Below are positions 1 to 64,000 of a stretch of DNA of 64,000 bases, in pieces. Below the pieces are notes generated by a model. That model was not told the origin of the DNA. It saw nothing but the letters and a program-made list of their open reading frames with translations, and made no database searches. How positions within the stretch are numbered: position 1 is the stretch's first letter; every line of letters starts with the position of its first letter. Origin of the DNA: Betaproteobacteria bacterium (GTDB taxonomy: Bacteria; Pseudomonadota; Gammaproteobacteria; Burkholderiales; JACQAP01); assembly GCA_016194905.1 (NCBI GenBank), contig JACQAP010000012.1:1-64000 (forward strand), in the 5' to 3' direction. A program made the translations under genes and the position numbers.

Positions 1-77
1 CTGCGCTTCAGAAGCGAGTTCCGGCCAAAGCCAAGTCGCCCCGTAGCAAACCTAGGAAGCCCAGAAAGCCACGCTAG
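1..77 (+). CDS. Possible 3' end of a gene with a basic tail (partial)
   Basis: In frame 3 the first 77 bases read as an uninterrupted Lys/Arg/Pro/Ser-rich tail ending KPRKPRKPR and then TAG. Such a tail is typical of nucleic-acid-binding or low-complexity C-termini, but the upstream sequence is outside the window, so no function can be named. The next 80 bases up to the groES promoter hold no gene. Frame 1 also stays open up to a TAA at 79-81, so the frame choice rests only on composition. Confidence 0.3.
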   Translation, partial: ALQKRVPAKAKSPRSKPRKPRKPR

Positions 78-159
78 GTAATCAAGTATTTATAGCAGTC
101 CGCTTACTTTTTGACCTGTTTCGTCAAGTACATACTTCCGTCGAGATTAGCCACAGGCC

Positions 160-188
160 TTGAATTCTGGCCTCCCCGCCCTTATTAT
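160..188 (+). promoter_or_regulatory. groES-groEL promoter (sigma70-like)
   Basis: TTGAAT at 160-165 and TATTAT at 183-188 are separated by exactly 17 bases, a good vegetative promoter geometry. The -10 element abuts the CIRCE operator, so a bound HrcA repressor would block the start site. A sigma32 promoter was looked for; CTTGAA and a CCCCGC run occur, but only about 8 bases apart, which is too close. Confidence 0.6.
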
Positions 189-214
189 TAGCACTCGCAA
201 GTATTGAGTGCCAA
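188..214 (+). promoter_or_regulatory. CIRCE operator (HrcA binding site)
   Basis: The inverted repeat TTAGCACTC, nine bases, GAGTGCCAA matches the CIRCE consensus (TTAGCACTC-N9-GAGTGCTAA) at 17 of 18 arm positions. CIRCE is bound by the HrcA repressor, which is released on heat stress when GroEL is titrated by unfolded proteins. It lies immediately downstream of the -10 box and about 45 bases before the groES start. hrcA itself is not in the window. Confidence 0.9.
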
Positions 215-259
215 TGAGAGCTCGCTCTCGATTTATTGTCCATAACAAGGAGAGTTGAA

Positions 260-2246
<1,987 letters not shown>

Positions 2247-2271
2247 GAGCTTTAGCCGCTCTCGGACTACG

Positions 2272-2303
2272 AAAAGCCCCGCTTCGGCGGGGCTTTTCTT
2301 TTT
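2272..2303 (+). terminator. Rho-independent terminator after groEL
   Basis: AAAAGCCCCGC and GCGGGGCTTTT form a perfect 11-bp stem around a TTCG tetraloop, and a T-rich run (TCTTTTT) follows. It lies 25 bases after the groEL stop and closes the chaperonin operon. Confidence 0.95.
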
Positions 2304-2377
2304 GGCGCCAGGACGATGGTCAACGCCTCCCCCTTACCGGCCGTTCAGATTTGCTGCAACCGCGGCGTAGCATGACA

Positions 2378-2407
2378 TTGACAGTCGCCCGGGCTCGGCA
2401 ATTAAAC
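2378..2407 (+). promoter_or_regulatory. Possible promoter of the MFS transporter gene
   Basis: A perfect -35 hexamer TTGACA lies at 2378-2383, followed at 17-18 bases by a weak A/T-rich -10 (ATTAAAC at 2401-2407). It is 60-90 bases upstream of the transporter start. The -10 matches only about half the consensus, so this is a suggestion. Confidence 0.4.
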
Positions 2408-2468
2408 TGTCGGTCAGACTGCGTCGGCGCCTGACTGCCGCGGCAACAATCACACGGGAGGAGAGAAC

Positions 2469-4085
2469 ATGACTGGCATCGCAACCAGCATCCACGACGA
2501 GAATCATCCGGATTTCAAGCCGGAAGAGAAGCGGGTCATCTTCGCTTCCTCACTGGGCACGGTTTTCGAGTGGTACGACTTCTATCTGTACGCAACACTG
2601 GCGCCGTTCTTCGCGGCATTGTTCTTTCCGAAAGGCAACGAAACGGCCGCCCTGTTGTCGGCGTTTGCGACTTACGCCGCCGGCTTTCTGGTCCGTCCAT
2701 TCGGGGCGCTGGTGTTCGGTCGTATCGGTGACCTGGTGGGTCGCAAATACACGTTCCTGGTCACCATTATCGTCATGGGCGGCGCGACCTTTGCGGTCGG
2801 CTTGCTGCCGACATACGAGGCCATTGGCTGGGGTGCCCCGATTCTGCTGGTGTCATTGCGGCTGCTGCAGGGGCTTGCCCTTGGCGGTGAATATGGCGGT
2901 GCGGCGACCTATGTGGCCGAGCACGCGCCGAATCATCGGCGCGGCTACGACACCAGCTGGATCCAGACCACCGCCACGCTGGGCTTTTTCCTGGCGCTGC
3001 TGGTGATCGGAATCTGCCGCGTCCAGATGGATGCGAAAGTTTTTGCCGATTGGGGCTGGAGGATTCCGTTCTGGTTCTCGGTGATCCTTCTGGCATTTTC
3101 TGTCTACATCCGGCTGAAACTGGAAGAGTCGCCGGTGTTCACCAAGATGAAGTCCGAAGGCAAGGGATCCAAGGCGCCGCTGACGGACAGTTTTTTGCGC
3201 TACCCCAACAACAAATTTGTATTGCTGGCGCTGCTTGGCGCCACAGCAGGCCAGGGCGTGGTTTGGTACAGCGGCCAGTTCTACGCGCTCTTCTTCCTGA
3301 TCATTACGCTGAAGCTGGAGTTCGTGACGGCTTATGCGCTGATCGGTGCGTCGTTGCTGATCGGCACGCCGTTCTTCATATTCTTCGGCTGGCTTTCCGA
3401 CAAGATCGGTCGTCTCAAGATCATCCTGGCCGGATGCCTGATAGCGGCACTGACCTATTTTCCGCTGTTCCAGGCGTTGACTCACTACGTCAATCCGGCA
3501 CTGGAGCAGTATCAGCAGACCACCAAGATCTCGGTGGCCGCGACCGACTGCAGCTTTCACATATTTGTCGGCCCGTGGAGCAAGTTCACCGATTGCGATC
3601 GAACCAAGGACTTCCTGACGAAGCAGGGCCTGAGCTTCAGTTCGGTACCCGCGGTTCCCGGCAAGGCCGTCGTCACCAAAGTGGGCGAGGTCGAGATCGA
3701 AGGCTGGGATGAAAAGAAGCTGTCGGAAACGCTGAAAACATCCGGATATCCCGGGCCGGCGGACAAGACCAGGGTGAACTACGGCATGACCTTGTTGATA
3801 CTGGTCATCATGCTGATCTATGTGACGATGGTGTATGGACCGATTGCAGCCTTCCTGGTCGAATTGTTCCCGACACGGATCCGCTATACCTCGATGTCAC
3901 TGCCTTATCACATCGGCAACGGCTGGTTCGGCGGCATGCTGCCGCTCACCGCGACGGCGATGGTGGCGGCCACGGGCGATATCTATTACGGACTGTGGTA
4001 TCCGATCGTCGTGGCCGTGATGACCGTGGTGATCGGGATAGTGTTCCTCAAGGAAACCAAGGACAGGGACATTCATCAGAACTGA
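2469..4085 (+). CDS. MHS-family MFS transporter with periplasmic insertion
   Basis: This 538-residue inner-membrane symporter belongs to the metabolite:H+ symporter branch of the major facilitator superfamily (ProP/KgtP/ShiA-like). Twelve membrane segments can be traced. The branch signatures are visible: FEWYDFYLYA near residue 33, GRIGDLVGRK near 84 and LALGGEYGGAATYVAEHAP near 136. Between TM9 and TM10 there is an unusual soluble stretch of about 95 residues (roughly 340-436) containing two cysteines (361 and 376), predicted to face the periplasm. This explains the length, since the family is usually 430-450. GGAGGAG precedes the ATG. The substrate cannot be told; dicarboxylates or compatible solutes are typical. 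It stands alone between two terminators. Confidence 0.85.
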   Translation: MTGIATSIHDENHPDFKPEEKRVIFASSLGTVFEWYDFYLYATLAPFFAALFFPKGNETAALLSAFATYAAGFLVRPFGALVFGRIGDLVGRKYTFLVTIIVMGGATFAVGLLPTYEAIGWGAPILLVSLRLLQGLALGGEYGGAATYVAEHAPNHRRGYDTSWIQTTATLGFFLALLVIGICRVQMDAKVFADWGWRIPFWFSVILLAFSVYIRLKLEESPVFTKMKSEGKGSKAPLTDSFLRYPNNKFVLLALLGATAGQGVVWYSGQFYALFFLIITLKLEFVTAYALIGASLLIGTPFFIFFGWLSDKIGRLKIILAGCLIAALTYFPLFQALTHYVNPALEQYQQTTKISVAATDCSFHIFVGPWSKFTDCDRTKDFLTKQGLSFSSVPAVPGKAVVTKVGEVEIEGWDEKKLSETLKTSGYPGPADKTRVNYGMTLLILVIMLIYVTMVYGPIAAFLVELFPTRIRYTSMSLPYHIGNGWFGGMLPLTATAMVAATGDIYYGLWYPIVVAVMTVVIGIVFLKETKDRDIHQN

Positions 4086-4103
4086 AGCAGGCCCACGTAA
4101 ACG

Positions 4104-4133
4104 AAAAGCCCGCTGACGCGGGCTTTTCTGTTC
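4104..4133 (+). terminator. Rho-independent terminator after the MFS gene
   Basis: AAAAGCCCGC and GCGGGCTTTT form a perfect 10-bp stem with a TGAC loop, followed by CTGTTCTT. It lies 18 bases after the stop codon and separates the transporter from tRNA-Phe. Confidence 0.9.
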
Positions 4134-4151
4134 TTCAGCAGGGAATCCGGA

Positions 4152-4182
4152 TTGACCGGGCACAGGTGTTTTCGGGTAAAAT
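4152..4182 (+). promoter_or_regulatory. Possible tRNA-Phe promoter
   Basis: TTGACC at 4152-4157 and TAAAAT at 4177-4182 are 19 bases apart. They are followed by a GC-rich discriminator (GCCGCGC) typical of stringently controlled stable-RNA promoters. The implied 5' leader before the tRNA is about 80 bases. The spacing is longer than optimal. Confidence 0.45.
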
Positions 4183-4270
4183 GCCGCGCTTTCCGAGCGC
4201 TGGCGGCTTCCGCCATCGGGAACATAAGAAAGCGATCCGACTCCCATTCGGATCAGAAGTTGCAAGCGGG

Positions 4271-4348
<78 letters not shown>

Positions 4349-4408
4349 TCCCTTCTGAATTAGTAGGAACATAGCAGGAACCGACTGCCAATTCGTCCCT
4401 GTAACGGG

Positions 4409-4458
4409 CCTGAGTCGTAATCAGGCGGTCGAAGGTTCAACTCTTCTCATCAGCACCA
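4409..4458 (+). pseudogene. tRNA-Thr(CGT)-like 3' fragment
   Basis: CCTGA-GTCGTAA-TCAGG forms a perfect anticodon arm with anticodon CGT. A five-base variable region, an imperfect T-arm with loop TTCAACT, and acceptor 3' strand CATCAGC followed by ACCA come after it. The matching 5' acceptor strand (GCTGATG) and a D-arm are absent upstream, and the T-stem has mismatches, so this is not a working gene. It may be an attachment-site relic of another integration or a degraded element-borne tRNA. Confidence 0.5.
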
Positions 4459-4698
4459 GTAAAACAATGGCTGGAGGACTGCGGGCCAATTTCGTTTGCG
4501 TAGATGCTGTGTAGACGTGTCACTATTGGCATTGACGCTGTAAAACCGTTTCCGGGAGGGCCTGGCCCTGTCTCCGCGGCCAGTGGCGACCTGCAGCTCG
4601 GTGTCCCATTAAAGGAGTTCTTTCCGTGAAGGACCGAGGAGTCGTAAATTGCCAAGCTGCAGAAAGTTCAATACAGACACATTGTGGTGAACAATGTA

Positions 4699-5088
4699 TT
4701 AGAACCCTAACATCTTCAGTTCCGACGCGAGAGCCACAGATTCCGCGTTTACCTTAGGACGCCATTTTTGCCATGCACTTCCCCGAGCAGCTATGCGCTT
4801 CAAGGTCTCGGGATCCGTGGGCGAGTCCGAATCCGAAAGCATAATACCAATGGGCTCTGGGCCAACGCCCTCTTGCCAGTCGGCTAGAGAGACGTAACCA
4901 AACACCAGCGATTTCAAAACCTGGGGGTTAGGCGCTACTGGCAAGAGCAACCTGATTGCTTGTTTGATCTCTGATTTCGAAAACGGCAGTTCCCTCAGAT
5001 CTATGACGTGAGGCTGCGGAATCTTTGCGACCGCAGTTAGGGTTGCGCCGTAAGCGTTTATGATCTGTTGGGCTCTGGCAATGTCCAT
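4699..5088 (-). CDS. Hypothetical protein (129 aa), island gene
   Basis: I do not recognise this protein. It is soluble and mixed alpha/beta in appearance, with an N-terminal helix (DIARAQQIINAYGA), a segment LPFSKSEIKQAIRLLL near residue 34, and FGYVSLADWQEG near residue 64; no signal peptide or membrane segment is visible. A GGGGGTAG purine run about 6 bases before the ATG supports the start. It lies 143 bases downstream of the three-gene operon on the same strand, so it may be co-transcribed but is not translationally coupled. Confidence 0.6.
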   Translation of the reverse strand: MDIARAQQIINAYGATLTAVAKIPQPHVIDLRELPFSKSEIKQAIRLLLPVAPNPQVLKSLVFGYVSLADWQEGVGPEPIGIMLSDSDSPTDPETLKRIAARGSAWQKWRPKVNAESVALASELKMLGF

Positions 5089-5231
5089 AATGAGCTACCC
5101 CCCGATCCGACGGACACTTCCGATCGATGTAAAGATCGTTTCCGAACAAGATATGTTCACCAATGCTTAAAGACGCTTGGAGATGTCGACTTGCAAGAGA
5201 GCAACGTTACCGAAGGGTAAGTGATGCCTGG

Positions 5232-5696
5232 CTATGACTGACGGTATGGCTCTATCGCCCACCCGTGGGATTCTGCAATTCGACAGAGCGCATCCTTAAG
5301 CTTGTTGAAGCGGTTGCCATTTGCGAACGAAGGATCCGTTTCGATTTGCGCATGAGATCGATTCTCCGGAAGTCCGGAGGGGTTTCCGGACTCAATCGGA
5401 CGAGCAATTACGTCCACTTTCAGCGTGATTCGCTCCGTCTGAGCGGCCCCTGGATTATTGACGAGTCCTGCGATGGCACGAACTTGGAGAGCCTCTAGTT
5501 GAGCTACTCCGTCGGTAGCACTGATTTGAGTATCTCTAGGGTCGTCCCGTAAACTCTTACGATCTACAGATGGCTTCCATTCAGTGTCATTGAACGCCTG
5601 ATTGGACAAACGCCAACTGGTCCCATCGTAAACCACATATTCGTAGCGAACGCTTCGGTGTAGCACCTCGTCGTCTGTGACCGGTCCCACGCACAT
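5232..5696 (-). CDS. Unknown small protein, third gene of the TIGR04255 operon
   Basis: This 154-residue soluble protein has no recognised function. Notable segments are SWRLSNQAFNDTEWKPSVDR (about 27-46), containing an A-F-x-D and P-S-V-D-R pattern, and HAQIE near 115 followed by a helical C-terminus (NKLKDALCRIAESHGW). Its ATG shares one base with the TAA of the upstream gene (TAATG), so translation should be coupled. No catalytic motif is evident; the conserved-looking SVDR and HAQIE patches could be an active or binding site, which is speculation. Confidence 0.7.
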   Translation of the reverse strand: MCVGPVTDDEVLHRSVRYEYVVYDGTSWRLSNQAFNDTEWKPSVDRKSLRDDPRDTQISATDGVAQLEALQVRAIAGLVNNPGAAQTERITLKVDVIARPIESGNPSGLPENRSHAQIETDPSFANGNRFNKLKDALCRIAESHGWAIEPYRQS

Positions 5697-6196
5697 TAGT
5701 CAATCTGCAATCTGAGCCAACGCCATAGATCAGCAAAACCGTCTTTTTCCAGAACGCCGGCTTCCATCTGCGTCTCAATATTTGATCCCCAACTGCTTAC
5801 ATACTCAATTGTCTCTGGCGAAAAATAGAGCGTTAACTTTTTGTGGTAATTCCACCACTCAAAAACCACATCACCGCGTTCGTTCAGTCCCACATGAGGA
5901 TCTACCCAGCCGAAATTCGCAATCTTGGTTTGGTCAAATAGCTCCTCAATAGCCTCCACCGCGCTAGCGATGGAATTTTCGTTGTGTGCCGCACTTCCGT
6001 AGCCATCCCAATTCGCATTCCTGCTGGCCATCTTAAAGATTGCTAGACGCACCCTGCGCGATGTCAGATCGCGTAAACGTTCCGATGCGGGCACAAGCCA
6101 ATCCTTACGCAGATTGGCGACGACTTCGCCAATGCCTACATCTCGTAAGGCTAACTCATGAACAATAGAGCTCTCACCGCTGGATTGGAATCTCAT
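5696..6196 (-). CDS. Unknown protein with NWDGYG motif, second gene of the TIGR04255 operon
   Basis: This 166-residue soluble protein has function unknown. A helical N-terminal half leads to NWDGYGSAA (62-70), then a helix, then a beta-rich part with ERGDVVFEWWNYHKKLTLYF (106-125). I have the impression of a recurrent family of small proteins with a WDGYG motif followed by a D-x-x-x-E-W strand, but cannot name it. The start is taken at 6196, where ATG overlaps the TGA of the upstream gene (ATGA), rather than at a possible earlier codon at 6229. It ends in a TAATG overlap with the next gene. Confidence 0.7.
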   Translation of the reverse strand: MRFQSSGESSIVHELALRDVGIGEVVANLRKDWLVPASERLRDLTSRRVRLAIFKMASRNANWDGYGSAAHNENSIASAVEAIEELFDQTKIANFGWVDPHVGLNERGDVVFEWWNYHKKLTLYFSPETIEYVSSWGSNIETQMEAGVLEKDGFADLWRWLRLQID

Positions 6197-6987
6197 GCGA
6201 TTAGTTCCCTCATTTTGTCGGTTAAGCAAGTTTCGAACAGTTCGTTCTTTTTATCGCGCAGACCATCTAACAAAGTCCAAATCGTCGCATCGCCAGACGA
6301 AAGTTCAACCCCTGTCTGAAAAACATCAATGTCCAGCACGAACGCTTGTGAACGTGGGTCCGGTGACGCTTGCGATGCTACGGAAACCGTAGAATGTACA
6401 TTCGGACCAAGACTTGGTTGTGGGATCAGAATTTGCATGAAAACACCGGAAATTGGTCCAACGGAATCAGGTACTTCAGGGACAACTCGCAAATAGTGGC
6501 TAAGATCGATCGGCCCTGCTGGCAACATCAAGCGATTAATGTATCGCACTGCCACGCGCGTAATTTGTTCTGGCTTGCACAGCTCGACGAACTTCGCCCA
6601 AAGTGGCATCGCCTCTTGCTTGAAAATTTCCCAACGCGTATATGGTGGCAAGTGGCTATAAGTAAAACTCTTGCGTTGAATTTGCAAGATGCGGTCATTT
6701 TCGGCTGTAAAGAGTTTCCACCCAGTTTGTCCTTGCGTAGACGGCATTGATTCTATGTGCCCATCTTCGTTCTTCAGTCCAACGGTGAAAAACTGTAGGG
6801 GTTCTCGCCTCGCGAACTTTGCAGCGAATGCATCTGCGCACTCAGTCACAACAGGGAATTCGAGATGATCTGGATAACGCACTTGTATATCTATGACCGC
6901 TTCTACGATCGGAGCGCGGTTATAAATTCGCCGAGACGGTGCCCCACTGATTCCCGAGGCAGCGCTTGTTCCTGTGGCAGCGCTCAT
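6193..6987 (-). CDS. TIGR04255 family protein
   Basis: This 264-residue protein matches the hallmarks of the TIGR04255 family, a sporadically distributed bacterial family of unknown function. The visible hallmarks are NRAPIVEAVIDIQV (23-36), a central FSxSHLPPYTRWE-like segment near 107-120, RVAVRYINRLMLP (144-156), LDIDVF (218-223) and a C-terminal LRDKKNELFETCLTDKMREL (243-262). There is no signal peptide or membrane segment. It is first in an operon whose three genes overlap by 4 and 1 bases. A purine-rich AGGAA lies about 12 bases before the ATG. Its place in a tRNA-anchored island suggests an accessory role, perhaps in conflict with phages or other elements; that is inference. Confidence 0.85.
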   Translation of the reverse strand: MSAATGTSAASGISGAPSRRIYNRAPIVEAVIDIQVRYPDHLEFPVVTECADAFAAKFARREPLQFFTVGLKNEDGHIESMPSTQGQTGWKLFTAENDRILQIQRKSFTYSHLPPYTRWEIFKQEAMPLWAKFVELCKPEQITRVAVRYINRLMLPAGPIDLSHYLRVVPEVPDSVGPISGVFMQILIPQPSLGPNVHSTVSVASQASPDPRSQAFVLDIDVFQTGVELSSGDATIWTLLDGLRDKKNELFETCLTDKMRELIA

Positions 6988-7433
6988 TCTGCGGGATTCC
7001 TAGCCGATGTGTAGTGCGTAGATTAAAGTGTACAAGGCACGAATGGTAGCGTATTCAGCCTATCGAAGAAACCGCACACGATCCTCTTCAGTTACAGCAC
7101 CCCGGGCAGACGAGGATGAAACCTTCTGACCGTACAGTTATTGACAGTACTCCAAGAACCCGCAAAATCTCTCCGGCTATACGTGGCGTCCACAAAGTGC
7201 AATGCTTCATCGCCGGCGAGCCGTCCGGGCGGCACGCGAGCCGCAGGCGCGTGCCGCCCGGACGGCTCGCCGGCGCCGGAGGCTGGCTCATCCCGTCGTT
7301 TCGTAATCGGTTCCGAGCGCTCGTTGCCGGCCTGGGTGCTCTGGCGAACGACTGTCCAGTCGTGCAGGCGAGTCGGGCAGGCGGTTGATCCGAACTCCAC
7401 CCCGAAAATCTACCATCCCACCGGCTCACCTTA
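6988..7433. other. Non-coding right arm of the island
   Basis: About 445 bases lie between the TIGR04255 start and attR. The first hundred are A/T-richer and should hold the minus-strand promoter of the operon, although no clear -35/-10 pair stands out. The remainder contains the long inverted repeat at 7211-7275. Open frames here on both strands are low-complexity (Arg/Pro/Gly-rich) translations of the palindrome and of the tRNA repeat and are not considered genes. Confidence 0.6.
7211..7275. repeat. Perfect 27-bp inverted repeat (hairpin)
   Basis: Bases 7211-7237 and 7249-7275 are perfect reverse complements, with an 11-base loop whose outer pair also matches. The arms are very GC-rich. 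There is no T-tract, so it is not a standard terminator. It resembles a REP/BIME-type palindromic repeat or a transposon-end palindrome. A second copy was not noticed in the window. Confidence 0.85.
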
Positions 7434-7468
7434 GTGTCGGTGGTTCGATTCCGCCCTTGGCCACCATC
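7434..7468 (+). repeat. attR: right direct repeat, partial tRNA-Phe 3' end
   Basis: Identical to 4314-4348 over 35 bases, covering the T-arm, the acceptor 3' strand and CCA of tRNA-Phe. Without the 5' two-thirds it cannot make a tRNA. It marks the right end of the island, about 160 bases before the TRAP transporter operon. Confidence 0.85.
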
Positions 7469-7625
7469 CCTCTTCCAGGCGACATTCGGTTCCATCTCAC
7501 TCCCTGTTATCCGCGGCGCAGCTTGACAGCGATGCATGCGTGCATTGATAGTTCAGCACCTTGAAATGACCGGCGGGCCGAGGCCTGCCGGCTATAAAAA
7601 TTAGAAATGCTCCGGGGGGAGAAAC

Positions 7626-8615
7626 ATGAAGCTCTGTATTTCTGCTGTGCTGGCTCTGCTGCTCACCGCGACAGGTTCCGTCAATCAGGCGGCGGACCTG
7701 ACGTTGCGTTTCGGCACGCCGTTCGTCACCAACAGCAACCTGCACAAGGCGATGGAGAAGTTCGCCGAGGTCGTCGACAAGGAAAGCGGCGGCAAGATTC
7801 GCGTGCAGGTCTATGCCGACAGTCAGATCGGCGACATCCAGCAGCTCATCGCCGGCATGCAGCTCGGCACCGTGGACATGGCTTATCTGGGAGTCGGCAA
7901 CTCCGGCCAACTCAAGGACTGCGGTGCGCTCAACGTTGCCTATCTGCCCTACCTGTTCAAGAACAAGGAAAAAGCCGCCCAGGTTCTCAACGGCCCGATC
8001 ATGCAGGAGTTCTACGACAACTGCGCCAAGTCTTCTGGCATACGAATTTTTGCGGTGGCAGGCGCGCGCTCGCCGCGCGCGATCGTCACGACCAAGGGAC
8101 CCATCCGAAAGCCCGAGGACCTGAAGGGTTTGCGGCTGCGCATTCCGCCGATTCCGATTTTCCGCGAGACATTCGAGTCCCTCGGCGTGAAAGTGGTGCC
8201 GCTTGGTCTGAATGAGGTTTACATGGCGTTGTCACGCGGCCAGGTCGACGGCCAGGACAACGGTTTCGACCTGACCGTCACATTCCGCTTCCATGAGGTT
8301 TCCAAGTATTGGTCTGCCACCGACCACGTCTACGATGTAGCGGCGTGGTACATCTCCGATCGGCGCTGGAAATCCATGACCAAGGAGCAGCAGGAACTCT
8401 TCAAGCGCGCCGCGCAGGCCGGCGGCAAAGTCGCGACCGATCTCGGCGAGCAGTTCGATCGCCAGGGCATGGAGGAGTTGAAGAAACAAGGCGTGAATTA
8501 CGTCGTTCCCGACAAAGCGGCTTTCGAAGCTGCGTGGAAAGATGTCTACAAGAGCTATGAGGGCAAGTTTTGGCCCAATGGCCTGGTCGAGCGCCTGAAG
8601 GCCGCGCAGCAGTAG
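7626..8615 (+). CDS. dctP: TRAP transporter substrate-binding protein DctP
   Basis: This 329-residue periplasmic solute receptor has a Sec signal peptide (residues 1-22, ending NQAADL). The DctP-family core shows FAEVVDKESGGKIRVQVYADSQIG near 41-62 and the substrate-anchoring Arg region LKGLRLRIPP near residues 163-172. It captures a carboxylate and delivers it to the DctQM membrane partners. GGGGGGAG precedes the ATG. It is first in a three-gene TRAP operon that begins just outside the right end of the tRNA-Phe island. Substrate identity is not readable. Confidence 0.93.
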   Translation: MKLCISAVLALLLTATGSVNQAADLTLRFGTPFVTNSNLHKAMEKFAEVVDKESGGKIRVQVYADSQIGDIQQLIAGMQLGTVDMAYLGVGNSGQLKDCGALNVAYLPYLFKNKEKAAQVLNGPIMQEFYDNCAKSSGIRIFAVAGARSPRAIVTTKGPIRKPEDLKGLRLRIPPIPIFRETFESLGVKVVPLGLNEVYMALSRGQVDGQDNGFDLTVTFRFHEVSKYWSATDHVYDVAAWYISDRRWKSMTKEQQELFKRAAQAGGKVATDLGEQFDRQGMEELKKQGVNYVVPDKAAFEAAWKDVYKSYEGKFWPNGLVERLKAAQQ

Positions 8616-8648
8616 TCCGCGCCACCTGGTTCAGCGCACGGCGCCTGC

Positions 8649-9149
8649 ATGCTGGAGATTCTCAAACGCGGATTACGCCTGCTCGATATCGTGATCGAAT
8701 GGGCGGTAATCGCTTTGATGGTGTCGCTGGTCGTCATCGTTTCCCTGCAATTCGTCGATCGTCACTTCATCGATACCGGCATTGCGGCGCCTGACCAGTA
8801 CGCCCGCATCGCGCTGGTCTGGCTGACCTTCGTCGGCTTCGCAATTGCGGTGCGTGCGATGGTCAATATCCGCGTCGACCTGATCGATTCCCACCTTCCG
8901 CCGAAGATCCGACAGGTTCTGGAACTGGCGTTCGATGCGCTGCTGATCGTGTTGCTCGTCGTCCTGGTGCCGGGGAGTTGGCGCCTGATGGTGATCGGCA
9001 AGGATCAGGAGTTACTGGGAACCGTGTTCAGCGCCGCAGTTCCCGCCGCCGGCGTGTTCATCGCGTGCCTGGTGATGCTGCTCTACGTCGGCGTCAGGCT
9101 CGTTGCCGGGGTCATGGGCCGCAAACCGCCCGGCTACGAGGAGAAATAG
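8649..9149 (+). CDS. dctQ: TRAP transporter small permease DctQ
   Basis: This 166-residue inner-membrane protein has four hydrophobic segments (about 17-38, 52-74, 93-113 and 127-151) and the family pattern ALVWLTFVGFAIAVR in the second. It bridges the substrate-binding protein and the large permease of a Na+-driven TRAP importer. It follows dctP by 33 bases, and dctM begins 3 bases after its stop. Confidence 0.9.
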   Translation: MLEILKRGLRLLDIVIEWAVIALMVSLVVIVSLQFVDRHFIDTGIAAPDQYARIALVWLTFVGFAIAVRAMVNIRVDLIDSHLPPKIRQVLELAFDALLIVLLVVLVPGSWRLMVIGKDQELLGTVFSAAVPAAGVFIACLVMLLYVGVRLVAGVMGRKPPGYEEK

Positions 9150-9151
9150 CG

Positions 9152-10432
9152 TTGCTGGCTCTGTTGTTCATCGCTTTCCTGCTGGCGTTGTTGATCGGCT
9201 TCGACGTCGGCTTCTCGATGATCTTTTCGGCATGGCTCGGCATTCTGGCCAAACCCGACGACGTCATCGACATGGCGATGATGCCGCTATCCATGATGGC
9301 GAGCGTAGATAGCTACGCGTTGGTGCAGGTGCCGCTGTTCATTCTCGCGGGCGAACTGATGAACAGCGGCGGTTTGACGATGCGGCTGATCGATTGGGCG
9401 ATGGCGTTGGTCGGCCGGCTCAGGGGCAGCCTCGGGCACGTATCCATCATCACCAACTTTGTCATGGCAGGCGTGTCGGGATCGGCGGTCGCCGATGCGG
9501 TCGCCACGGGGAAGCCGCTGATTCCGGCGATGCGCAAGGAAGGTTACGGCGAAGGATTTGCCGGGGCGGTCATTGTTGCAGGCGCGCTGCTCGGGCCGAT
9601 TCTGCCGCCATCGATTCCGATGGTTGTCTATGCGCAGATATCCAACCAATCCGTGGTGAAGCTGTTCATGGCGGGTGTGGTACCGGCCGTCCTGCTGGCC
9701 GCCGGCTTCCTGGTGATCTGCAGCATCGTCGCCAGATTCCGCAAATATCCGAGCCGCGAAGCGGCCGGCTTCAAGACAAAACTTCAGGCGACCGGCCGTG
9801 CATCGTGGGCGCTGATGATGCCGGTCATCATCATCGGAGGCATCCGCTTCGGACTGCTTACCGTGACCGAATCGGCGGCGCTCGCAGTGTTGTACGCGCT
9901 ATTCGTGTGTTTTTTCGTCTATCGCGGGATTACCCTCAGGCAGCTTCCCAAGCTCATTTTCAGTGCGGGACGTTCCACCGCCGTCATCTTGTTCCTGCTT
10001 GCAGCCGCCGGGCCGTTCAGCTGGCTGGTGGCGGAAAGCCAGATCAACCAGACGGTCATCGACACTATCCAGAGTATTTCCACCAATCCGATCATCGTTT
10101 TGCTGATGATCAACGCGTTTCTGCTGGTAATCGGCTGTATCGTCGAACCGTTGCCCGCCATGATCATCTTCTTGCCGCTGCTGATTCCGCTCGGCGCGCA
10201 GGTGGGCATCGATCCGATTCAGTTCGGCGCGGTCGTGGTGCTGAACCTGATGATCGGCCTGATGCATCCGCCAATCGGGTTGTTGCTGTTCGTCGTCTCC
10301 AGCGTGGGCAAAATCCGCCTTGGGCCGGTCATGTGGGAAGTATTGCCCTTCCTCGCCTGGGCGATCGTCGTGCTCGGGCTGACCATCGTTTTCCCGCCGC
10401 TGACCATCTGGCTGCCGGCCCAGATCAAATAG
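9152..10432 (+). CDS. dctM: TRAP transporter large permease DctM
   Basis: This 426-residue, very hydrophobic permease of the DctM/ion-transporter superfamily carries the translocation path. Recognisable segments are PLFILAGELMNSGGLTMRLI (near 65), GVSGSAVADAVATGKPLIP (near 107) and GPILPPSIPMVVYA (near 148). The start is the TTG at 9152 because GAGGAGAAA lies 6 bases upstream and the protein then opens with a normal first membrane helix. An upstream in-frame reading from 8978 runs through dctQ in another frame and is discarded. It completes the dctP-dctQ-dctM operon. Confidence 0.92.
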   Translation: MLALLFIAFLLALLIGFDVGFSMIFSAWLGILAKPDDVIDMAMMPLSMMASVDSYALVQVPLFILAGELMNSGGLTMRLIDWAMALVGRLRGSLGHVSIITNFVMAGVSGSAVADAVATGKPLIPAMRKEGYGEGFAGAVIVAGALLGPILPPSIPMVVYAQISNQSVVKLFMAGVVPAVLLAAGFLVICSIVARFRKYPSREAAGFKTKLQATGRASWALMMPVIIIGGIRFGLLTVTESAALAVLYALFVCFFVYRGITLRQLPKLIFSAGRSTAVILFLLAAAGPFSWLVAESQINQTVIDTIQSISTNPIIVLLMINAFLLVIGCIVEPLPAMIIFLPLLIPLGAQVGIDPIQFGAVVVLNLMIGLMHPPIGLLLFVVSSVGKIRLGPVMWEVLPFLAWAIVVLGLTIVFPPLTIWLPAQIK

Positions 10433-10488
10433 ACGGCGGAAGGCCGGCGCCCAATCCCTGAATCGAAGGGAAAGCAGGCCTTTTGGCT

Positions 10489-10494
10489 TATAAT
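10489..10494 (+). promoter_or_regulatory. Possible -10 box of the hemA operon
   Basis: A perfect TATAAT lies 49 bases before the hemA start in the 110-base gap after dctM. No convincing -35 is at the right distance, so confidence is limited. Confidence 0.4.
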
Positions 10495-10542
10495 CAGGGG
10501 CCTCGATCGGGGTTAGTTGCCCCCCGTCAATTCCGGACTTCG

Positions 10543-11796
10543 ATGCAGCTCTTCGCTTTCGGCATGAATCACCATACGGCCCCGCTCGCGGTTCGCGAGC
10601 AGGTGACTTTTCACGCCGAAAATCTGGAAGCGGCGCTGCGCGATCTCGTGGCACGCGAATCGGTACGCGAAGCCGCGATCATTTCCACCTGTAATCGCAC
10701 CGAGGTTTATTGCAGCACGCACGAGCCGATTCGCGCGATCGACTGGCTCGCGCGTTTCCATCACCTCAAGGCCCCGGTCCTGGAGCCATTTCTTTACACG
10801 CTGCCGCGCGAACGCGCAGTGACCCACGCCTTCCGCGTGGCGAGCGGGCTCGACTCGATGGTGATCGGAGAGCCGCAGATCCTCGGCCAGATGAAGGACG
10901 CGGTGAAATCCGCCGAGCACGCCGGCACGCTCGGCACCGTGCTGCACAAGCTGTTTCAGTCCACGTTTTCGGTGGCGAAGGAAGTACGTACCCAGACCGA
11001 CATCGGCGCCAGTTCGGTCTCGATGGCGGCGGCGGCGATCAAGGTTGCCGAGCGGATTTACCCGAGCATCGCCGGACAGAAGGTCTTGTTCGTCGGCGCG
11101 GGCGAAATGATCGAACTGTGTTCGACCCACTTTGCCGCGAAGCAGCCGCGCGAAATGACTTTCGCGAATCGTTCGATCGAGCGCAGCGAACAACTTGCCA
11201 GCCGTTTCCGGAGTCGTGTAATCACGCTGAACGATTTGCCCGAGCAGTTGCCGCTGCACGACATCGTGGTCACCTGTACGGCAAGCACGCTTCCCATCCT
11301 CGGCAAGGGGATGATCGAACGCGCCCTCAAGGCGCGCCGCCATCGGCCGATTCTGATGATCGACCTCGCGGTGCCGCGCGACGTCGAGGCGGAAGTCGCC
11401 GAACTGGATGACGTGTTCCTCTACAGTGTGGACGATCTCGGCAAAATCGTGCAGGAAGGCCTCGACACCCGCCATGCCGCCGTCGCGCAGGCGGAGGCCA
11501 TCATCAACGCCAACGTGCATGCTTTCATGCACTGGCTGGAGAACCGGGAACTCGTTCCGACCATCCGTGCGCTGCGCGATCAGGCCGAGCGCATGCGCCG
11601 TCACGAACTGGAGCGCGCTGCGCGCATGCTGGCGAAGGGCGACGATCCGGAGAAGGTGCTCGAACAGCTGTCGCATTCGCTGACCAACAAATTTCTGCAC
11701 GCGCCCACGCACGCGCTGAACAGCGCGGAAGCCAGGGACCGCGACGTCCTGGTTGCAGCGCTGACTCGCCTCTACGAGATCAACCCGCCGGAATGA
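10543..11796 (+). CDS. hemA: Glutamyl-tRNA reductase
   Basis: This 417-residue enzyme makes glutamate-1-semialdehyde from Glu-tRNA(Glu) using NADPH, the first step of C5-pathway tetrapyrrole synthesis. The catalytic cysteine is in [11 protein letters not shown] near residue 50. [15 protein letters not shown] (near 105) and an NADPH-binding GAGEMIEL (near 186) are typical. The start at 10543 gives [19 protein letters not shown], which matches the family; an earlier in-frame codon adds an unlikely tail. Its stop overlaps the prfA start (ATGA), the usual hemA-prfA-prmC arrangement. Confidence 0.97.
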
Positions 11797-12890
11797 AACC
11801 TTCCATCGCCTCCAAGCTGGCGCAACTGTCGGCCAGATTGGAGGAACTCAACGCCTTGCTGTCCAGCGAGGACGTCACCAAGAACCTGGAGAATTATCGC
11901 AAGCTGACCCGCGAGCACGCCGAGATCACGCCGGTGGTCGCGCTCTATCACGCCTACGGGAAGAGCGAGCGCGACATCGCGGCGGCCCGGGATCTGGCGA
12001 ACGATCCGGAAATGCGCGAACTCGCCGAAGCCGAAGTGAAGGAGGGCAGGCAGCAGTTGCTCGATCTCGAGTCCGAGCTTCAAAAGCAACTCTTGCCGAA
12101 GGACCCCAGCGACGAGCGCAATATCTTTCTGGAAATCCGAGCGGGCACCGGCGGCGACGAATCGGCCTTGTTCGCCGGCGATCTGTTCCGCATGTATTTC
12201 CGTTATGCCGAACGCCTCGGCTGGAAGGTAGAGCTGATTTCGGCAAGCGAGAGCGAACTGGGCGGCTACAAGGAAGTGATTGCCAAAATCATCGGTTTCG
12301 GCGCCTACTCGAAGCTGAAGTTCGAATCGGGCGGACATCGCGTGCAGCGCGTGCCGGCAACCGAAACGCAGGGCCGCATTCATACCAGCGCCTGCACGGT
12401 CGCCGTGATGCCGGAAGCCGATGCGATCGAAGACGTCGTGCTCAATCCGGCGGAGTTGCGCATCGACACATTCCGCGCCTCCGGCGCCGGCGGCCAGCAC
12501 ATCAACAAGACCGATTCCGCGGTGCGCGTGACCCATTTGCCTACTGGTATCGTTGTCGAATGCCAGGACGATCGCTCCCAGCACAAGAACAAAGCGCAGG
12601 CGTTGTCGGTACTGGCCGCGCGGATCAAGGACAAGCAGGTGCGCGAGCGGCAGGCGAAACAGGCGGCGACGCGCAAATCGCTGATCGGCAGCGGCGATCG
12701 CTCGGAGCGCATTCGCACTTATAATTTTCCCCAAGGCAGGGTGACGGATCATCGCATCAACCTGACGCTCTACAAGATCGATCAGATCATGGATGGGGCG
12801 CTTGACGACCTGATCGACGCATTGCTCTCCGAACATCAGACCGAGCTGCTCGCTGCGATGGCCGAAGAGACGTTCGCCGCGCAGGCGTGA
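11793..12890 (+). CDS. prfA: Peptide chain release factor 1
   Basis: This 365-residue class I release factor recognises UAA and UAG. The tripeptide anticodon PAT is in [16 protein letters not shown] (near residue 185). The catalytic GGQ is in [15 protein letters not shown] (near 230), and its Gln is the substrate of PrmC methylation. It overlaps hemA by 4 bases and prmC by 4 bases (GTGA), so the three are translationally coupled and modifier and target are made together. Confidence 0.98.
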
Positions 12891-13753
12891 ACCCAACCGT
12901 CGGCGGACTGCTCGACGATGCGGCACGCAATCTTGCCGCGAGTGCGGACCTTATCGAAGCGAGGCGGGAAGCGCAAATACTGTTCGGGCACGCAATGGGT
13001 GTTTCCCGCGCCTGGCTTTCCGCGCACCGCGATGATGCAGCCGATCCATCCGCGGTCGAACCTTTCCGCGAACTCATCCGGCGCCGGCGAATCGGCGAGC
13101 CGGTCGCCTATCTGGTGGGCAGGCGGGAATTTTACGGACTCGAGTTCCGCGTTACCCCGGACGTATTGATCCCGCGCGCGGATACGGAAACGCTGGTGGA
13201 CGCGGCGCTCGAAAAACTGGTGCAAGGGGCGCAACCTGACGTGCTGGATCTTGGCACTGGCAGCGGCTGCATCGCCATCGCCATGGCCCATGAACGGCCC
13301 GCAGCACGCGTCACCGCAGTGGATGTTTCGGCTGCCGCATTGATCGTCGCGCGTGAAAACGCTGTCGCAATCGGCGTGGACGTCGAACTTGTGCAAGGCG
13401 CGTGGCTCAAACCGCTGACTGGCCGCCGATTCGACCTGATCGTCTCCAATCCCCCGTACGTAGCTACGGGAGATCTGCATCTGCAACAAGGCGACTTGCG
13501 CTTCGAGCCCGCAACGGCGCTGGCATCGGGGGAGGACGGTCTGGCCGACATTCGCGTCATCGTTGCAGATGCGCCGGCGTATCTGCGCGAGGGAGGTTGG
13601 TTGCTATTCGAGCACGGCTACGAACAGGCCGAAATTTGCAGAGACCTTTTGCTCGACGCGGGTTTTGGCGAGGTGATCAGCCGCGCCGATATCGCCGGAT
13701 TGCCTCGCGTGTCGGGCGGACGGCTATTGACGTCGAAATCGCCGACTCGTTAA
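12887..13753 (+). CDS. prmC: Release factor glutamine methyltransferase PrmC
   Basis: This 288-residue SAM-dependent enzyme methylates the Gln of the GGQ motif in release factors. It shows the PrmC substrate segment [19 protein letters not shown] near residue 80, the SAM site [16 protein letters not shown] near 118, and the catalytic NPPY near 188. It starts with GTG overlapping the prfA stop. Family length is normal. Confidence 0.95.
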
Positions 13754-13820
13754 CATCGGAACTGTCTAACGGGAGTGACTCCGCAGTTGAGACTCCTTCA
13801 CCCATCCAGAGGTATTACGC

Positions 13821-14129
13821 ATGAGCGCTCAGGACAAGATCAAGCAGCAGGTAACAAGCAATCCAATCGTGCTTTACATGAAGGGCACGCCGGATGCGCC
13901 GATGTGCGGGTTCAGCGCTGCTGCAGTGCAGATTCTTGAAGCATGTGGTGTGGAAAACGTGGCTACGGTCGATGTGCTGAGCGACCAGGATATCCGCCAG
14001 GGCATCAAGGAATTTTCCAACTGGCCGACGATTCCGCAGCTGTATGTGAATGGTGCATTCGTCGGCGGCGCGGATATCATGCGCGAGATGTACCAGTCCG
14101 GTGAGCTGCAGAAGCTATTCGGGAAATAG
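13821..14129 (+). CDS. grxD: Monothiol glutaredoxin Grx4 (CGFS type)
   Basis: This 102-residue protein has the monothiol active site CGFS within PDAPMCGFSAAAVQIL (near residue 31) and the glutathione-binding WPTIPQLYVNGAFVGGADI further on. CGFS glutaredoxins bind [2Fe-2S] clusters with glutathione and traffic them to target proteins. The gene lies 67 bases after prmC in the same direction and is followed by a terminator, a common betaproteobacterial context. Confidence 0.96.
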   Translation: MSAQDKIKQQVTSNPIVLYMKGTPDAPMCGFSAAAVQILEACGVENVATVDVLSDQDIRQGIKEFSNWPTIPQLYVNGAFVGGADIMREMYQSGELQKLFGK

Positions 14130-14147
14130 CCGCATCACGTCCGGATA

Positions 14148-14173
14148 GGCTGGCCATGGTGCCAGCCTTTTTT
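14148..14173 (+). terminator. Rho-independent terminator after grxD
   Basis: GGCTGGC and GCCAGCC form a 7-bp stem around CATGGT, followed directly by six T. It closes the hemA-grxD transcription unit. Confidence 0.9.
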
Positions 14174-14479
14174 GTTCGTGAAGAATCCCGCATTGCCGGC
14201 ATAGGACTACGTAGAATCCGATCAATGGATCCGTGCGCCGGCCGGCACGAATCGCGGGGCCGTTGCGCCGCCGATCGAGCTGCGATTTATTCTTGACTCG
14301 CATAATGCATATTCCGGCAGAGTCGCTACCGCGATCCGAACCCGTAGACTAACTTCTCAATCTCGTTTCATGACAATCGAAATCGGCGTTAGGCGCTATC
14401 ATGGCCGCTGCGGCCACGACGGCAAGCGGCGCGATTTTCCATTTCACGCCGCTGACCCCCTTCTAGCCGGAGAAATATC
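14174..14479. other. Intergenic region before the RND pump
   Basis: About 305 bases without a gene. A short minus-strand open frame is not convincing. No clear operator or promoter pair was identified; GGAGAAATATC just before the pump gene is its ribosome site. Confidence 0.6.
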
Positions 14480-17400
14480 ATGATGGAATTGGTGCGGGTG
14501 GCATTGCGCCGCCCGTACACGATCGCCGTGCTGTCGCTGCTCGTGCTATTGCTCGGGGGCCTGGCGGTGACGCGTATGGTGGTCGATTTTTTCCCCAAGA
14601 TCGACATCCCGGTCGTTTTCGTCGGCTGGAACTACCCCGGCCTGTCGGCCGAGGAAATGGAGCGCCGCGTCATCATCATCAGCGAGCGCGCCTACTCAAC
14701 GACGGTCAACGGCATCGAGCGCATCGAATCCAATTGCATCCCCGGCATCGGCTTGGTCAAGGTGTATTTCCATCAGGGCACCGACATCGGCGCTTCGATT
14801 GCACAGATCAATGCCATCAACGGCACCATCCTGCGCATCCTGCCGCCGGGCATAACGCCGCCCGTGATCATTCAGTACGACCCGGCCACGGTACCCATCG
14901 TGCAAATGGTGTTGTCGAGCAAGACCGTTCCCGAGGGGCGTATCTTCGACCACGCGTTCAACTTCGTGCGCGTGAAGCTGTTCACCATTCCCGGCCTGAC
15001 TGTGCCGGCACCGTTCGGCGGCCGGCTGCGCCAGATCATGGTGGACCTCAATCCGCAATTGATGACGGCCAAGGGCGTCTCGCCGAATGACGTCGTCAAC
15101 GCGTTGCAGAGTTCGAACATCCTGGTGCCAGCGGGCACGGCGCGCATCGGGTCCACGGATTACAACGTGGTGATGAATTCCAGTCCACCGACGGTGGACC
15201 AGTTCAACCAGATGCCGCTGCGGGTGTCGAACGGCGTGCCGGTGCTGCTCGGAGATGTCGCCAAGGTCGCCGACGGCTTCGCGGTGCAGAACAACATAGT
15301 CCACGTCGATGGTCGCCGCGCGACCTACCTGACCATCCTCAAGCATTCCGAAGCGTCGTCGCTCGCGGTGGTTGAAGCTACGCGCGACCTGCTGCCGGAA
15401 ATCCGGAAGGCGGCACCGGAAGGCATCGAAATCAAACTCGATTTCGACCAGTCGGTCTACGTGCGAGCGGCAATCAAGAACGTCGCCTCGGAAGCGGTCA
15501 TTGCATCGCTGCTGGTGTCGCTCATGGTACTGTTGTTCCTCGGGTCATGGCGCAATACCATTGTCGTGATCACTTCGATCCCGTGCGCGATGGCCGCCGG
15601 AATGCTCGGACTCTATTTCTCCGGCAACACCATCAACCTGATGACCCTGGCCGGCCTGTCGCTCGCCACCGGTATCCTGGTCGATGACGCGACCGTCGCT
15701 GTTGAAAACATCCATCGCCACCGGGCGATGGGGCAGCCGCTCACGGTCGCCATTCTCGAGGGCTCGCGTGAAGTCGCGCTGCCGCGCACGATGGCCACGC
15801 TGGCGATTTGCATCGTGTTCATTCCGGTTGCGTTCCTGTACGGCGTATCGAAGTTCCTGTTCGTCCCGCTTGCGCTGTCGGTGGTGTTCTCGCTGCTGGC
15901 TTCGTACATCCTGTCGTTCACGCTGGTGCCCATGCTGTCCCGGCAGTTGCTGGCCGGCGAACATCACGATGACGGCAATGGCAGCGGTATCGGCGCCCGT
16001 TTCAATCGCGCACGCGAAAACTCCCTCGAATGGTTGCAAGACACCTATGGCGCGGTGCTGACGGTGATCATGCACCATCGCCCGTTCGTACTGGTCTGCC
16101 TGATTTTGATGGGCGGAGTGAGTGTCTTTCTGGGCCGGGTGGTCGGCACCGATTTCTTCCCGGCGGCCGACGTTGGCATCATGAAGCTCCATTTCCGCGC
16201 GCCGATGGGGATGCGAATCGAAGAAACCGAGAAGCTGGTACTCGCCGTGGAGGAGGAAATTCGCAAAGTCATCCCGGCCGAGGAGATTTCGACAATCAAC
16301 GATATGCTCGGAGTGCCGCTGTTCTTCAACCTCGCCTTCGTACCCACCGACAACATCAGCGGCATGGATGCCGATATTCTCATCTCGCTCAAGCACCCGC
16401 ACCAGCCTTCCGCGCACTGGATGCGCGAACTCAGGGACAAGCTGCCGCCGAAGTTCCCGGGTTCGACCATGTATTTCCAGAATGCCGACATCGTCACCCA
16501 GGTACTGAACTTCGGACTGCCGGCACCGATCGACGTGCAGATCCAGGATGCGAACTTCGAGCGCGCCCAGGGCTACGCAGCGCGGGTGCGCAAGATCATC
16601 GAAGAGACGCCGGGCGCGGTCGACGTGCGTCAGATGCAGGTGTTGAACTATCCGGCATTGCGCGTGGAGGTCGATCGCGTGCGCGCCGCGCGACTCGGAC
16701 TCACGCAGCGCGACGTCGCCAGCAACGTGCTGACAACGCTGTCGTCGAGCGCCATCGTCAATCCCTCGTATTTCCTGAATCCCAACGGCGTCAACTACAC
16801 CGTCGCTGTGCAGACTCCGATCGAGCGCATGAGCTCGGTGGAAGATCTGATGGCTACCCCGATAACCTCGGGCGCGACACCGGTGCTCGACAACACGGCC
16901 GCCGCCAAGCTGAACGCCGTGCCGGGCGCGCCGGTGACCCGGCTGTCCAATATCGCTTCGCTCAGGCCGGAAACCAGCTACCAATCGGTGTCGCATTACA
17001 CCGTGCAGCGCGTACTCGACATTGCTGCCAATATCGACGGCCGCGACCTGGGCGGCGTGGTCTCCGACATCAAGCGCAGGATCGACGCAATGACCGCGGA
17101 GAAGGATTTCCCGCCGACTTCGAAGATCGTGATTCGCGGCCAGTACCAGGTCATGAATGCCTCGTTCGAAAGCCTGATCGGCGGCCTGCTGCTGGCGATC
17201 GTGCTGGTGTATGCGCTGCTGGTGGTGCTGTTCCAGTCGTGGATCGATCCGTTCATCATCATGATGGCCGTGCCGGGCGCATTGATCGGCATCCTCTGGA
17301 TACTCGCGCTGAGCGGAACCACGATCAATGTCATGTCATTGATGGGTGCGATCATGGCGGTCGGCATCGGCGTCTCGAACTCGATCCTGATCGTGAGCTT

Positions 17401-17716
17401 TGCCAACGATCTGCGCGTCGAAAAGAGCCTGGGCGTGATTGAAGCGGCGATCGAAGCCGGCAGGACGCGTTTGCGACCGGTGCTGATGACTGCGCTGGCC
17501 ATGATCATCGGCATGGTGCCGATGGCGCTCGGACTGGGAGAAGCCGGCGAACAGAACGCGCCGCTGGGGCGCGCCGTGATCGGCGGGCTGGCGATGGCGA
17601 CCATCGCCACGCTGTTCGTGGTCCCGGTGATCTATACCTTTGTCAGAAAGAACATGCCGATCCTGCACGAACTCGATGCCCGGTTCGAGGCCGAGGCGCA
17701 GGGACGCCAAGCCTGA
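14480..17716 (+). CDS. RND efflux transporter, AcrB/HAE1-like inner-membrane pump
   Basis: This 1078-residue resistance-nodulation-division protein is of normal length, with the expected 12-segment plan (one N-terminal helix, a large periplasmic porter loop, five helices, then the repeat). The N-terminus MELVRVALRRPYTIAVLS, the TM4 region LSLATGILVDDATVAVENIHRH with the proton-relay acidic pair near residue 400, and a C-terminal TM10 GVSNSILIVSFANDLR are visible. It is a proton-driven exporter working with an adaptor and an outer-membrane channel. The adaptor follows at once; no TolC-like gene is adjacent. The N in GVSNSILIV, where many HAE1 pumps have acidic residues or K, suggests a divergent subgroup. 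Substrate unknown. Confidence 0.92.
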   Translation: MMELVRVALRRPYTIAVLSLLVLLLGGLAVTRMVVDFFPKIDIPVVFVGWNYPGLSAEEMERRVIIISERAYSTTVNGIERIESNCIPGIGLVKVYFHQGTDIGASIAQINAINGTILRILPPGITPPVIIQYDPATVPIVQMVLSSKTVPEGRIFDHAFNFVRVKLFTIPGLTVPAPFGGRLRQIMVDLNPQLMTAKGVSPNDVVNALQSSNILVPAGTARIGSTDYNVVMNSSPPTVDQFNQMPLRVSNGVPVLLGDVAKVADGFAVQNNIVHVDGRRATYLTILKHSEASSLAVVEATRDLLPEIRKAAPEGIEIKLDFDQSVYVRAAIKNVASEAVIASLLVSLMVLLFLGSWRNTIVVITSIPCAMAAGMLGLYFSGNTINLMTLAGLSLATGILVDDATVAVENIHRHRAMGQPLTVAILEGSREVALPRTMATLAICIVFIPVAFLYGVSKFLFVPLALSVVFSLLASYILSFTLVPMLSRQLLAGEHHDDGNGSGIGARFNRARENSLEWLQDTYGAVLTVIMHHRPFVLVCLILMGGVSVFLGRVVGTDFFPAADVGIMKLHFRAPMGMRIEETEKLVLAVEEEIRKVIPAEEISTINDMLGVPLFFNLAFVPTDNISGMDADILISLKHPHQPSAHWMRELRDKLPPKFPGSTMYFQNADIVTQVLNFGLPAPIDVQIQDANFERAQGYAARVRKIIEETPGAVDVRQMQVLNYPALRVEVDRVRAARLGLTQRDVASNVLTTLSSSAIVNPSYFLNPNGVNYTVAVQTPIERMSSVEDLMATPITSGATPVLDNTAAAKLNAVPGAPVTRLSNIASLRPETSYQSVSHYTVQRVLDIAANIDGRDLGGVVSDIKRRIDAMTAEKDFPPTSKIVIRGQYQVMNASFESLIGGLLLAIVLVYALLVVLFQSWIDPFIIMMAVPGALIGILWILALSGTTINVMSLMGAIMAVGIGVSNSILIVSFANDLRVEKSLGVIEAAIEAGRTRLRPVLMTALAMIIGMVPMALGLGEAGEQNAPLGRAVIGGLAMATIATLFVVPVIYTFVRKNMPILHELDARFEAEAQGRQA

Positions 17717-17728
17717 GGAGTGACGAGA

Positions 17729-18919
17729 ATGGCTGCGCTGCAGCGACGACGCGATTCTTTTGTGGTTTTCTACATTGTCGCCTTTGTACTGGTGACCGTG
17801 GCGAGTGCTGCCGTCTGGTGGTTCTGGCAGGAAAAGCAGAACCACCTCGCGGAGGAGGCCAAGGCGCGCACGGCGCAGCTCGATGCCGGCCCCACCGTGG
17901 TCATCGGCCAGTCCGTGCGCGGATCCGCCGCTCGCAAGATCAACCTGACCGGTGAACTGCGCCCCTACAAGGCGACCACCCTCTATTCGAAAGTCGGTGG
18001 TTATTTGTCGAAGATCACAGTCGATGTCGGTGATCGCGTGCACGCGGGGCAACTCATTGCCGAAGTGCAGGCGCCTGAACTCGAGTCGGAATACAAGAGC
18101 ACGGTGTCGGAGATGGAAAACCGTGAGCGCCTGGCGCAGCGCACGCGCGACCTCGCCGCCAAGGGATTCTTTTCCCAGCAGGCATTGGACAACGCAGATA
18201 CCGACGTGCGTACCGCCCGCGGTCGCGTGGACACCTTGCGTTCGCAACTCGGTTACCGCAGCCTGTATGCGCCCTATGCCGGCGTCGTGACCGGGCGCTA
18301 TGTGGATCCGGGCGCGCTGATCACCAACGCCGCCAACAACCAGACTTCATCCCAGCCGGTCGTCACCGTGTCGGATCCGTCGAAGCTCCGCGTCAGCGTC
18401 TATGTCGAACAGGTCGATGCACGCGTCGTACGTCCCGGTATCGAGGCGGAAATCATCGATACGGCCAATCCCACACAGCGCATCAAGGCCAAGGTCAGTC
18501 GCGTGGCGGGCGAACTCGATCCGAGGACGCGCACGCTGCTGGCCGAAGTCGATTTCGACAATCGCGGAGGCGCCTTCATTCCGGGCTCGTTCGTCAATGT
18601 TTCGCTGATGGTGCCGCAGACCAGCTACATCGAGGCGCCGGCGTCCGCTCTGGTGGTACGTGACCGCAAGAATTTCGTCGCGGTGCTCGAAGCCGACAAT
18701 CACATCAAGCTCACGCCCATCGAAATCGCCGGTACCGATGGCGCGTCGGTGAAAATCGCCAATGGCATCGGCGAGGGCGTCCGGGTCGTGCTCAGCCTGC
18801 CGAATACCGTACCGGATGGCGCCAAGGTCAATCCAGCCGCTGCGCCCGGTCCGTCCGCGTCTCCCGCCGCGCCGATCGTCAAGCCCGCCCCGGCTGCAAA
18901 TCCGCAGCAGCCGAAGTAA
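17729..18919 (+). CDS. RND efflux periplasmic adaptor (HlyD/MFP family)
   Basis: This 396-residue membrane-fusion protein has an N-terminal anchor (about 8-28). The biotinyl-lipoyl halves are around VGGYLSKITVDVGDRVHAGQ (near 94) and LYAPYAGVVTGRYVDPGALI, flanking a short alpha-hairpin, and a beta-barrel and membrane-proximal domain follow. The Pro/Ala-rich tail of about 30 residues is disordered. ATG 17729 is chosen over GTG 17720 because TGAGGAG lies 9 bases from the former and directly abuts the latter. It is cotranscribed with the pump 12 bases upstream. Confidence 0.92.
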   Translation: MAALQRRRDSFVVFYIVAFVLVTVASAAVWWFWQEKQNHLAEEAKARTAQLDAGPTVVIGQSVRGSAARKINLTGELRPYKATTLYSKVGGYLSKITVDVGDRVHAGQLIAEVQAPELESEYKSTVSEMENRERLAQRTRDLAAKGFFSQQALDNADTDVRTARGRVDTLRSQLGYRSLYAPYAGVVTGRYVDPGALITNAANNQTSSQPVVTVSDPSKLRVSVYVEQVDARVVRPGIEAEIIDTANPTQRIKAKVSRVAGELDPRTRTLLAEVDFDNRGGAFIPGSFVNVSLMVPQTSYIEAPASALVVRDRKNFVAVLEADNHIKLTPIEIAGTDGASVKIANGIGEGVRVVLSLPNTVPDGAKVNPAAAPGPSASPAAPIVKPAPAANPQQPK

Positions 18920-18927
18920 CCTCGTCC

Positions 18928-18965
18928 TATAATTCTCTTGCGCCTGCCCGGATCGGGGCAGGCGC
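18928..18965 (+). promoter_or_regulatory. TATAAT box and GC hairpin before the nitrile hydratase-like genes
   Basis: TATAAT at 18928-18933 is followed 6 bases later by a perfect 10-bp stem, GCGCCTGCCC and GGGCAGGCGC, with a 6-base loop. The stem has no T-tract. It may be a weak terminator for the pump operon or a 5'-leader hairpin of the downstream operon if the -10 is real. No matching -35 was found. Confidence 0.45.
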
Positions 18966-19001
18966 GCTAACCTTTGTCCAATCAGAATTCGCGTATCGAC
19001 G

Positions 19002-19313
19002 ATGATGAACTATCGCGGCATTCACGATATGGGCGGCTTGCCTGCAGGCAAAGTCGAGGCGAATGAGCATGACTACGCATTGTGGGAAAAGCGCGTGGAT
19101 GCACTGATGGTGCTGCTGTCGAAGAAGGGGCATCTGACGGTGGACGAACTGCGCCGGAATATCGAGACGCTGGGCGCCGACGCCTACGACAAGATGAGTT
19201 ATTACGAGCGCTGGATCTACTCGATCACGCAGACGCTGATCCAGCGTGGCGTCATCACCATCGACGAACTCGGCAGCGCAATTGCGCAAGCGCAGGCCCA
19301 TGGCGAGCGCTGA
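19002..19313 (+). CDS. Nitrile hydratase beta-subunit N-terminal-like protein
   Basis: This 103-residue protein corresponds to the N-terminal half of nitrile hydratase beta. It opens MNYRGIHDMGGLP, where the HDMGG signature is diagnostic, and has the conserved helix SYYERWIYSITQTLIQRGVIT near 66-86. In thiocyanate hydrolase (ScnB) and some three-subunit nitrile hydratases this half is a separate polypeptide, as here. It overlaps the next gene by 14 bases. At 103 residues it is shorter than ScnB (about 157). It would pack with the two following gene products around a cobalt centre. Confidence 0.8.
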   Translation: MMNYRGIHDMGGLPAGKVEANEHDYALWEKRVDALMVLLSKKGHLTVDELRRNIETLGADAYDKMSYYERWIYSITQTLIQRGVITIDELGSAIAQAQAHGER

Positions 19314-19605
19314 CGGGGCCGGTCCGAAATTCGTTCCTGGCGATGCGGTCGCCGTGCGTGCGGTTTATCCGGTGGGCCACGTCCGCACGCCTTATTACAT
19401 CCGCGGCAAGCGCGGTATCATCGAACGGCTCTGCGGCGTGTATCGCAATCCCGAAGAGTTGGCCTATGCGCGGCTGGGACTGCCGAAGCAGCCGTTGTAC
19501 CGTGTGCGTTTCCTGCAGCGCGACGTCTGGCCCGAGTATCGGGGCCAGGCAGACGATACGGTGGACATCGAAATCTATCAGCACTGGCTCGAACCGGACC
19601 GATAA
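19300..19605 (+). CDS. Nitrile hydratase beta-subunit C-terminal-like (SH3-fold) protein
   Basis: This 101-residue protein matches the C-terminal SH3-like barrel of nitrile hydratase beta. It shows FVPGDAVAVRAVYPVGHVRT, then YYIRGKRGIIERLCGVYRNPEELA (35-58), then the strand LYRVRFLQRDVWPEY and a C-terminal DIEIYQHWLEPD. It is the equivalent of ScnA of thiocyanate hydrolase. ATG 19300 is chosen because it starts right before the conserved region and gives a 14-base overlap with the preceding gene; an earlier in-frame start at 19246 adds unrelated residues. The next gene begins 2 bases after its stop. Confidence 0.8.
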   Translation: MASADGAGPKFVPGDAVAVRAVYPVGHVRTPYYIRGKRGIIERLCGVYRNPEELAYARLGLPKQPLYRVRFLQRDVWPEYRGQADDTVDIEIYQHWLEPDR

Positions 19606-19607
19606 CC

Positions 19608-20273
19608 ATGCCGCACGATCACGATCATCCGCGCGATCATTCCCATTCCCACGACCACGCGGCACCGCACCGGCATCCTCCTTTGCGTCCGGATCAGGAC
19701 GACACCATTACCTATTGGCGGGCGATGGAGATTGCGGTCCGCGGCCTCCTGATCGAAAAGGGCATCCTCAGCGCGGACGAAGTGCGCCGTGCCGTCGAAG
19801 ACATGGACAGCCGCTCACCGCTGCAGGGTGCGCGGATTGTGGCGAAAGCATGGACCGATCCGGAATTCCGCAGGCTGCTCCTTTCCGATGGCAATGCTGC
19901 CTGCGAGGCGCTCGGCATGGATGGCGGCATCTACAAGTTGGTGGTGGTGGAGAATACCGATGACGTGCACAACGTCATCGTCTGTACGCTGTGCTCCTGC
20001 TATCCGCGCTGGCTGCTCGGCTTGCCGCCCGACTGGTACAAGAGCCGCAATTACCGTTCGCGGGTGATCAATGAACCGCGCGAGGTGCTCAGGGAATTCG
20101 GCACGGAAATCGCGGGCGACGCAGTGGTACGGGTGCACGACTCCACCGCCGACATGCGCTATCTCGTGCTGCCGAGGCGCCCCGCCGGTACCGACGGATG
20201 GCCGGAGGACAAGCTCGCCGCGCTGGTCACGCGCGACTCCATGATCGGGGTAGCCTTCGCTACGACGCCTTGA
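19608..20273 (+). CDS. Nitrile hydratase alpha / thiocyanate hydrolase gamma-like subunit, cobalt type
   Basis: This 221-residue catalytic subunit holds the metal claw CTLCSCYPR (near 126-134). Thr after the first Cys and Tyr after the last are features of cobalt-type enzymes, and Cys-sulfinic/sulfenic modification of this motif is known for the family. GLPPDWYKSRNYRSRV follows as expected. The first 26 residues are strikingly His/Asp-rich (HDHDHPRDHSHSHDH), perhaps a metal-loading tail. The reaction would be nitrile to amide, or thiocyanate to carbonyl sulfide and ammonia; the split gene order (beta-N, beta-C, alpha) favours the thiocyanate hydrolase layout but does not decide it. No activator or cobalt transporter gene is adjacent. 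Confidence 0.85.
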   Translation: MPHDHDHPRDHSHSHDHAAPHRHPPLRPDQDDTITYWRAMEIAVRGLLIEKGILSADEVRRAVEDMDSRSPLQGARIVAKAWTDPEFRRLLLSDGNAACEALGMDGGIYKLVVVENTDDVHNVIVCTLCSCYPRWLLGLPPDWYKSRNYRSRVINEPREVLREFGTEIAGDAVVRVHDSTADMRYLVLPRRPAGTDGWPEDKLAALVTRDSMIGVAFATTP

Positions 20274-20307
20274 CAGTCGGTCTGAATCAACCAGGAGAGG
20301 CACGGCG

Positions 20308-21210
20308 ATGAAATCGCCCCGTCTCGAAGCGATCAGGAATATTGCTTTCCGCCAGCCTCGGCGTTTCCAGCCGCCGGAGAAAGGCGAAGTGCTCGTCAAC
20401 GGGGATCGTTGCTACTTCATAGGCGATGCGATCGGGCAGGGCGGTTTCGGCATGGTGTACGAGTGCATCGACGACTGGGGCAATCCGCTGGTCGCCAAGA
20501 TCCTCATTCCGCACGACCAGTCTTACCGCGAAGTGCGCCGCGTCTGGCAGGACGAATTGCGCAAGCTCCTGGTCATGCGTCATCCGAACATCACCTTCGT
20601 CTACGACGCTTTCGAGTTCAAGGACACTTTCTATCTCATCATCGAACGTTGCAGTTTCCCGCTGTCGCGTCTGATCACGCGTCTGGGGCTGGATGCCGAC
20701 CGCTGGATTCCCTACGTGGCCCGCGATGTGCTGCAGGCGCTCGACTACATCCACGCAGCGGGTTACGTGCACAAGGATTTGCATCCCGGCAATGTGTTCG
20801 TCACAGAGCAGCGGCGCAAGCGCAGGATGATCAAGGAACAGGTCTGGTCGTTCAAAGTCGGCGATCTCGGCCTTACCCGGCTCGAGTCCGATATTCGTGT
20901 GTTCCAGACCCTGCTCGCCGACTGGATGCGTCCGCCGGAAGCCTTCGAACCCGAGAAGTTCGGCGCGATCGGGCGCCATGTGGATATCTACCAGACCGGA
21001 TTGCTGTTGCTGGCATTGATGCTCAGGGAAATTCCCTACTTCACGCGCGAGGAAATTCTCGGCGGTATTCCGCAGGCGCTGGCCGCCAAGCACGATTCCA
21101 AATTCGGCCCGGTCGTGGCGAAGGCGCTGCGTCGCCACGTGGAATGGCGCACGCAGACCGCGCTGGAGTTCTGGCGTGAACTCTCCGCCGTGGTGGGCGA
21201 CAGCCCCTGA
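20308..21210 (+). CDS. Ser/Thr protein kinase linked to the nitrile hydratase-like operon
   Basis: This 300-residue soluble Hanks-type kinase has all key residues: glycine loop IGQGGFGMVYE (near 43), VAKIL lysine (near 65), catalytic HKDLHPGNV (near 155) with Lys in place of the usual Arg, metal-binding DLG in VGDLGLTR (near 187), and a PPE version of the APE motif (near 210). No membrane segment or sensor domain follows, so it is a bare cytoplasmic kinase domain. The gene lies 34 bases after the nitrile hydratase-like genes on the same strand, with an AGGAG ribosome site, implying cotranscription. Its target is unknown. Confidence 0.85.
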   Translation: MKSPRLEAIRNIAFRQPRRFQPPEKGEVLVNGDRCYFIGDAIGQGGFGMVYECIDDWGNPLVAKILIPHDQSYREVRRVWQDELRKLLVMRHPNITFVYDAFEFKDTFYLIIERCSFPLSRLITRLGLDADRWIPYVARDVLQALDYIHAAGYVHKDLHPGNVFVTEQRRKRRMIKEQVWSFKVGDLGLTRLESDIRVFQTLLADWMRPPEAFEPEKFGAIGRHVDIYQTGLLLLALMLREIPYFTREEILGGIPQALAAKHDSKFGPVVAKALRRHVEWRTQTALEFWRELSAVVGDSP

Positions 21211-21312
21211 TATTGCCCGCATCTGTTGCGATAGCGGAACTTCAAAACCATTGCAATGCCTGCGATTTTCCCGATGGGCGGATCGCATCCCGGCTGCGTC
21301 ATCGCGGGAAAA

Positions 21313-21804
21313 TCAGCGGCGTTGCTTGATCATCGCCGCCATGACAGCGGCGACGATCAGGCAGGCAAAACAGATCAGCGACCACTCCGCGATCGACAGG
21401 CTGAGGAAGCGCCACAGCACCTTCGTGCAGTCGCCCGTACCGCGAAAAATCATCGGCAGCGCTTCCGTGAGCGGGAAGGATTCGAGCATGAAGCCGACAT
21501 CGGCGCCGCAATCGAAAATCTTGGGCGGGTAGTGTTCGAGATAAACATGTCGAATCGCCACGCCGCCGCCGGTTGCGGCCATGAGGACCAATAGGCCGCT
21601 GTAGATCCAGCGCCCCAGCAGAGCGGGGTTGTGGACTGCCGCCACTAGCGCGACGACGCCGACGACGACGAAAGCATAGCGCTGCAGGATGCACATCGGG
21701 CAGGGTTCCAGGCCGAGCGAATGCTGCAGATACAGTGCAAAGCCGATCAACCCGGCGCAGGCCAGAAAGATCGCCAGATAAACGAGCCTTGAGTCGAGCG
21801 GCAT
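21313..21804 (-). CDS. dsbB: Disulfide bond formation protein DsbB
   Basis: This 163-residue inner-membrane quinone reductase reoxidises DsbA. Four membrane helices are visible. The two periplasmic Cys pairs are present: CPMC in GLEPCPMCILQRYA (near 34) and a second pair (near 90 and 116, in FDCGADVGF and GTGDCTKV). The start at 21804 gives a normal N-terminus and a TGATG overlap with the stop of the upstream cystathionine lyase gene. A dsbA is not seen nearby. A distant dsbD in this window (45905) completes the disulfide-relay theme. Confidence 0.93.
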   Translation of the reverse strand: MPLDSRLVYLAIFLACAGLIGFALYLQHSLGLEPCPMCILQRYAFVVVGVVALVAAVHNPALLGRWIYSGLLVLMAATGGGVAIRHVYLEHYPPKIFDCGADVGFMLESFPLTEALPMIFRGTGDCTKVLWRFLSLSIAEWSLICFACLIVAAVMAAMIKQRR

Positions 21805-22973
21805 CAGATTTTCCCCAGGGCCTGGTCGAGATCGGCGATCAGGTCCTCCACGTCCTCGATACCGACGGATAGTCTCACCAGGTTGTCGGTGATGCCCAGC
21901 CGGGCGCGCAATTCCACCGGCAAGGAGCCGTGGCTCATGGTGACCGGATGTCCGATCAGGCTTTCCACGCCGCCCAGGCTTTCCGCGAGTGTGAATACCT
22001 TGCAGGCTTCCAGTGCCCGGCGCACGCCCCCCATGTCGGTTTTCAGATAGATCGCGATCATCGCGCCGAAGCCGTTCATCTGCTTTGCCGCCAGCAGATG
22101 CTGGGGATGATTCGGCAGACCGGGGTAGATCACCTTTTCTATCTTCGGATGCGACTTCAACCACGCGGCCAGATGCATGGCATTGCCGCAGTGCTGCTTC
22201 ATCCGCAGCGGCAGCGTCTTCATGCCGCGCAGCGCCAGGAAACTGGAGAACGGATCCAGGATCGAGCCGATCGCGTTCTGCATGTACTCAAGCTTCTCTG
22301 CGAGATCACCGCGATCCCTGACGATGACAGCGCCACCGACCATGTCGGAGTGGCCGTTGATGTACTTAGTCACCGAATGCAACACGATGTCGATGCCAAG
22401 ATCGAGCGGGCGTTGCACGTAGGGCGATGCGAAGGTGTTGTCCACGACCGTCAGAATGCCGCGAGCCTTGCCGATCTTCGCGACTTGTTCCAGGTCGGTG
22501 ATCTTGAGCAGAGGATTCGAAGGCGTCTCCACCCAGATCATTTTCGTATCCGGCTGGATCGCCTTTTCCAGCGAGCCGGCGACATTCGGATCGGCGTAGC
22601 TCGTTCTCAGACCCATGGAACGCTTGCGCACCCGCTCGAACAGGCGCCAGGAACCGCCGTACAAATCGTCCGCCGCGACGATGTGACTGCCTGCGTCCAG
22701 CAGCTCCAGCACGGTGCTGCTGGCCGCGAGCCCGGAGGCGAAAGCGAATCCCCGCGTCCCGCCTTCGAGATCGGCGATGCAGCGCTCGAACGCGTGCCGG
22801 GTTGGATTCTGCGAGCGGGCGTATTCGTAGCCTGTGTGCACGCCCGGCGAATGCTGTTTGAATGTGGAGGTGGCGAAGATCGGCGTCATCACCGCGCCGG
22901 TCGCTGGATCCGGCGACTGTCCGGCGTGGATGGATCGCGTGGCGAAACCTAGCTTGGATTTGTCGTTTGTCAT
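21804..22973 (-). CDS. Cystathionine gamma-lyase-type PLP enzyme (trans-sulfuration family)
   Basis: This 389-residue Cys/Met metabolism PLP enzyme has the PLP lysine in HSVTKYINGHSDMVGG (near 205). Other family marks are FATRSIHAGQSPDPATGAV at the N-terminus and YEYARSQNPTRHAFE. This fold covers cystathionine gamma-synthase, beta-lyase and gamma-lyase. The gene follows a cystathionine beta-synthase by 50 bases on the same strand, which favours gamma-lyase (cystathionine to cysteine, 2-oxobutyrate and ammonia) in reverse transsulfuration. Confidence 0.88.
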   Translation of the reverse strand: MTNDKSKLGFATRSIHAGQSPDPATGAVMTPIFATSTFKQHSPGVHTGYEYARSQNPTRHAFERCIADLEGGTRGFAFASGLAASSTVLELLDAGSHIVAADDLYGGSWRLFERVRKRSMGLRTSYADPNVAGSLEKAIQPDTKMIWVETPSNPLLKITDLEQVAKIGKARGILTVVDNTFASPYVQRPLDLGIDIVLHSVTKYINGHSDMVGGAVIVRDRGDLAEKLEYMQNAIGSILDPFSSFLALRGMKTLPLRMKQHCGNAMHLAAWLKSHPKIEKVIYPGLPNHPQHLLAAKQMNGFGAMIAIYLKTDMGGVRRALEACKVFTLAESLGGVESLIGHPVTMSHGSLPVELRARLGITDNLVRLSVGIEDVEDLIADLDQALGKI

Positions 22974-23023
22974 GATTGAATCTTACCTGTTGATCCGGGT
23001 GCGGTGAGTGCTTGTACTAGACG

Positions 23024-24433
23024 TCAAGGCGCGCGGTTGCGCAAATGATTCAATACATCCATGCGGGTGATCAGGCCGTAGAACTGGCCCTTATCCACCA
23101 CGATGGCGACATGTCCCTTGTTGAATAATTCCGTAAGCTGTGCCAGTGGCGTTTTCAGGCCCACGGTATCGATCCGCTGTGTCATCGCTGTTCGCACCGG
23201 GTCGCTGAAGCGCACCGGATTTTCCTGTGCTGCAGTGAGCAGATCCCATTCGTCGATGATGCCGACCACCTTTCCGTCCTCGAGCACCGGAAGCTGCGAG
23301 ATGTCGTACAGTTTCATGCGCGCATACGCGGTCATCAGTTTGTCGTCCGGCGCAATCGTTACAGTGGCGCGTTCGTCGTGGCGGCGGGTGACGAGATCGC
23401 GCAGGTCGCCGAACTGTTCGCGCTTGAGCAGGCCCTGGTCGATCAGCCAGTAATCGTTGAAGATCTTCGACAGGTACTTGTTGCCGCTGTCGCAGACGAA
23501 GGTCACCACGCGTTTAGGTGATTTCTGCTCACGGCAGTAGCGCAGTGCGGCGCCGATCAGCGTACCTGACGATGAGCCGGCGAGAATTCCTTCCTTCATC
23601 AACAGGTCGCGCACCGTGGAACAGGCTTCCTCGTCGCTGATCGAATAGGCTTTCTTCACCCGCGAGAAATCGGCGATCGGCGGAATGAAGTCCTCACCGA
23701 TGCCCTCGACGATCCAGCTGCCCGCTTCGCCGTATTTCCCGGTGTGGACATAATCCGCCAGCACCGAGCCGACCGGATCGGCCAGCACCATCTCGGCTTG
23801 CGGCGAGGCCTTGGCAAAGTAGCGCGCCAGTCCGGTCATGGTGCCCGACGAGCCGACGCCGAATACTACTGCGTCAACGTCGTGATCCATCTGTGCCCAA
23901 ATCTCCGGGCCCGTGGTGGTTTCGTGTGCCAGCGGATTGGCCGGATTGCCGAACTGGTTGACGAAGAACGCGCCGGTCTCCTTCGAGATGCGCTCGGCCA
24001 TGTCCTGGTAGTACTCGGGGTGCCCCTTGCCCACATCGGAGCGGGTGAGCATGACTTCCGCGCCCATTGCCTTCAGATGGAAGATTTTTTCCCGGCTCAT
24101 TTTGTCGGGAACGATCAGGATCAGCTTGTAGCCCTTCAGCGCCGCCACCAGCGCGAGGCCCAAGCCCGTATTGCCGGCGGTAGCTTCGATGATCGTGCCG
24201 CCGGGCTTGAGGCGGCCGTCTTTCTCCGCCGCCTCGATCATCGAGCGGCCGATGCGGTCCTTGATCGAACCGCCGGGGTTCTGGCTCTCCATTTTCAGGA
24301 ACAGGCGGCAGGGGCCTGCATTCATGCGGGTGATCTCGACCAGCGGCGTGTTTCCGATCAGGTCGAGTACTTGTTGCGCGGGCACTGAAGCTTCTCCTTC
24401 GGCGAAATGGTTCGGCAAGTGGGGTTCGAACAT
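23024..24433 (-). CDS. Cystathionine beta-synthase with CBS domains
   Basis: This 469-residue protein has a PLP-dependent fold-type II domain (about 20-330) containing the cofactor lysine in NPGGSIKDRIGRSMIE (near 56) and the phosphate-binding GSSSGT near 286. Two C-terminal CBS repeats (about 345-469) would sense adenosyl ligands. It condenses homocysteine (or O-acetylserine-type substrates) with serine to form cystathionine. Cysteine synthase with CBS domains is the alternative, but the adjacent lyase gene supports reverse transsulfuration. No heme-binding N-terminal extension is present. Confidence 0.88.
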   Translation of the reverse strand: MFEPHLPNHFAEGEASVPAQQVLDLIGNTPLVEITRMNAGPCRLFLKMESQNPGGSIKDRIGRSMIEAAEKDGRLKPGGTIIEATAGNTGLGLALVAALKGYKLILIVPDKMSREKIFHLKAMGAEVMLTRSDVGKGHPEYYQDMAERISKETGAFFVNQFGNPANPLAHETTTGPEIWAQMDHDVDAVVFGVGSSGTMTGLARYFAKASPQAEMVLADPVGSVLADYVHTGKYGEAGSWIVEGIGEDFIPPIADFSRVKKAYSISDEEACSTVRDLLMKEGILAGSSSGTLIGAALRYCREQKSPKRVVTFVCDSGNKYLSKIFNDYWLIDQGLLKREQFGDLRDLVTRRHDERATVTIAPDDKLMTAYARMKLYDISQLPVLEDGKVVGIIDEWDLLTAAQENPVRFSDPVRTAMTQRIDTVGLKTPLAQLTELFNKGHVAIVVDKGQFYGLITRMDVLNHLRNRAP

Positions 24434-24768
24434 CCGTCTCCACCAGTCGTTCCGGCAAAGAACATTCGGACGGCGCGCAAGTTTACCCCGACGGGATGGA
24501 CGAGTGAATCCGGGGAGAAACGGTCCGGAAACCGGTAGAAATCAGGCATATCCCGCATGAATGCTCTGGTATCGACATGGTCAGGCGTCATGCCGGAGCT
24601 TGAAGGCCATGAAGTCCCGCGCAGATCCGGCCAGCCGAGGACGGATCAGACAATGTTGCCCGGTCGGGAAAGCCCGCTGTTCCCTGTGAACTGTTCCCTG
24701 ATGCCAAGGCCGGCAAAAAGGCTCATAATAATAACGATTCCCATTAACCCCGATTCCGCGAACACAGC
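24434..24768. other. Divergent intergenic region between CBS and feoA
   Basis: About 335 bases without a convincing gene. It should contain the promoters of both divergent units. The only recognisable element is the Fur-box-like A/T-rich sequence near its right end (24724-24742). Confidence 0.6.
24724..24742 (+). promoter_or_regulatory. Possible Fur box upstream of feoA
   Basis: The 19-mer beginning CATAATAATAACGATT matches the classical Fur consensus GATAATGATAATCATTATC at about 13 positions. It sits 26 bases before the feoA start, where repression by iron-loaded Fur would be expected. Confidence 0.45.
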
Positions 24769-25083
24769 ATGCCTTTAGATTCTTCCCCTGATTCGATGGC
24801 GATAGCAGAACGGCTGGTTCCGCTGAGCAGCATTGGTGTTGGTCAGACCGCCATCATCCGCGAGGTGCGCACCGGAACATCCGAGTCCGAGGGTAGCGAT
24901 ATCGGCCTGCGCTTGCTCGAACTCGGATTCGTCGAAGGCGAATCCCTGCGCGTCATCGCTCACGGCTATCCTGGCCGCGAGCCCCTTGCCGTGCGCATAG
25001 GCAACACGACTTTCGCATTGCGCCGCTTCGAGGCCGAACATGTCCTGGTGGTAGGGTCGGCGCAATCGGGATCGAGTTCATGA
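24769..25083 (+). CDS. feoA: Ferrous iron transport protein A
   Basis: This 104-residue protein has an SH3-like FeoA core (about 20-96). LLELGFVEGESLRVIAHGY, then a short loop, then VRIGNTTFALRRFEAEHVLV is the typical family pattern. FeoA binds FeoB in the cytoplasm and is needed for Fe2+ uptake. The N-terminal 15 residues are an extension. The stop overlaps the feoB start (ATGA). Confidence 0.93.
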   Translation: MPLDSSPDSMAIAERLVPLSSIGVGQTAIIREVRTGTSESEGSDIGLRLLELGFVEGESLRVIAHGYPGREPLAVRIGNTTFALRRFEAEHVLVVGSAQSGSSS

Positions 25084-26951
25084 CCCCTTCCCAGCCTGCG
25101 TTGCGCGTCGCACTGCTCGGCAACCCCAATTGCGGAAAGACCGCGTTGTTCAATCTGCTGACTGGCAGCCGGCAAAAGGTTGCGAACTATGCGGGCGTGA
25201 CGGTCGAACGCAAGGAAGGCCTGTTCGAAACGCCGAACGGGCAACGTATCCGTGTTCTGGATCTGCCGGGCGCATACAGTCTGAATGCGATCAGCCTGGA
25301 CGAAACTATCACGCGCGACGTCGTGCTTGGCACGGTACAGAATGAAGAGCGTCCGGACCTGTTGGTGTGCGTAACCGACGCGACCAACTTGCGCCTCAAC
25401 CTTCGGCTCGTCGTGGAAGCGAAGCGGTTGGGGCTGCCGACGGTGCTTGCGTTGAACATGGCCGACGTCGCAAAGCATCGTGGCGTGGAGATCGATGTCG
25501 CCGCGCTCGAGCGGGAACTCGGCATGCCCGTGGTGCAGACCGTGGCGGTGAGGCGTGGTGGAGCGAACGAACTGATCAGCGCGATTCAGAGCCATATTCT
25601 GGACCACCCGATGGCTGTTTCCGCATGGAAGGCACCGGATGACGCTGATGTGGCGACGACACAGCGCGAAGTCCGGCGCGTCCTTGCCATTGCCGTGCGC
25701 GAACCGCCGAACGAATTGCACGTTGACGACGCGCTCGATCGCGTTGTAATGCATCCCTTGTGGGGCTATGTCATCCTGGCCGTAACGCTGTTTTTGATGT
25801 TCCAAGCTGTCTTCAGTTGGGCGCAGTTGCCGATGGATGCGATCAAGGCGGGGGTCGAGGCAACCGGCAACCTGATGAAGACATGGCTGCCCGAGGGCAT
25901 CCTGCAAAGCCTGCTCGTCGATGGCGTCATCGCGGGCGCGGGAAGCGTACTGGTATTCCTGCCCCAGATCCTGATCCTTTTCTTGTTCATCCTGGCGCTG
26001 GAAGATTCAGGCTATTTGCCGCGCGCCGCGTTCATGCTCGATCGGCTGATGGGCACGGTGGGGCTCTCGGGCCGCTCCTTCATTCCGCTGCTGTCGAGCT
26101 TCGCGTGCGCGATCCCCGGGATCATGGCTACGCGCAATATCGGCAACTGGCGCGATCGTCTGACCACGATCATGATTGCTCCGCTGACGACCTGCTCGGC
26201 CCGGCTGCCGGTCTACGCGCTGATCATCGGTGCGTTCATTCCGCAGAGAACCGTTCTCGGATTCCTCAATCTTCAGGGGGTGGTGCTCTTCGTTCTGTAT
26301 CTCGCGGGAATCGTGAGCGCGATGGCGGTCGCCTGGGTACTGAAGCTCGTCGCCGGACGCAAAATGCTGCATCCGCTCCTGATGGAGCTGCCTTCCTACC
26401 GCTGGCCCAATCCGAGAAACCTCGTGATGGGGCTCGTCGAGCGGGCGAAAATTTTTCTCTCTCGCGTCGGCACGATCATCCTCTCGTTGACCATCCTGCT
26501 GTGGTTCCTGTCCTCGTTCCCGGCGCCCCCGGCCGGCGCCACCGAACCTGCGATCCAATACAGCCTCGCCGGAATGATCGGGCGGGCGCTCGAAACGGTG
26601 CTGGCGCCGATAGGATTCAACTGGCAGATATCGATTGCCCTGATACCGGGACTAGCGGCGCGCGAAGTTGCGGTGGGTGCGCTCGGAACGGTCTACGCGC
26701 TGTCCGCGACCGGCGAAAATGTGGCGGCGCAGCTGACGCCGATGATCGCGCAGAGCTGGTCGCTCGCCACGGCGTTCTCGCTGCTTGCCTGGTACGTGTT
26801 TGCGCCGCAATGCATTTCGACGTTGTCGATCGTGCGGCGTGAAACCAATTCGATACGCTATCCGTTGATCATGGCGGGCTATCTGTTTCTACTTGCCTAC
26901 CTGGCTTCCTTCATCACTTATCGGGTTGCCCTGGTGTTGACGGGAGGCTGA
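25080..26951 (+). CDS. feoB: Ferrous iron transporter FeoB
   Basis: This 623-residue inner-membrane GTPase-permease has the N-terminal G domain with GNPNCGKTALFNLLTG (G1, near 12), the G3 DLPGAYSL near 60 and the G4 NMAD near 122. A helical regulatory domain and about eight membrane helices with two Gate motifs follow (around GRSFIPLLSSFACAIPGIMA and the later ISIALIPGLAAREV). It imports Fe2+ under anoxic or microoxic conditions. It is shorter than E. coli FeoB (773) but normal for this clade. feoA is upstream and a small partner gene downstream. Confidence 0.96.
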   Translation: MTPSQPALRVALLGNPNCGKTALFNLLTGSRQKVANYAGVTVERKEGLFETPNGQRIRVLDLPGAYSLNAISLDETITRDVVLGTVQNEERPDLLVCVTDATNLRLNLRLVVEAKRLGLPTVLALNMADVAKHRGVEIDVAALERELGMPVVQTVAVRRGGANELISAIQSHILDHPMAVSAWKAPDDADVATTQREVRRVLAIAVREPPNELHVDDALDRVVMHPLWGYVILAVTLFLMFQAVFSWAQLPMDAIKAGVEATGNLMKTWLPEGILQSLLVDGVIAGAGSVLVFLPQILILFLFILALEDSGYLPRAAFMLDRLMGTVGLSGRSFIPLLSSFACAIPGIMATRNIGNWRDRLTTIMIAPLTTCSARLPVYALIIGAFIPQRTVLGFLNLQGVVLFVLYLAGIVSAMAVAWVLKLVAGRKMLHPLLMELPSYRWPNPRNLVMGLVERAKIFLSRVGTIILSLTILLWFLSSFPAPPAGATEPAIQYSLAGMIGRALETVLAPIGFNWQISIALIPGLAAREVAVGALGTVYALSATGENVAAQLTPMIAQSWSLATAFSLLAWYVFAPQCISTLSIVRRETNSIRYPLIMAGYLFLLAYLASFITYRVALVLTGG

Positions 26952-26954
26952 TTC

Positions 26955-27203
26955 ATGCAGACCCTGATTGCTTACTTCATCGTCGCCCTTGCGATCATCT
27001 ACGCCGGATGGCTGTTCATGCCGCAAACCATGCGCCGCTGGCTGATTGCCCGTCTCATCACGCTTGCGCCAGCCTCACAGCGCGCCCGGTTCACCCGTCT
27101 GCAATCGGGCGCCGAAAGCGTGGGCTGCAGCACTTGCAAGGGGTGTGCGACGGATGCGCAGCCGGCCTCGCGGGTCGAGACAATTCAACTGCACCGCCGC
27201 TAG
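26955..27203 (+). CDS. Small Feo-associated membrane protein with Cys motif
   Basis: This 82-residue protein has one N-terminal membrane helix (about 4-25) and a cytoplasmic CSTCKGC motif (near 58-64). It starts 3 bases after feoB. Comparable short, single-helix Cys-bearing proteins (DUF6587 or FeoB-associated Cys-rich type) occupy the FeoC position in many proteobacteria. It may help iron handling or sense redox or iron; its function is not established. Confidence 0.8.
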   Translation: MQTLIAYFIVALAIIYAGWLFMPQTMRRWLIARLITLAPASQRARFTRLQSGAESVGCSTCKGCATDAQPASRVETIQLHRR

Positions 27204-27253
27204 CCCGAATCTTTAATGCGGGTGCCGCTGCGGAAATGGCACGGCAGAGTGGA

Positions 27254-27887
27254 TCAGCCGGCGACCGAAACTTGGCCGCGGTCGATCGAGTAAATCACGT
27301 CGAGCATCTCCCGCGAGTGCGAGAGATCGGATTCCGTCAGGACAATCGAAAGTCCCCGTTGTTTGAGTCCTGCAATAACCTCCGCAAGTCGTTTGGCCAG
27401 TACCGGTGCCACGCCTTCGAACGGTTCGTCGAGCAATAGAAGTTTGGTACCGCACATCAGCGCTCGCGCCAGCGCCACCAGTTTTTGTTGCCCGCCGGAA
27501 AGCTGCAATGCCTTGCGGCCGGAGAAAGCCTCGACCTCTGGGATCATTTTGTATACGTCGGCCAACCGCGCACGAGTATCGCCCACACCTGCGGACCAGG
27601 CCGGGATCAGCACGTTTTCTTCGACGGTCAGCGACGGCACCAACCGGCGGTCTTCCGGCATGTAGCCGATGCCATTGCGTGCGCGCTGGTGGACCGGCGT
27701 CTTTCCGAGCGGCGAACCGTCGAAACGGATGCTTCCCTGGCGCGGCGGCAGAATGCCCATTACCGAGCGCATGAGCGTGGTCTTGCCGGCGCCGTTGCGG
27801 CCGATAAGACCCACGAATTTTCCAGTCGGTACATCCATGTTCACGCCGCGCAGGATGCCGACCGATGCGATCGAGACGTCGAGCCCG

Positions 27888-27901
<14 letters not shown>
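27254..27901 (-). CDS. livF: Branched-chain amino acid-type ABC transporter ATPase LivF
   Basis: This 215-residue cytoplasmic ATPase has Walker A GRNGAGKTTLM (near 34), Q-loop region, signature LSGGQQK (near 133) and Walker B LLLLDEPFEGVAP (near 153). It is somewhat shorter than the usual 233-240 residues, lacking part of the C-terminus. It overlaps livG by 14 bases and is last in a livJ-livH-livM-livG-livF operon on the minus strand. Substrate could be branched-chain amino acids, amides, urea or aromatic acids. Confidence 0.93.
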
Positions 27902-28673
<772 letters not shown>

Positions 28674-28674
28674 G

Positions 28675-29616
28675 TCAGGCCGCCTTGCGCTTGCGCGTGA
28701 ACAATGACCACAGTCCACCGGGCAGGAACATGATGACGACCAGCATGGTGATGCCGAGCGCCATCTGCCAGGTATTCGGCGAATACTCATAGGCAAAGCT
28801 GCGGATGGTCTCGAAGATGAATGCGCCGAGGAAAGGGGCGAGCACGCTGCCGGTGCCGGCCAGAATGCCGACGAAAACGAATTCACCGGATGTCGTCCAG
28901 TATGCCATCTCGGGATCGATGTGACCGACGGCGATCGCCGCAAGCGCGCCGCCGCCGCCGGCGAGTACCGCGGAGATCACATAATTCACATGAATGACGT
29001 TGCCCACCGACGCGCCCATGTACTCGACGCGCAACTCGTTGTCGCGGATCGCCCCGGCCAGCCTGCCCATGTGGGAGTTCAGATACCTGTGCATGAAGAC
29101 GCCGGCAATGAAAGCGAATACCACCGTCAAGGCATAGCGCACGTAACGGTCGACCGATGTTCCCGCGACCGTAATGCCTGCGATCCTGGACGCTGCGATG
29201 TTGAAGCCATCGCTCGATCCCAGCGACGAAGTCTTGACCAGCAAGCCGTACAGAATCATCGAAAACGCCAGCGACAGCATGGCGAAAAAAATGTCGCGAT
29301 ACTTCCGCAGCAGCAGCCCGAGTGCGGCAGACGCCAGGGCGGTCACCATCACGGCGGCGACCAGCATCACGGCCATGTCCGAGATTTTGAATACCTGGTC
29401 GAGCGTGCCGGCCGCGTAGGCACCAAGGCAGTAATACAGACCATGGCCGAACGACACGACGCCGGTGCGCATCAGCAGCATCATGCCGAGTACCACGATG
29501 CCGTAGCACAACGACACGTTGATCAGGAACATCGCCCAGCGTGGCAGGAAGGGGCCGACCGCGAGAAGGATGATCGAACCTGCAATGAGAATCGGGAGTG
29601 TCGGGTCGTGCTTCAT
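28675..29616 (-). CDS. livM: Branched-chain amino acid-type ABC transporter permease LivM
   Basis: This 313-residue inner-membrane permease has about nine hydrophobic segments and the conserved cytoplasmic loop RAIRDNELRVEYMG (here GAIRDNELRVEYMGASVGN near 191), which contacts the ATPases. Overlap with livH is ATGA. The C-terminus is basic (LFTRKRKAA). Confidence 0.93.
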   Translation of the reverse strand: MKHDPTLPILIAGSIILLAVGPFLPRWAMFLINVSLCYGIVVLGMMLLMRTGVVSFGHGLYYCLGAYAAGTLDQVFKISDMAVMLVAAVMVTALASAALGLLLRKYRDIFFAMLSLAFSMILYGLLVKTSSLGSSDGFNIAASRIAGITVAGTSVDRYVRYALTVVFAFIAGVFMHRYLNSHMGRLAGAIRDNELRVEYMGASVGNVIHVNYVISAVLAGGGGALAAIAVGHIDPEMAYWTTSGEFVFVGILAGTGSVLAPFLGAFIFETIRSFAYEYSPNTWQMALGITMLVVIMFLPGGLWSLFTRKRKAA

Positions 29617-30509
29617 ATCTTGCGGGCTTCCTGTGCGCTGAAGAGGCCCTTGGGCCGCATGATCAGCACGACGGCCATGACCAGGTAAATGCTGAACAGG
29701 TCGAGTTCCGGCCGGTAATGTACGGCAGCCGAGCGCACGATGCCGACAAGTATCGCGGCGAGCGCGGCTCCCGGCAGGCTGCCCAGCCCGCCGATCACCA
29801 CGACGGCGAACGCGAGCACGATGGTCTCCGCGCCGATGCCGGGTTGCACGGAGATCATCGGCGCCGTCAGCGTGCCGCCAAGCGCGCCGAGCATTGCGCC
29901 GACGGTGAAGGTGATGAAGTACACGCGACCGACGTTAATGCCCATCGCTCCCGACATTTCCCGGTCATGAATCACCGCCAGCAACATCTTGCCCTGCCGG
30001 GTTTTGGTCAGAACCCAGGCGAGCACCGCGCCGATGAGCACCGCGGCGCCGAACAGCACAAGATTGTAGTTCGGGTACGTCAGGTCGCCGACATCGAAGC
30101 TGCCCAGCAGGCCGTAGGGTTGTGCGATGAAATAGGGGTCGACACCCCAAGCCAGCTTGACGAAGTCTTCGAGGATCAGGAATACCGCATAGGTGACCAG
30201 GACCAGCACGATCTCGTCCTTGCCATACATGAAACGCAGCAGGCCGCGTTCGATTACCGGACCGGCGATCAATCCCACCAGGATTGCCGCAACCAGCATG
30301 ACGGCATAGCTGCCCATGGGCGGGTAGCCATGATTGATCCAATAGCCGGCGAGCGATGCGGCACTGTAAGCGCCAAGGGCGTACAGGCTGCCGTGGGCGA
30401 TGTTCAGGATCTTCATCACGCCGTAGATCAGCGTGAGGCCGACGGCGATGATGAACAGCCACGACGAATAGATCAGCCCGTCGATCAGGACGGCGAGAAG
30501 TTGAGCCAT
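29613..30509 (-). CDS. livH: Branched-chain amino acid-type ABC transporter permease LivH
   Basis: This 298-residue permease opens with LLAVLIDGLIYSSWLFIIAVGLTLIYGV and shows the LivH signature ILNIAHGSLYALGAYSA near 35. The coupling loop is MLLAVIHDREMSGAMGIN near 176. It forms the heterodimeric channel with LivM. It lies 34 bases after the binding-protein gene. Confidence 0.94.
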   Translation of the reverse strand: MAQLLAVLIDGLIYSSWLFIIAVGLTLIYGVMKILNIAHGSLYALGAYSAASLAGYWINHGYPPMGSYAVMLVAAILVGLIAGPVIERGLLRFMYGKDEIVLVLVTYAVFLILEDFVKLAWGVDPYFIAQPYGLLGSFDVGDLTYPNYNLVLFGAAVLIGAVLAWVLTKTRQGKMLLAVIHDREMSGAMGINVGRVYFITFTVGAMLGALGGTLTAPMISVQPGIGAETIVLAFAVVVIGGLGSLPGAALAAILVGIVRSAAVHYRPELDLFSIYLVMAVVLIMRPKGLFSAQEARKI

Positions 30510-30543
30510 GATTTAAAGCGGGGTGAGGCTTGGCGCCGGGTGC

Positions 30544-31836
30544 CTACCACTTGCCGGGTTTCATGCCCGCCTTGATCCAGTCGACGCTCTTTATACCCTC
30601 CGGGGGCTGGACGCGCTCGACCGGGTAATATTTGATGTTGCCGACGGCGATCTGTCCATTGACCGTGCGCGTCGTGCCATAAGCGGTGCCGGTCACGGCC
30701 TGATGTCCTTTGCCGAGCTTCATCATCACCTTGCCGCTCGGCGAATCGAAGGTCTCGTACTCGAATGCCTTGATGATCTCATCGGTGCCGGGTGTGCCCT
30801 GCGACTTCGCTTTTTCATAGGCGGTCTTCAGGCCGAGAAACGCCTGGGCGACGCTGTACGCCGGGTAATTCGGATAATTTTCCGCGCGCTCCTTGTAAAT
30901 ATGCCGCAGCCAGTCGTTCAACGCGCTTTTCTGCGCATAAACCCCGCTGGGACCGCGCGCGCCGATGATGGTGCCGTCGGGAATATTACCCGGCAATCTG
31001 TGCAGGTAAGGTTCGCCGGCCACCAGGATGAGCTGGCTGCGGGTGAACAGGTTCCGCGGCGTGGCCTGCAGCATGAAGGCCTCCAGATCTCCGCCCCACA
31101 GACTGGAGTGAATCACGTCGGAATTACTCTGCAGCAGCGCCGAGATTTCAGGGCCGTACTGACCGGCGCCGAACTTCGGCATTTGCGACGTGGTGATGGT
31201 GAGCTCGGGTTTCAACGCCGCCATGACCGCCGTAAAGTCGGCCCAGGAATCCTGTCCCCATGCGTAGTTCTGGTTGATGCCCCCCAGGCTCTTCACGGCG
31301 GGCCGGTTCTCCAACAGGTACATTGCGCCGGCCACTGCGTCCATGGTGGCATGCGGCCTGGTGCGAAACACGTATTTGTAGCTCGCGTCTTCGAACACGC
31401 GCGGTGTGCCGCAGTCGAACAGGATGGTGATCTTCTTGAGTTCTTCCGCCACCGGCGCCACGGCTAGACAATCGCCGCTGCCGATGTAGCCGATCACGAA
31501 ATCGACGTCCTGGCGTTCGACGAGATTGCGCAACTCGGCGACTTGTTTGGTCGCGCCCCCCGCTTCGTCGATCACCACCAGTTCCAGCGGCGTGCCGCCA
31601 AATCCTTTGGTGGCGTACGGGGCGGGTACCTTGCCCGCATTGAGCGAATCCACGATCGCTTCGGCGGCGAGCTTGGCGGGGACACCGAACGGTCCGGAAG
31701 CAGGACCCGAGAGAAAAGTCACCAGGCCAATCCGGATCGGCTTGTCCTGCGCGCTACAGACGGCGGGGGCGGTAACCAGCACTGCAACAAGCAGAGCGAA
31801 CGCCGGCTTGAGCAACTTCAGGGCATGCGTGTTCAT
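30544..31836 (-). CDS. ABC transporter periplasmic substrate-binding protein (Leu/Ile/Val-type)
   Basis: This 430-residue periplasmic receptor has a signal peptide (about 1-29, cleavage after CSAQ) and a peripla_BP_6-type two-lobed fold. It starts IRIGLVTFLSGPASGPFGVP, with FVIGYIGSGDCLAVAP and a later GINQNYAWGQDSWADF. It is longer than E. coli LivJ (367), typical of the family members that bind aromatic or other carboxylates, so the amino-acid assignment is not firm. It is first in the five-gene operon. Confidence 0.9.
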   Translation of the reverse strand: MNTHALKLLKPAFALLVAVLVTAPAVCSAQDKPIRIGLVTFLSGPASGPFGVPAKLAAEAIVDSLNAGKVPAPYATKGFGGTPLELVVIDEAGGATKQVAELRNLVERQDVDFVIGYIGSGDCLAVAPVAEELKKITILFDCGTPRVFEDASYKYVFRTRPHATMDAVAGAMYLLENRPAVKSLGGINQNYAWGQDSWADFTAVMAALKPELTITTSQMPKFGAGQYGPEISALLQSNSDVIHSSLWGGDLEAFMLQATPRNLFTRSQLILVAGEPYLHRLPGNIPDGTIIGARGPSGVYAQKSALNDWLRHIYKERAENYPNYPAYSVAQAFLGLKTAYEKAKSQGTPGTDEIIKAFEYETFDSPSGKVMMKLGKGHQAVTGTAYGTTRTVNGQIAVGNIKYYPVERVQPPEGIKSVDWIKAGMKPGKW

Positions 31837-32042
31837 GCTGTCTCCTCTTTTTATAGAGTTCTTATGATGCTTCGGAAAATAATCCTGCGAGCCTTTCGCC
31901 GAGACGGACTATTCGAATTTAGCCGGAATCTATCAGGTTTTGACCTTGCCCAGCAACGCATCGATAGCCCGGGAGAGCGCAGGAAGAAAATCGCCCGGAC
32001 AGCGGCGTGGAGCAGACCGACGACAGCCGCCTGTCGGAAAAA

Positions 32043-33452
32043 TTAACGCCCGGCCAACCAGCGGCGCGCGCGCGCGATAGCGGCCCGTACCTGTTTCGGT
32101 GCCGTGCCGCCGATATGATCGCGCGCCGCCAGCGAACCTTCGAGCGACAGCTTGTCGATCACGTCCGCGTCGATCAGGTTCGAGAACTGTTTCAATTCGT
32201 CCACGCCCAGTTGCGCGAGATCGATGCCTTTCTCCGCGGCGCGGCGTACGGCACGTGCGACGACTTCGTGGGCTTCGCGGAACGGCATGCCCTTTTTCAC
32301 CAGATAGTCGGCGAGATCGGTCGCCGTGGCACAGCCTTCCATTGCGGCGCGACGCATCGCCTTTTTGTCGACGGTGATGCCGCCCACCATGTCAGCGTAG
32401 ATCCTCAAGGTCGCGCCGAGGGTGTCCACGGTATCGAACAGCGGTTCCTTGTCTTCCTGGTTGTCCTTGTTGTAGGCGAGCGGCTGACCCTTCATGAGCG
32501 TCAGCAGCCCCACCAGATGGCCATTGACGCGCCCGGTCTTGCCGCGGACGAGTTCAGGCACATCCGGATTTTTCTTCTGCGGCATCATCGACGAGCCGGT
32601 GCAAAACCGGTCGGCCAGCCGGATGAAGCCGAAGCGAGGGTTCATCCACAGGATCAATTCTTCGGAAAGCCGGGACAGGTGCATCATGACCAGGGCCGCG
32701 CAGGCGCAAAACTCGATCGCAAAGTCCCGGTCGGATACGGCGTCGAGCGAATTTTCACAGATGCCGTCGAAGCCGAGCTCTGACGCGACACGTTCACGAT
32801 CGATCGGGAATGTCGTTCCCGCAAGTGCACCGGCGCCCAGCGGAAGCTGATTGAGCCGTTTGCGACAATCCGCAAAGCGCGACGCGTCCCGCCCGAGCAT
32901 CTCGTAATAGGCCATCAGATGATGCGCGAAACTCACCGGCTGTGCGACCTGCAGGTGCGTGAAACCGGGCATCAGCGTATCGACATGCTGGTCTGCAAGA
33001 TCTAGCAGGCGGCCCTGGAACGCGGCGATGAGCATAAGCGTCTCGTCGATGGCGGCGCGCAGGTAAAGCCGGATGTCGGTCGCCACCTGGTCATTGCGCG
33101 AGCGGCCGGTGTGCAAACGCTTGCCGGCATCGCCGACCAGATCAGTCAGGCGTTTCTCGATATTGAGGTGGACATCTTCGAGGTCTATCGACCACGTGAA
33201 CTTCCCCTGCTGGATTTCATCGAGGATGCTCGCCATGCCACGTTCGATGTCGGCGAGGTCGGCCTTGGACAACACGCCGACCGCATGCAGCATGCGCGCA
33301 TGCGCGAGTGAGCCCTGAATGTCGAACTCGGCCAGCTTCTTGTCGAAGCCGACGGACGCCGTGTAGCGTTTGACCAATTCCGCGACGGGCTCGTCGAATC
33401 TGCCCGACCACGTCTTGCCGTTCTTGTCTGCCGGCGGTTCCTGTTGTTGCAT
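32043..33452 (-). CDS. argH: Argininosuccinate lyase
   Basis: This 469-residue enzyme cleaves argininosuccinate to arginine and fumarate. The superfamily signature [12 protein letters not shown] (near 291) holds the mobile catalytic-loop serine, and [24 protein letters not shown] and [11 protein letters not shown] are typical. ATG 33452 is preferred to the GTG at 33515 because it begins just before the conserved N-terminus. It is divergent from the two-component genes (73 bases apart), a common betaproteobacterial arrangement. Confidence 0.97.
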
Positions 33453-33525
33453 TGGTGGTCTGCCCCGTTCACAATGGAATGCGTTAAACAATTGTTTTGG
33501 CGTGCGTTTCGGCACGTCTTTACAG

Positions 33526-34539
33526 ATGGCAAGTATAAATCAAAACCCCTCCGCGACTCTGCTGCCGAATTTCCGAAATCTTGGAGTCATGCTGCGGGTG
33601 CTGGTCATCGTTACGGCGCTAACTGTCGTTGCGGCGATGCTGAAATCGTCGAACTGGAGCAGCCTCTTGCAGCAGTGGGTAGGTATCGCAGCCGTGGTGC
33701 AGCCGATTGCGATCCTTTCGGTGTTGCTGCTGGGCGCAGCGAATTCGTGGCTGCACAGGATTGAATATCGTTCCGCAGTCGTGCTGATCGTGCTCGCGGA
33801 GCTCGCCATCACCCTGCTCGTGCTACGCTTCGGGGCGTTGATCCTGGAGACGGGAATGGAAGAGGCCGGACGCGACGTTTTCTTTGCCGTCGCAACCACG
33901 CTCGCGCTGATCGGGTATTTCAATCTGCGCAATCGCGCGCTTTCGCCCGCGTTGACGGAGGCCAGACTGCAAGCGCTGCAGGCACGCATCCGGCCGCATT
34001 TCCTGTTCAACAGCATCAACGCGGTGCTGTCGCTGATACGAGCCGAGCCTCGACGCGCGGAGGCCGCACTCGAGGACATGGCCGATCTGTTCCGCGTACT
34101 GATGGCCGACAATCGCGACCTTGTACCGCTGGAAAACGAGGTCGAGTTGTGCCGTCAGTATCTCGCTCTCGAGCAACTGCGTCTGGGAGAACGACTGCAG
34201 ATCGAATGGCATGTGGACAATATGCCCAAAGATGCGCTCATGCCGCCGCTGGTGCTGCAGCCGCTCCTCGAGAATGCGGTCTATCACGGCATCGAGACGT
34301 CGATCGAACCCGGCGTGGTCAGCGTCAATATCTACCATGTTCGCGATCAGGTGCACATGGTTCTGCGCAATCCATATCGCAAGGACGGCAATCACCACGC
34401 CGGCAACAAGATGGCTCTGGGCAATATCCGGGAGCGTCTGGCGCTGCACTTCGACGCAGAAGCGAGCCTGCAGGCCCGTGTAGGCGATAGCGAGTACGAG
34501 GTTCACATTACAATTCCGTACGTGAGAGCGGACGAATGA
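33526..34539 (+). CDS. LytS/AlgZ-type sensor histidine kinase
   Basis: This 337-residue kinase has about four N-terminal membrane helices (about 20-130) and no large periplasmic domain. Its phosphoacceptor region is [19 protein letters not shown] (near 156), diagnostic of the His_kinase (LytS/AlgZ) class, followed by a HATPase N-box [10 protein letters not shown] (near 250) and a glycine box around [13 protein letters not shown] 33526 is used although its ribosome site is weak. It overlaps the response regulator by 4 bases (ATGA), so the pair is coupled. Confidence 0.9.
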
Positions 34540-35309
34540 CGAAACATCCCCAGGCATTGAAGGTCGTCATTGCCGACGACGAAACGCCTGCTCGCAGTCG
34601 TGTACGCGATCTGCTGGAAGACTGCGCGGGCAGCTTCCCGATCGAGCTCGTCGGCGAGGCCGCAAGCGGACGCGAGTTGCTCGCGTTGCTGGGAAGGACG
34701 ACGGCGGACGTGGTGCTGCTCGACATCCGCATGCCGGAAATGGATGGACTCGAAGCGGCGCAGCATCTTCTAAAATTTCCAGACCCGCCTTCGGTGATTT
34801 TCACGACGGCGTACAACGACTACGCGCTAAGGGCGTTCGAGCTGCATGCAGTAGATTATCTGGTCAAGCCGATCCGGCTGCGGCGGTTGCACGACGCATT
34901 GACGAGAGCGCGGGCGATCACGCCGCTGAGTCTGGACGTCCTGCAGAGAATCGCTCCCGAGCCGCGCAAACATCTTTCAGTACAGGAACGCGGCAAGGTC
35001 ATGCTGATCGCCGTGTCCGATATTCGCTATCTCCGGGCCGAGCTCAAATACGTGACCGTACGCACGGCTATCCGTGAGCATCTCGTGGAAGAGTCGCTCT
35101 CCCGCCTGGAGCAAGAGTTCACCGATCAATTCGTGCGCATCCATCGCAGCTGCCTGGTGGCGAAAGCGCACATCATCGGTTTCGAGAAAGAGGGCGGCGA
35201 CAGCGGCGAGGCGCGTTGGGTGGTGACGCTGGCCGGACTCGATGAAAAACTGCAGGTGAGCCGCCGCCAGCAGCACATCGTCAAGGAACTGGGGCGCAAC
35301 GTCCTGTGA
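34536..35309 (+). CDS. LytTR-type response regulator (AlgR-like)
   Basis: This 257-residue regulator has a receiver domain (about 9-125) with acidic DDE near 15, phosphoacceptor Asp in VLLDIRMPEMDG (near 66) and Lys in DYLVKPIRLRRL (near 113). The C-terminal LytTR DNA-binding domain (about 150-255) has the pattern VSDIRYLRAELKYVTVRT and FVRIHRSCLVA. AlgR-like proteins in this position control surface, motility or respiratory genes; the target here is unknown. It ends in a GTGA overlap with a small secreted protein gene. Confidence 0.92.
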   Translation: MTKHPQALKVVIADDETPARSRVRDLLEDCAGSFPIELVGEAASGRELLALLGRTTADVVLLDIRMPEMDGLEAAQHLLKFPDPPSVIFTTAYNDYALRAFELHAVDYLVKPIRLRRLHDALTRARAITPLSLDVLQRIAPEPRKHLSVQERGKVMLIAVSDIRYLRAELKYVTVRTAIREHLVEESLSRLEQEFTDQFVRIHRSCLVAKAHIIGFEKEGGDSGEARWVVTLAGLDEKLQVSRRQQHIVKELGRNVL

Positions 35310-35818
35310 GCGCACGTCATTGCACAGTGTTCCTTTTGCTGGTCGCCGGCGCAGCATCCGGCGCGCAGGGTATCGAAGCGCTCGGCTCGCGGCTTTCCGA
35401 TCTCGACCGCAGGCTTTACTCGTGTGCCGAGACCGGTGCGCACACCCTGTGCCGGGCAGGGGGAAAGGCCCTCGAGCATCTGGGTTTGCCGGTTCTGGGG
35501 ATGACGCTCGAGTACCGCGGAGAACTTCTGAATCGAACGACGGTCCTGTTCGATGAGGCGCGGTTTGCCGAAGTCGAGGGCCGCCTGACGGCGCGGTTTG
35601 GCGCGTCCGAGGTTCACGACGAACAGTTGCGCAGCGGCATGGCCGGCGCGATCGCCAGTCGGGTCCGCGTCTGGCGCAGAGACGGCAATGTCGTGATGCT
35701 GGAGCAGTTTTCCGGGAAGATCACCAGTTCGGCGCTTCGCTATCTGACCTCGGACGACTACCGGGAACTCATGCATGCCCGCGATGCCGTGCGCATTCGC
35801 GGCACACGCGATCTTTAG
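35306..35818 (+). CDS. Hypothetical exported protein coupled to the AlgR-like regulator
   Basis: This 170-residue protein has a likely signal peptide ([22 protein letters not shown]) and a soluble domain rich in charged residues with two further cysteines near the N-terminus ([11 protein letters not shown]). I do not recognise the family. GTG 35306 overlaps the regulator stop by 4 bases, indicating translational coupling with the two-component pair. It could be an extracytoplasmic partner of the sensor kinase; that is inference from position only. Confidence 0.7.
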
Positions 35819-35864
35819 AGCAGCATCGCGCAAGTCCCGCTGAAAACGGCGAAGAATTGTCCTA

Positions 35865-35876
35865 TGATTCGAATCA
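35865..35876. promoter_or_regulatory. 12-bp palindrome upstream of dps
   Basis: TGATTCGAATCA is a perfect palindrome 40 bases before the dps ATG. It could be a regulator half-site pair. It does not match the OxyR or Fur consensus well, so no regulator is assigned. Confidence 0.3.
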
Positions 35877-35916
35877 GGTGCAGGTCCTCTTCAACCCAGA
35901 CGCAAGGGAATCAAGA

Positions 35917-36387
35917 ATGGCTGCTGATCTTGGCATCAAGGAGAAAGACCGGGTACAGATCGTCGATGGCTTGTCGAAGTTGCTTGCCGATACGTACACG
36001 CTTTACCTGAAGACCCATAACTTTCACTGGAACGTGACCGGCCCGATGTTCCAGACGCTGCACCTTATGTTCCAGACGCAGTACACCGAGCTGTGGACCA
36101 ATATCGATCTGATTGCAGAGCGCATCCGCTCCCTGGATGCGCCCGCGCCGGGCACTTACGCGCAGTTTTCGAAGCTCGCATCCATCAAGGAAACGCCGGG
36201 CGTGCCCAAGGCCCAGGACATGATCAAGATCCTGCTGCAGGGACACGAAGCAGTCACGCGTACGGCGCGAAAGGTTTTTCCTGCCGCCGAGAGCGGCAAC
36301 GACCAGCCGACCATGGATCTTCTGACCCAAAGAATGGAGGTTCATGAAAAGACAGCCTGGATGCTGAGAAGTCTCTTGGAGAAATAA
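35917..36387 (+). CDS. dps: Dps-family ferritin-like DNA-protection protein
   Basis: This 156-residue four-helix-bundle protein forms dodecameric shells that oxidise and store iron and protect DNA. The ferroxidase residues are in [19 protein letters not shown] (near 34-52) and [17 protein letters not shown] (near 59-75). ATG 35917 is preferred to an in-frame ATG at 35857 because AAGGGA lies about 8 bases upstream and the length then fits. It stands alone, followed by a terminator. Confidence 0.93.
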
Positions 36388-36431
36388 TCCGGTACGCGGA
36401 CCCGCAAGCTTATTCAAGTCTTACTGATCCT

Positions 36432-36475
36432 CGGGCCGCTTCCGGCTACCCCGCAGCGGCCCGGATTCTTTCTTT
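36432..36475 (+). terminator. Terminator after dps
   Basis: CGGGCCGCT and AGCGGCCCG form a perfect 9-bp stem around a 14-base loop, followed by a T-rich stretch (ATTCTTTCTTT). It separates dps from hemC. Confidence 0.75.
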
Positions 36476-36509
36476 GTCCCAGCAAAAAGCCTGAGGTTTG
36501 CTTTCCGCC

Positions 36510-37451
36510 GTGAATCATCCTTCCCAATTCGTCATCGCCACCCGCAAGAGCGCGCTGGCGATGTGGCAGGCACGCCACATTGAGGCAAGGCTGCGCGCCC
36601 TTTATCCGACAATTCAGACGCATCTGCTGGGCATCACCACGGAAGGAGACCGCGTGCTCGGCACGCCGCTCGCCAAGATCGGCGGCAAGGGACTGTTCGT
36701 CAAGGAACTCGAGTTGGCTCTCGAATCGGGGCAGGCGGACATCGCGGTGCATTCGATGAAGGATGTGCCGATGAATCTGGCGGCCGGATTCAGTATTGCG
36801 GCAATCACCGAGCGCGAGGATCCGCGGGACGCCTTCGTGTCCAACGGCTATCGAGACCTGGAGAGTATGCCGCCAGGCAGCGCGATAGGCACCTCCAGCC
36901 TGAGGCGCGCGAGTCAGTTGCGCGCGCGCTTTCCCCATTTTCGCGTTGAGCCCCTGCGCGGTAACGTCCAGACGCGTCTGCGCAAACTGGACGAAGGCAA
37001 GTACGCTGCCGTCATCCTCGCAGCGGCCGGACTCAAACGCCTCGGACTTTCCGCACGCATCACCACGATTCTCGAACCGGCATACAGCCTGCCGGCAGTT
37101 GGGCAGGGTGCGCTGGGGATCGAGTGCCGTTCCGAGCGCAGTGACGTGATCGCGGCGCTGGCCCCACTGAATGATCCGGACACTCGCTGGTGCGTGGAAG
37201 CCGAGCGCGCGCTGAGCCGGGCACTTGCCGGCAGTTGCCAGGTACCGCTGGGCGGTTTCGCCGAGATCAGCGGCGGCAGTGCGCGGTTGCGCGGATTCGT
37301 CGCCAGTCCGGACGGCAGCCGCATGGTTTATGACGAGGTTACCACGCCGCGTTCGGGCATGCCGCAGGAACTCGGTAATGCCGTAGCGCAGCGCCTGATC
37401 GCGAAGGGCGCACGCGAGATTCTCGCCGGGCTGGACGGGCAGCCCGAATGA
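36510..37451 (+). CDS. hemC: Hydroxymethylbilane synthase (porphobilinogen deaminase)
   Basis: This 313-residue enzyme polymerises four porphobilinogens. The dipyrromethane-anchoring cysteine is in LAGSCQVPLGGF (near 242). IATRKSALAMWQ near the N-terminus and GTSSLRRASQLR are also typical. GTG 36510 is chosen over TTG 36498 because CTGAGG is properly spaced only from the GTG and the protein then starts MNHPSQF. It overlaps hemD by 4 bases (ATGA), heading a hemC-hemD-hemX-hemY operon. Confidence 0.95.
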   Translation: MNHPSQFVIATRKSALAMWQARHIEARLRALYPTIQTHLLGITTEGDRVLGTPLAKIGGKGLFVKELELALESGQADIAVHSMKDVPMNLAAGFSIAAITEREDPRDAFVSNGYRDLESMPPGSAIGTSSLRRASQLRARFPHFRVEPLRGNVQTRLRKLDEGKYAAVILAAAGLKRLGLSARITTILEPAYSLPAVGQGALGIECRSERSDVIAALAPLNDPDTRWCVEAERALSRALAGSCQVPLGGFAEISGGSARLRGFVASPDGSRMVYDEVTTPRSGMPQELGNAVAQRLIAKGAREILAGLDGQPE

Positions 37452-38236
37452 AACCGCAGTTAGCCGGAGCGGGAATCCTGGTTACGCGGCCCGAAGAACA
37501 ATCCGTTCAGCTTGCCCGGCTTATCCGCGATGCAGGCGGCGAACCCATTTTGTTCCCGGCCCTGGAGATCGAACCGCTGGCGGAAACGGCGATGGCACCC
37601 GTCCTCAACCACCTGCTGCATTTCGATCTGGTTGTTTTCGTCAGCCCGAATGCGGCGCGCATGGCCATGCCGCAAATTCTGAAGAATGGCGGCCTGCCCG
37701 CTCACGCCAAAGTCGCTGCGGTCGGGCCGGGAACGGCGGCCGAGTTGAAAAAATCCGGGGTGCGGAACATCATCTCACCACGGGAGGGTTTCGACAGCGA
37801 GGCCTTGATGGGCGAGCTGTCGGCCATGCCGTTCGGCGGCAGCCGAGCCCTCATAGTCCGGGGACGTGGCGGCCGCGAATTCCTGGGCGAGACCTTGCGC
37901 TCGCGCGGTGCCGCAGTCGAATATCTCGAGTGCTATCGCCGGGTGAAGCCGGATCGCGACATGCGGGAATTGTTGTCGCGGTCGGGGCGCGATGGCATGA
38001 AGGCCTGCCTGGCAACCAGTTCGAGCATCGTCGGAAACCTGTTTGAGATGGCTGGAGCGGCGGGGCGCTCCTGGCTGTGCAGCCTGCCGTTCTTCGTTCC
38101 CCATCCGCGGGTGGCTGCCACGGCATTTTCCCGCAGGGTGCAATGTGTGTTCGTCGCCGGCAACGGCGATGAAGCCCTGGTGGCGGGACTGGAAACCTGG
38201 TTCGCACGTTTGCGTGTGCCCCACCCCGCTTCGTGA
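37448..38236 (+). CDS. hemD: Uroporphyrinogen-III synthase
   Basis: This 262-residue enzyme cyclises hydroxymethylbilane with inversion of ring D. The family is poorly conserved, but ILVTRPEEQSVQLARLIRDAGGEPILFPALEI at the N-terminus, VVFVSPNAARMAM near 57, and AAVGPGTAAELKKSGV near 85 are recognisable. It is translationally coupled to hemC. Length is normal. Confidence 0.92.
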   Translation: MKPQLAGAGILVTRPEEQSVQLARLIRDAGGEPILFPALEIEPLAETAMAPVLNHLLHFDLVVFVSPNAARMAMPQILKNGGLPAHAKVAAVGPGTAAELKKSGVRNIISPREGFDSEALMGELSAMPFGGSRALIVRGRGGREFLGETLRSRGAAVEYLECYRRVKPDRDMRELLSRSGRDGMKACLATSSSIVGNLFEMAGAAGRSWLCSLPFFVPHPRVAATAFSRRVQCVFVAGNGDEALVAGLETWFARLRVPHPAS

Positions 38237-38260
38237 GTCATTGGATTTCACGCAAAAGAG

Positions 38261-39307
38261 ATGGCCGATCAATCCGACGATAAGCTTTTGGTCACGACCG
38301 CGCCGATGTCGACGCCGCGCCGGTCGCCGTTCGTAACCATGGCCTTGCTGCTGGCACTCGCAGCGGCGGCACTTGCCGGGTGGCAGTGGTTCGATTCTCG
38401 CCGCAGTTTCGGCCTCCTCGAGCACGAGGTGGCAAAACGCCTTGGCGAAGTCGATGCCCTGGGTCGCGACACCCGTGCGCTGGCGGCGCAATCGCGCGAC
38501 ACGATGGTTGACGTAGCCGCGAGGCTCGGACAGCTCGAGGCGCGCGTGTTTGAAACGCAGAACCAGCGGCTCGCGCTCGAGTCGCTTTATCGCGATCTCG
38601 CGCGCAGTCGCGACGAGTGGACGCTGGCCGAGGTCGAACAGGTTCTGCTGATCGCCAACCAGCAGTTGCAACTGGCCGGCAACGTGAAGGCGGCGCTGAT
38701 CGCCCTGGAAACGGCCGATGCACGCCTGGCGCGCATGGACCGGCCGCAGTTGACTCCGCTGCGTCGCGTGATCAACCAGGATATGGAGCGGTTGAAAGCG
38801 ATGCCTTACGTGGACGTCGTGGGCATGGCGTTGCGCTTGGACAACGTCGTGAACCAAGTCGACACGCTGTCGCTGGCCATGGAACAAAGACCCGCGCGGC
38901 CGAATCCTGAACCGGAATCGACCGCGGCCGGTTTCTGGCAGCGATTGTGGCGCGAGGGGAAACAGGACATGCGCGATTTGATCCGCATCCAGAACGTCGA
39001 GAAACCTGAAGTCCCGCTGCTCTCGCCGGACCAGGCATTCTTCCTGAGACAGAATCTGAAGTTCCGCCTGCTCGGCGCTCGCCTGGCGCTGCTCGCGCAC
39101 GATGAAGGCAGTTTCAAGGCCGACCTGAAAGCTGCTTCCGGCTGGCTGACGCAGTACTACGACGGTGCCGACAAGACGGTTGCAGCCGCCCAATCCACCC
39201 TCAAACAACTGATCCAGTCGGATATCGGCATCCAGATGCCCGACATTTCCGCGAGCCTGGATGCGGCGCGCAATTTCAAGCTCGTGCGCGAACGCTCGCC
39301 TCGTTGA
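38261..39307 (+). CDS. hemX: HemX-like membrane protein
   Basis: This 348-residue protein has one N-terminal membrane helix (about 25-45), a coiled-coil stretch (about 50-110) and an all-helical periplasmic part. It matches the proteobacterial HemX family fused in some species to uroporphyrinogen methyltransferase, but here there is no methyltransferase domain. EVEQVLLIANQQLQLAGN near 126 is a family hallmark. Function is unclear; it always travels with hemD and hemY. Confidence 0.88.
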   Translation: MADQSDDKLLVTTAPMSTPRRSPFVTMALLLALAAAALAGWQWFDSRRSFGLLEHEVAKRLGEVDALGRDTRALAAQSRDTMVDVAARLGQLEARVFETQNQRLALESLYRDLARSRDEWTLAEVEQVLLIANQQLQLAGNVKAALIALETADARLARMDRPQLTPLRRVINQDMERLKAMPYVDVVGMALRLDNVVNQVDTLSLAMEQRPARPNPEPESTAAGFWQRLWREGKQDMRDLIRIQNVEKPEVPLLSPDQAFFLRQNLKFRLLGARLALLAHDEGSFKADLKAASGWLTQYYDGADKTVAAAQSTLKQLIQSDIGIQMPDISASLDAARNFKLVRERSPR

Positions 39308-39340
39308 TTCAATGCGGCCAAGACTGAGCAAGGGGCACTG

Positions 39341-40549
39341 ATGCGAGCATTGTTGTGGGTGTTGGGCCTGTTTGCGGTCGCGGTCGGGTTGGTGATTGCG
39401 GCACGCTACAACAACGGCTACGTACTGCTGGTACTGCCGCCGTGGCGCGTCGAGCTCTCGCTCAACCTCGCGATCATGCTGGCGCTGTCGGTCTTCTTCA
39501 TCGCTTATGTCGTGGTACGTACCATCATTGTCACGGCGACCATGCCGGCGCGTGTGCGTGCGTTCCAGAAGAGGCGCTCGGAGAACCGGGCGCGAGCGGT
39601 ATTCAATGAAGCGCTGATCAATTTCTTCGAGGGCCGCTTCGGGCGGGCGGAAAAAGCCGCTTCCGCAGCGCTGAAAGCTGGCGAATCCCCCGCGCTTTCC
39701 GCCATGCTGGCGGCGCGCGCCGCACACGGTATGCGTGCCTATGCCACCCGCGACAAATATCTCGCGAAGGCCGCCAGCACGGATCCCGACGAAGACGCGA
39801 TGAGGTTCATGGCGCAAGCGGAAATGCTGCTCGATGAGCGTCGTTACTACGACGCTCTGGACGTTCTGAAAAGGCTTCCGGAGAAGCATACTGCGGCACT
39901 TCGCCTGGAATTGCGTGCGCAGCAGATGGCAATGAACTGGGAACGCGTACTGGCACTCATTCCCCAGCTCGAAAAGCGCAGGGTGTTCGAGCGTCCGGTC
40001 GTCGCCCAACTGCGCCGGCAAGCCGTCATCGAAAGCCTAAAGCGCAAGGCAGTAGACGACAAATCGCTGCGGGAATATTGGGACAGGCTTCCTGCGGAAG
40101 ATCGATACGAACCCCGCATTGCCGCAACGGCAGCGCAGTCTTTCATCGCCCTGGGCAGCTGTCGGGAAGCGCACAAGATTGTGGAGGAGGGGCTCGAACG
40201 GCAGTGGGACTCAGCACTTCTGGCAATTTATTCCGAATGCCTCGGCACCGACGTGAGACAGCAGTTGGAGCGAGCGGAAAATTGGCTCGAGCGCCATCCA
40301 CGTGACGCCGTGCTGCTGCTGACATTGGGACGGCTTTGCGCCCGCCAGGGTTTATGGGGTAAGGCACGCAGTTATCTCGAAGCCAGTCGTTCGATCGAGC
40401 CCACGCACTCGGCGCACCTCGAACTCGGACGCCTGCTGGAGCGCGAGGGCAAGCCCGCCGAGGCGACCGCCGAGTATCAAAAGGCGTTGGAGCTTACGCT
40501 CGAACAATTGAAGCAATACGCCGGCGGACGCAGAAGGCCGGTGGTTTGA
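39341..40549 (+). CDS. hemY: HemY-like TPR membrane protein
   Basis: This 402-residue protein has two N-terminal membrane helices (about 2-22 and 42-66) and a large cytoplasmic array of TPR-like helices to the end. The start MRALLWVLGLFAVAVGLVIAAR and the segment NRARAVFNEALINFFEGRFGRAEKAA (80-105) are typical of HemY of the hemCDXY operon. It is not the protoporphyrinogen oxidase also called HemY. Role in heme synthesis is inferred from conserved context. Confidence 0.9.
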   Translation: MRALLWVLGLFAVAVGLVIAARYNNGYVLLVLPPWRVELSLNLAIMLALSVFFIAYVVVRTIIVTATMPARVRAFQKRRSENRARAVFNEALINFFEGRFGRAEKAASAALKAGESPALSAMLAARAAHGMRAYATRDKYLAKAASTDPDEDAMRFMAQAEMLLDERRYYDALDVLKRLPEKHTAALRLELRAQQMAMNWERVLALIPQLEKRRVFERPVVAQLRRQAVIESLKRKAVDDKSLREYWDRLPAEDRYEPRIAATAAQSFIALGSCREAHKIVEEGLERQWDSALLAIYSECLGTDVRQQLERAENWLERHPRDAVLLLTLGRLCARQGLWGKARSYLEASRSIEPTHSAHLELGRLLEREGKPAEATAEYQKALELTLEQLKQYAGGRRRPVV

Positions 40550-40702
40550 TATCGCGCACTGTTATTGCGCGGGCGTCCGCACAGCGGCGGGCTGGAAGCA
40601 ATATTCAACGCCTTGAGTTGCTGGGGAAAAGGATTCCTTTTACAGGCGGGCGCAAGGTTTGCTTGATGGCATGCGGGCCGTTAGCGCAGCCAAGTTTTTT
40701 CC

Positions 40703-43513
40703 ATGCCGCAGGGCTCGCGCGGCGAAACCATGACTGAGTTTGTTCACATGAATGCTCCAGGCCAGCATCCGGCTGCAACCGACAAGGAATCGCCACTGCG
40801 GGAAGATATCCGCCTGTTGGGACGTATCCTCGGCGATACCCTGCGCGAGCAGGAGGGCGAGGCGATATACGACCTGATCGAGCGCACGCGGCAGAATGCA
40901 ATCCGATTTCGCCGGGATCGTGATCCTGCGGCGAAGCGCGAGCTGGAGGCCATGCTCAACAAGCTCGATCCGGTGCGCACCATCGCGGTCGTGCGGGCGT
41001 TCAGCTATTTTTCGCAACTGGCCAATATTGCCGAGGACCAGCATCACAACCGTCGTCGTCGCGCACACCTGATTGTCGGTTCGGCTCCGCAGGAAGGCAG
41101 CATGGCGCTGGCGCTGGCCCGCGCGCGCGAAGACGGAGTCACGTCGGATCAGGTTTCGGAATTCTTCTCCCATGCATTGATCTCGCCGGTGCTGACCGCA
41201 CACCCGACGGAGGTCCAGCGCAAGAGCATTCTCGATTGCCAGCTCGAGATCGCGCGTCTGCTGACCGAGCGAGACCGCACCCAGCTCACGCCGGATGAAC
41301 TGTTGCAGAACGAAGAGGCGCTGCGTCGCGTTGTGCTGACGCTATGGCAGACCCGCATCCTGCGCGAGTTGCGGCTGACGGTGAATGACGAGATCGAGAA
41401 CGGGCTGTCGTACTACCGTTATACCTTTCTGCGTCAACTGCCCAGGCTCTATGCGGAGATCGAGGATCTTCTCGCGGATTGGAACTTTGGCAAGGTCAGA
41501 TCCGCAAACTTCCTGAGGCTGGGCAGCTGGATCGGCGGCGATCGCGACGGCAATCCCCATGTGACCGATGACGTGATGCGGCACGCGCTTGCGCGCCAGT
41601 CTGTCACTGCGATGGACTACTACTTCGATGAGCTTCATCAGCTGGGCGGGGAGCTGTCGCAATCGGTGCGCATCGTGGAAACCACGCCTGCACTCGATGA
41701 GCTGGCGGCCCGCTCGCCGGATATTTCCGAGCATCGCCGTGACGAGCCCTACCGTCGCGCATTGACCGGGATCTATGCCCGGCTTTCCGCGACCTCGCAT
41801 GCGCTCGGTCATCGCGTGCCCGACAGGCCGGCGGTTGCCCATGCGCAACCCTATCGGGACAACGCCGAATTCGCGAAGGATCTTGCGGTACTGGCGGACT
41901 CGCTGGCGGCCAACGGCTCCAAGCGCGTTGCACGAGGCAGATTGCGCAATCTGTTGCGGGCGGCAGACGTATTCGGTTTCCATCTGGCGCCGCTGGACAT
42001 GCGTCAGCACAGCGGCGTGCACGAACAAGTCGTCAGCGAATTGTTCTCGCTCGGCGCGCGCAAAGAAGGCTATGCCGAACTCGACGAAAATCGGCGCCGC
42101 GAATGGTTGCTACAAGAACTCAAACTGCCGAGATTGCTGCGTTCTCCCTACCTGAAATACAGCGAGGATGTCGCCAAGGAACTGGCGATCCTCGATACCG
42201 CCGCGCAGATGCACCGCCGATTTGGCGCCGAGGCGTTGCCGAACTACATCATCTCCAAGGCCGACGGCGTCAGCGATCTGCTCGAAGTTGCGCTCCTGCT
42301 GAAGGAAGTCGGTTTGCTGCACGCGGGCGAGAATCCGCGGTTGGAACTCAACATCATCCCGTTGTTCGAGACGATTGCGGACCTGCGGGACTGCGGCCCC
42401 ATCATGGACCAGTTGTTCTCTGAGCCTTACTATCGACAGTTGCTCACGAGCCGCGGTGGGGTGCAGGAAGTGATGCTCGGCTATTCCGACAGCAACAAGG
42501 ATGGGGGATTCCTTACTGCAAACTGGGAGCTGTACAAGGCGGAAGTCGAACTCGTCAAAGTATTCGCCCGCCATGGCGTGAAGCTGCGGCTGTTTCATGG
42601 TCGCGGCGGCTCAGTTGGTCGCGGCGGTGGCCCGAGTTACCAGGCCATCCTTGCGCAGCCGCCCGGCAGCGTTGCGGGACAGATCCGCATCACCGAGCAG
42701 GGTGAAGTGATTGCCAGCAAGTATTCCGATCCGGACATTGGTCGGCGCAATCTGGAGACTCTGTTGGCGGCAACCTTCGAGGCTACCGTGCTCAGGGCGG
42801 AAGGCGGCGAGCAGTCTGCTTATCTCGAAATCATGGAAGAAATGAGTGCGGCGGCATTCGCCGCTTATAGAAAGCTGGTCTACGAAACGCCTGGCTTCGT
42901 GCAATTCTTCCGTAGCGCGACCCCGATCACGGAAATTGCCGATCTGAATGTGGGAAGCCGCCCTGCCTCGCGCAAGAAGACCGACCGCATCGAAGACCTG
43001 CGGGCGATCCCCTGGGTATTTTCGTGGTCGCTGTCGCGCATCATGTTGCCGGGCTGGTATGGTTTCGGCGCCGCAGTCGAAGAACTGATCGCGCGTCGCG
43101 GCGAAAGCGGCATGGAAGTACTACGACAGATGTACCGGGAGTGGCCTTTCTTCCGCACACTACTCTCGAACATGGACATGCTGCTGGCGAAAAGCGACAT
43201 CAGCATTGCTTCACGCTACGCGGAATTGGTGACGGACGTGCAACTGCGCGAAAGCATATTCGCGCAGATTCAGGACGAATGGCACCGGACGGTGCGTTAC
43301 CTGCTGATGATCACCGGCCAGAGCGAACTGCTGGAGGCTAATCCGGCGCTGTCGCGCAGTCTGCGCAACCGTTCGCCCTATATCGATCCGCTCAATCACC
43401 TGCAGGTGGAACTGCTCCGGCGTTTTCGTGCGGGTGAAACGCAGGAGCGGACACGGCGTGCGATCCTGCTGACCATCAATGGTATCGCCGCGGGCTTGCG
43501 CAACAGCGGCTAG
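40703..43513 (+). CDS. ppc: Phosphoenolpyruvate carboxylase
   Basis: This protein of up to 936 residues adds bicarbonate to phosphoenolpyruvate to make oxaloacetate, an anaplerotic reaction. Catalytic motifs are VLTAHPTEVQRKS (His near 170), GSWIGGDRDGNPHVT, GYSDSNKDGG and the glycine-rich FHGRGGSVGRGGGPSY, and it ends RNSG as the family does. The start is uncertain: ATG codons at 40703, 40730 and 40748 are in frame and none has a strong ribosome site. It follows hemY by about 150 bases and ends 11 bases from a convergent reductase gene. Confidence 0.95.
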   Translation: MPQGSRGETMTEFVHMNAPGQHPAATDKESPLREDIRLLGRILGDTLREQEGEAIYDLIERTRQNAIRFRRDRDPAAKRELEAMLNKLDPVRTIAVVRAFSYFSQLANIAEDQHHNRRRRAHLIVGSAPQEGSMALALARAREDGVTSDQVSEFFSHALISPVLTAHPTEVQRKSILDCQLEIARLLTERDRTQLTPDELLQNEEALRRVVLTLWQTRILRELRLTVNDEIENGLSYYRYTFLRQLPRLYAEIEDLLADWNFGKVRSANFLRLGSWIGGDRDGNPHVTDDVMRHALARQSVTAMDYYFDELHQLGGELSQSVRIVETTPALDELAARSPDISEHRRDEPYRRALTGIYARLSATSHALGHRVPDRPAVAHAQPYRDNAEFAKDLAVLADSLAANGSKRVARGRLRNLLRAADVFGFHLAPLDMRQHSGVHEQVVSELFSLGARKEGYAELDENRRREWLLQELKLPRLLRSPYLKYSEDVAKELAILDTAAQMHRRFGAEALPNYIISKADGVSDLLEVALLLKEVGLLHAGENPRLELNIIPLFETIADLRDCGPIMDQLFSEPYYRQLLTSRGGVQEVMLGYSDSNKDGGFLTANWELYKAEVELVKVFARHGVKLRLFHGRGGSVGRGGGPSYQAILAQPPGSVAGQIRITEQGEVIASKYSDPDIGRRNLETLLAATFEATVLRAEGGEQSAYLEIMEEMSAAAFAAYRKLVYETPGFVQFFRSATPITEIADLNVGSRPASRKKTDRIEDLRAIPWVFSWSLSRIMLPGWYGFGAAVEELIARRGESGMEVLRQMYREWPFFRTLLSNMDMLLAKSDISIASRYAELVTDVQLRESIFAQIQDEWHRTVRYLLMITGQSELLEANPALSRSLRNRSPYIDPLNHLQVELLRRFRAGETQERTRRAILLTINGIAAGLRNSG

Positions 43514-43524
43514 AAATTTGGGAC

Positions 43525-44559
43525 TCAGGCTGCGGCCGGTTTAGGATCGACCGAAGGCGTGAACGCGTCGGAGTAGAACTCGTCTTCCGGCAACCGGCAC
43601 AGGGTCGTGAAATCCTTGTGCGCGGACTCGACAACCACAGGTGCGCCACAGGCATACACCTGATATCCCGACAGGTCGGGCAAGTCCTCCATGACCGCCT
43701 TGTGGACGAATCCCGCGCGCCCGTGCCAACTGTCTTCAGCAATCGCATCTGAAACCACCGGGATGAAGCTGAAGTTGTCGTGCTCCTGCTGCCATTTCCC
43801 TGCGAGATCTGCCATGTACAAGTCCGTCGGACGGCGGCCACCCCAATAGAGCACCATTTGACGCGTGGATCCCGTATGGAACGCATGTTCGATGATGCTT
43901 TTGATCGGTGCGAAACCGGTGCCGCTGGCGACCAGGACCATCGGTTTGTCCGAATCCTCGCGCATGAAGAACGTACCCAAGGGCCCCTCGAAGCGCAGGA
44001 TGTCCTTTTCCTTCATCTTGTTGAAAACGAACTCGGTGAAAGCGCCGTTGGCCATGTTGCGCACGTGCAGTTCGATATATTCGTCGTCGTGCGGTGGATT
44101 GCCCATCGAATACGATCGGCGTTTGCCGTCCTTCATCAGGATGTCGATGTATTGGCCGGCGAGAAACTGAAGGCGTTCGTTCGCCGGCAACTTCAGCTTC
44201 AACACGATGACGTCTGGTGCAAGCCTGTGCGTTTCCTGCACCCGGCAAGGCAGCTTCCGGATATCTAGTTGACCGACGCCGCGTATCTCGCGTGCTTCGA
44301 TGACGAGGTCCGTAAGCGGCCTGGCCTGGCAGAACAGCGCAAATCCGGCCTTTTTTTCGAATTCGGCCAAGACGTACGGCTGCGGATTGCCATAGTCCAC
44401 ACTGCCCTCGAGGATTTTTCCCTTGCAGGCGCCGCAGGCGCCGTTGCGGCATCCGTAGGGCAGCGTAAAGCCTGCCCGCAGCGCTTCGGCAAGCACGGTC
44501 TCACCGTCGCCGCACGTAAAGGTATGATTGCTGGGTTTGATCGTTACCTGACGAGACAT
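43525..44559 (-). CDS. 2Fe-2S ferredoxin-NAD(P)H reductase (CDP-6-deoxy-glucoseen reductase-like)
   Basis: This 344-residue electron-transfer flavoprotein has an N-terminal plant-type [2Fe-2S] domain (about 1-90) with CRNGACGACKG (near 37) and the fourth Cys in FALFCQARPL (near 77). An FAD domain with RRSYSMGNPP (near 147) and an NAD domain with VLVASGTGFAPIKSI (near 208) follow. Homologues in betaproteobacteria are often called CDP-6-deoxy-delta-3,4-glucoseen reductase, but no sugar gene is nearby, so a general oxygenase or reductase partner is as likely. Confidence 0.88.
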   Translation of the reverse strand: MSRQVTIKPSNHTFTCGDGETVLAEALRAGFTLPYGCRNGACGACKGKILEGSVDYGNPQPYVLAEFEKKAGFALFCQARPLTDLVIEAREIRGVGQLDIRKLPCRVQETHRLAPDVIVLKLKLPANERLQFLAGQYIDILMKDGKRRSYSMGNPPHDDEYIELHVRNMANGAFTEFVFNKMKEKDILRFEGPLGTFFMREDSDKPMVLVASGTGFAPIKSIIEHAFHTGSTRQMVLYWGGRRPTDLYMADLAGKWQQEHDNFSFIPVVSDAIAEDSWHGRAGFVHKAVMEDLPDLSGYQVYACGAPVVVESAHKDFTTLCRLPEDEFYSDAFTPSVDPKPAAA

Positions 44560-44609
44560 AACGTCGATACTCTCCCGAAGCCGATCCGGGTCCGGGTTAA
44601 AATGAACGC

Positions 44610-45488
44610 ATGAGACGATTGCTTATCATCGGTTGCGGAGATGTCGGCTTGCGCTTGGCCAACGTGCTGAGGGGCCGCTGGCGCCTCTACGCGCTTACGC
44701 ACTCGCAGAACCGCTATTCGACGCTGCGTGCGGAAGGCGTCATGCCGGTGTCTGGAGACTTGGATCGTCCGGAAACACTGCAACGGATTGCCGGCCTCGC
44801 CCAGGACGTCGTGCATCTCGCGCCACCGCCAGGTTCGGGCGTTCGCGATACGCGGACCATCAACCTCATAAGAGTTCTCGCGAAGGGCGGCAGTCTACCA
44901 CAGCGCCTGGTGTACATCAGTACCAGCGGAGTATATGGCGATTGCGGCGGCGATGTGATCGACGAAACGCGCCGCGCGCGGCCTTTCAGCGATCGCGCGA
45001 AGCGCCGGCTCGATGCGGAACAACAGTTGCGTGGGTGGGGCGCCGAGAATGGCGTGCAGGTCAGTATCCTTCGCGTGCCGGGAATTTATTCCGCCGGGCG
45101 GCTACCGATTGCTCGCCTCAAAGCGGGCATACCGGCTCTGGCACCGGAGCGGGATCCCTATACAAACCACATCCACGCCGACGATCTGGCACGTACTGTA
45201 TTGGCGGCCTTGACCCGCGGACGCGCTGGGCGTGCTTATAACGCGTCGGACGGCTGCTGGATGAAGATGGGGGAGTATTTCGATATGGTCGCCGCGCAAT
45301 TCAACCTCCCTCGTCCACCACGGGTGAGTTGGGAGGCCGCGCAAACGGAACTTCCCGAGAACCTGCTGTCATTCATGCGCGAATCGCGACGACTGGCCAA
45401 TGGGCGGCTGAAGAAGGAGTTGCGCGTGCGGTTGCTATATCCTTCCGCGCAGCAGGGCGTTGTGGCTGCGTGGGAAGGAGCGAAATAG
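44610..45488 (+). CDS. NAD(P)-dependent epimerase/dehydratase-like protein (YeeZ-type SDR)
   Basis: This 292-residue extended short-chain dehydrogenase-like protein has the nucleotide site LLIIGCGDVGLRLA (near 4-17). RLVYISTSGVYGDCGG (near 99) contains a Ser/Tyr pair, but the usual Y-x-x-x-K is not obvious. Homologues (YeeZ-like) are common and of unknown substrate. It is divergent from the reductase gene by 50 bases and close to cutA. Confidence 0.78.
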   Translation: MRRLLIIGCGDVGLRLANVLRGRWRLYALTHSQNRYSTLRAEGVMPVSGDLDRPETLQRIAGLAQDVVHLAPPPGSGVRDTRTINLIRVLAKGGSLPQRLVYISTSGVYGDCGGDVIDETRRARPFSDRAKRRLDAEQQLRGWGAENGVQVSILRVPGIYSAGRLPIARLKAGIPALAPERDPYTNHIHADDLARTVLAALTRGRAGRAYNASDGCWMKMGEYFDMVAAQFNLPRPPRVSWEAAQTELPENLLSFMRESRRLANGRLKKELRVRLLYPSAQQGVVAAWEGAK

Positions 45489-45538
45489 TTCTGATCGATG
45501 CAGCCTGCGCGAAGGATCCTGGATTGGAGGAGGATCGT

Positions 45539-45874
45539 ATGGCCGTCGACAACCGCGACATTATTATTGTATTGACCAATCTTCCGGACAGGGCAACTGC
45601 AACACGGTTGGCGGCCTTGCTGGTCGAGCGTCGCCACGCAGCGTGCGTCAACATCCTCGCCGAGTGTACGTCCGTATATCGCTGGGAGGGCAGGGTTAAG
45701 ACAGCCATCGAAGTGCCGATGTTGATCAAGACTTCCCGGTCCGCCTATTCGCGTCTCGAAGAGGAAATTCTCGCCAATCATCCGTATGAACTTCCCGAGA
45801 TCGTGAGTGTCCCTCTCGGGGCCGGATTGCCCGCGTATCTGGACTGGGTGGCGGCGGAATCCGTCGTTGAGTAA
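45539..45874 (+). CDS. cutA: Divalent-cation tolerance protein CutA
   Basis: This 111-residue trimeric, PII-like ferredoxin-fold protein has IIIVLTNLPDRATATRLAALLVERRHAACVNI at the start. The conserved YRWEGRVKTAIEVPMLIKTS follows (near 47-66), then HPYELPEIVSVPL. It is annotated with copper tolerance in E. coli, though its general role is unsettled. ATG 45539 follows GGAGGAGGAT; an upstream in-frame stretch belongs to another frame of the previous gene. dsbD follows by 30 bases, the usual cutA-dsbD pairing. Confidence 0.94.
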   Translation: MAVDNRDIIIVLTNLPDRATATRLAALLVERRHAACVNILAECTSVYRWEGRVKTAIEVPMLIKTSRSAYSRLEEEILANHPYELPEIVSVPLGAGLPAYLDWVAAESVVE

Positions 45875-45904
45875 GACGCCGAGTTCAATCCCGCTATTGC
45901 AAAC

Positions 45905-48172
45905 ATGAAATTTCCTTCCGAACGCGTCATCGCACTCCTGCTGGCAATTCTGCCTGCGATCGTGCTCGGCCCGGCTTTGGCCGCAGAGGAACTTCTAGAG
46001 CCCGATCTGGCATTCCGCATTTCGGCAAAAATCGTCGACCTGGAAACGGTTCAGGTGCGCTATCAGATTGCGGACGGTTATTACATGTATCGTACCCGCT
46101 TCCACTTTGCAGACGCGCAAGGCTCGGTGAAGCTCGGCAAGGCGCGCATGCCTGACGGCAAGATCACGGAGGACGAGTTCTTCGGCAAGGTCGAGACTTA
46201 TCGCGGCACGCTGGTGATCGATTTGCCGCTTAAATCACCGGTCTCAGCCGCGGGTTTTACGTTAAGCGTTGTTTCCCAGGGTTGCGCCGACATTGGCGTG
46301 TGCTATACGCCATTGACCCAGAGGGTGAAATTGTTCCCTGCGGGGTATTCGGATGCCGGGCCGGATACCTCGGGCAAGTCTTCAGGGTTGCTTGCGCGAC
46401 TTCAGGGCGGGGCCACGCCCTCTGCGGGCGAGGAAGAATTTCTTCCGGTCGAGAAGGCGTTCACCGTCGAAGTTCGTGCGGCGGATGCTCAGACGCTCGT
46501 TGCGCGCCTGACTCCGGCAGACAGCTACTACTTGTATCGCGACAAGATTCGATTCTCGATCGGGCCCGATGAAAAGGCGGCGATCGATACGGTGCAGTTG
46601 CCTCGCGGAGAGCCGAAGCAGGATCCGAATTTCGGCGAGACCGAGGTATTCCATGCGCCGGTGCAGGCAGTGATCCGGCTGGTAAGGAATACCCCGGAGC
46701 AGATCCCTTTGGTTTTGAACGTCGGTTTTCAGGGCTGTAGTGAAAAAGGATTGTGCTACCCGCCGGTGACCCGGCAGCATCCGATCGCGCTCGCGGCGCT
46801 CGATGCGGCCGCTCCCTCGACGCAATCCTTTGCTGACACGGTGTCGAAGCCCGCGGACGGTTCGATTCAACAGCCTGCGGAAGACCGGCGGATTGCACGG
46901 CTGCTGGGAACCGGCAACTTCTGGCTGGTCATGGCGAGCTTTCTCGGCTTCGGCTTACTGCTGTCGTTTACGCCGTGTGTTCTGCCGATGATTCCGATCC
47001 TGTCCGGGATGATTGCCGGTCAGGGCAGCAAGGTGACGCGGGCGCGCGGATTTACCTTGTCCGCGACGTATGTTCTCGGCATGGCGCTCGCGTATGCGAT
47101 TGCCGGGGTGCTCGCGGGATTATCCGGAACCCTTTTGTCCGGTGCATTGCAGAACCCTTGGGTGTTGGGCGCGTTCGCGGGCATATTCGTATTGCTGGCA
47201 TTGTCCATGTTCGGCTTCTACGAACTGCAATTGCCGTCCGCATGGCGGACAAGCGCGACCGATACCAGCAACCGGCTTACAGGAGGCACGCTGGTGGGTG
47301 TATTTGTCATGGGCGTGCTGTCAGCTTTGATCGTGGGGCCGTGCGTCGCTGCGCCGCTGGCTGGCGCGCTGCTCTACGTCAGCCAGTCGCGCGACGTGCT
47401 GTTGGGGGGATCGGCTCTATTCATGATGGCCCTGGGCATGGGTCTGCCGCTGCTCGTAATCGGGGCTTCAGCCGGCGCGCTCTTGCCGAAGGCCGGTGCC
47501 TGGATGCAGGCCGTGAAGAATTTCTTTGGTGTCCTGTTGCTTGCCGCGGCGATCTGGATGATTTCGCCGCTCATCCCGACCATTGCCCAGATGCTGTGCT
47601 GGTCGGCGCTGATGATTATTTCCGGGATCTATCTGCATGCAATCGATCCTCTGCCGGCCGGGGCGGGCGGTTTGCGCAGGCTCTGGAAAGGTGTTGGCGT
47701 CATCGTGCTGTTGATCGGCGTTGCTATGCTGATTGGCGGACTTTCCGGCGCGCGCGATATCTTTCAACCCTTGTCCGGCCTGCGGATGAGGGCGGGCGGC
47801 GGGGATGCGCAGACCCCTTTCGTCCGCGTGGCATCGGTTGCGGAACTCGACCATGCCTTGGCTCAGGCGGGTAAACCCGTCATGCTGGACTTCTATGCCG
47901 ACTGGTGTGTGTCCTGCAAGGAAATGGAGCGGCTGACATTTCGGGACGAAGAGGTCAAAAAGCGCCTTGGAGCGATGCTGTTGCTCCAGGCCGACGTAAC
48001 CGCCAATTCTGCCGACGACGCGGCTCTTCTGAAGCGCTTTGGTCTTTTCGGACCGCCCGGGATTATCTTCTTCGATCGCAACGGCAAGGAAATCGAAGGT
48101 TCCCGCGTAATCGGTTATCGATCAGCAGAACGATTTCTTCCTATCCTGATTCAAGTGGCCGGCGCACGTTGA
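45905..48172 (+). CDS. dsbD: Thiol:disulfide interchange protein DsbD with duplicated N-terminal domain
   Basis: This 755-residue protein carries electrons from cytoplasmic thioredoxin to periplasmic DsbC, cytochrome-maturation proteins and others. A signal peptide (about 1-26) is followed by two tandem DsbD-alpha domains (about 30-145 and 175-300). Each keeps the catalytic C-x5-C pair: CADIGVC near 126 and CSEKGLC near 279. The eight-helix membrane part (about 335-620) has the buried cysteines in FTPCVLPM and VGPCVAAP. The C-terminal thioredoxin domain has FYADWCVSCKEME (near 664). E. coli DsbD is 565 residues with one alpha domain, so the extra domain accounts for the length. Confidence 0.95.
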   Translation: MKFPSERVIALLLAILPAIVLGPALAAEELLEPDLAFRISAKIVDLETVQVRYQIADGYYMYRTRFHFADAQGSVKLGKARMPDGKITEDEFFGKVETYRGTLVIDLPLKSPVSAAGFTLSVVSQGCADIGVCYTPLTQRVKLFPAGYSDAGPDTSGKSSGLLARLQGGATPSAGEEEFLPVEKAFTVEVRAADAQTLVARLTPADSYYLYRDKIRFSIGPDEKAAIDTVQLPRGEPKQDPNFGETEVFHAPVQAVIRLVRNTPEQIPLVLNVGFQGCSEKGLCYPPVTRQHPIALAALDAAAPSTQSFADTVSKPADGSIQQPAEDRRIARLLGTGNFWLVMASFLGFGLLLSFTPCVLPMIPILSGMIAGQGSKVTRARGFTLSATYVLGMALAYAIAGVLAGLSGTLLSGALQNPWVLGAFAGIFVLLALSMFGFYELQLPSAWRTSATDTSNRLTGGTLVGVFVMGVLSALIVGPCVAAPLAGALLYVSQSRDVLLGGSALFMMALGMGLPLLVIGASAGALLPKAGAWMQAVKNFFGVLLLAAAIWMISPLIPTIAQMLCWSALMIISGIYLHAIDPLPAGAGGLRRLWKGVGVIVLLIGVAMLIGGLSGARDIFQPLSGLRMRAGGGDAQTPFVRVASVAELDHALAQAGKPVMLDFYADWCVSCKEMERLTFRDEEVKKRLGAMLLLQADVTANSADDAALLKRFGLFGPPGIIFFDRNGKEIEGSRVIGYRSAERFLPILIQVAGAR

Positions 48173-48458
48173 GGATCAAAATAGGCCTACTTCGTTTCTT
48201 ACGCCCGAAATAGATATTGTTCGTCGTGGATGTAACACGAAATGTCGCTATTACGCCCTTAAATTCTACTAATTTCGGTTATTTACGCGGGTTCTGAATA
48301 CTATCCGCTTATTTTCACTATCGTCTGACCGGGTCCGTGCCAAAATAGGACCATGAGGGCCTGGAGGCAGTCAGAACGAAAAAACCTCGATCCGGATGCG
48401 GCGACCAATTTCGCTTAAATCTGGACAAAATCCCGTTAACTACGGCAAACTGGCCGCC

Positions 48459-48953
48459 ATGAAAACCACCTCGAAGGGTGGCAAAGCGCGGTTCCCCTCT
48501 GCGCGAAGCCTCCGGAAGGTTCTGGTGTTGCATGGTCCTAACCTGAATCTTCTCGGCACCCGGGAGCCGCAGATATACGGGGGGGAAACGCTGGCGGACA
48601 TCGGCAAACGACTGGCTGCCCAAGCTATCAGTGCCGGCATCAAGCTCGACAGCTTCCAGAGCAATTCCGAGTCCCAGCTAATCGAACGAATACAGAAAGC
48701 CCGTCAATCCGGCGTGGATTTCATTGTTATCAATCCGGCGGCGTTTACCCACACCAGCGTAGCCCTGAGGGATGCACTGGCAGCGGTCCGGATCCCGTTC
48801 ATAGAGGTACATCTGTCGAACGTCCACGCCCGCGAGCCATTCCGGCGCCATTCTTACTTCAGCGACCTGGCGGTGGGCACCATTTGCGGCCTGGGGTCCA
48901 AAGGCTACGAATATGCACTGGCCTATGCGATTGCCTCTGTGCCCACGAAATAG
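48459..48953 (+). CDS. aroQ: 3-dehydroquinate dehydratase, type II
   Basis: This 164-residue shikimate-pathway enzyme has the catalytic segment [19 protein letters not shown] (near 25-43, Tyr and Arg of the lid), the substrate-binding [17 protein letters not shown] and the catalytic His in [13 protein letters not shown]. An N-terminal basic extension of about 19 residues precedes the family start. It heads aroQ-accB-accC, and accB begins 11 bases after its stop. The 286 bases between dsbD and aroQ hold no gene. Confidence 0.95.
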
Positions 48954-48964
48954 GGACTTGCCCA

Positions 48965-49423
48965 ATGGACCTTAGAAAACTGAAAAAACTGATCGATCTG
49001 GTGCAGGAATCCGGCATCGCCGAGCTGGAAATTACTGAAGGCGAAGAAAAGGTCCGGATCAACCGTGTCGGTAGCCCTGGACACCTAGGCATGATGACCA
49101 TCCCACAAGCGCTTACACCCATGGTGGCAGCCCCGACGACCACGGTGATAACAGCGCCTGCGGCAGCGGAGGCGCCGGCAGAACCGGAGGGTCATATCGT
49201 GAAGTCGCCAATGGTGGGGACTTTCTATCGGTCCTCGGCGCCTGGGTCGAAGCCCTTTGTCGAAATTGGTCAGAACATCAATGCAGGTGAAACGCTCTGC
49301 ATCATCGAGGCGATGAAGTTGCTCAACGAAATCGAAGCCGACCAGAGTGGTGTCGTCAAGAAAGTGCTGGTCGAGAACGGCCAGCCGGTCGAGTACGGCC
49401 AACCACTATTCATAATCGGGTAG
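48965..49423 (+). CDS. accB: Biotin carboxyl carrier protein of acetyl-CoA carboxylase
   Basis: This 152-residue protein has the N-terminal [20 protein letters not shown] dimer helix, a Pro/Ala-rich linker (about 55-78) and a biotinyl domain with the biotinylated lysine in [11 protein letters not shown] (near 118). It carries CO2 on biotin between AccC and the carboxyltransferase in fatty acid synthesis. accC follows 46 bases downstream. Confidence 0.97.
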
Positions 49424-49469
49424 CACAGCCCGGGCGGCGCAGAGCCGAGCCGCTCAGCTAGAGTCCCGC

Positions 49470-50825
49470 ATGTTTGAAAAGATACTCATCGCGAATCGGG
49501 GCGAAATCGCCCTCCGTGTCCAGCGTGCCTGCCGCGAACTGGGGATCAAGACTGTCGCCGTGCATTCCGTCGCCGATGGCGAAGCCAAATACGTACGGCT
49601 TGCCGATGAATCGGTCTGCATCGGCCCGGCTGCGTCCGCTGATAGCTATCTCAATATTCCGGCAATCATCAGTGCAGCCGAGGTAACCGACGCCGAAGCT
49701 ATCCATCCGGGTTATGGCTTCCTGTCCGAGAACGCCGATTTTGCTGAGCGCGTCGAGAAAAGTGGATTCGTATTCATTGGCCCGCGTCCCGACACCATTC
49801 GCCTCATGGGCGACAAGGTCAGTGCCAAGAACATGATGATCAAGGCGGGCGTTCCGGTCGTTCCCGGCAGCGAGGGTGCATTGCCGGAAGAGCCACAGGA
49901 AATCGTCAAGATTGCACGCAAGGTCGGCTACCCGGTCATTGTCAAAGCCGCCGGGGGCGGGGGTGGCCGCGGCATGCGCGTGGTGCATACCGAAGCCGCA
50001 TTGATCAGTGCAGTGGCCATGACTCGCCAAGAAGCGAAGACGGCGTTCGGCAACCCGACCGTATACATGGAAAAGTTTCTCGAAACCCCGCGACACGTCG
50101 AGATCCAGGTACTTGCCGACGAACACCGAAATGCCGTCTATCTTGGCGATCGCGATTGCTCCATGCAGCGACGTCACCAGAAGATCATCGAGGAGGCGCC
50201 TGCGCCGCTGATTCCGATGAAGGAGCGGGTGCGCATCGGCGAGCGCTGCGCCGACGCCTGCCGCAAGATCGGCTACCGCGGGGCCGGCACCTTCGAGTTC
50301 CTCTATGAAAAGGGCGAGTTCTATTTCATTGAAATGAACACGCGCGTGCAGGTCGAGCATCCGGTCACCGAGATGATTACCGGGGTGGACATCGTAAAGA
50401 CCCAGATACTGGTCGCGGCGGGAGAGAAGCTTCCGTTCCGGCAGAAGGATGTCAATTTTCGTGGACATGCGATCGAATGCCGGATCAACGCGGAACACCC
50501 TTTCAAGTTCACGCCATCACCCGGGCGAATCACCTCCTGGCACGTACCTGGCGGCCCCGGCATCAGGGTGGACTCGCATGTTTACCACGGCTACTTTGTG
50601 CCGCCATACTATGATTCGCTGATCGCCAAGGTTATTGCCTATGGCGATACCCGGGAGCAAGCCCTCGCGCGAATGCGTATCGCGCTGTCTGAAATGATTG
50701 TAGAAGGTATTCAGACCAACCTGCCGTTGCACCAGGAACTCATGTTGGATACATCGTTCATGCGTGGCGGTACCAGCATCCACTACCTCGAAGAAAAGCT
50801 CGCCAAGTACGGCAAGGTCGAGTAG
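49470..50825 (+). CDS. accC: Biotin carboxylase subunit of acetyl-CoA carboxylase
   Basis: This 451-residue ATP-grasp enzyme carboxylates biotin on AccB using bicarbonate and ATP. The N-terminus [21 protein letters not shown], the glycine-rich ATP loop [12 protein letters not shown] (near 160), the catalytic [13 protein letters not shown] (near 288) and the C-terminal biotin-carboxylase domain are present. Length matches E. coli AccC (449). Confidence 0.98.
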
Positions 50826-50838
50826 CTTCGGATATCAC

Positions 50839-50852
50839 GGAGGCATTCCATC
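50839..50852 (+). promoter_or_regulatory. Ribosome site pointing to an ATC start codon for prmA
   Basis: GGAGG at 50839-50843 is followed after six bases by ATC at 50850-50852. No ATG, GTG or TTG is at that distance. The codons after the ATC encode the conserved N-terminus of PrmA, so the site marks the true start. Confidence 0.6.
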
Positions 50853-51743
50853 GCCTGGCTCGCGATAGAATTATTGGTGGATGCCGCACAGGTCCTGGCG
50901 GTATCGGATGCCTTGCTTTCGGAGGGGGCACTCTCGGTGGACGTCGCCGACGCGCGGGCCGGAACGGACCGTGAAACGCCAATTTTTGGCGAGCCCGGTC
51001 AGGATCTCGAACTGGTATTTGGATCGAATCGTGTAGTCGCACTTTTCGACCCCGAAACGGACTTGCCTGTCGTGATCGACCGCGCCTGCGCCGCAGCCGG
51101 TTTTTCAGCCACGCCCGAATACAGAATCATCGAGGTTGCAGAACAGGACTGGGTCCGGCTGTCCCAGAGCCAATTCACGCCGATCCCCGTGTCTGCGCGG
51201 CTATGGATTGTTCCAAGCTGGCATTCCAGCCCGGATCCTGCAGCGATCAACATCATTCTCGATCCGGGCCTCGCGTTCGGTACGGGCAGTCATCCCACTA
51301 CGCGTTTGTGCCTCGACTGGCTGGACCGGAACCTGTCGCCAGGCTGCACCGTGGTCGACTATGGGTGCGGCTCCGGCATCCTGGCGATAGCAGCGGCGAA
51401 ACTTGGCGCCGCTCGCGTGCGAGGTGTCGACATCGACGCGCAGGCCGTGCTGTCCAGCCGCTACAATGCAGAACGCAATCATGTGATCGCCGAATTTTCC
51501 AACGTGGATGAAGCTCTTCCCGAGCCGGCAGATGTCGTATTGGCAAATATCCTTTCCAATCCTCTCAAAGTCCTCGCGCCATTGCTGGCAGGGCTGACGC
51601 TTCCGGGCGGAACGCTGGTGCTCTCCGGAATTCTGGTGCCCCAGGCAGTGGATGTTGCGGATGCCTACCGGTCCTGGTTCGATATTGAACCGCCAGCCAT
51701 AGACGACGGCTGGGTGCGATTGAGCGGCACTCGCCTGAACTGA
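50850..51743 (+). CDS. prmA: Ribosomal protein L11 methyltransferase
   Basis: This SAM-dependent enzyme trimethylates ribosomal protein L11. Its SAM site is VVDYGCGSGILAIAAAKLGA (near 164-183), and VLANILSNPLKVLAPLL is the PrmA-type NPxx motif. Read from 50850 it is 297 residues and begins (M)AWLAIELLVDAAQ, matching the family N-terminus; the first conventional start, TTG 50874, would remove the first beta strand. ATC is a very rare initiation codon, so either this is a real non-canonical start, a mutated ATG, or a sequencing error. Genes accBC are upstream and a zinc-ribbon gene follows in 10 bases. Confidence 0.9.
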   Translation: MAWLAIELLVDAAQVLAVSDALLSEGALSVDVADARAGTDRETPIFGEPGQDLELVFGSNRVVALFDPETDLPVVIDRACAAAGFSATPEYRIIEVAEQDWVRLSQSQFTPIPVSARLWIVPSWHSSPDPAAINIILDPGLAFGTGSHPTTRLCLDWLDRNLSPGCTVVDYGCGSGILAIAAAKLGAARVRGVDIDAQAVLSSRYNAERNHVIAEFSNVDEALPEPADVVLANILSNPLKVLAPLLAGLTLPGGTLVLSGILVPQAVDVADAYRSWFDIEPPAIDDGWVRLSGTRLN

Positions 51744-51753
51744 GGCGGGCGGC

Positions 51754-52566
51754 ATGGATCTGTATACCCGCTGCGGAAATTGCGATACCACCTTTCGCGT
51801 CACTACACGGCAATTGCAGGCATCAGGCGGGCAGGTCCGTTGTGGGCATTGTCAGCAAGTATTTGACGCCTTCGCCACCCTGACGGCCCAGGAGCCTCTA
51901 TTCGTTTCACAAGAACCGGTTGCTTCGGCGGCGGAGCAGCCGGAAGAAAGTCAGTCCGCTCTCGAATCAAGCGAACAGCCGCCAGCCGCCGCAGAGTCGC
52001 CTGTTACCCGAAAAGACGGGCCGCAACCCGCACGACCGGATCCCGCGGCCAGCTTGTACGAGTGGGAATTCAGGATGCCGGAATCGCCGCGACGCACCGT
52101 ACTTTGGACAGTCCTGGCGCTGTTGCTGTCAATTGTTTTTGCCGGGCAGGCCGTCTACGCATTTCGCACCGAATTGATGGTGTTACTGCCACATTCGCGC
52201 AGCTACTACGAGCGGTTTTGCGAGTCTTTGGGATGCACCATCGGATTGCCGAAGTTATCGAGCTACCTTCATATAGAAGCGTCCGATCTGAAAGCCGTCG
52301 ATCCATCGCATCCTAACGAAATTCAATTGCTACTATCGGTGCGAAACCGGGCGCCAATTGAATTGGCCTACCCGGCATTTGAACTGACGTTGACTAATTC
52401 CCTGGAACAGGCAATCGCGCGCCGCGTCTTCCTGCCCGCCGACTATCTGCCGCCCGCCGCGCAGGCAGCGGGGTTGAAGGCGGGCACCGAATTGCCGATC
52501 CAGTTGTTTCTCGATATCGGTGCCCTGCGTGCCGCCGGCTATCGGCTTTATCTGTTCTATCCGTGA
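51754..52566 (+). CDS. Zinc-ribbon membrane protein with DUF3426 domain
   Basis: This 270-residue protein starts with an MJ0042-type zinc ribbon, YTRCGNCDTTFRV and VRCGHCQQVF (Cys near 7, 10, 30 and 33). A Pro/Glu-rich linker, one membrane helix (about 114-136) and a C-terminal periplasmic DUF3426 domain follow. The family is conserved next to prmA in betaproteobacteria; its function is unknown. Confidence 0.9.
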   Translation: MDLYTRCGNCDTTFRVTTRQLQASGGQVRCGHCQQVFDAFATLTAQEPLFVSQEPVASAAEQPEESQSALESSEQPPAAAESPVTRKDGPQPARPDPAASLYEWEFRMPESPRRTVLWTVLALLLSIVFAGQAVYAFRTELMVLLPHSRSYYERFCESLGCTIGLPKLSSYLHIEASDLKAVDPSHPNEIQLLLSVRNRAPIELAYPAFELTLTNSLEQAIARRVFLPADYLPPAAQAAGLKAGTELPIQLFLDIGALRAAGYRLYLFYP

Positions 52567-52734
52567 AAGCGCGGCGCTGAAAAGGGATCGCCTGCGAGAA
52601 CGGTAATATATCGTCTCGCCCTGTCAGGGACGCTTCACGCTTTGTGCTATGGACCCGATCCAACGAACGATATTTTAGGAGCAAGGCATGTCGATACCTG
52701 ATTTTACTGGCCGTATTTTAGAGAGGAGACCTAG

Positions 52735-53235
52735 ATGGCAACCGTAACACTGAAGGGCAATCCAGTAACCGTGGCAGGTAATCTGCCCAAAAAAGGCGAG
52801 GGCGTTTCGGACTTCAGTCTGACCGGCAAGGATCTTGGCGATGTATCGCTCAAGAATTACGCCGGAAAACGCAAGGTGCTGAATATCGTCCCCAGCCTGG
52901 ATACGCCCACCTGCCAGCAATCCACGCGGGTATTCAATCAAAAGGCTTCCAGCGTGAACAACTCGATTGTGCTGGTCATCTCCGCTGACCTGCCGTTCGC
53001 CATGTCGCGTTTTTGCAGTGCCGAAGGACTCAACAACGTGGTGACCCTGTCCACTTTTCGTGGCAAGGATTTTCATGGCAAGTACGGCGTAGACATAGCG
53101 GATGGTCCGCTCAAAGGGCTGGCGGCCCGCGCAGTCGTGGTGCTGGACGAGAACAACAGGGTCCTGCATTCTGAGCTGGTGCCGGAGATTGCCAGTGAGC
53201 CGAATTACGACGCGGCGCTGGCAGCGCTGAAATGA
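52735..53235 (+). CDS. tpx: Thiol peroxidase Tpx
   Basis: This 166-residue atypical 2-Cys peroxiredoxin has its peroxidatic Cys in [13 protein letters not shown] (near 61) and its resolving Cys in SRFCSAEG (near 95). It reduces peroxides with electrons from thioredoxin. AGAGGAGA precedes the ATG. The gap of 168 bases before it holds only a short leader with A/T-rich stretches. Confidence 0.96.
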
Positions 53236-53236
53236 A

Positions 53237-53620
53237 ATGGATTCCAGCCAGATAGAAAGCCCGCATAAAGGCAAGACCGGACTGCGGCGCGTATGGAATG
53301 CGATGTTCTATTCCATCGCGGGCCTAAAAGCGGCCTACCGGCATGAAGACGCATTCCGGCAAGAAGTCCTGCTAGCGGCGTTACTGATACCGCTGGCATT
53401 GTTTCTGCCGGCCTCCGGTTTGGGAAAAGCATTGATGATCACGTCGGTGCTTCTGGTGCTGATCGTCGAGTTGCTGAATTCAGCTGTGGAAGCGACCGTG
53501 GACCGCGTGTCGCTGGAGCATCATCGACTTGCCAAGCGTGCCAAGGATATCGGCAGCGCAGCGGTGATGATGTCATTGGCAAACGTCGCCGTGATCTGGC
53601 TGCTGGTATTGTTCGGGTGA
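53237..53620 (+). CDS. dgkA: Diacylglycerol kinase
   Basis: This 127-residue three-helix inner-membrane kinase phosphorylates diacylglycerol to phosphatidate, recycling lipid from membrane-derived glycan synthesis. The signature IVELLNSAVEATVDRVS (near 75-91) holds the catalytic Glu and Asn, and KRAKDIGSAAVMMSL follows. It begins one base after tpx ends. Confidence 0.95.
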   Translation: MDSSQIESPHKGKTGLRRVWNAMFYSIAGLKAAYRHEDAFRQEVLLAALLIPLALFLPASGLGKALMITSVLLVLIVELLNSAVEATVDRVSLEHHRLAKRAKDIGSAAVMMSLANVAVIWLLVLFG

Positions 53621-53723
53621 GTATTGATTCGGCATAACGACCGGCGCTGATCTATCTTTCCGTAAATAATTCGTCATCAATACGTCATCGTGGTTTCGTA
53701 CTGCAACGGCAAACTTGCCGGGC

Positions 53724-54924
53724 ATGGCCGAAAATGCTTCTGTTCTCCAGGAATCCCCTGTTGTGGCGTCACCTCTCCGGGTGGCGGTGGTCACGGAGAC
53801 GTATCCACCCGAAGTAAACGGCGTAGCCATGACCCTGGGACGCATCGTCGAGGCTCAGCAGCGGCGCAATCACAGCGTGCAACTGATTCGCCCGCGGCAA
53901 GGCGCACTTGGACAATTCGGTGCACAGCGAACAGTTCGAAGAAGTACTCAAACCGGGAATCCCGATCCCGCGCTATGACGGCCTGAAGATCGGCTTACCA
54001 GCTAAGCGCGGCCTTGGCTGCCTGTGGGCGTTGAGGCGTCCGGACATCGTACACATCGCTACGGAAGGCCCGCTTGGATGGTCGGCGCTTGCTGCGGCGA
54101 CCAGACTCAAGATTCCGGTTTCTACCGGATTCCATACCAACTTCCACAGCTACAGCAAGCACTACGGTACCGGATTTCTCCAGAAGCCGATCGCGGCGTA
54201 CCTGCGCGAATTCCACAAACGTGCACTGGCAACGCTCGTGCCTACCGAAGGTCTTCGCCGCGAACTGGAATGCTATGGCTTCCAGAACCTGCATATCGTC
54301 TCACGGGGCGTCGACACACGCTTGTTCTCTCCGGTGCGACGAAGTCCGGAACTGCGCAGGGCGTGGGGTGCGGGTGAGCATGCAATCGTTGCAATGTATG
54401 TCGGCAGGATGGCACCGGAAAAGAATCTTCCGTTGGCGGTCAAAGCTTTTCTGGCAATGCAAGAGCGGGATCCGCAAGTGCAACTTGTCATGGTAGGGGA
54501 TGGTCCCGAGCGCGCTTCCCTGGCCAGCCGCCACTCTAATGTCGTCTTTGCCGGAACGCGCTCCGGAGAGGACCTGGCGACTTACTATGCATCCGCCGAC
54601 GTGTTCCTGTTTCCGAGCCTGACGGAAACGTTCGGAAACGTAACTCTGGAGGCGATGGCGAGCGGGCTGGCGGTCGTCGCATACGAATACGCAGCTGCCC
54701 GGCAATGCTTGGTGCATGACGAAAGTGGTTTATTGGCTCCATTTGGCGATTCGAGCGCGTTCGTTAAATTGGCGGCGAGCTTGATGAAGGACTCGGCGCG
54801 CATCGCGCGTTTGCGCATCCGCGCGCGCGCCGCCGCAGAGCTCATCGATTGGGAAGGCGTGGTCGACGAATTCGAGAATGTCCTGCGCGGCGTCATACAA
54901 GGGCAGGCGCCCACCCTTGGTTAA
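53724..54924 (+). pseudogene. Frameshifted glycosyltransferase family 4 (MgtA-like mannosyltransferase)
   Basis: Two frames join to one protein. The first (53724 to about 53910) gives LRVAVVTETYPPEVNGVAMT and then RPRQGA; the second (about 53908-54924) continues QFEEVLKPGIPIPRYDGLKI to the end. The reading frame changes by +1 near 53900-53925, within GCACTTGGACAA. Downstream the GT4 domain is complete: FHTNFHSYSKHYG, YVGRMAPEKNL and the nucleotide-sugar site FLFPSLTETFGNVTLEAMASGL. Without correction the N-terminal Rossmann domain is lost, so the gene is probably dead unless the shift is a sequencing error. Homologues glycosylate lipids or surface polymers. Confidence 0.75.
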
Positions 54925-54929
54925 GCCTG

Positions 54930-55359
54930 TCCCAGGTCGTCAGTGACTGGAACTGGATGAAAGGCTTTATATTCGCTTCAATCGGGCCCCTCGACTTGAA
55001 CCGGTGCGTTGCTGCCGTTCGGGTGGTTCTGCACATGATGATCGTCGGACCTTGGTAACCATGCTGTACAAGTGGCTGAAGGCCAAGACGTTGCGGCCGC
55101 GACCCTATCAGGTCGACATCGAGCCATTAGTCTGCAATGCGAGGCCGCTGGATCCGATCAGCTTCCCCTCAGGCCACGCCTTCTTGCACGCCGTTGCATT
55201 TACCGCAATCGCTTCCGCCTATTGTCCGCAACTGTCCTGATTTCTTTTACCATTCTGGCCGTTGTGTTCCGCATGGTGCTGAGTTTGCACTATCCGAACG
55301 ACATGCTCGCGGGAATCGTCATCGGCATGATTGTCGCGGCAATATCCCCCTCTTTCTAA
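54930..55359 (+). pseudogene. PAP2-family phosphatase remnant with two frameshifts
   Basis: Three frames must be joined. Frame A reads SDWNWMKGFI to HMMIVG (stop at 55056-55058). Frame B reads MLYKWLKAKTLRPRPYQ through FPSGHAFLHAVAF to CPQLS (stop at 55238-55240). Frame C reads VLISFTILAVVFRMVLSLHYPNDML to 55359. The three PAP2 motifs, K-x6-RP, PSGH and R-x5-H-x3-D, are spread across frames B and C. Shifts lie near 55043-55055 and 55225-55240. The middle is also shorter than in intact homologues. It follows another broken gene and is clearly non-functional as read. Confidence 0.75.
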
Positions 55360-55623
55360 TTCTAAACGCGCCTGTCCCGAGTTAAGGCTGGCGGCGTTTT
55401 CGGTCGCTGTGCAGGCCATGGATGCACGAAGGCTTTAATTCTGACAATGGCGACAGCACGGTTTCGGTGGGGGCCGTCGTTGCAATGCTCCAGATCGCCT
55501 CATTGAAAGGTCAGTTTCGCAAAAAATCATATACTTTTAGCCGGAATATCGTAGAATCTCTAGCTCAAAGGCCTTAAGTAGCTAGAAATCAAAGGCTTCA
55601 GGCATCCAATCAGGGTGGTTGGC

Positions 55624-58167
55624 ATGAAGAGAACGGCTTTTTGGAAAGCCGACTGGTTCCTCGGACTCATCGTTGCGCTGGTGTTGTTTTTTGCATCAGG
55701 CAGTGCTCTTGTCCAAAGTCTCGAACGCCTGGCTTATGACTGGGGTGTTCGAGCATCCAGTCACGTCCCGTCGACGCGCGTAGCGGTGATTGCCATCGAC
55801 GATCAGAGCATTGCTAACATCGGACGCTGGCCCTGGTCGCGTGAAATTCACGCACAGATGATCGGAAAGCTAAAGCAGGCCGGCGCGAAGGTGGTCGGTT
55901 ATGCATCGTTCTTTTTTGAGCCGCAGATCGATCCAGGCTTGGCCTATGTTCAGAAGCTCACCGAGCTCTATCAGGCTCTTCCTACGCCCCAGCAGCAGAA
56001 TCTGGCGCAATTTGCATCCGTACTTGGAGAGGCCGAAGACGCGCTGAACAGTGATCGGAAGCTGGCGGCCGCCGTTACCGAAGCGGGCAACGTTGCACTG
56101 CCGATGCTATTCGTACTTGGTGAACCGCTCGGTAATCCTGACAAGCCTCTTCCTGATTATGTGCTGAAGTACCAGATCACCAAGGTCGCGGACCGAATCG
56201 GCGCAGCAAACAACAACATATTTCCGGTACCGACCTTGCAAGCCGTCGCGCCGCTGCAGGAAATCGCTGGCGCCGCCGCCGCCATCGGTCACCTGAATGC
56301 GCTTCCCGACATCGATGGCAGTACGCGAACCGAACCCTTGGTAGTGCGCTACTACGACCAGTATTTCCCCTCCTTTGCAATGATGCTCGCTGCGAGAAGT
56401 CTCAATCTCGGCCCCGGCGATATCGAGATGCGGCTCGGTGAAGGTATCAAAGTGGGCAATCTTTCCATCAATACCGATCCCTACTTGCAGATGCACAGCT
56501 ACTTCTACAAGGACAGGGACGGCAAGCCGGCATTTCCGCTGGACTCCTTCTACGACGTGATAACGGGGAAGATTCCCGCCGAGAAGTATCGCGACAAGGT
56601 TGTGCTTATAGGGGCCACCGCGGCCGGAGTCGGTACCTACCAAGTGACCCCGATTTCGCCCGCGATGCCACCGGTGGTCACACTGGCGCACTCGGTTTCC
56701 AGCATCCTGCAGGAAGACTTCTTCGTTGCGCCGACCTGGGGGTTCTGGGTGGAGAAGCTGGCCTTCCTGCTGGTCGCGCTCTACATCATCCTGCTGCTGC
56801 CGCGACTGAAGGCGGGAATGGGATTTGCCGTAAGTGTGGTGCTGCTGATCGCACTGATCGCGACCCACTTCGTATTGATGGCGGGCAAATTGATGTGGCT
56901 CCAGTTGATGGCCTCAGCCGTGCTGCTTGTCATCGGACACGTCTTGCTGACGACGAAGCGATTCCTGGTGACCGAGCGCGGCAAGGCCAAATCGGATCTG
57001 GAATCGGCCGAGTCCAACCGTATGCTCGGGCTCGCATTCCAGGGCCAGGGCCAGCTGGACATGGCATTCGACAAGTTCAAGAAAGTGCCGCTCAATGACG
57101 CCGTAATGGACAACATGTACAACCTTGCGCTCGATTTCGAGCGTAAGCGCCAGTTCAACAAGGCCCAGGCGGTCTATGAGTACATGGCAACGTACAACCC
57201 GAAGTTCCGCGATCTTGATCAGAAGCTCAATCGTGCGAAACAGATGTCCGAGACGGTGATTCTCGGTGGCGGCGGACGTACCAATGCCAGCACCCTGGTG
57301 CTCGAAGGCGGTTCGGTGGAGAAACCCATGCTCGGCCGCTACCAGGTGGAAAAGGAACTCGGCAAGGGCGCGATGGGTGTGGTGTATCTGGGGAAGGATC
57401 CAAAGATCGGTCGGGTGGTTGCAATCAAGACCATGGCGTTGTCGCAGGAGTTCGAAGCGGACGAACTTGAAGACGTGAAACAGCGCTTCTTCCGCGAAGC
57501 GGAAACCGCAGGCCGGCTGAATCATCCCAACATTGTCACAATCTACGACGCCGGCGAAGAACACGATCTCGCCTATATCGCCATGGAGTTCCTCAAAGGC
57601 AAGGATCTGGTGCCCCAGACCAAGCAGGGCGGACTGCTGCCATTGCCGAAGACGCTGTCGATCGTCGCGCGGGTCGCGGAGGCGCTTGCCTATGCGCACC
57701 TGCAGAACGTGGTTCATCGGGATATCAAGCCCGCCAATATCATGTACGACCCGCAGACCGATTCCGTCAAGGTCACTGATTTCGGCATTGCGCGCATTAC
57801 CGATTCGTCGAAAACCAAGACGGGGATGGTGCTCGGCACGCCTTCCTACATGTCGCCGGAGCAGCTGGCCGGCAAAAAGATCGATGGGCAATCCGACCTG
57901 TTCTCGCTGGGTGTCACGCTGTATCAACTATCATGCGGCAGCCTGCCTTTTCAGGGTGACTCGATGACGCAACTGATGTTCAAGATCGCCAATGAACCGC
58001 CGATCGACATCCTGGGGGTGAATCCTGCACTTCCGGAGTGCGTAGTGGAAATTATCAACCAGGCGCTCGCCAAGAATATGGCGGAGCGCTATCAAAGCGG
58101 TGACGAGTTCGCGCAAGCCATCCGCGCATGCGCGGCTCAGTTCGATACCGTGGACGTTACTCTCTAG
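55624..58167 (+). CDS. CHASE2-domain Ser/Thr protein kinase
   Basis: This 847-residue transmembrane kinase has an N-terminal membrane helix (about 10-30) and a CHASE2 extracytoplasmic sensor (about 35-365) with VAVIAIDDQSIANIGRWPWSR. Three membrane helices follow (about 370-445), then a helical TPR-like stretch (about 460-540) and a Hanks kinase domain (about 570-830). All catalytic motifs are intact: GKGAMGVVYLG, VAIKTM, VVHRDIKPANI, VTDFGIARI and the SPE motif. ATG 55624 with AGGGTGG upstream is preferred to GTG 55615. A PP2C phosphatase and an FHA protein follow in the same direction, making a full write/erase/read set. The signal sensed is unknown. Confidence 0.93.
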   Translation: MKRTAFWKADWFLGLIVALVLFFASGSALVQSLERLAYDWGVRASSHVPSTRVAVIAIDDQSIANIGRWPWSREIHAQMIGKLKQAGAKVVGYASFFFEPQIDPGLAYVQKLTELYQALPTPQQQNLAQFASVLGEAEDALNSDRKLAAAVTEAGNVALPMLFVLGEPLGNPDKPLPDYVLKYQITKVADRIGAANNNIFPVPTLQAVAPLQEIAGAAAAIGHLNALPDIDGSTRTEPLVVRYYDQYFPSFAMMLAARSLNLGPGDIEMRLGEGIKVGNLSINTDPYLQMHSYFYKDRDGKPAFPLDSFYDVITGKIPAEKYRDKVVLIGATAAGVGTYQVTPISPAMPPVVTLAHSVSSILQEDFFVAPTWGFWVEKLAFLLVALYIILLLPRLKAGMGFAVSVVLLIALIATHFVLMAGKLMWLQLMASAVLLVIGHVLLTTKRFLVTERGKAKSDLESAESNRMLGLAFQGQGQLDMAFDKFKKVPLNDAVMDNMYNLALDFERKRQFNKAQAVYEYMATYNPKFRDLDQKLNRAKQMSETVILGGGGRTNASTLVLEGGSVEKPMLGRYQVEKELGKGAMGVVYLGKDPKIGRVVAIKTMALSQEFEADELEDVKQRFFREAETAGRLNHPNIVTIYDAGEEHDLAYIAMEFLKGKDLVPQTKQGGLLPLPKTLSIVARVAEALAYAHLQNVVHRDIKPANIMYDPQTDSVKVTDFGIARITDSSKTKTGMVLGTPSYMSPEQLAGKKIDGQSDLFSLGVTLYQLSCGSLPFQGDSMTQLMFKIANEPPIDILGVNPALPECVVEIINQALAKNMAERYQSGDEFAQAIRACAAQFDTVDVTL

Positions 58168-58179
58168 CGGATACCCGAC

Positions 58180-59004
58180 ATGAGCCTGATCGCCTCTCTC
58201 GAGATGGCAAAAGCGACTCACACCGGAATGGTGCGTTCGCATAACGAGGACAGCATGGCTACCGACGCCGAAATCGGCCTCGCGGTTCTGGCCGATGGCA
58301 TGGGTGGCTATAACGCCGGCGAAGTAGCCAGCGGTATCGCGACTGCCCTGATCTCGAGCGAAACCCGTGAAGCGCTCGTGCGGCAGGCGCCGCACGAAGT
58401 AGACAGGGCGACCGGTTCGCCTTTTGCTACGAAGCTGCTCGCGGATATCATCGCTAAGGCCAACACATCGATATTCCAATCGGCCAACAGCCAGCCCCAA
58501 TATGCCGGTATGGGTACCACGCTGGTTGTTACGTTGTTCTGTAACAATCAGATCACGGTTGCACACATCGGCGATTCGCGCTGCTATCGTCAGCGTGGCG
58601 GCAAGCTGGAGCAGGTTACCCGGGACCACTCGCTGCTGCAGGAGCAAATCGACAGCGGTCTGCTCACCAAAGAGGCGGCGAAGCGCTCCCAGAACAAGAA
58701 TCTGGTAACGCGTGCGCTGGGGATCGAGCCGGTAGTGGAAGCGGAGATCCATACCTATCCGGCGCAGGAAGGCGATATCTATCTAATATGCTCGGACGGC
58801 CTCAACGACATGGTCGAGGACCAAGACATCGAGATGACGCTCGAAGCGCTGGGCGCCAACCTGCAGCTTGCAGCCGAACAACTGGTGCAGATGGCGAACG
58901 ACAACGGCGGGCGCGATAATATCTCGGTAGTGCTGATCAAGGTGAAGAAGGACTTCCCGGCAGACGAGGGCTTGTTTGCGAAGTTCTTTTCCTGGTTCAA
59001 ATAA
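58180..59004 (+). CDS. PP2C-family Ser/Thr phosphatase
   Basis: This 274-residue soluble metal-dependent phosphatase has all PPM motifs: VRSHNEDS (near 18), VLADGMGGYNAGE (near 36), GDSRCYRQRGG (near 131), CSDGLNDMV (near 206) and GGRDNISVVLIKV (near 245). It would reverse phosphorylation by the CHASE2 kinase encoded 12 bases upstream. The FHA gene begins 12 bases downstream. Confidence 0.95.
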   Translation: MSLIASLEMAKATHTGMVRSHNEDSMATDAEIGLAVLADGMGGYNAGEVASGIATALISSETREALVRQAPHEVDRATGSPFATKLLADIIAKANTSIFQSANSQPQYAGMGTTLVVTLFCNNQITVAHIGDSRCYRQRGGKLEQVTRDHSLLQEQIDSGLLTKEAAKRSQNKNLVTRALGIEPVVEAEIHTYPAQEGDIYLICSDGLNDMVEDQDIEMTLEALGANLQLAAEQLVQMANDNGGRDNISVVLIKVKKDFPADEGLFAKFFSWFK

Positions 59005-59016
59005 AAGGACGCTGCT

Positions 59017-59832
59017 ATGGCGAAGTTGATATTGAGTCTCGATGGTCAGTTGATCAAGGAGTTCACGCTCAGCAAGGAGCGCACTACCATCGGCCGCAAA
59101 CCGCACAACGACATTCAGATCGACAATCTCGCGGTCAGCGGTGAGCACGCCATCATCATGACCATCCTGAACGACTCCTTTCTGGAAGACCTCGGCAGCA
59201 CCAATGGCACGCTGGTCAACGGCCAGCCGGTCAAGAAGCATTTTCTGCAGAGCAGTGACACGATTGAGATCGGCAAATACAAGCTCAAGTACATGAATGA
59301 AGCGCCGGCCAGCATGAGTCAGTCCGAGTTTGAGAAGACCATGGTGTTGCGAGCGCCGGCTGCCGCAGCCCCCAAGCAGGAAGTCAGGAGCCCCACCGAC
59401 ACCCAGACGAATCTTCAGGTGACCCCTAATTTAAGCGAGGCAGGCGCCAACGTTCAGTCTGGGGCCGCTACTGCACCGGCTGCCCCGCCCGCATCCGCGC
59501 CATCGAAGACTGCGGCGTCACCTGCGGCAGCGCCGCCACCGCCTGCCACCGCAGGGGCGATGGCGCAGGGCATTGGCACCATCCAGATCCTGTCTGGCCC
59601 GAATGCCGGCAAGGAATTGCCGCTGGCGAAGCCCCTTACCACGCTGGGCAAACCTGGTGTTCAAGTCGCGGTTATCGCCAAGCGGCCGCAGGGCCACTTC
59701 ATTACCCACGTGGAAGGCGCCAACTTCCCGGTGGTCAACGGCAAGACGCTCGACGCCCAGGCACATCAGCTGGGCGATCACGACATCATCGAGCTGGCCG
59801 GGGTAAAGATGGAGTTCTTCCTAAAACCCTGA
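59017..59832 (+). CDS. FHA-domain protein
   Basis: This 271-residue cytoplasmic protein has an N-terminal FHA domain (about 5-90) with the phosphothreonine-binding residues in TIGRKPHNDIQIDNLAVSGE and GSTNGTLVNG. A long Ala/Pro-rich linker (about 110-185) follows, then a second, degenerate FHA-like domain (about 190-271; TTLGKPG, VVNGKTLDAQ, ELAGVKMEFFL) that lacks the canonical Ser/His pair. A TMVLRA segment near 108 contains a Thr that could be a kinase target, as in other FHA regulators. It is the probable reader of the kinase upstream. Confidence 0.9.
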   Translation: MAKLILSLDGQLIKEFTLSKERTTIGRKPHNDIQIDNLAVSGEHAIIMTILNDSFLEDLGSTNGTLVNGQPVKKHFLQSSDTIEIGKYKLKYMNEAPASMSQSEFEKTMVLRAPAAAAPKQEVRSPTDTQTNLQVTPNLSEAGANVQSGAATAPAAPPASAPSKTAASPAAAPPPPATAGAMAQGIGTIQILSGPNAGKELPLAKPLTTLGKPGVQVAVIAKRPQGHFITHVEGANFPVVNGKTLDAQAHQLGDHDIIELAGVKMEFFLKP

Positions 59833-59934
59833 GAACGGTAACGCGTCAAACCCTGCGCGGAATAGCTTCCAACAACTACCGGGCGCATCGGCCTGCGGCG
59901 TGCTCGCGGCACGCAACACGACAAGGGAGGCGGT

Positions 59935-62163
59935 TTGAAGAAGCACCTGGTGCGCATTGCGCTCGGGCTGGTGGTGGTCCTTGTTTTTGTTGGCCACGCC
60001 GCCGGCCGCTACAAAATCCCGTTCATCGACCGCTTCGAAAATATCGTCTATGACGCGCGCCTGCGCCTGACGATGGCCAACAATGTCGATCCGCGAATTG
60101 TCATCATCGATATCGACGAGAAAAGCCTTGCCGCAGAGGGCCGTTGGCCATGGCGTCGCGACAAACTCGGCACGATGCTTGACCAGCTTTTCGATCATTA
60201 CAATGTAGGCATCGTTGGCTTCGACATCGTATTTGCCGAGCGCGACGAAAGTTCCGGACTGGGCATCCTGCGGGAGTTGGGACAGAAGGAGTTGAAGGGC
60301 AACGCCCAGTACCAGGCTGTGCTGAAGGATGTCGCGCCGCAGCTCGAATACGATCGCGTCTTCGCTGAAAAATTGAAAAACCGCGCAATAGTGCTCGGAT
60401 ACTACTTTTCCGACGTCAGGTCGGAAGACGGAAAAGGGCGCGCGTCCGGTGCGCTTCCCAAGCCGGTAATGCCGGCGGGCACCTTCAAAGGCAAGAACAT
60501 CCTCTTTACAAGCTGGGTAGGCTATGGAGCCAACTTGGAGGAATTTCAGCAGGCGGCCGCCAGTGGCGGCCATTTCAATCCCTTGCCCGACGACGATGGC
60601 GTGATCCGGCGCGTCCCCATGCTGGCGGAGTACAACGGCGCCTACTACGAATCGCTGTCGATGGCGATGATCAGGTTGGGGCTGGGCCTGCCTCCGGTCG
60701 TGCCCGGTTTTCCGCAGGACAAGCCCTGGTCAAAAAACTATCCCGGACTCGAATGGGTAGACATGGGATCCGTGCGTATCCCGGTGGATAATCTCGTCAC
60801 GGCACTGGTCCCCTATCGCGGCAAGCAGGGTAGTTTCCAATACGTATCCGCCACCGACGTGCTGCACGGAAACGCGCCGCTGAGCGACCTCAAAAGCAAG
60901 ATCGTGCTGGTCGGTACGACCGCCCCGGGCCTATATGACTTGCGCGCAGCGCCTGTTGCCAGCGTATATCCGGGAGTGGAGATGCATGCCAACCTGATTG
61001 CCGGCATGCTCGATGGCAGCATCAAGCAACGACCACCCTATGTGCTGGGTGCGGAAGTAGTTTTGCTGTTGTTCTCCGGGATAGGCATGGCGCTGCTGTT
61101 GCCAATGGTGAATCCCTTGCGGGCCACGGTACTGACGGTTGTAATCATTGTCGCGGTATTCGCGACCAATGTGCTGGTATGGACCGAGGGCAACCTGGTG
61201 CTTCCGCTGGCTTCCGGACTATTGATGATAACCATGCTATTCGCGCTCAATATGTCCTACGGTTTCTTCGTGGAATCTCGCGCCAAACGTCAGATTACCG
61301 GTCTGTTCGGGCAGTATGTCCCACCCGAACTGGTCGACGAAATGAGCAAGGATCCGGAAGCCTTTTCGATGGAAGGCGAGAGCCGGGAGTTGTCGGTGCT
61401 GTTTACGGACGTGCGCGGATTCACCACCATCTCGGAGGGCCTGGACCCGAAAGAGTTATCCAAGCTGATGAATGAATTTTTGACGCCGCTCACGCGAATA
61501 ATTTACAAGCATCGCGGCACGATCGACAAGTACATGGGCGATTGCATCATGGCCTTCTGGGGCGCCCCGCTCAACGATCCGCAACACGCGCGCAACTCGG
61601 TAATGGCGGGTCTGGAAATGCACCGGATCCTTGCGGAATTGCAGCCTCACTTCAAGGACAGGGGTTGGCCGCCGATTCACATCGGCGTGGGCGTCAACAG
61701 TGGCCGTATGAGCGTCGGCAACATGGGTTCGGAAATCCGGTTGGCATACACGGTAATGGGCGATGCAGTGAATCTGGCGTCGCGCCTGGAGGGCATTACC
61801 AAGCAATACGGCGTGAATATGATAGTGGGTGAAACGACGCGCGCCGAAGTGCCCGAAGTCGTATTTCGCGAGCTCGACAAGGTCAAAGTTAAGGGCAAGG
61901 AGGCCCCGGTCGCCATTTTTGAGCCAATCGGACTGTTCGATGAGATCGAAAAGGCCGTGCAGGATGAATTGAAGCTGTGGGGCCAGGTGCTCAGGCTGTA
62001 CCGGGCTCGTGACTGGGATATGGCAGAATTGCAGTTGATCAACCTCATGAAGGTTGCTCCGGATAGCGGGCTTTACAGGCTGTTTCTCGAACGAATTGCG
62101 CGTTTGCGCAAGAACCCGCCGGAAGACGGCTGGGACGGTTCCTGGAAATTCGAAACCAAATAG
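59935..62163 (+). CDS. CHASE2-domain adenylate cyclase (class III)
   Basis: This 742-residue membrane cyclase has an N-terminal helix, a CHASE2 sensor (about 30-360; IVIIDIDEKSLAAEGRWPWRR), three membrane helices (about 365-440) and a catalytic domain (about 480-665). The metal Asp residues are in VLFTDVRGFTTI and YMGDCIMAFWGAP. The Lys in IDKYMGD indicates ATP rather than GTP, and the transition-state Asn/Arg are in GDAVNLASRLE. It starts with TTG 59935, four bases after AGGGAGG. Sharing the CHASE2 type with the kinase upstream suggests related signals. A cyclic-nucleotide phosphodiesterase gene begins 2 bases after its stop. Confidence 0.93.
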   Translation: MKKHLVRIALGLVVVLVFVGHAAGRYKIPFIDRFENIVYDARLRLTMANNVDPRIVIIDIDEKSLAAEGRWPWRRDKLGTMLDQLFDHYNVGIVGFDIVFAERDESSGLGILRELGQKELKGNAQYQAVLKDVAPQLEYDRVFAEKLKNRAIVLGYYFSDVRSEDGKGRASGALPKPVMPAGTFKGKNILFTSWVGYGANLEEFQQAAASGGHFNPLPDDDGVIRRVPMLAEYNGAYYESLSMAMIRLGLGLPPVVPGFPQDKPWSKNYPGLEWVDMGSVRIPVDNLVTALVPYRGKQGSFQYVSATDVLHGNAPLSDLKSKIVLVGTTAPGLYDLRAAPVASVYPGVEMHANLIAGMLDGSIKQRPPYVLGAEVVLLLFSGIGMALLLPMVNPLRATVLTVVIIVAVFATNVLVWTEGNLVLPLASGLLMITMLFALNMSYGFFVESRAKRQITGLFGQYVPPELVDEMSKDPEAFSMEGESRELSVLFTDVRGFTTISEGLDPKELSKLMNEFLTPLTRIIYKHRGTIDKYMGDCIMAFWGAPLNDPQHARNSVMAGLEMHRILAELQPHFKDRGWPPIHIGVGVNSGRMSVGNMGSEIRLAYTVMGDAVNLASRLEGITKQYGVNMIVGETTRAEVPEVVFRELDKVKVKGKEAPVAIFEPIGLFDEIEKAVQDELKLWGQVLRLYRARDWDMAELQLINLMKVAPDSGLYRLFLERIARLRKNPPEDGWDGSWKFETK

Positions 62164-62165
62164 CC

Positions 62166-62930
62166 ATGCAGATCAGGATACTCGGTTGCAGCGGAGGCAT
62201 CGGCGGAAATCTGCGCACGACCTCGATGCTGCTCGACAATGACGTGCTGGTGGACGCTGGTACCGGGGTGGGCGACCTTACCATCACCGAACTGCTCAAG
62301 ATCGACCATGTTTTTCTGACGCATTCTCACCTCGATCACGTCACGTCGTTACCGTTTCTCGTGGATACCGTGGGCCCGATGCGGGAAAAGCCGATAACCG
62401 TGCATTGTGCGGAGGCCACGCGAAAAATTCTTCAGGAGCACATTTTCAACTGGAAGGTCTGGCCCGACTTCACCGAGATCCCAAGCAAGTCGTCTCCTTG
62501 CCTGCGCTATTCGACATTTGCCGTGGGCGACAGGATCGATCTTGATGGGCGCACGATCAATGTCCTGCCGGCCAACCATGTCGTACCTGCAGTCGGTTTT
62601 CAGTTTGACAGCGGCGAAGCCAGCCTGGTGTTTACCGGCGATACCACGGTGAACGACGCGTTGTGGGCGGAGGTCAACAAGATCGGTAATTTGCGCTATC
62701 TCATCATCGAAACAGCCTTTCCCAACATGGAGAAGAAACTGGCAATCGCCTCCAAGCATCTCTGTCCGAGCATGCTCGCGGAGGAGCTGGCCAAGCTGCA
62801 GCGTTCCACGCGGGTGTTCATTACACATCTTAAGCCTGGCGCCGGCACGCTCACGATGCAGGAGGTCGAGGAATGCGCGGAGCGCTATAACCCGCGCATG
62901 CTGTCCAACGGCCAGGTTTTCAAGTTTTGA
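62166..62930 (+). CDS. Class II cyclic-nucleotide phosphodiesterase-like MBL-fold hydrolase
   Basis: This 254-residue metallo-beta-lactamase-fold protein has the metal motif THSHLDHV (near 58-65), further ligands in LPANHV, FTGDTT and ITHLKP, and the N-terminal GCSGGIGGNLRTTSML typical of class II cAMP phosphodiesterases. It begins 2 bases after the cyclase stop, so cAMP synthesis and breakdown would be produced together. A generic MBL hydrolase is the alternative. Confidence 0.87.
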   Translation: MQIRILGCSGGIGGNLRTTSMLLDNDVLVDAGTGVGDLTITELLKIDHVFLTHSHLDHVTSLPFLVDTVGPMREKPITVHCAEATRKILQEHIFNWKVWPDFTEIPSKSSPCLRYSTFAVGDRIDLDGRTINVLPANHVVPAVGFQFDSGEASLVFTGDTTVNDALWAEVNKIGNLRYLIIETAFPNMEKKLAIASKHLCPSMLAEELAKLQRSTRVFITHLKPGAGTLTMQEVEECAERYNPRMLSNGQVFKF

Positions 62931-63025
62931 ATCCGGCCATTGGGAACCAAAGTGGTTTAGCAGCCACGCGGCGGCTGAGTTAGTATCGGAAAGTCGCGCT
63001 CGCAAATGGAAGAAGGAAGCAGGCC

Positions 63026-64000
63026 ATGAGCACAGTCTTTGAAACCAAGCCACAAGCCGGCCAGAATCTGGCGGAGATGAGTCACAAACTGGAGTTTCAA
63101 AAGAGACTCCAGGCGGTGACAAACAAGATTCATGCGACTACCAACATCGACGAGATCATGCTGGAGTTGTCGCAGGACATCTGCTCGCTGTTCGAAGCCG
63201 AACGACTGACGATTTACGTGCTCTCGGAAGACAGAACTTCGATCATCTCCAAGGTCAAGACCGGGTTGTCTTCATTCAAGGACCTCAAGCTGCCGATCAA
63301 CGAGCAGAGCATTGCCGGATTCGTGGCGCTATCGAAGAAGTTGATCAACATTCGGGATGTTTACGATGATAGCGAGTTGCGCGGCTACAACCCCAATCTG
63401 AAATTCCTAAAGGAAGTCGACAAACGCACCGGATTCCGCACCAAGCAGATGCTGGTGGCGCCGGTTGTCGATAGTGGAGCAAACGAATTGATCGGCGTAA
63501 TTCAGGTCATCAATTCCAAGAGCGGCCAGCCGTTTTCGACCATAGCCGAGGAAGGCGCGGCGCATCTGGGCGAGACGTTGGAGATCGCACTGCGTCAGCG
63601 CAGCAGACCGGCTGCGATGCTGCGCGGGAAGTATGACCATCTCGTCACGAATGCCGTGCTTTCGGCCGAGGAAATGGAATTGGCTACGCGGTCTGCGCGA
63701 CGCAAAAATCTGGATATCGAGGACGTGCTGATCGACGAGTTCCAGGTCAAGTCCCCGGCTATCGGCGAAGCGCTTTCACAGTTCTTCAAGGTGCCCTACG
63801 AGTCCTTCAAGCAGGATCGGGTCAAACCGCTGGATCTGCTAAAGAACCTCAAGCGCGACTACGTGGAAAGCAGCCTCTGGGTTCCCATTGAGGACGTCAA
63901 GGAAGGGCTGATCGTACTTACGACCGATCCCGAAAAAGTGCGTGCGTCGAAGGTGGTAAGCAATATATTTCCGAAGCACAAGATCGTTTTCAAGGTCTGC
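63026..64000 (+). CDS. GAF-GspE-type secretion/pilus ATPase (partial, runs off the window)
   Basis: The first 325 residues are seen and no stop is reached at the window edge. An N-terminal GAF domain (about 20-190; FEAERLTIYVLSEDRTSII and VIQVINSKSGQPFS) is followed by a GspE/PilB N-terminal (MshEN-like) domain (about 200-325; ATRSARRKNLDIEDVLIDEF, YVESSLWVPIEDVKEGLIVL). The Walker motifs would lie beyond 64000. GspE-like ATPases power type II secretion or type IV pili; a GAF domain could bind a cyclic nucleotide, which fits the cyclase and phosphodiesterase genes just upstream. GGAAGCAGG precedes the ATG. Confidence 0.85.
   Translation, partial: MSTVFETKPQAGQNLAEMSHKLEFQKRLQAVTNKIHATTNIDEIMLELSQDICSLFEAERLTIYVLSEDRTSIISKVKTGLSSFKDLKLPINEQSIAGFVALSKKLINIRDVYDDSELRGYNPNLKFLKEVDKRTGFRTKQMLVAPVVDSGANELIGVIQVINSKSGQPFSTIAEEGAAHLGETLEIALRQRSRPAAMLRGKYDHLVTNAVLSAEEMELATRSARRKNLDIEDVLIDEFQVKSPAIGEALSQFFKVPYESFKQDRVKPLDLLKNLKRDYVESSLWVPIEDVKEGLIVLTTDPEKVRASKVVSNIFPKHKIVFKVC

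What the first reader, a model, noticed from the sequence alone, without database searches (positions are those of the whole stretch)
5232..6987. Coupled three-gene operon of unknown families led by a TIGR04255 protein
Three genes overlap by 4 bases (ATGA) and 1 base (TAATG), so their products are made in fixed ratio, which is typical of a complex or a multi-component system. The first belongs to TIGR04255, a sporadically distributed family without known function; the others have distinctive motifs (NWDGYG with a later EWW; SNQAF with PSVDR and HAQIE) but no known catalytic signature. The cassette sits in a small tRNA-anchored island without an integrase. Sporadic occurrence, mobile location and translational coupling are the usual profile of anti-phage or inter-element conflict systems. 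The defence role is inference.
Basis: partly seen in the sequence, partly recalled or inferred. Interest (0 to 1): 0.8.

Follow-up and report, generated by a model that had tools for sequence, protein, structure and literature searches.

The report
Modular three-gene toxin-antitoxin-like cassette
A small mobile island beside a tRNA gene carries three linked genes that recur together in many bacterial phyla and look like a toxin-antitoxin system with an unusual fixed third partner whose toxin slot is exchangeable; this is inferred from sequence only and not tested in the laboratory.

Summary
Three minus-strand genes, A (TIGR04255), B and C, overlap by 4 and 1 bases inside a 3.1-kb island between tRNA-Phe and a 42-bp copy of its 3' end. 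They are one member of a widespread cassette. Profiles built without the window's proteins place P0002 (E 1.6e-13) and P0003 (E 9.7e-6) in two families that occur together, in this order behind TIGR04255, in 12 phyla. In 205 genomes searched with the C family, 8 of 10 hits lie next to TIGR04255; the other 2 are broken pieces. Across 189 unique TIGR04255 loci, A plus a small, usually overlapping B is the constant theme, and C is exchanged (28 switches, the fewest that one A tree allows). In at least nine loci C is a known toxin type: PIN/VapC, PemK/MazF, YhaV, zeta or HEPN. In two toxin classes B ends in the cognate antitoxin's tail behind a different front part. Best reading: a tripartite toxin-antitoxin module, with A as constant partner of the antitoxin B (chaperone or sensor) and C a new toxin family. 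It works like toxin-antitoxin-chaperone systems but has no SecB match. An anti-phage role is plausible, not shown. No paper in the searched library names TIGR04255.

The parts
4271..4346 (+). tRNA-Phe (gaa), proposed integration site of the island
   Evidence: Rfam tRNA 71.6 bits
4314..4355 (+). left 42-nt repeat (tRNA-Phe 3' end), attL-like
7434..7475 (+). right 42-nt repeat, 95% identical, attR-like
6193..6987 (-). gene A, TIGR04255 protein (P0001), constant partner; beta/alpha fold predicted at pLDDT 92.5
5696..6196 (-). gene B (P0002 from its ATG), 'GWDG' family, proposed antitoxin/adaptor; ATGA overlap with A (TTG 6229 is an alternative start)
5232..5696 (-). gene C (P0003), family 'C_af', proposed new toxin/effector; TAATG overlap with B

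Best explanation
The operon is a tripartite toxin-antitoxin-like module. C is the toxin or effector. B is its antitoxin: its C-terminal part binds the cognate C and its N-terminal part serves the partner A. A (TIGR04255) is the invariant third component; as a protein without a recognisable active site it most likely holds, folds or stabilises B and may sense the trigger (phage protein or stress) that frees C. Translational coupling A>B>C makes A and B before C. Shown by sequence: the conserved order A-B-C, exchange of C against known toxins, hybrid B proteins with known antitoxin tails in two classes, and copies at tRNA genes, in phage contigs and on plasmids. Inferred: toxicity of C_af, neutralisation by B, the A-B contact, and any defence role. 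The chaperone-like role of A is the weakest step (about 0.4 on its own).
For: Co-occurrence: 64 of 74 GWDG-type B genes are followed by a C_af gene; P0002 and P0003 join both families in profiles that left them out. The triple is in 12 phyla. C_af was found in 10 places of 205 genomes: 8 next to TIGR04255 (one of these, G174:C360, itself incomplete), the other 2 pieces elsewhere (44 residues; interrupted by stops). Exchange: the C slot holds YhaV (6.8e-46) and PemK (1.1e-18), PIN/VapC (L070 1.4e-8; L079 Pfam 1.1e-5; L246 1.4e-9), zeta toxin (annotated; best Pfam E 3.1e-12), HEPN (4.7e-8, 4.2e-6) and DUF7689 (13 of 80 rows). On a tree of 159 A proteins the C class changes 28 times (10 is the minimum possible, shuffled mean 73); starred branches alone force at least 8 for C_af, 7 for QG-SCD and 4 for HEPN. 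Hybrid B: in the YhaV locus B residues 85-129 match the PrlF antitoxin tail (0.0026 NCBIfam; 0.0058 Pfam; both under the curated cut-offs) and the first 84 residues match nothing. A profile of three tails from cyanobacterial plasmid loci without TIGR04255 in the 3.1 kb fetched, two of them directly in front of a PIN gene homologous to that of L070, hits only L070_B (7.7e-9) and L126_B (8.9e-8) of 386 B and C rows; both are followed by that PIN type. The four PIN loci found show A, then a small B, then PIN. B of another class has a helix-turn-helix hit (HTH_3, 1.8e-4, 21.9 bits, cut-off 23).
Against: No experiment exists. C_af has no known toxin homologue: Pfam, PDB by sequence, fold search with a weak model, pLDDT 62.9. 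Loci with a known toxin are few: 8 by Pfam plus L126 by homology, and I had no family search left to measure how often such toxins follow a random gene. The N-terminal B motif is supported only in part: 6 of 28 B proteins of other classes and 4 of 22 GWDG B proteins of other A branches at p<=0.05, against 5 of 214 controls; the window's own B has p=0.15; training the other way round gave a different consensus. Hydrophobic N-terminal segments, which chaperone addiction would suggest, are rare: 15 of 176. No SecB relation was found by Pfam.
Confidence: 0.65

Rival explanations
1. Phage-defence system of the sensor-adaptor-effector kind without classical antitoxin action: A senses infection, B is an adaptor, and C becomes active only when assembled with A and B.
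For: Sporadic distribution; copies in two viral contigs beside tail, ejection, terminase and integrase genes; plasmid copies near argonaute-PAZ and cas6 and type I restriction genes; neighbours of 20 loci include viperin, PtuA, AbiEii and type I S matches.
Against: B carries antitoxin tails in two classes and the C slot can hold ordinary TA toxins, which are active alone (activity recalled). The matched controls also match 124 PADLOC models against 185, and neither call gives the number of distinct proteins hit.
Confidence: 0.2
2. A plain two-part B-C toxin-antitoxin pair; A is only the operon's autoregulator (its fold weakly resembles the TATA-binding protein) or an accessory.
For: Foldseek lists TBP chains at probability up to 0.97 and E 7e-3 to 8e-2. 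Many B proteins show no DNA-binding domain, which a normal antitoxin often supplies (recalled).
Against: No intact C_af gene was found away from A in 205 genomes. B proteins of one class have their own HTH. Other folds score as well or better: AdoMetDC first in Foldseek, spermine synthase and arginine kinases first in VIA-align, so the TBP likeness may be just a common arrangement.
Confidence: 0.15
3. A metabolic or structural operon of unknown kind, the toxin-bearing loci being chance neighbours.
For: The window's own B and C have no known function; the background rate of toxin genes behind random genes was not measured.
Against: Gene overlaps with known toxins and hybrid antitoxin tails; repeated switches of C on the A tree.
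Confidence: 0.07

Closest known systems
Toxin-antitoxin-chaperone (TAC) systems, e.g. M. tuberculosis TAC and the anti-phage CmdTAC
   Same: Three genes: toxin, antitoxin, and a partner on which the antitoxin depends there and is thought to depend here. In CmdTAC newly made capsid protein displaces the chaperone, the antitoxin is degraded and the toxin freed (abstract and passages of PMC11618068; abstract of PMC6377645).
   Different: The partner is TIGR04255, with no SecB match by Pfam. It is the first gene of the operon. The proposed A-binding part is at the N-terminus of B, not a C-terminal ChAD sequence. The toxin slot is very diverse.
Panacea antitoxin domain and the core combinatorial network of antitoxin domains
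   Same: One conserved domain paired with many toxins, and partner swapping (opening of the abstract of PMC8832971 in the listing; passages of PMC10440598).
   Different: There the promiscuous domain is part of the antitoxin itself; here it is a separate protein, and B carries the toxin-specific part. P0001-P0003 have no Pfam match at E<=1.
Type II pairs PrlF-YhaV, PemK/MazF, VapBC and cyanobacterial PIN pairs
   Same: Same toxin families and, for YhaV and one PIN type, the same antitoxin tail.
   Different: The antitoxin's usual front part is not there and a TIGR04255 gene stands in front.

Membership tests
TIGR04255 | score over the curated cut-off | tested here: met
   126.2 bits against 30
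Type II toxin-antitoxin | window's C homologous to a known toxin | tested here: not met
   no Pfam match at E<=1, one off-target NCBIfam match far under its cut-off; fold search uninformative
Type II toxin-antitoxin | cassette relatives carry known toxins in the C position and cognate antitoxin tails in B | tested here: met
   toxins; tails in two classes only; order:
Type II toxin-antitoxin | C toxic, neutralised by B as protein | not testable with these tools
   needs expression assays
TAC | SecB-family chaperone by sequence | tested here: not met
   Pfam scan of P0001 at E<=1 gave 0 families
TAC | SecB fold | tested here: inconclusive
   not among the rows shown, which does not exclude it
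TAC | chaperone-addiction extension in the antitoxin | tested here: inconclusive
   N-terminal motif shared by part of the B proteins; hydrophobic segment in 15 of 176
Panacea antitoxin | Panacea domain (DUF4065; the number is recalled) | tested here: not met
   no Pfam family for P0001-P0003 at E<=1
Catalogued anti-phage systems (PADLOC 2023) | match to a system component | tested here: not met
   no match at E<=1 for P0001-P0004

The most novel reading that the evidence does not exclude
TIGR04255 is the hub of a large, previously unrecognised superfamily of tripartite toxin-antitoxin immune modules: a dedicated sensor/holder protein that can be combined with almost any toxin, provided that the antitoxin carries an A-binding front part. 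The C_af, QG-SCD, DUF7689, SLW and papain-like families in its C slot would then be several new toxin families at once.
Probability: 0.4. Interest if true: 0.88.

Novelty: new variant of a known kind. Interest (0 to 1): 0.74.

Why it matters
TIGR04255 is annotated only as a sporadic family of unknown function. If it is the common partner of many toxins, one protein explains the partners of several uncharacterised families. It would give a second, SecB-independent kind of three-part toxin-antitoxin control, and name new candidate toxins that can be tested with simple expression and phage-plating assays.

Tried and rejected
Single-sequence search with P0002 found only G248 besides the window's own genome (2 of 369); profiles were needed. 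Single-sequence searches with P0001 found nothing in viral contigs or phage records and 3 plasmids; two further viral scans gave only the contig of L134 again and nothing. C_af (L188) was not found on plasmids. A mixed A/B alignment around the natural A-B fusion L183 misplaced the B rows, so the fusion was not modelled. The model of C is weak and its fold search meaningless. PDB by sequence: A gave a response regulator at E 0.06, C_af eIF4E at 0.05, B a designed helical bundle at 3.7e-7 and gasdermin B from 0.055. I take the last two as composition of the N-terminal half of B, not kinship; not followed up. A first motif run caught the GWDG domain's own helix and was replaced. Trained on the 28 non-GWDG B proteins, the motif gave 8 of 44 against 3 of 75 and 5 of 64 controls with another consensus, so it is weak. 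tblastn of B proteins: L070_B gave only E 0.3-0.7, which became meaningful through the PIN gene behind two of the hits; L096_B gave nothing, so an antitoxin tail there is unproven. Of the papers listed I saw titles and abstract openings, except where stated. That TIGR04255 is not in print rests alone (PMC open-licence text, no preprints).

Limits of counts. Only A genes of at least 60 bits in my own profile entered the pooled set. Starts were chosen by script, which favours an overlap near -4 when the ORF opens more than 40 bases upstream, and the window's own value was set to -4 by hand, so 84 of 186 exact -4 overlaps is an upper estimate. 25 of 202 A loci were dropped from the tree as 'unk' (contig ends, misread next gene), plus identical, short and over-85%-identical rows. 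One of the 25, L126, later proved to hold PIN. The 80 rows include some misread next genes and, for L218, the annotated B instead of C. C classes other than the Pfam-supported ones are my own motif labels, some set by hand. The tree is FastTree with long branches. One search covers 50 of the 73 loci. The PADLOC calls used 148 of 231 neighbour ORFs and 148 of 243 control ORFs and list 25 of 185 and 25 of 124 models. HEPN by motif is 6 loci; of these six C proteins given to Pfam, 2 match. The HicA-like C of L264 has only E 0.045, under the cut-off.

Full report
What is there. On the minus strand, genes A (6193-6987), B (5696-6196 from its ATG) and C (5232-5696) overlap as ATGA and TAATG. A is TIGR04255 (126.2 bits, E 1.8e-36). 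B and C have no NCBIfam, Pfam or PADLOC match worth the name. The genes lie between tRNA-Phe and a 42-bp copy of its 3' end, 3120 bases apart. GC is 0.49-0.53 over 4500-7000 against 0.55-0.61 in the flanks; the last 0.5 kb of the island is at 0.60. I recognise no integrase there.

Distribution of A. TIGR04255 occurs in 35 of 369 genomes of the class, 30 of 398 of the phylum, 21 of 194 and 15 of 198 of two other phyla (centred on G747 and G753), and 0 of 14 control genomes. Each sample includes its centre, which was known to have the gene, and the first two samples share some genomes. The window's genome holds two copies. The constant pattern is A followed by a small gene B: of 189 unique A loci, 186 have a B call, 158 overlapping A and 175 at most 30 bases away; of 175 C calls, 154 start at most 30 bases after the end of B (start-choice caveat in Tried and rejected).

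The window's subtype. A scan of named genomes with six A proteins returned the best 80 of 123 relatives. A profile of 'GWDG' B proteins, built without the window and its nearest relative, gives P0002 E 1.6e-13; the C_af profile gives P0003 E 9.7e-6 (database size set to 140). Of 74 GWDG B loci, 64 have C_af as the next gene. Of the other 10, L163, L193 and L138 have no further gene call; L141, L151, L152 and L185 have weak C_af-like hits (0.0044-0.018); L072 has an incomplete C_af; L213 and L144 have none found. C_af without a GWDG B: L168 only (L178 and L203 are copies removed from the B list). The triple is in 36 named loci of 12 phyla, in 26 sampled-genome loci with 19 family codes, and in the 2 viral contigs. 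Searching 205 genomes with the C_af alignment gave 10 places: 8 next to A, one of them incomplete, and 2 pieces elsewhere (A places).

The exchangeable slot. Other A loci carry other C genes: YhaV (6.8e-46) and PemK (1.1e-18); PIN/VapC in four loci, L070 (Pfam 1.4e-8), L079 (NCBIfam 3.7e-12, under its cut-off; Pfam 1.1e-5, over it), L246 (1.4e-9) and L126 (tblastn 2e-28 to the L070 PIN); a zeta toxin on a Vibrio plasmid; HEPN in L243 and L218; DUF7689 in 13 of 80 rows; and unnamed families that I label QG-SCD, SLW and papain-like by motif. On a FastTree tree of 159 A proteins the C class changes 28 times at the fewest (10 is the least possible, 73 in shuffles): inherited, yet repeatedly swapped.

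B as a hybrid antitoxin. In the YhaV locus the last 45 residues of B match the PrlF antitoxin's tail (0.0026 NCBIfam, 0.0058 Pfam, both under the curated cut-offs) and the first 84 residues match nothing. On cyanobacterial plasmids a two-gene pair without TIGR04255 in the 3.1 kb fetched has a protein of 87 or 96 aa whose tail precedes a PIN of the L070 type (104 bits for L302, 79 for L301). A profile of three such tails (the third, in L300, is not directly followed by that PIN) hits exactly L070_B and L126_B of 386 B and C rows, copies included (7.7e-9 and 8.9e-8), and both are followed by that PIN. In L246 and L079, too, a 79- and a 113-aa B overlap A by 4 bases and precede a PIN. The plainest reading: the toxin-binding end of an antitoxin has been joined to a new front part that goes with A. 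Trained on 44 GWDG B proteins, a short N-terminal motif (about GxSxEAxxL) is found at p<=0.05 in 6 of 28 unrelated B proteins and 4 of 22 GWDG B proteins of other loci, against 5 of 214 control stretches; the window's B is not significant (p=0.15) and the reverse training gave another consensus. That is modest support for a shared A-binding segment. Natural A-B fusion: L183.

Fold of A. AlphaFold2 gives pLDDT 92.5, pTM 0.86. Foldseek's first rows are AdoMetDC (E from 1.4e-4, TM at most 0.30), with many TBP rows behind. VIA-align puts human spermine synthase first (Z 9.1, 99 residues, rmsd 2.6), then arginine kinases (Z up to 8.8, 176 residues, rmsd 3.8), with AdoMetDC and TBP lower. By the tool's own note Z of 7 to 8 is usual without a clear match, so this may be a common arrangement; it names no active site. 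C was modelled at pLDDT 62.9, without a usable match.

Mobility and defence context. Of 50 loci scanned, 8 have a tRNA within 360 bp of the operon; the control density is 4 tRNA genes in 280 kb, which predicts about 0.5. L115 lies in an island whose far end repeats 50 bp of the tRNA-Arg region; in the other seven of these loci no comparable second copy was seen in the stretch held, though L110 has a 92-bp imperfect copy beside its tRNA. Two viral contigs carry A-B-C among phage genes: DNA ejection 2.5e-38 and tail proteins in L134; terminase 4e-207 and integrase 3.5e-116 in L135. A single-sequence search found none in the phage records. Plasmid copies sit near argonaute-PAZ, cas6 and VapC genes (Thermus) and type I restriction genes (Crinalium). 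Neighbours of 20 loci match 185 PADLOC models; the 25 shown include viperin, PtuA, AbiEii and type I S. Matched controls match 124; most of the 25 shown are methyltransferases. The output does not give distinct proteins, so I call this suggestive only.

Verdict. A real, recurrent and apparently undescribed three-gene cassette (one search is the only search on the name), best explained as a tripartite toxin-antitoxin module with a constant TIGR04255 partner and an exchangeable toxin, C_af being the window's version. Its molecular steps and any anti-phage role remain to be tested.

Noticed in passing
window 4699-5088 (-): 129-aa ORF inside the island, weak sub-threshold RelB-like hit (E 0.13-0.23), no relative in any fetched locus.
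   Followed up: partly
window 4429-4458 (+): By eye the 3' part of a tRNA just behind tRNA-Phe; it occurs nowhere else in the held genome within 3 mismatches; possibly a relic of another insertion.
   Followed up: partly
window 7211-7275: Perfect 28-bp inverted repeat with a 9-nt loop near the right end of the island; its 24-nt core is found nowhere else in the held genome within 3 mismatches.
   Followed up: partly
L063 11569 onward (G000:C30): Second TIGR04255 cassette of the same genome with the same B and C families; by eye behind a transporter substrate-binding gene.
   Followed up: partly
L134 6010-7629: Phage contig with the cassette behind a tail-fibre-like gene, where accessory (moron) genes often sit (the position rule is recalled).
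   Followed up: partly
C slot of L153, L158, L198 and others: DUF7689 proteins with conserved NC-AWA and THAARQ-like motifs paired with a B that I call HEAT-like by eye: candidate cysteine-protease-like effectors; no paper in the library holds DUF7689.
   Followed up: no
L065, L067, L092, L093, L121: Another pair of B and C families, C with HLAWH-like and C-FV motifs resembling papain-like amidases (resemblance recalled).
   Followed up: no
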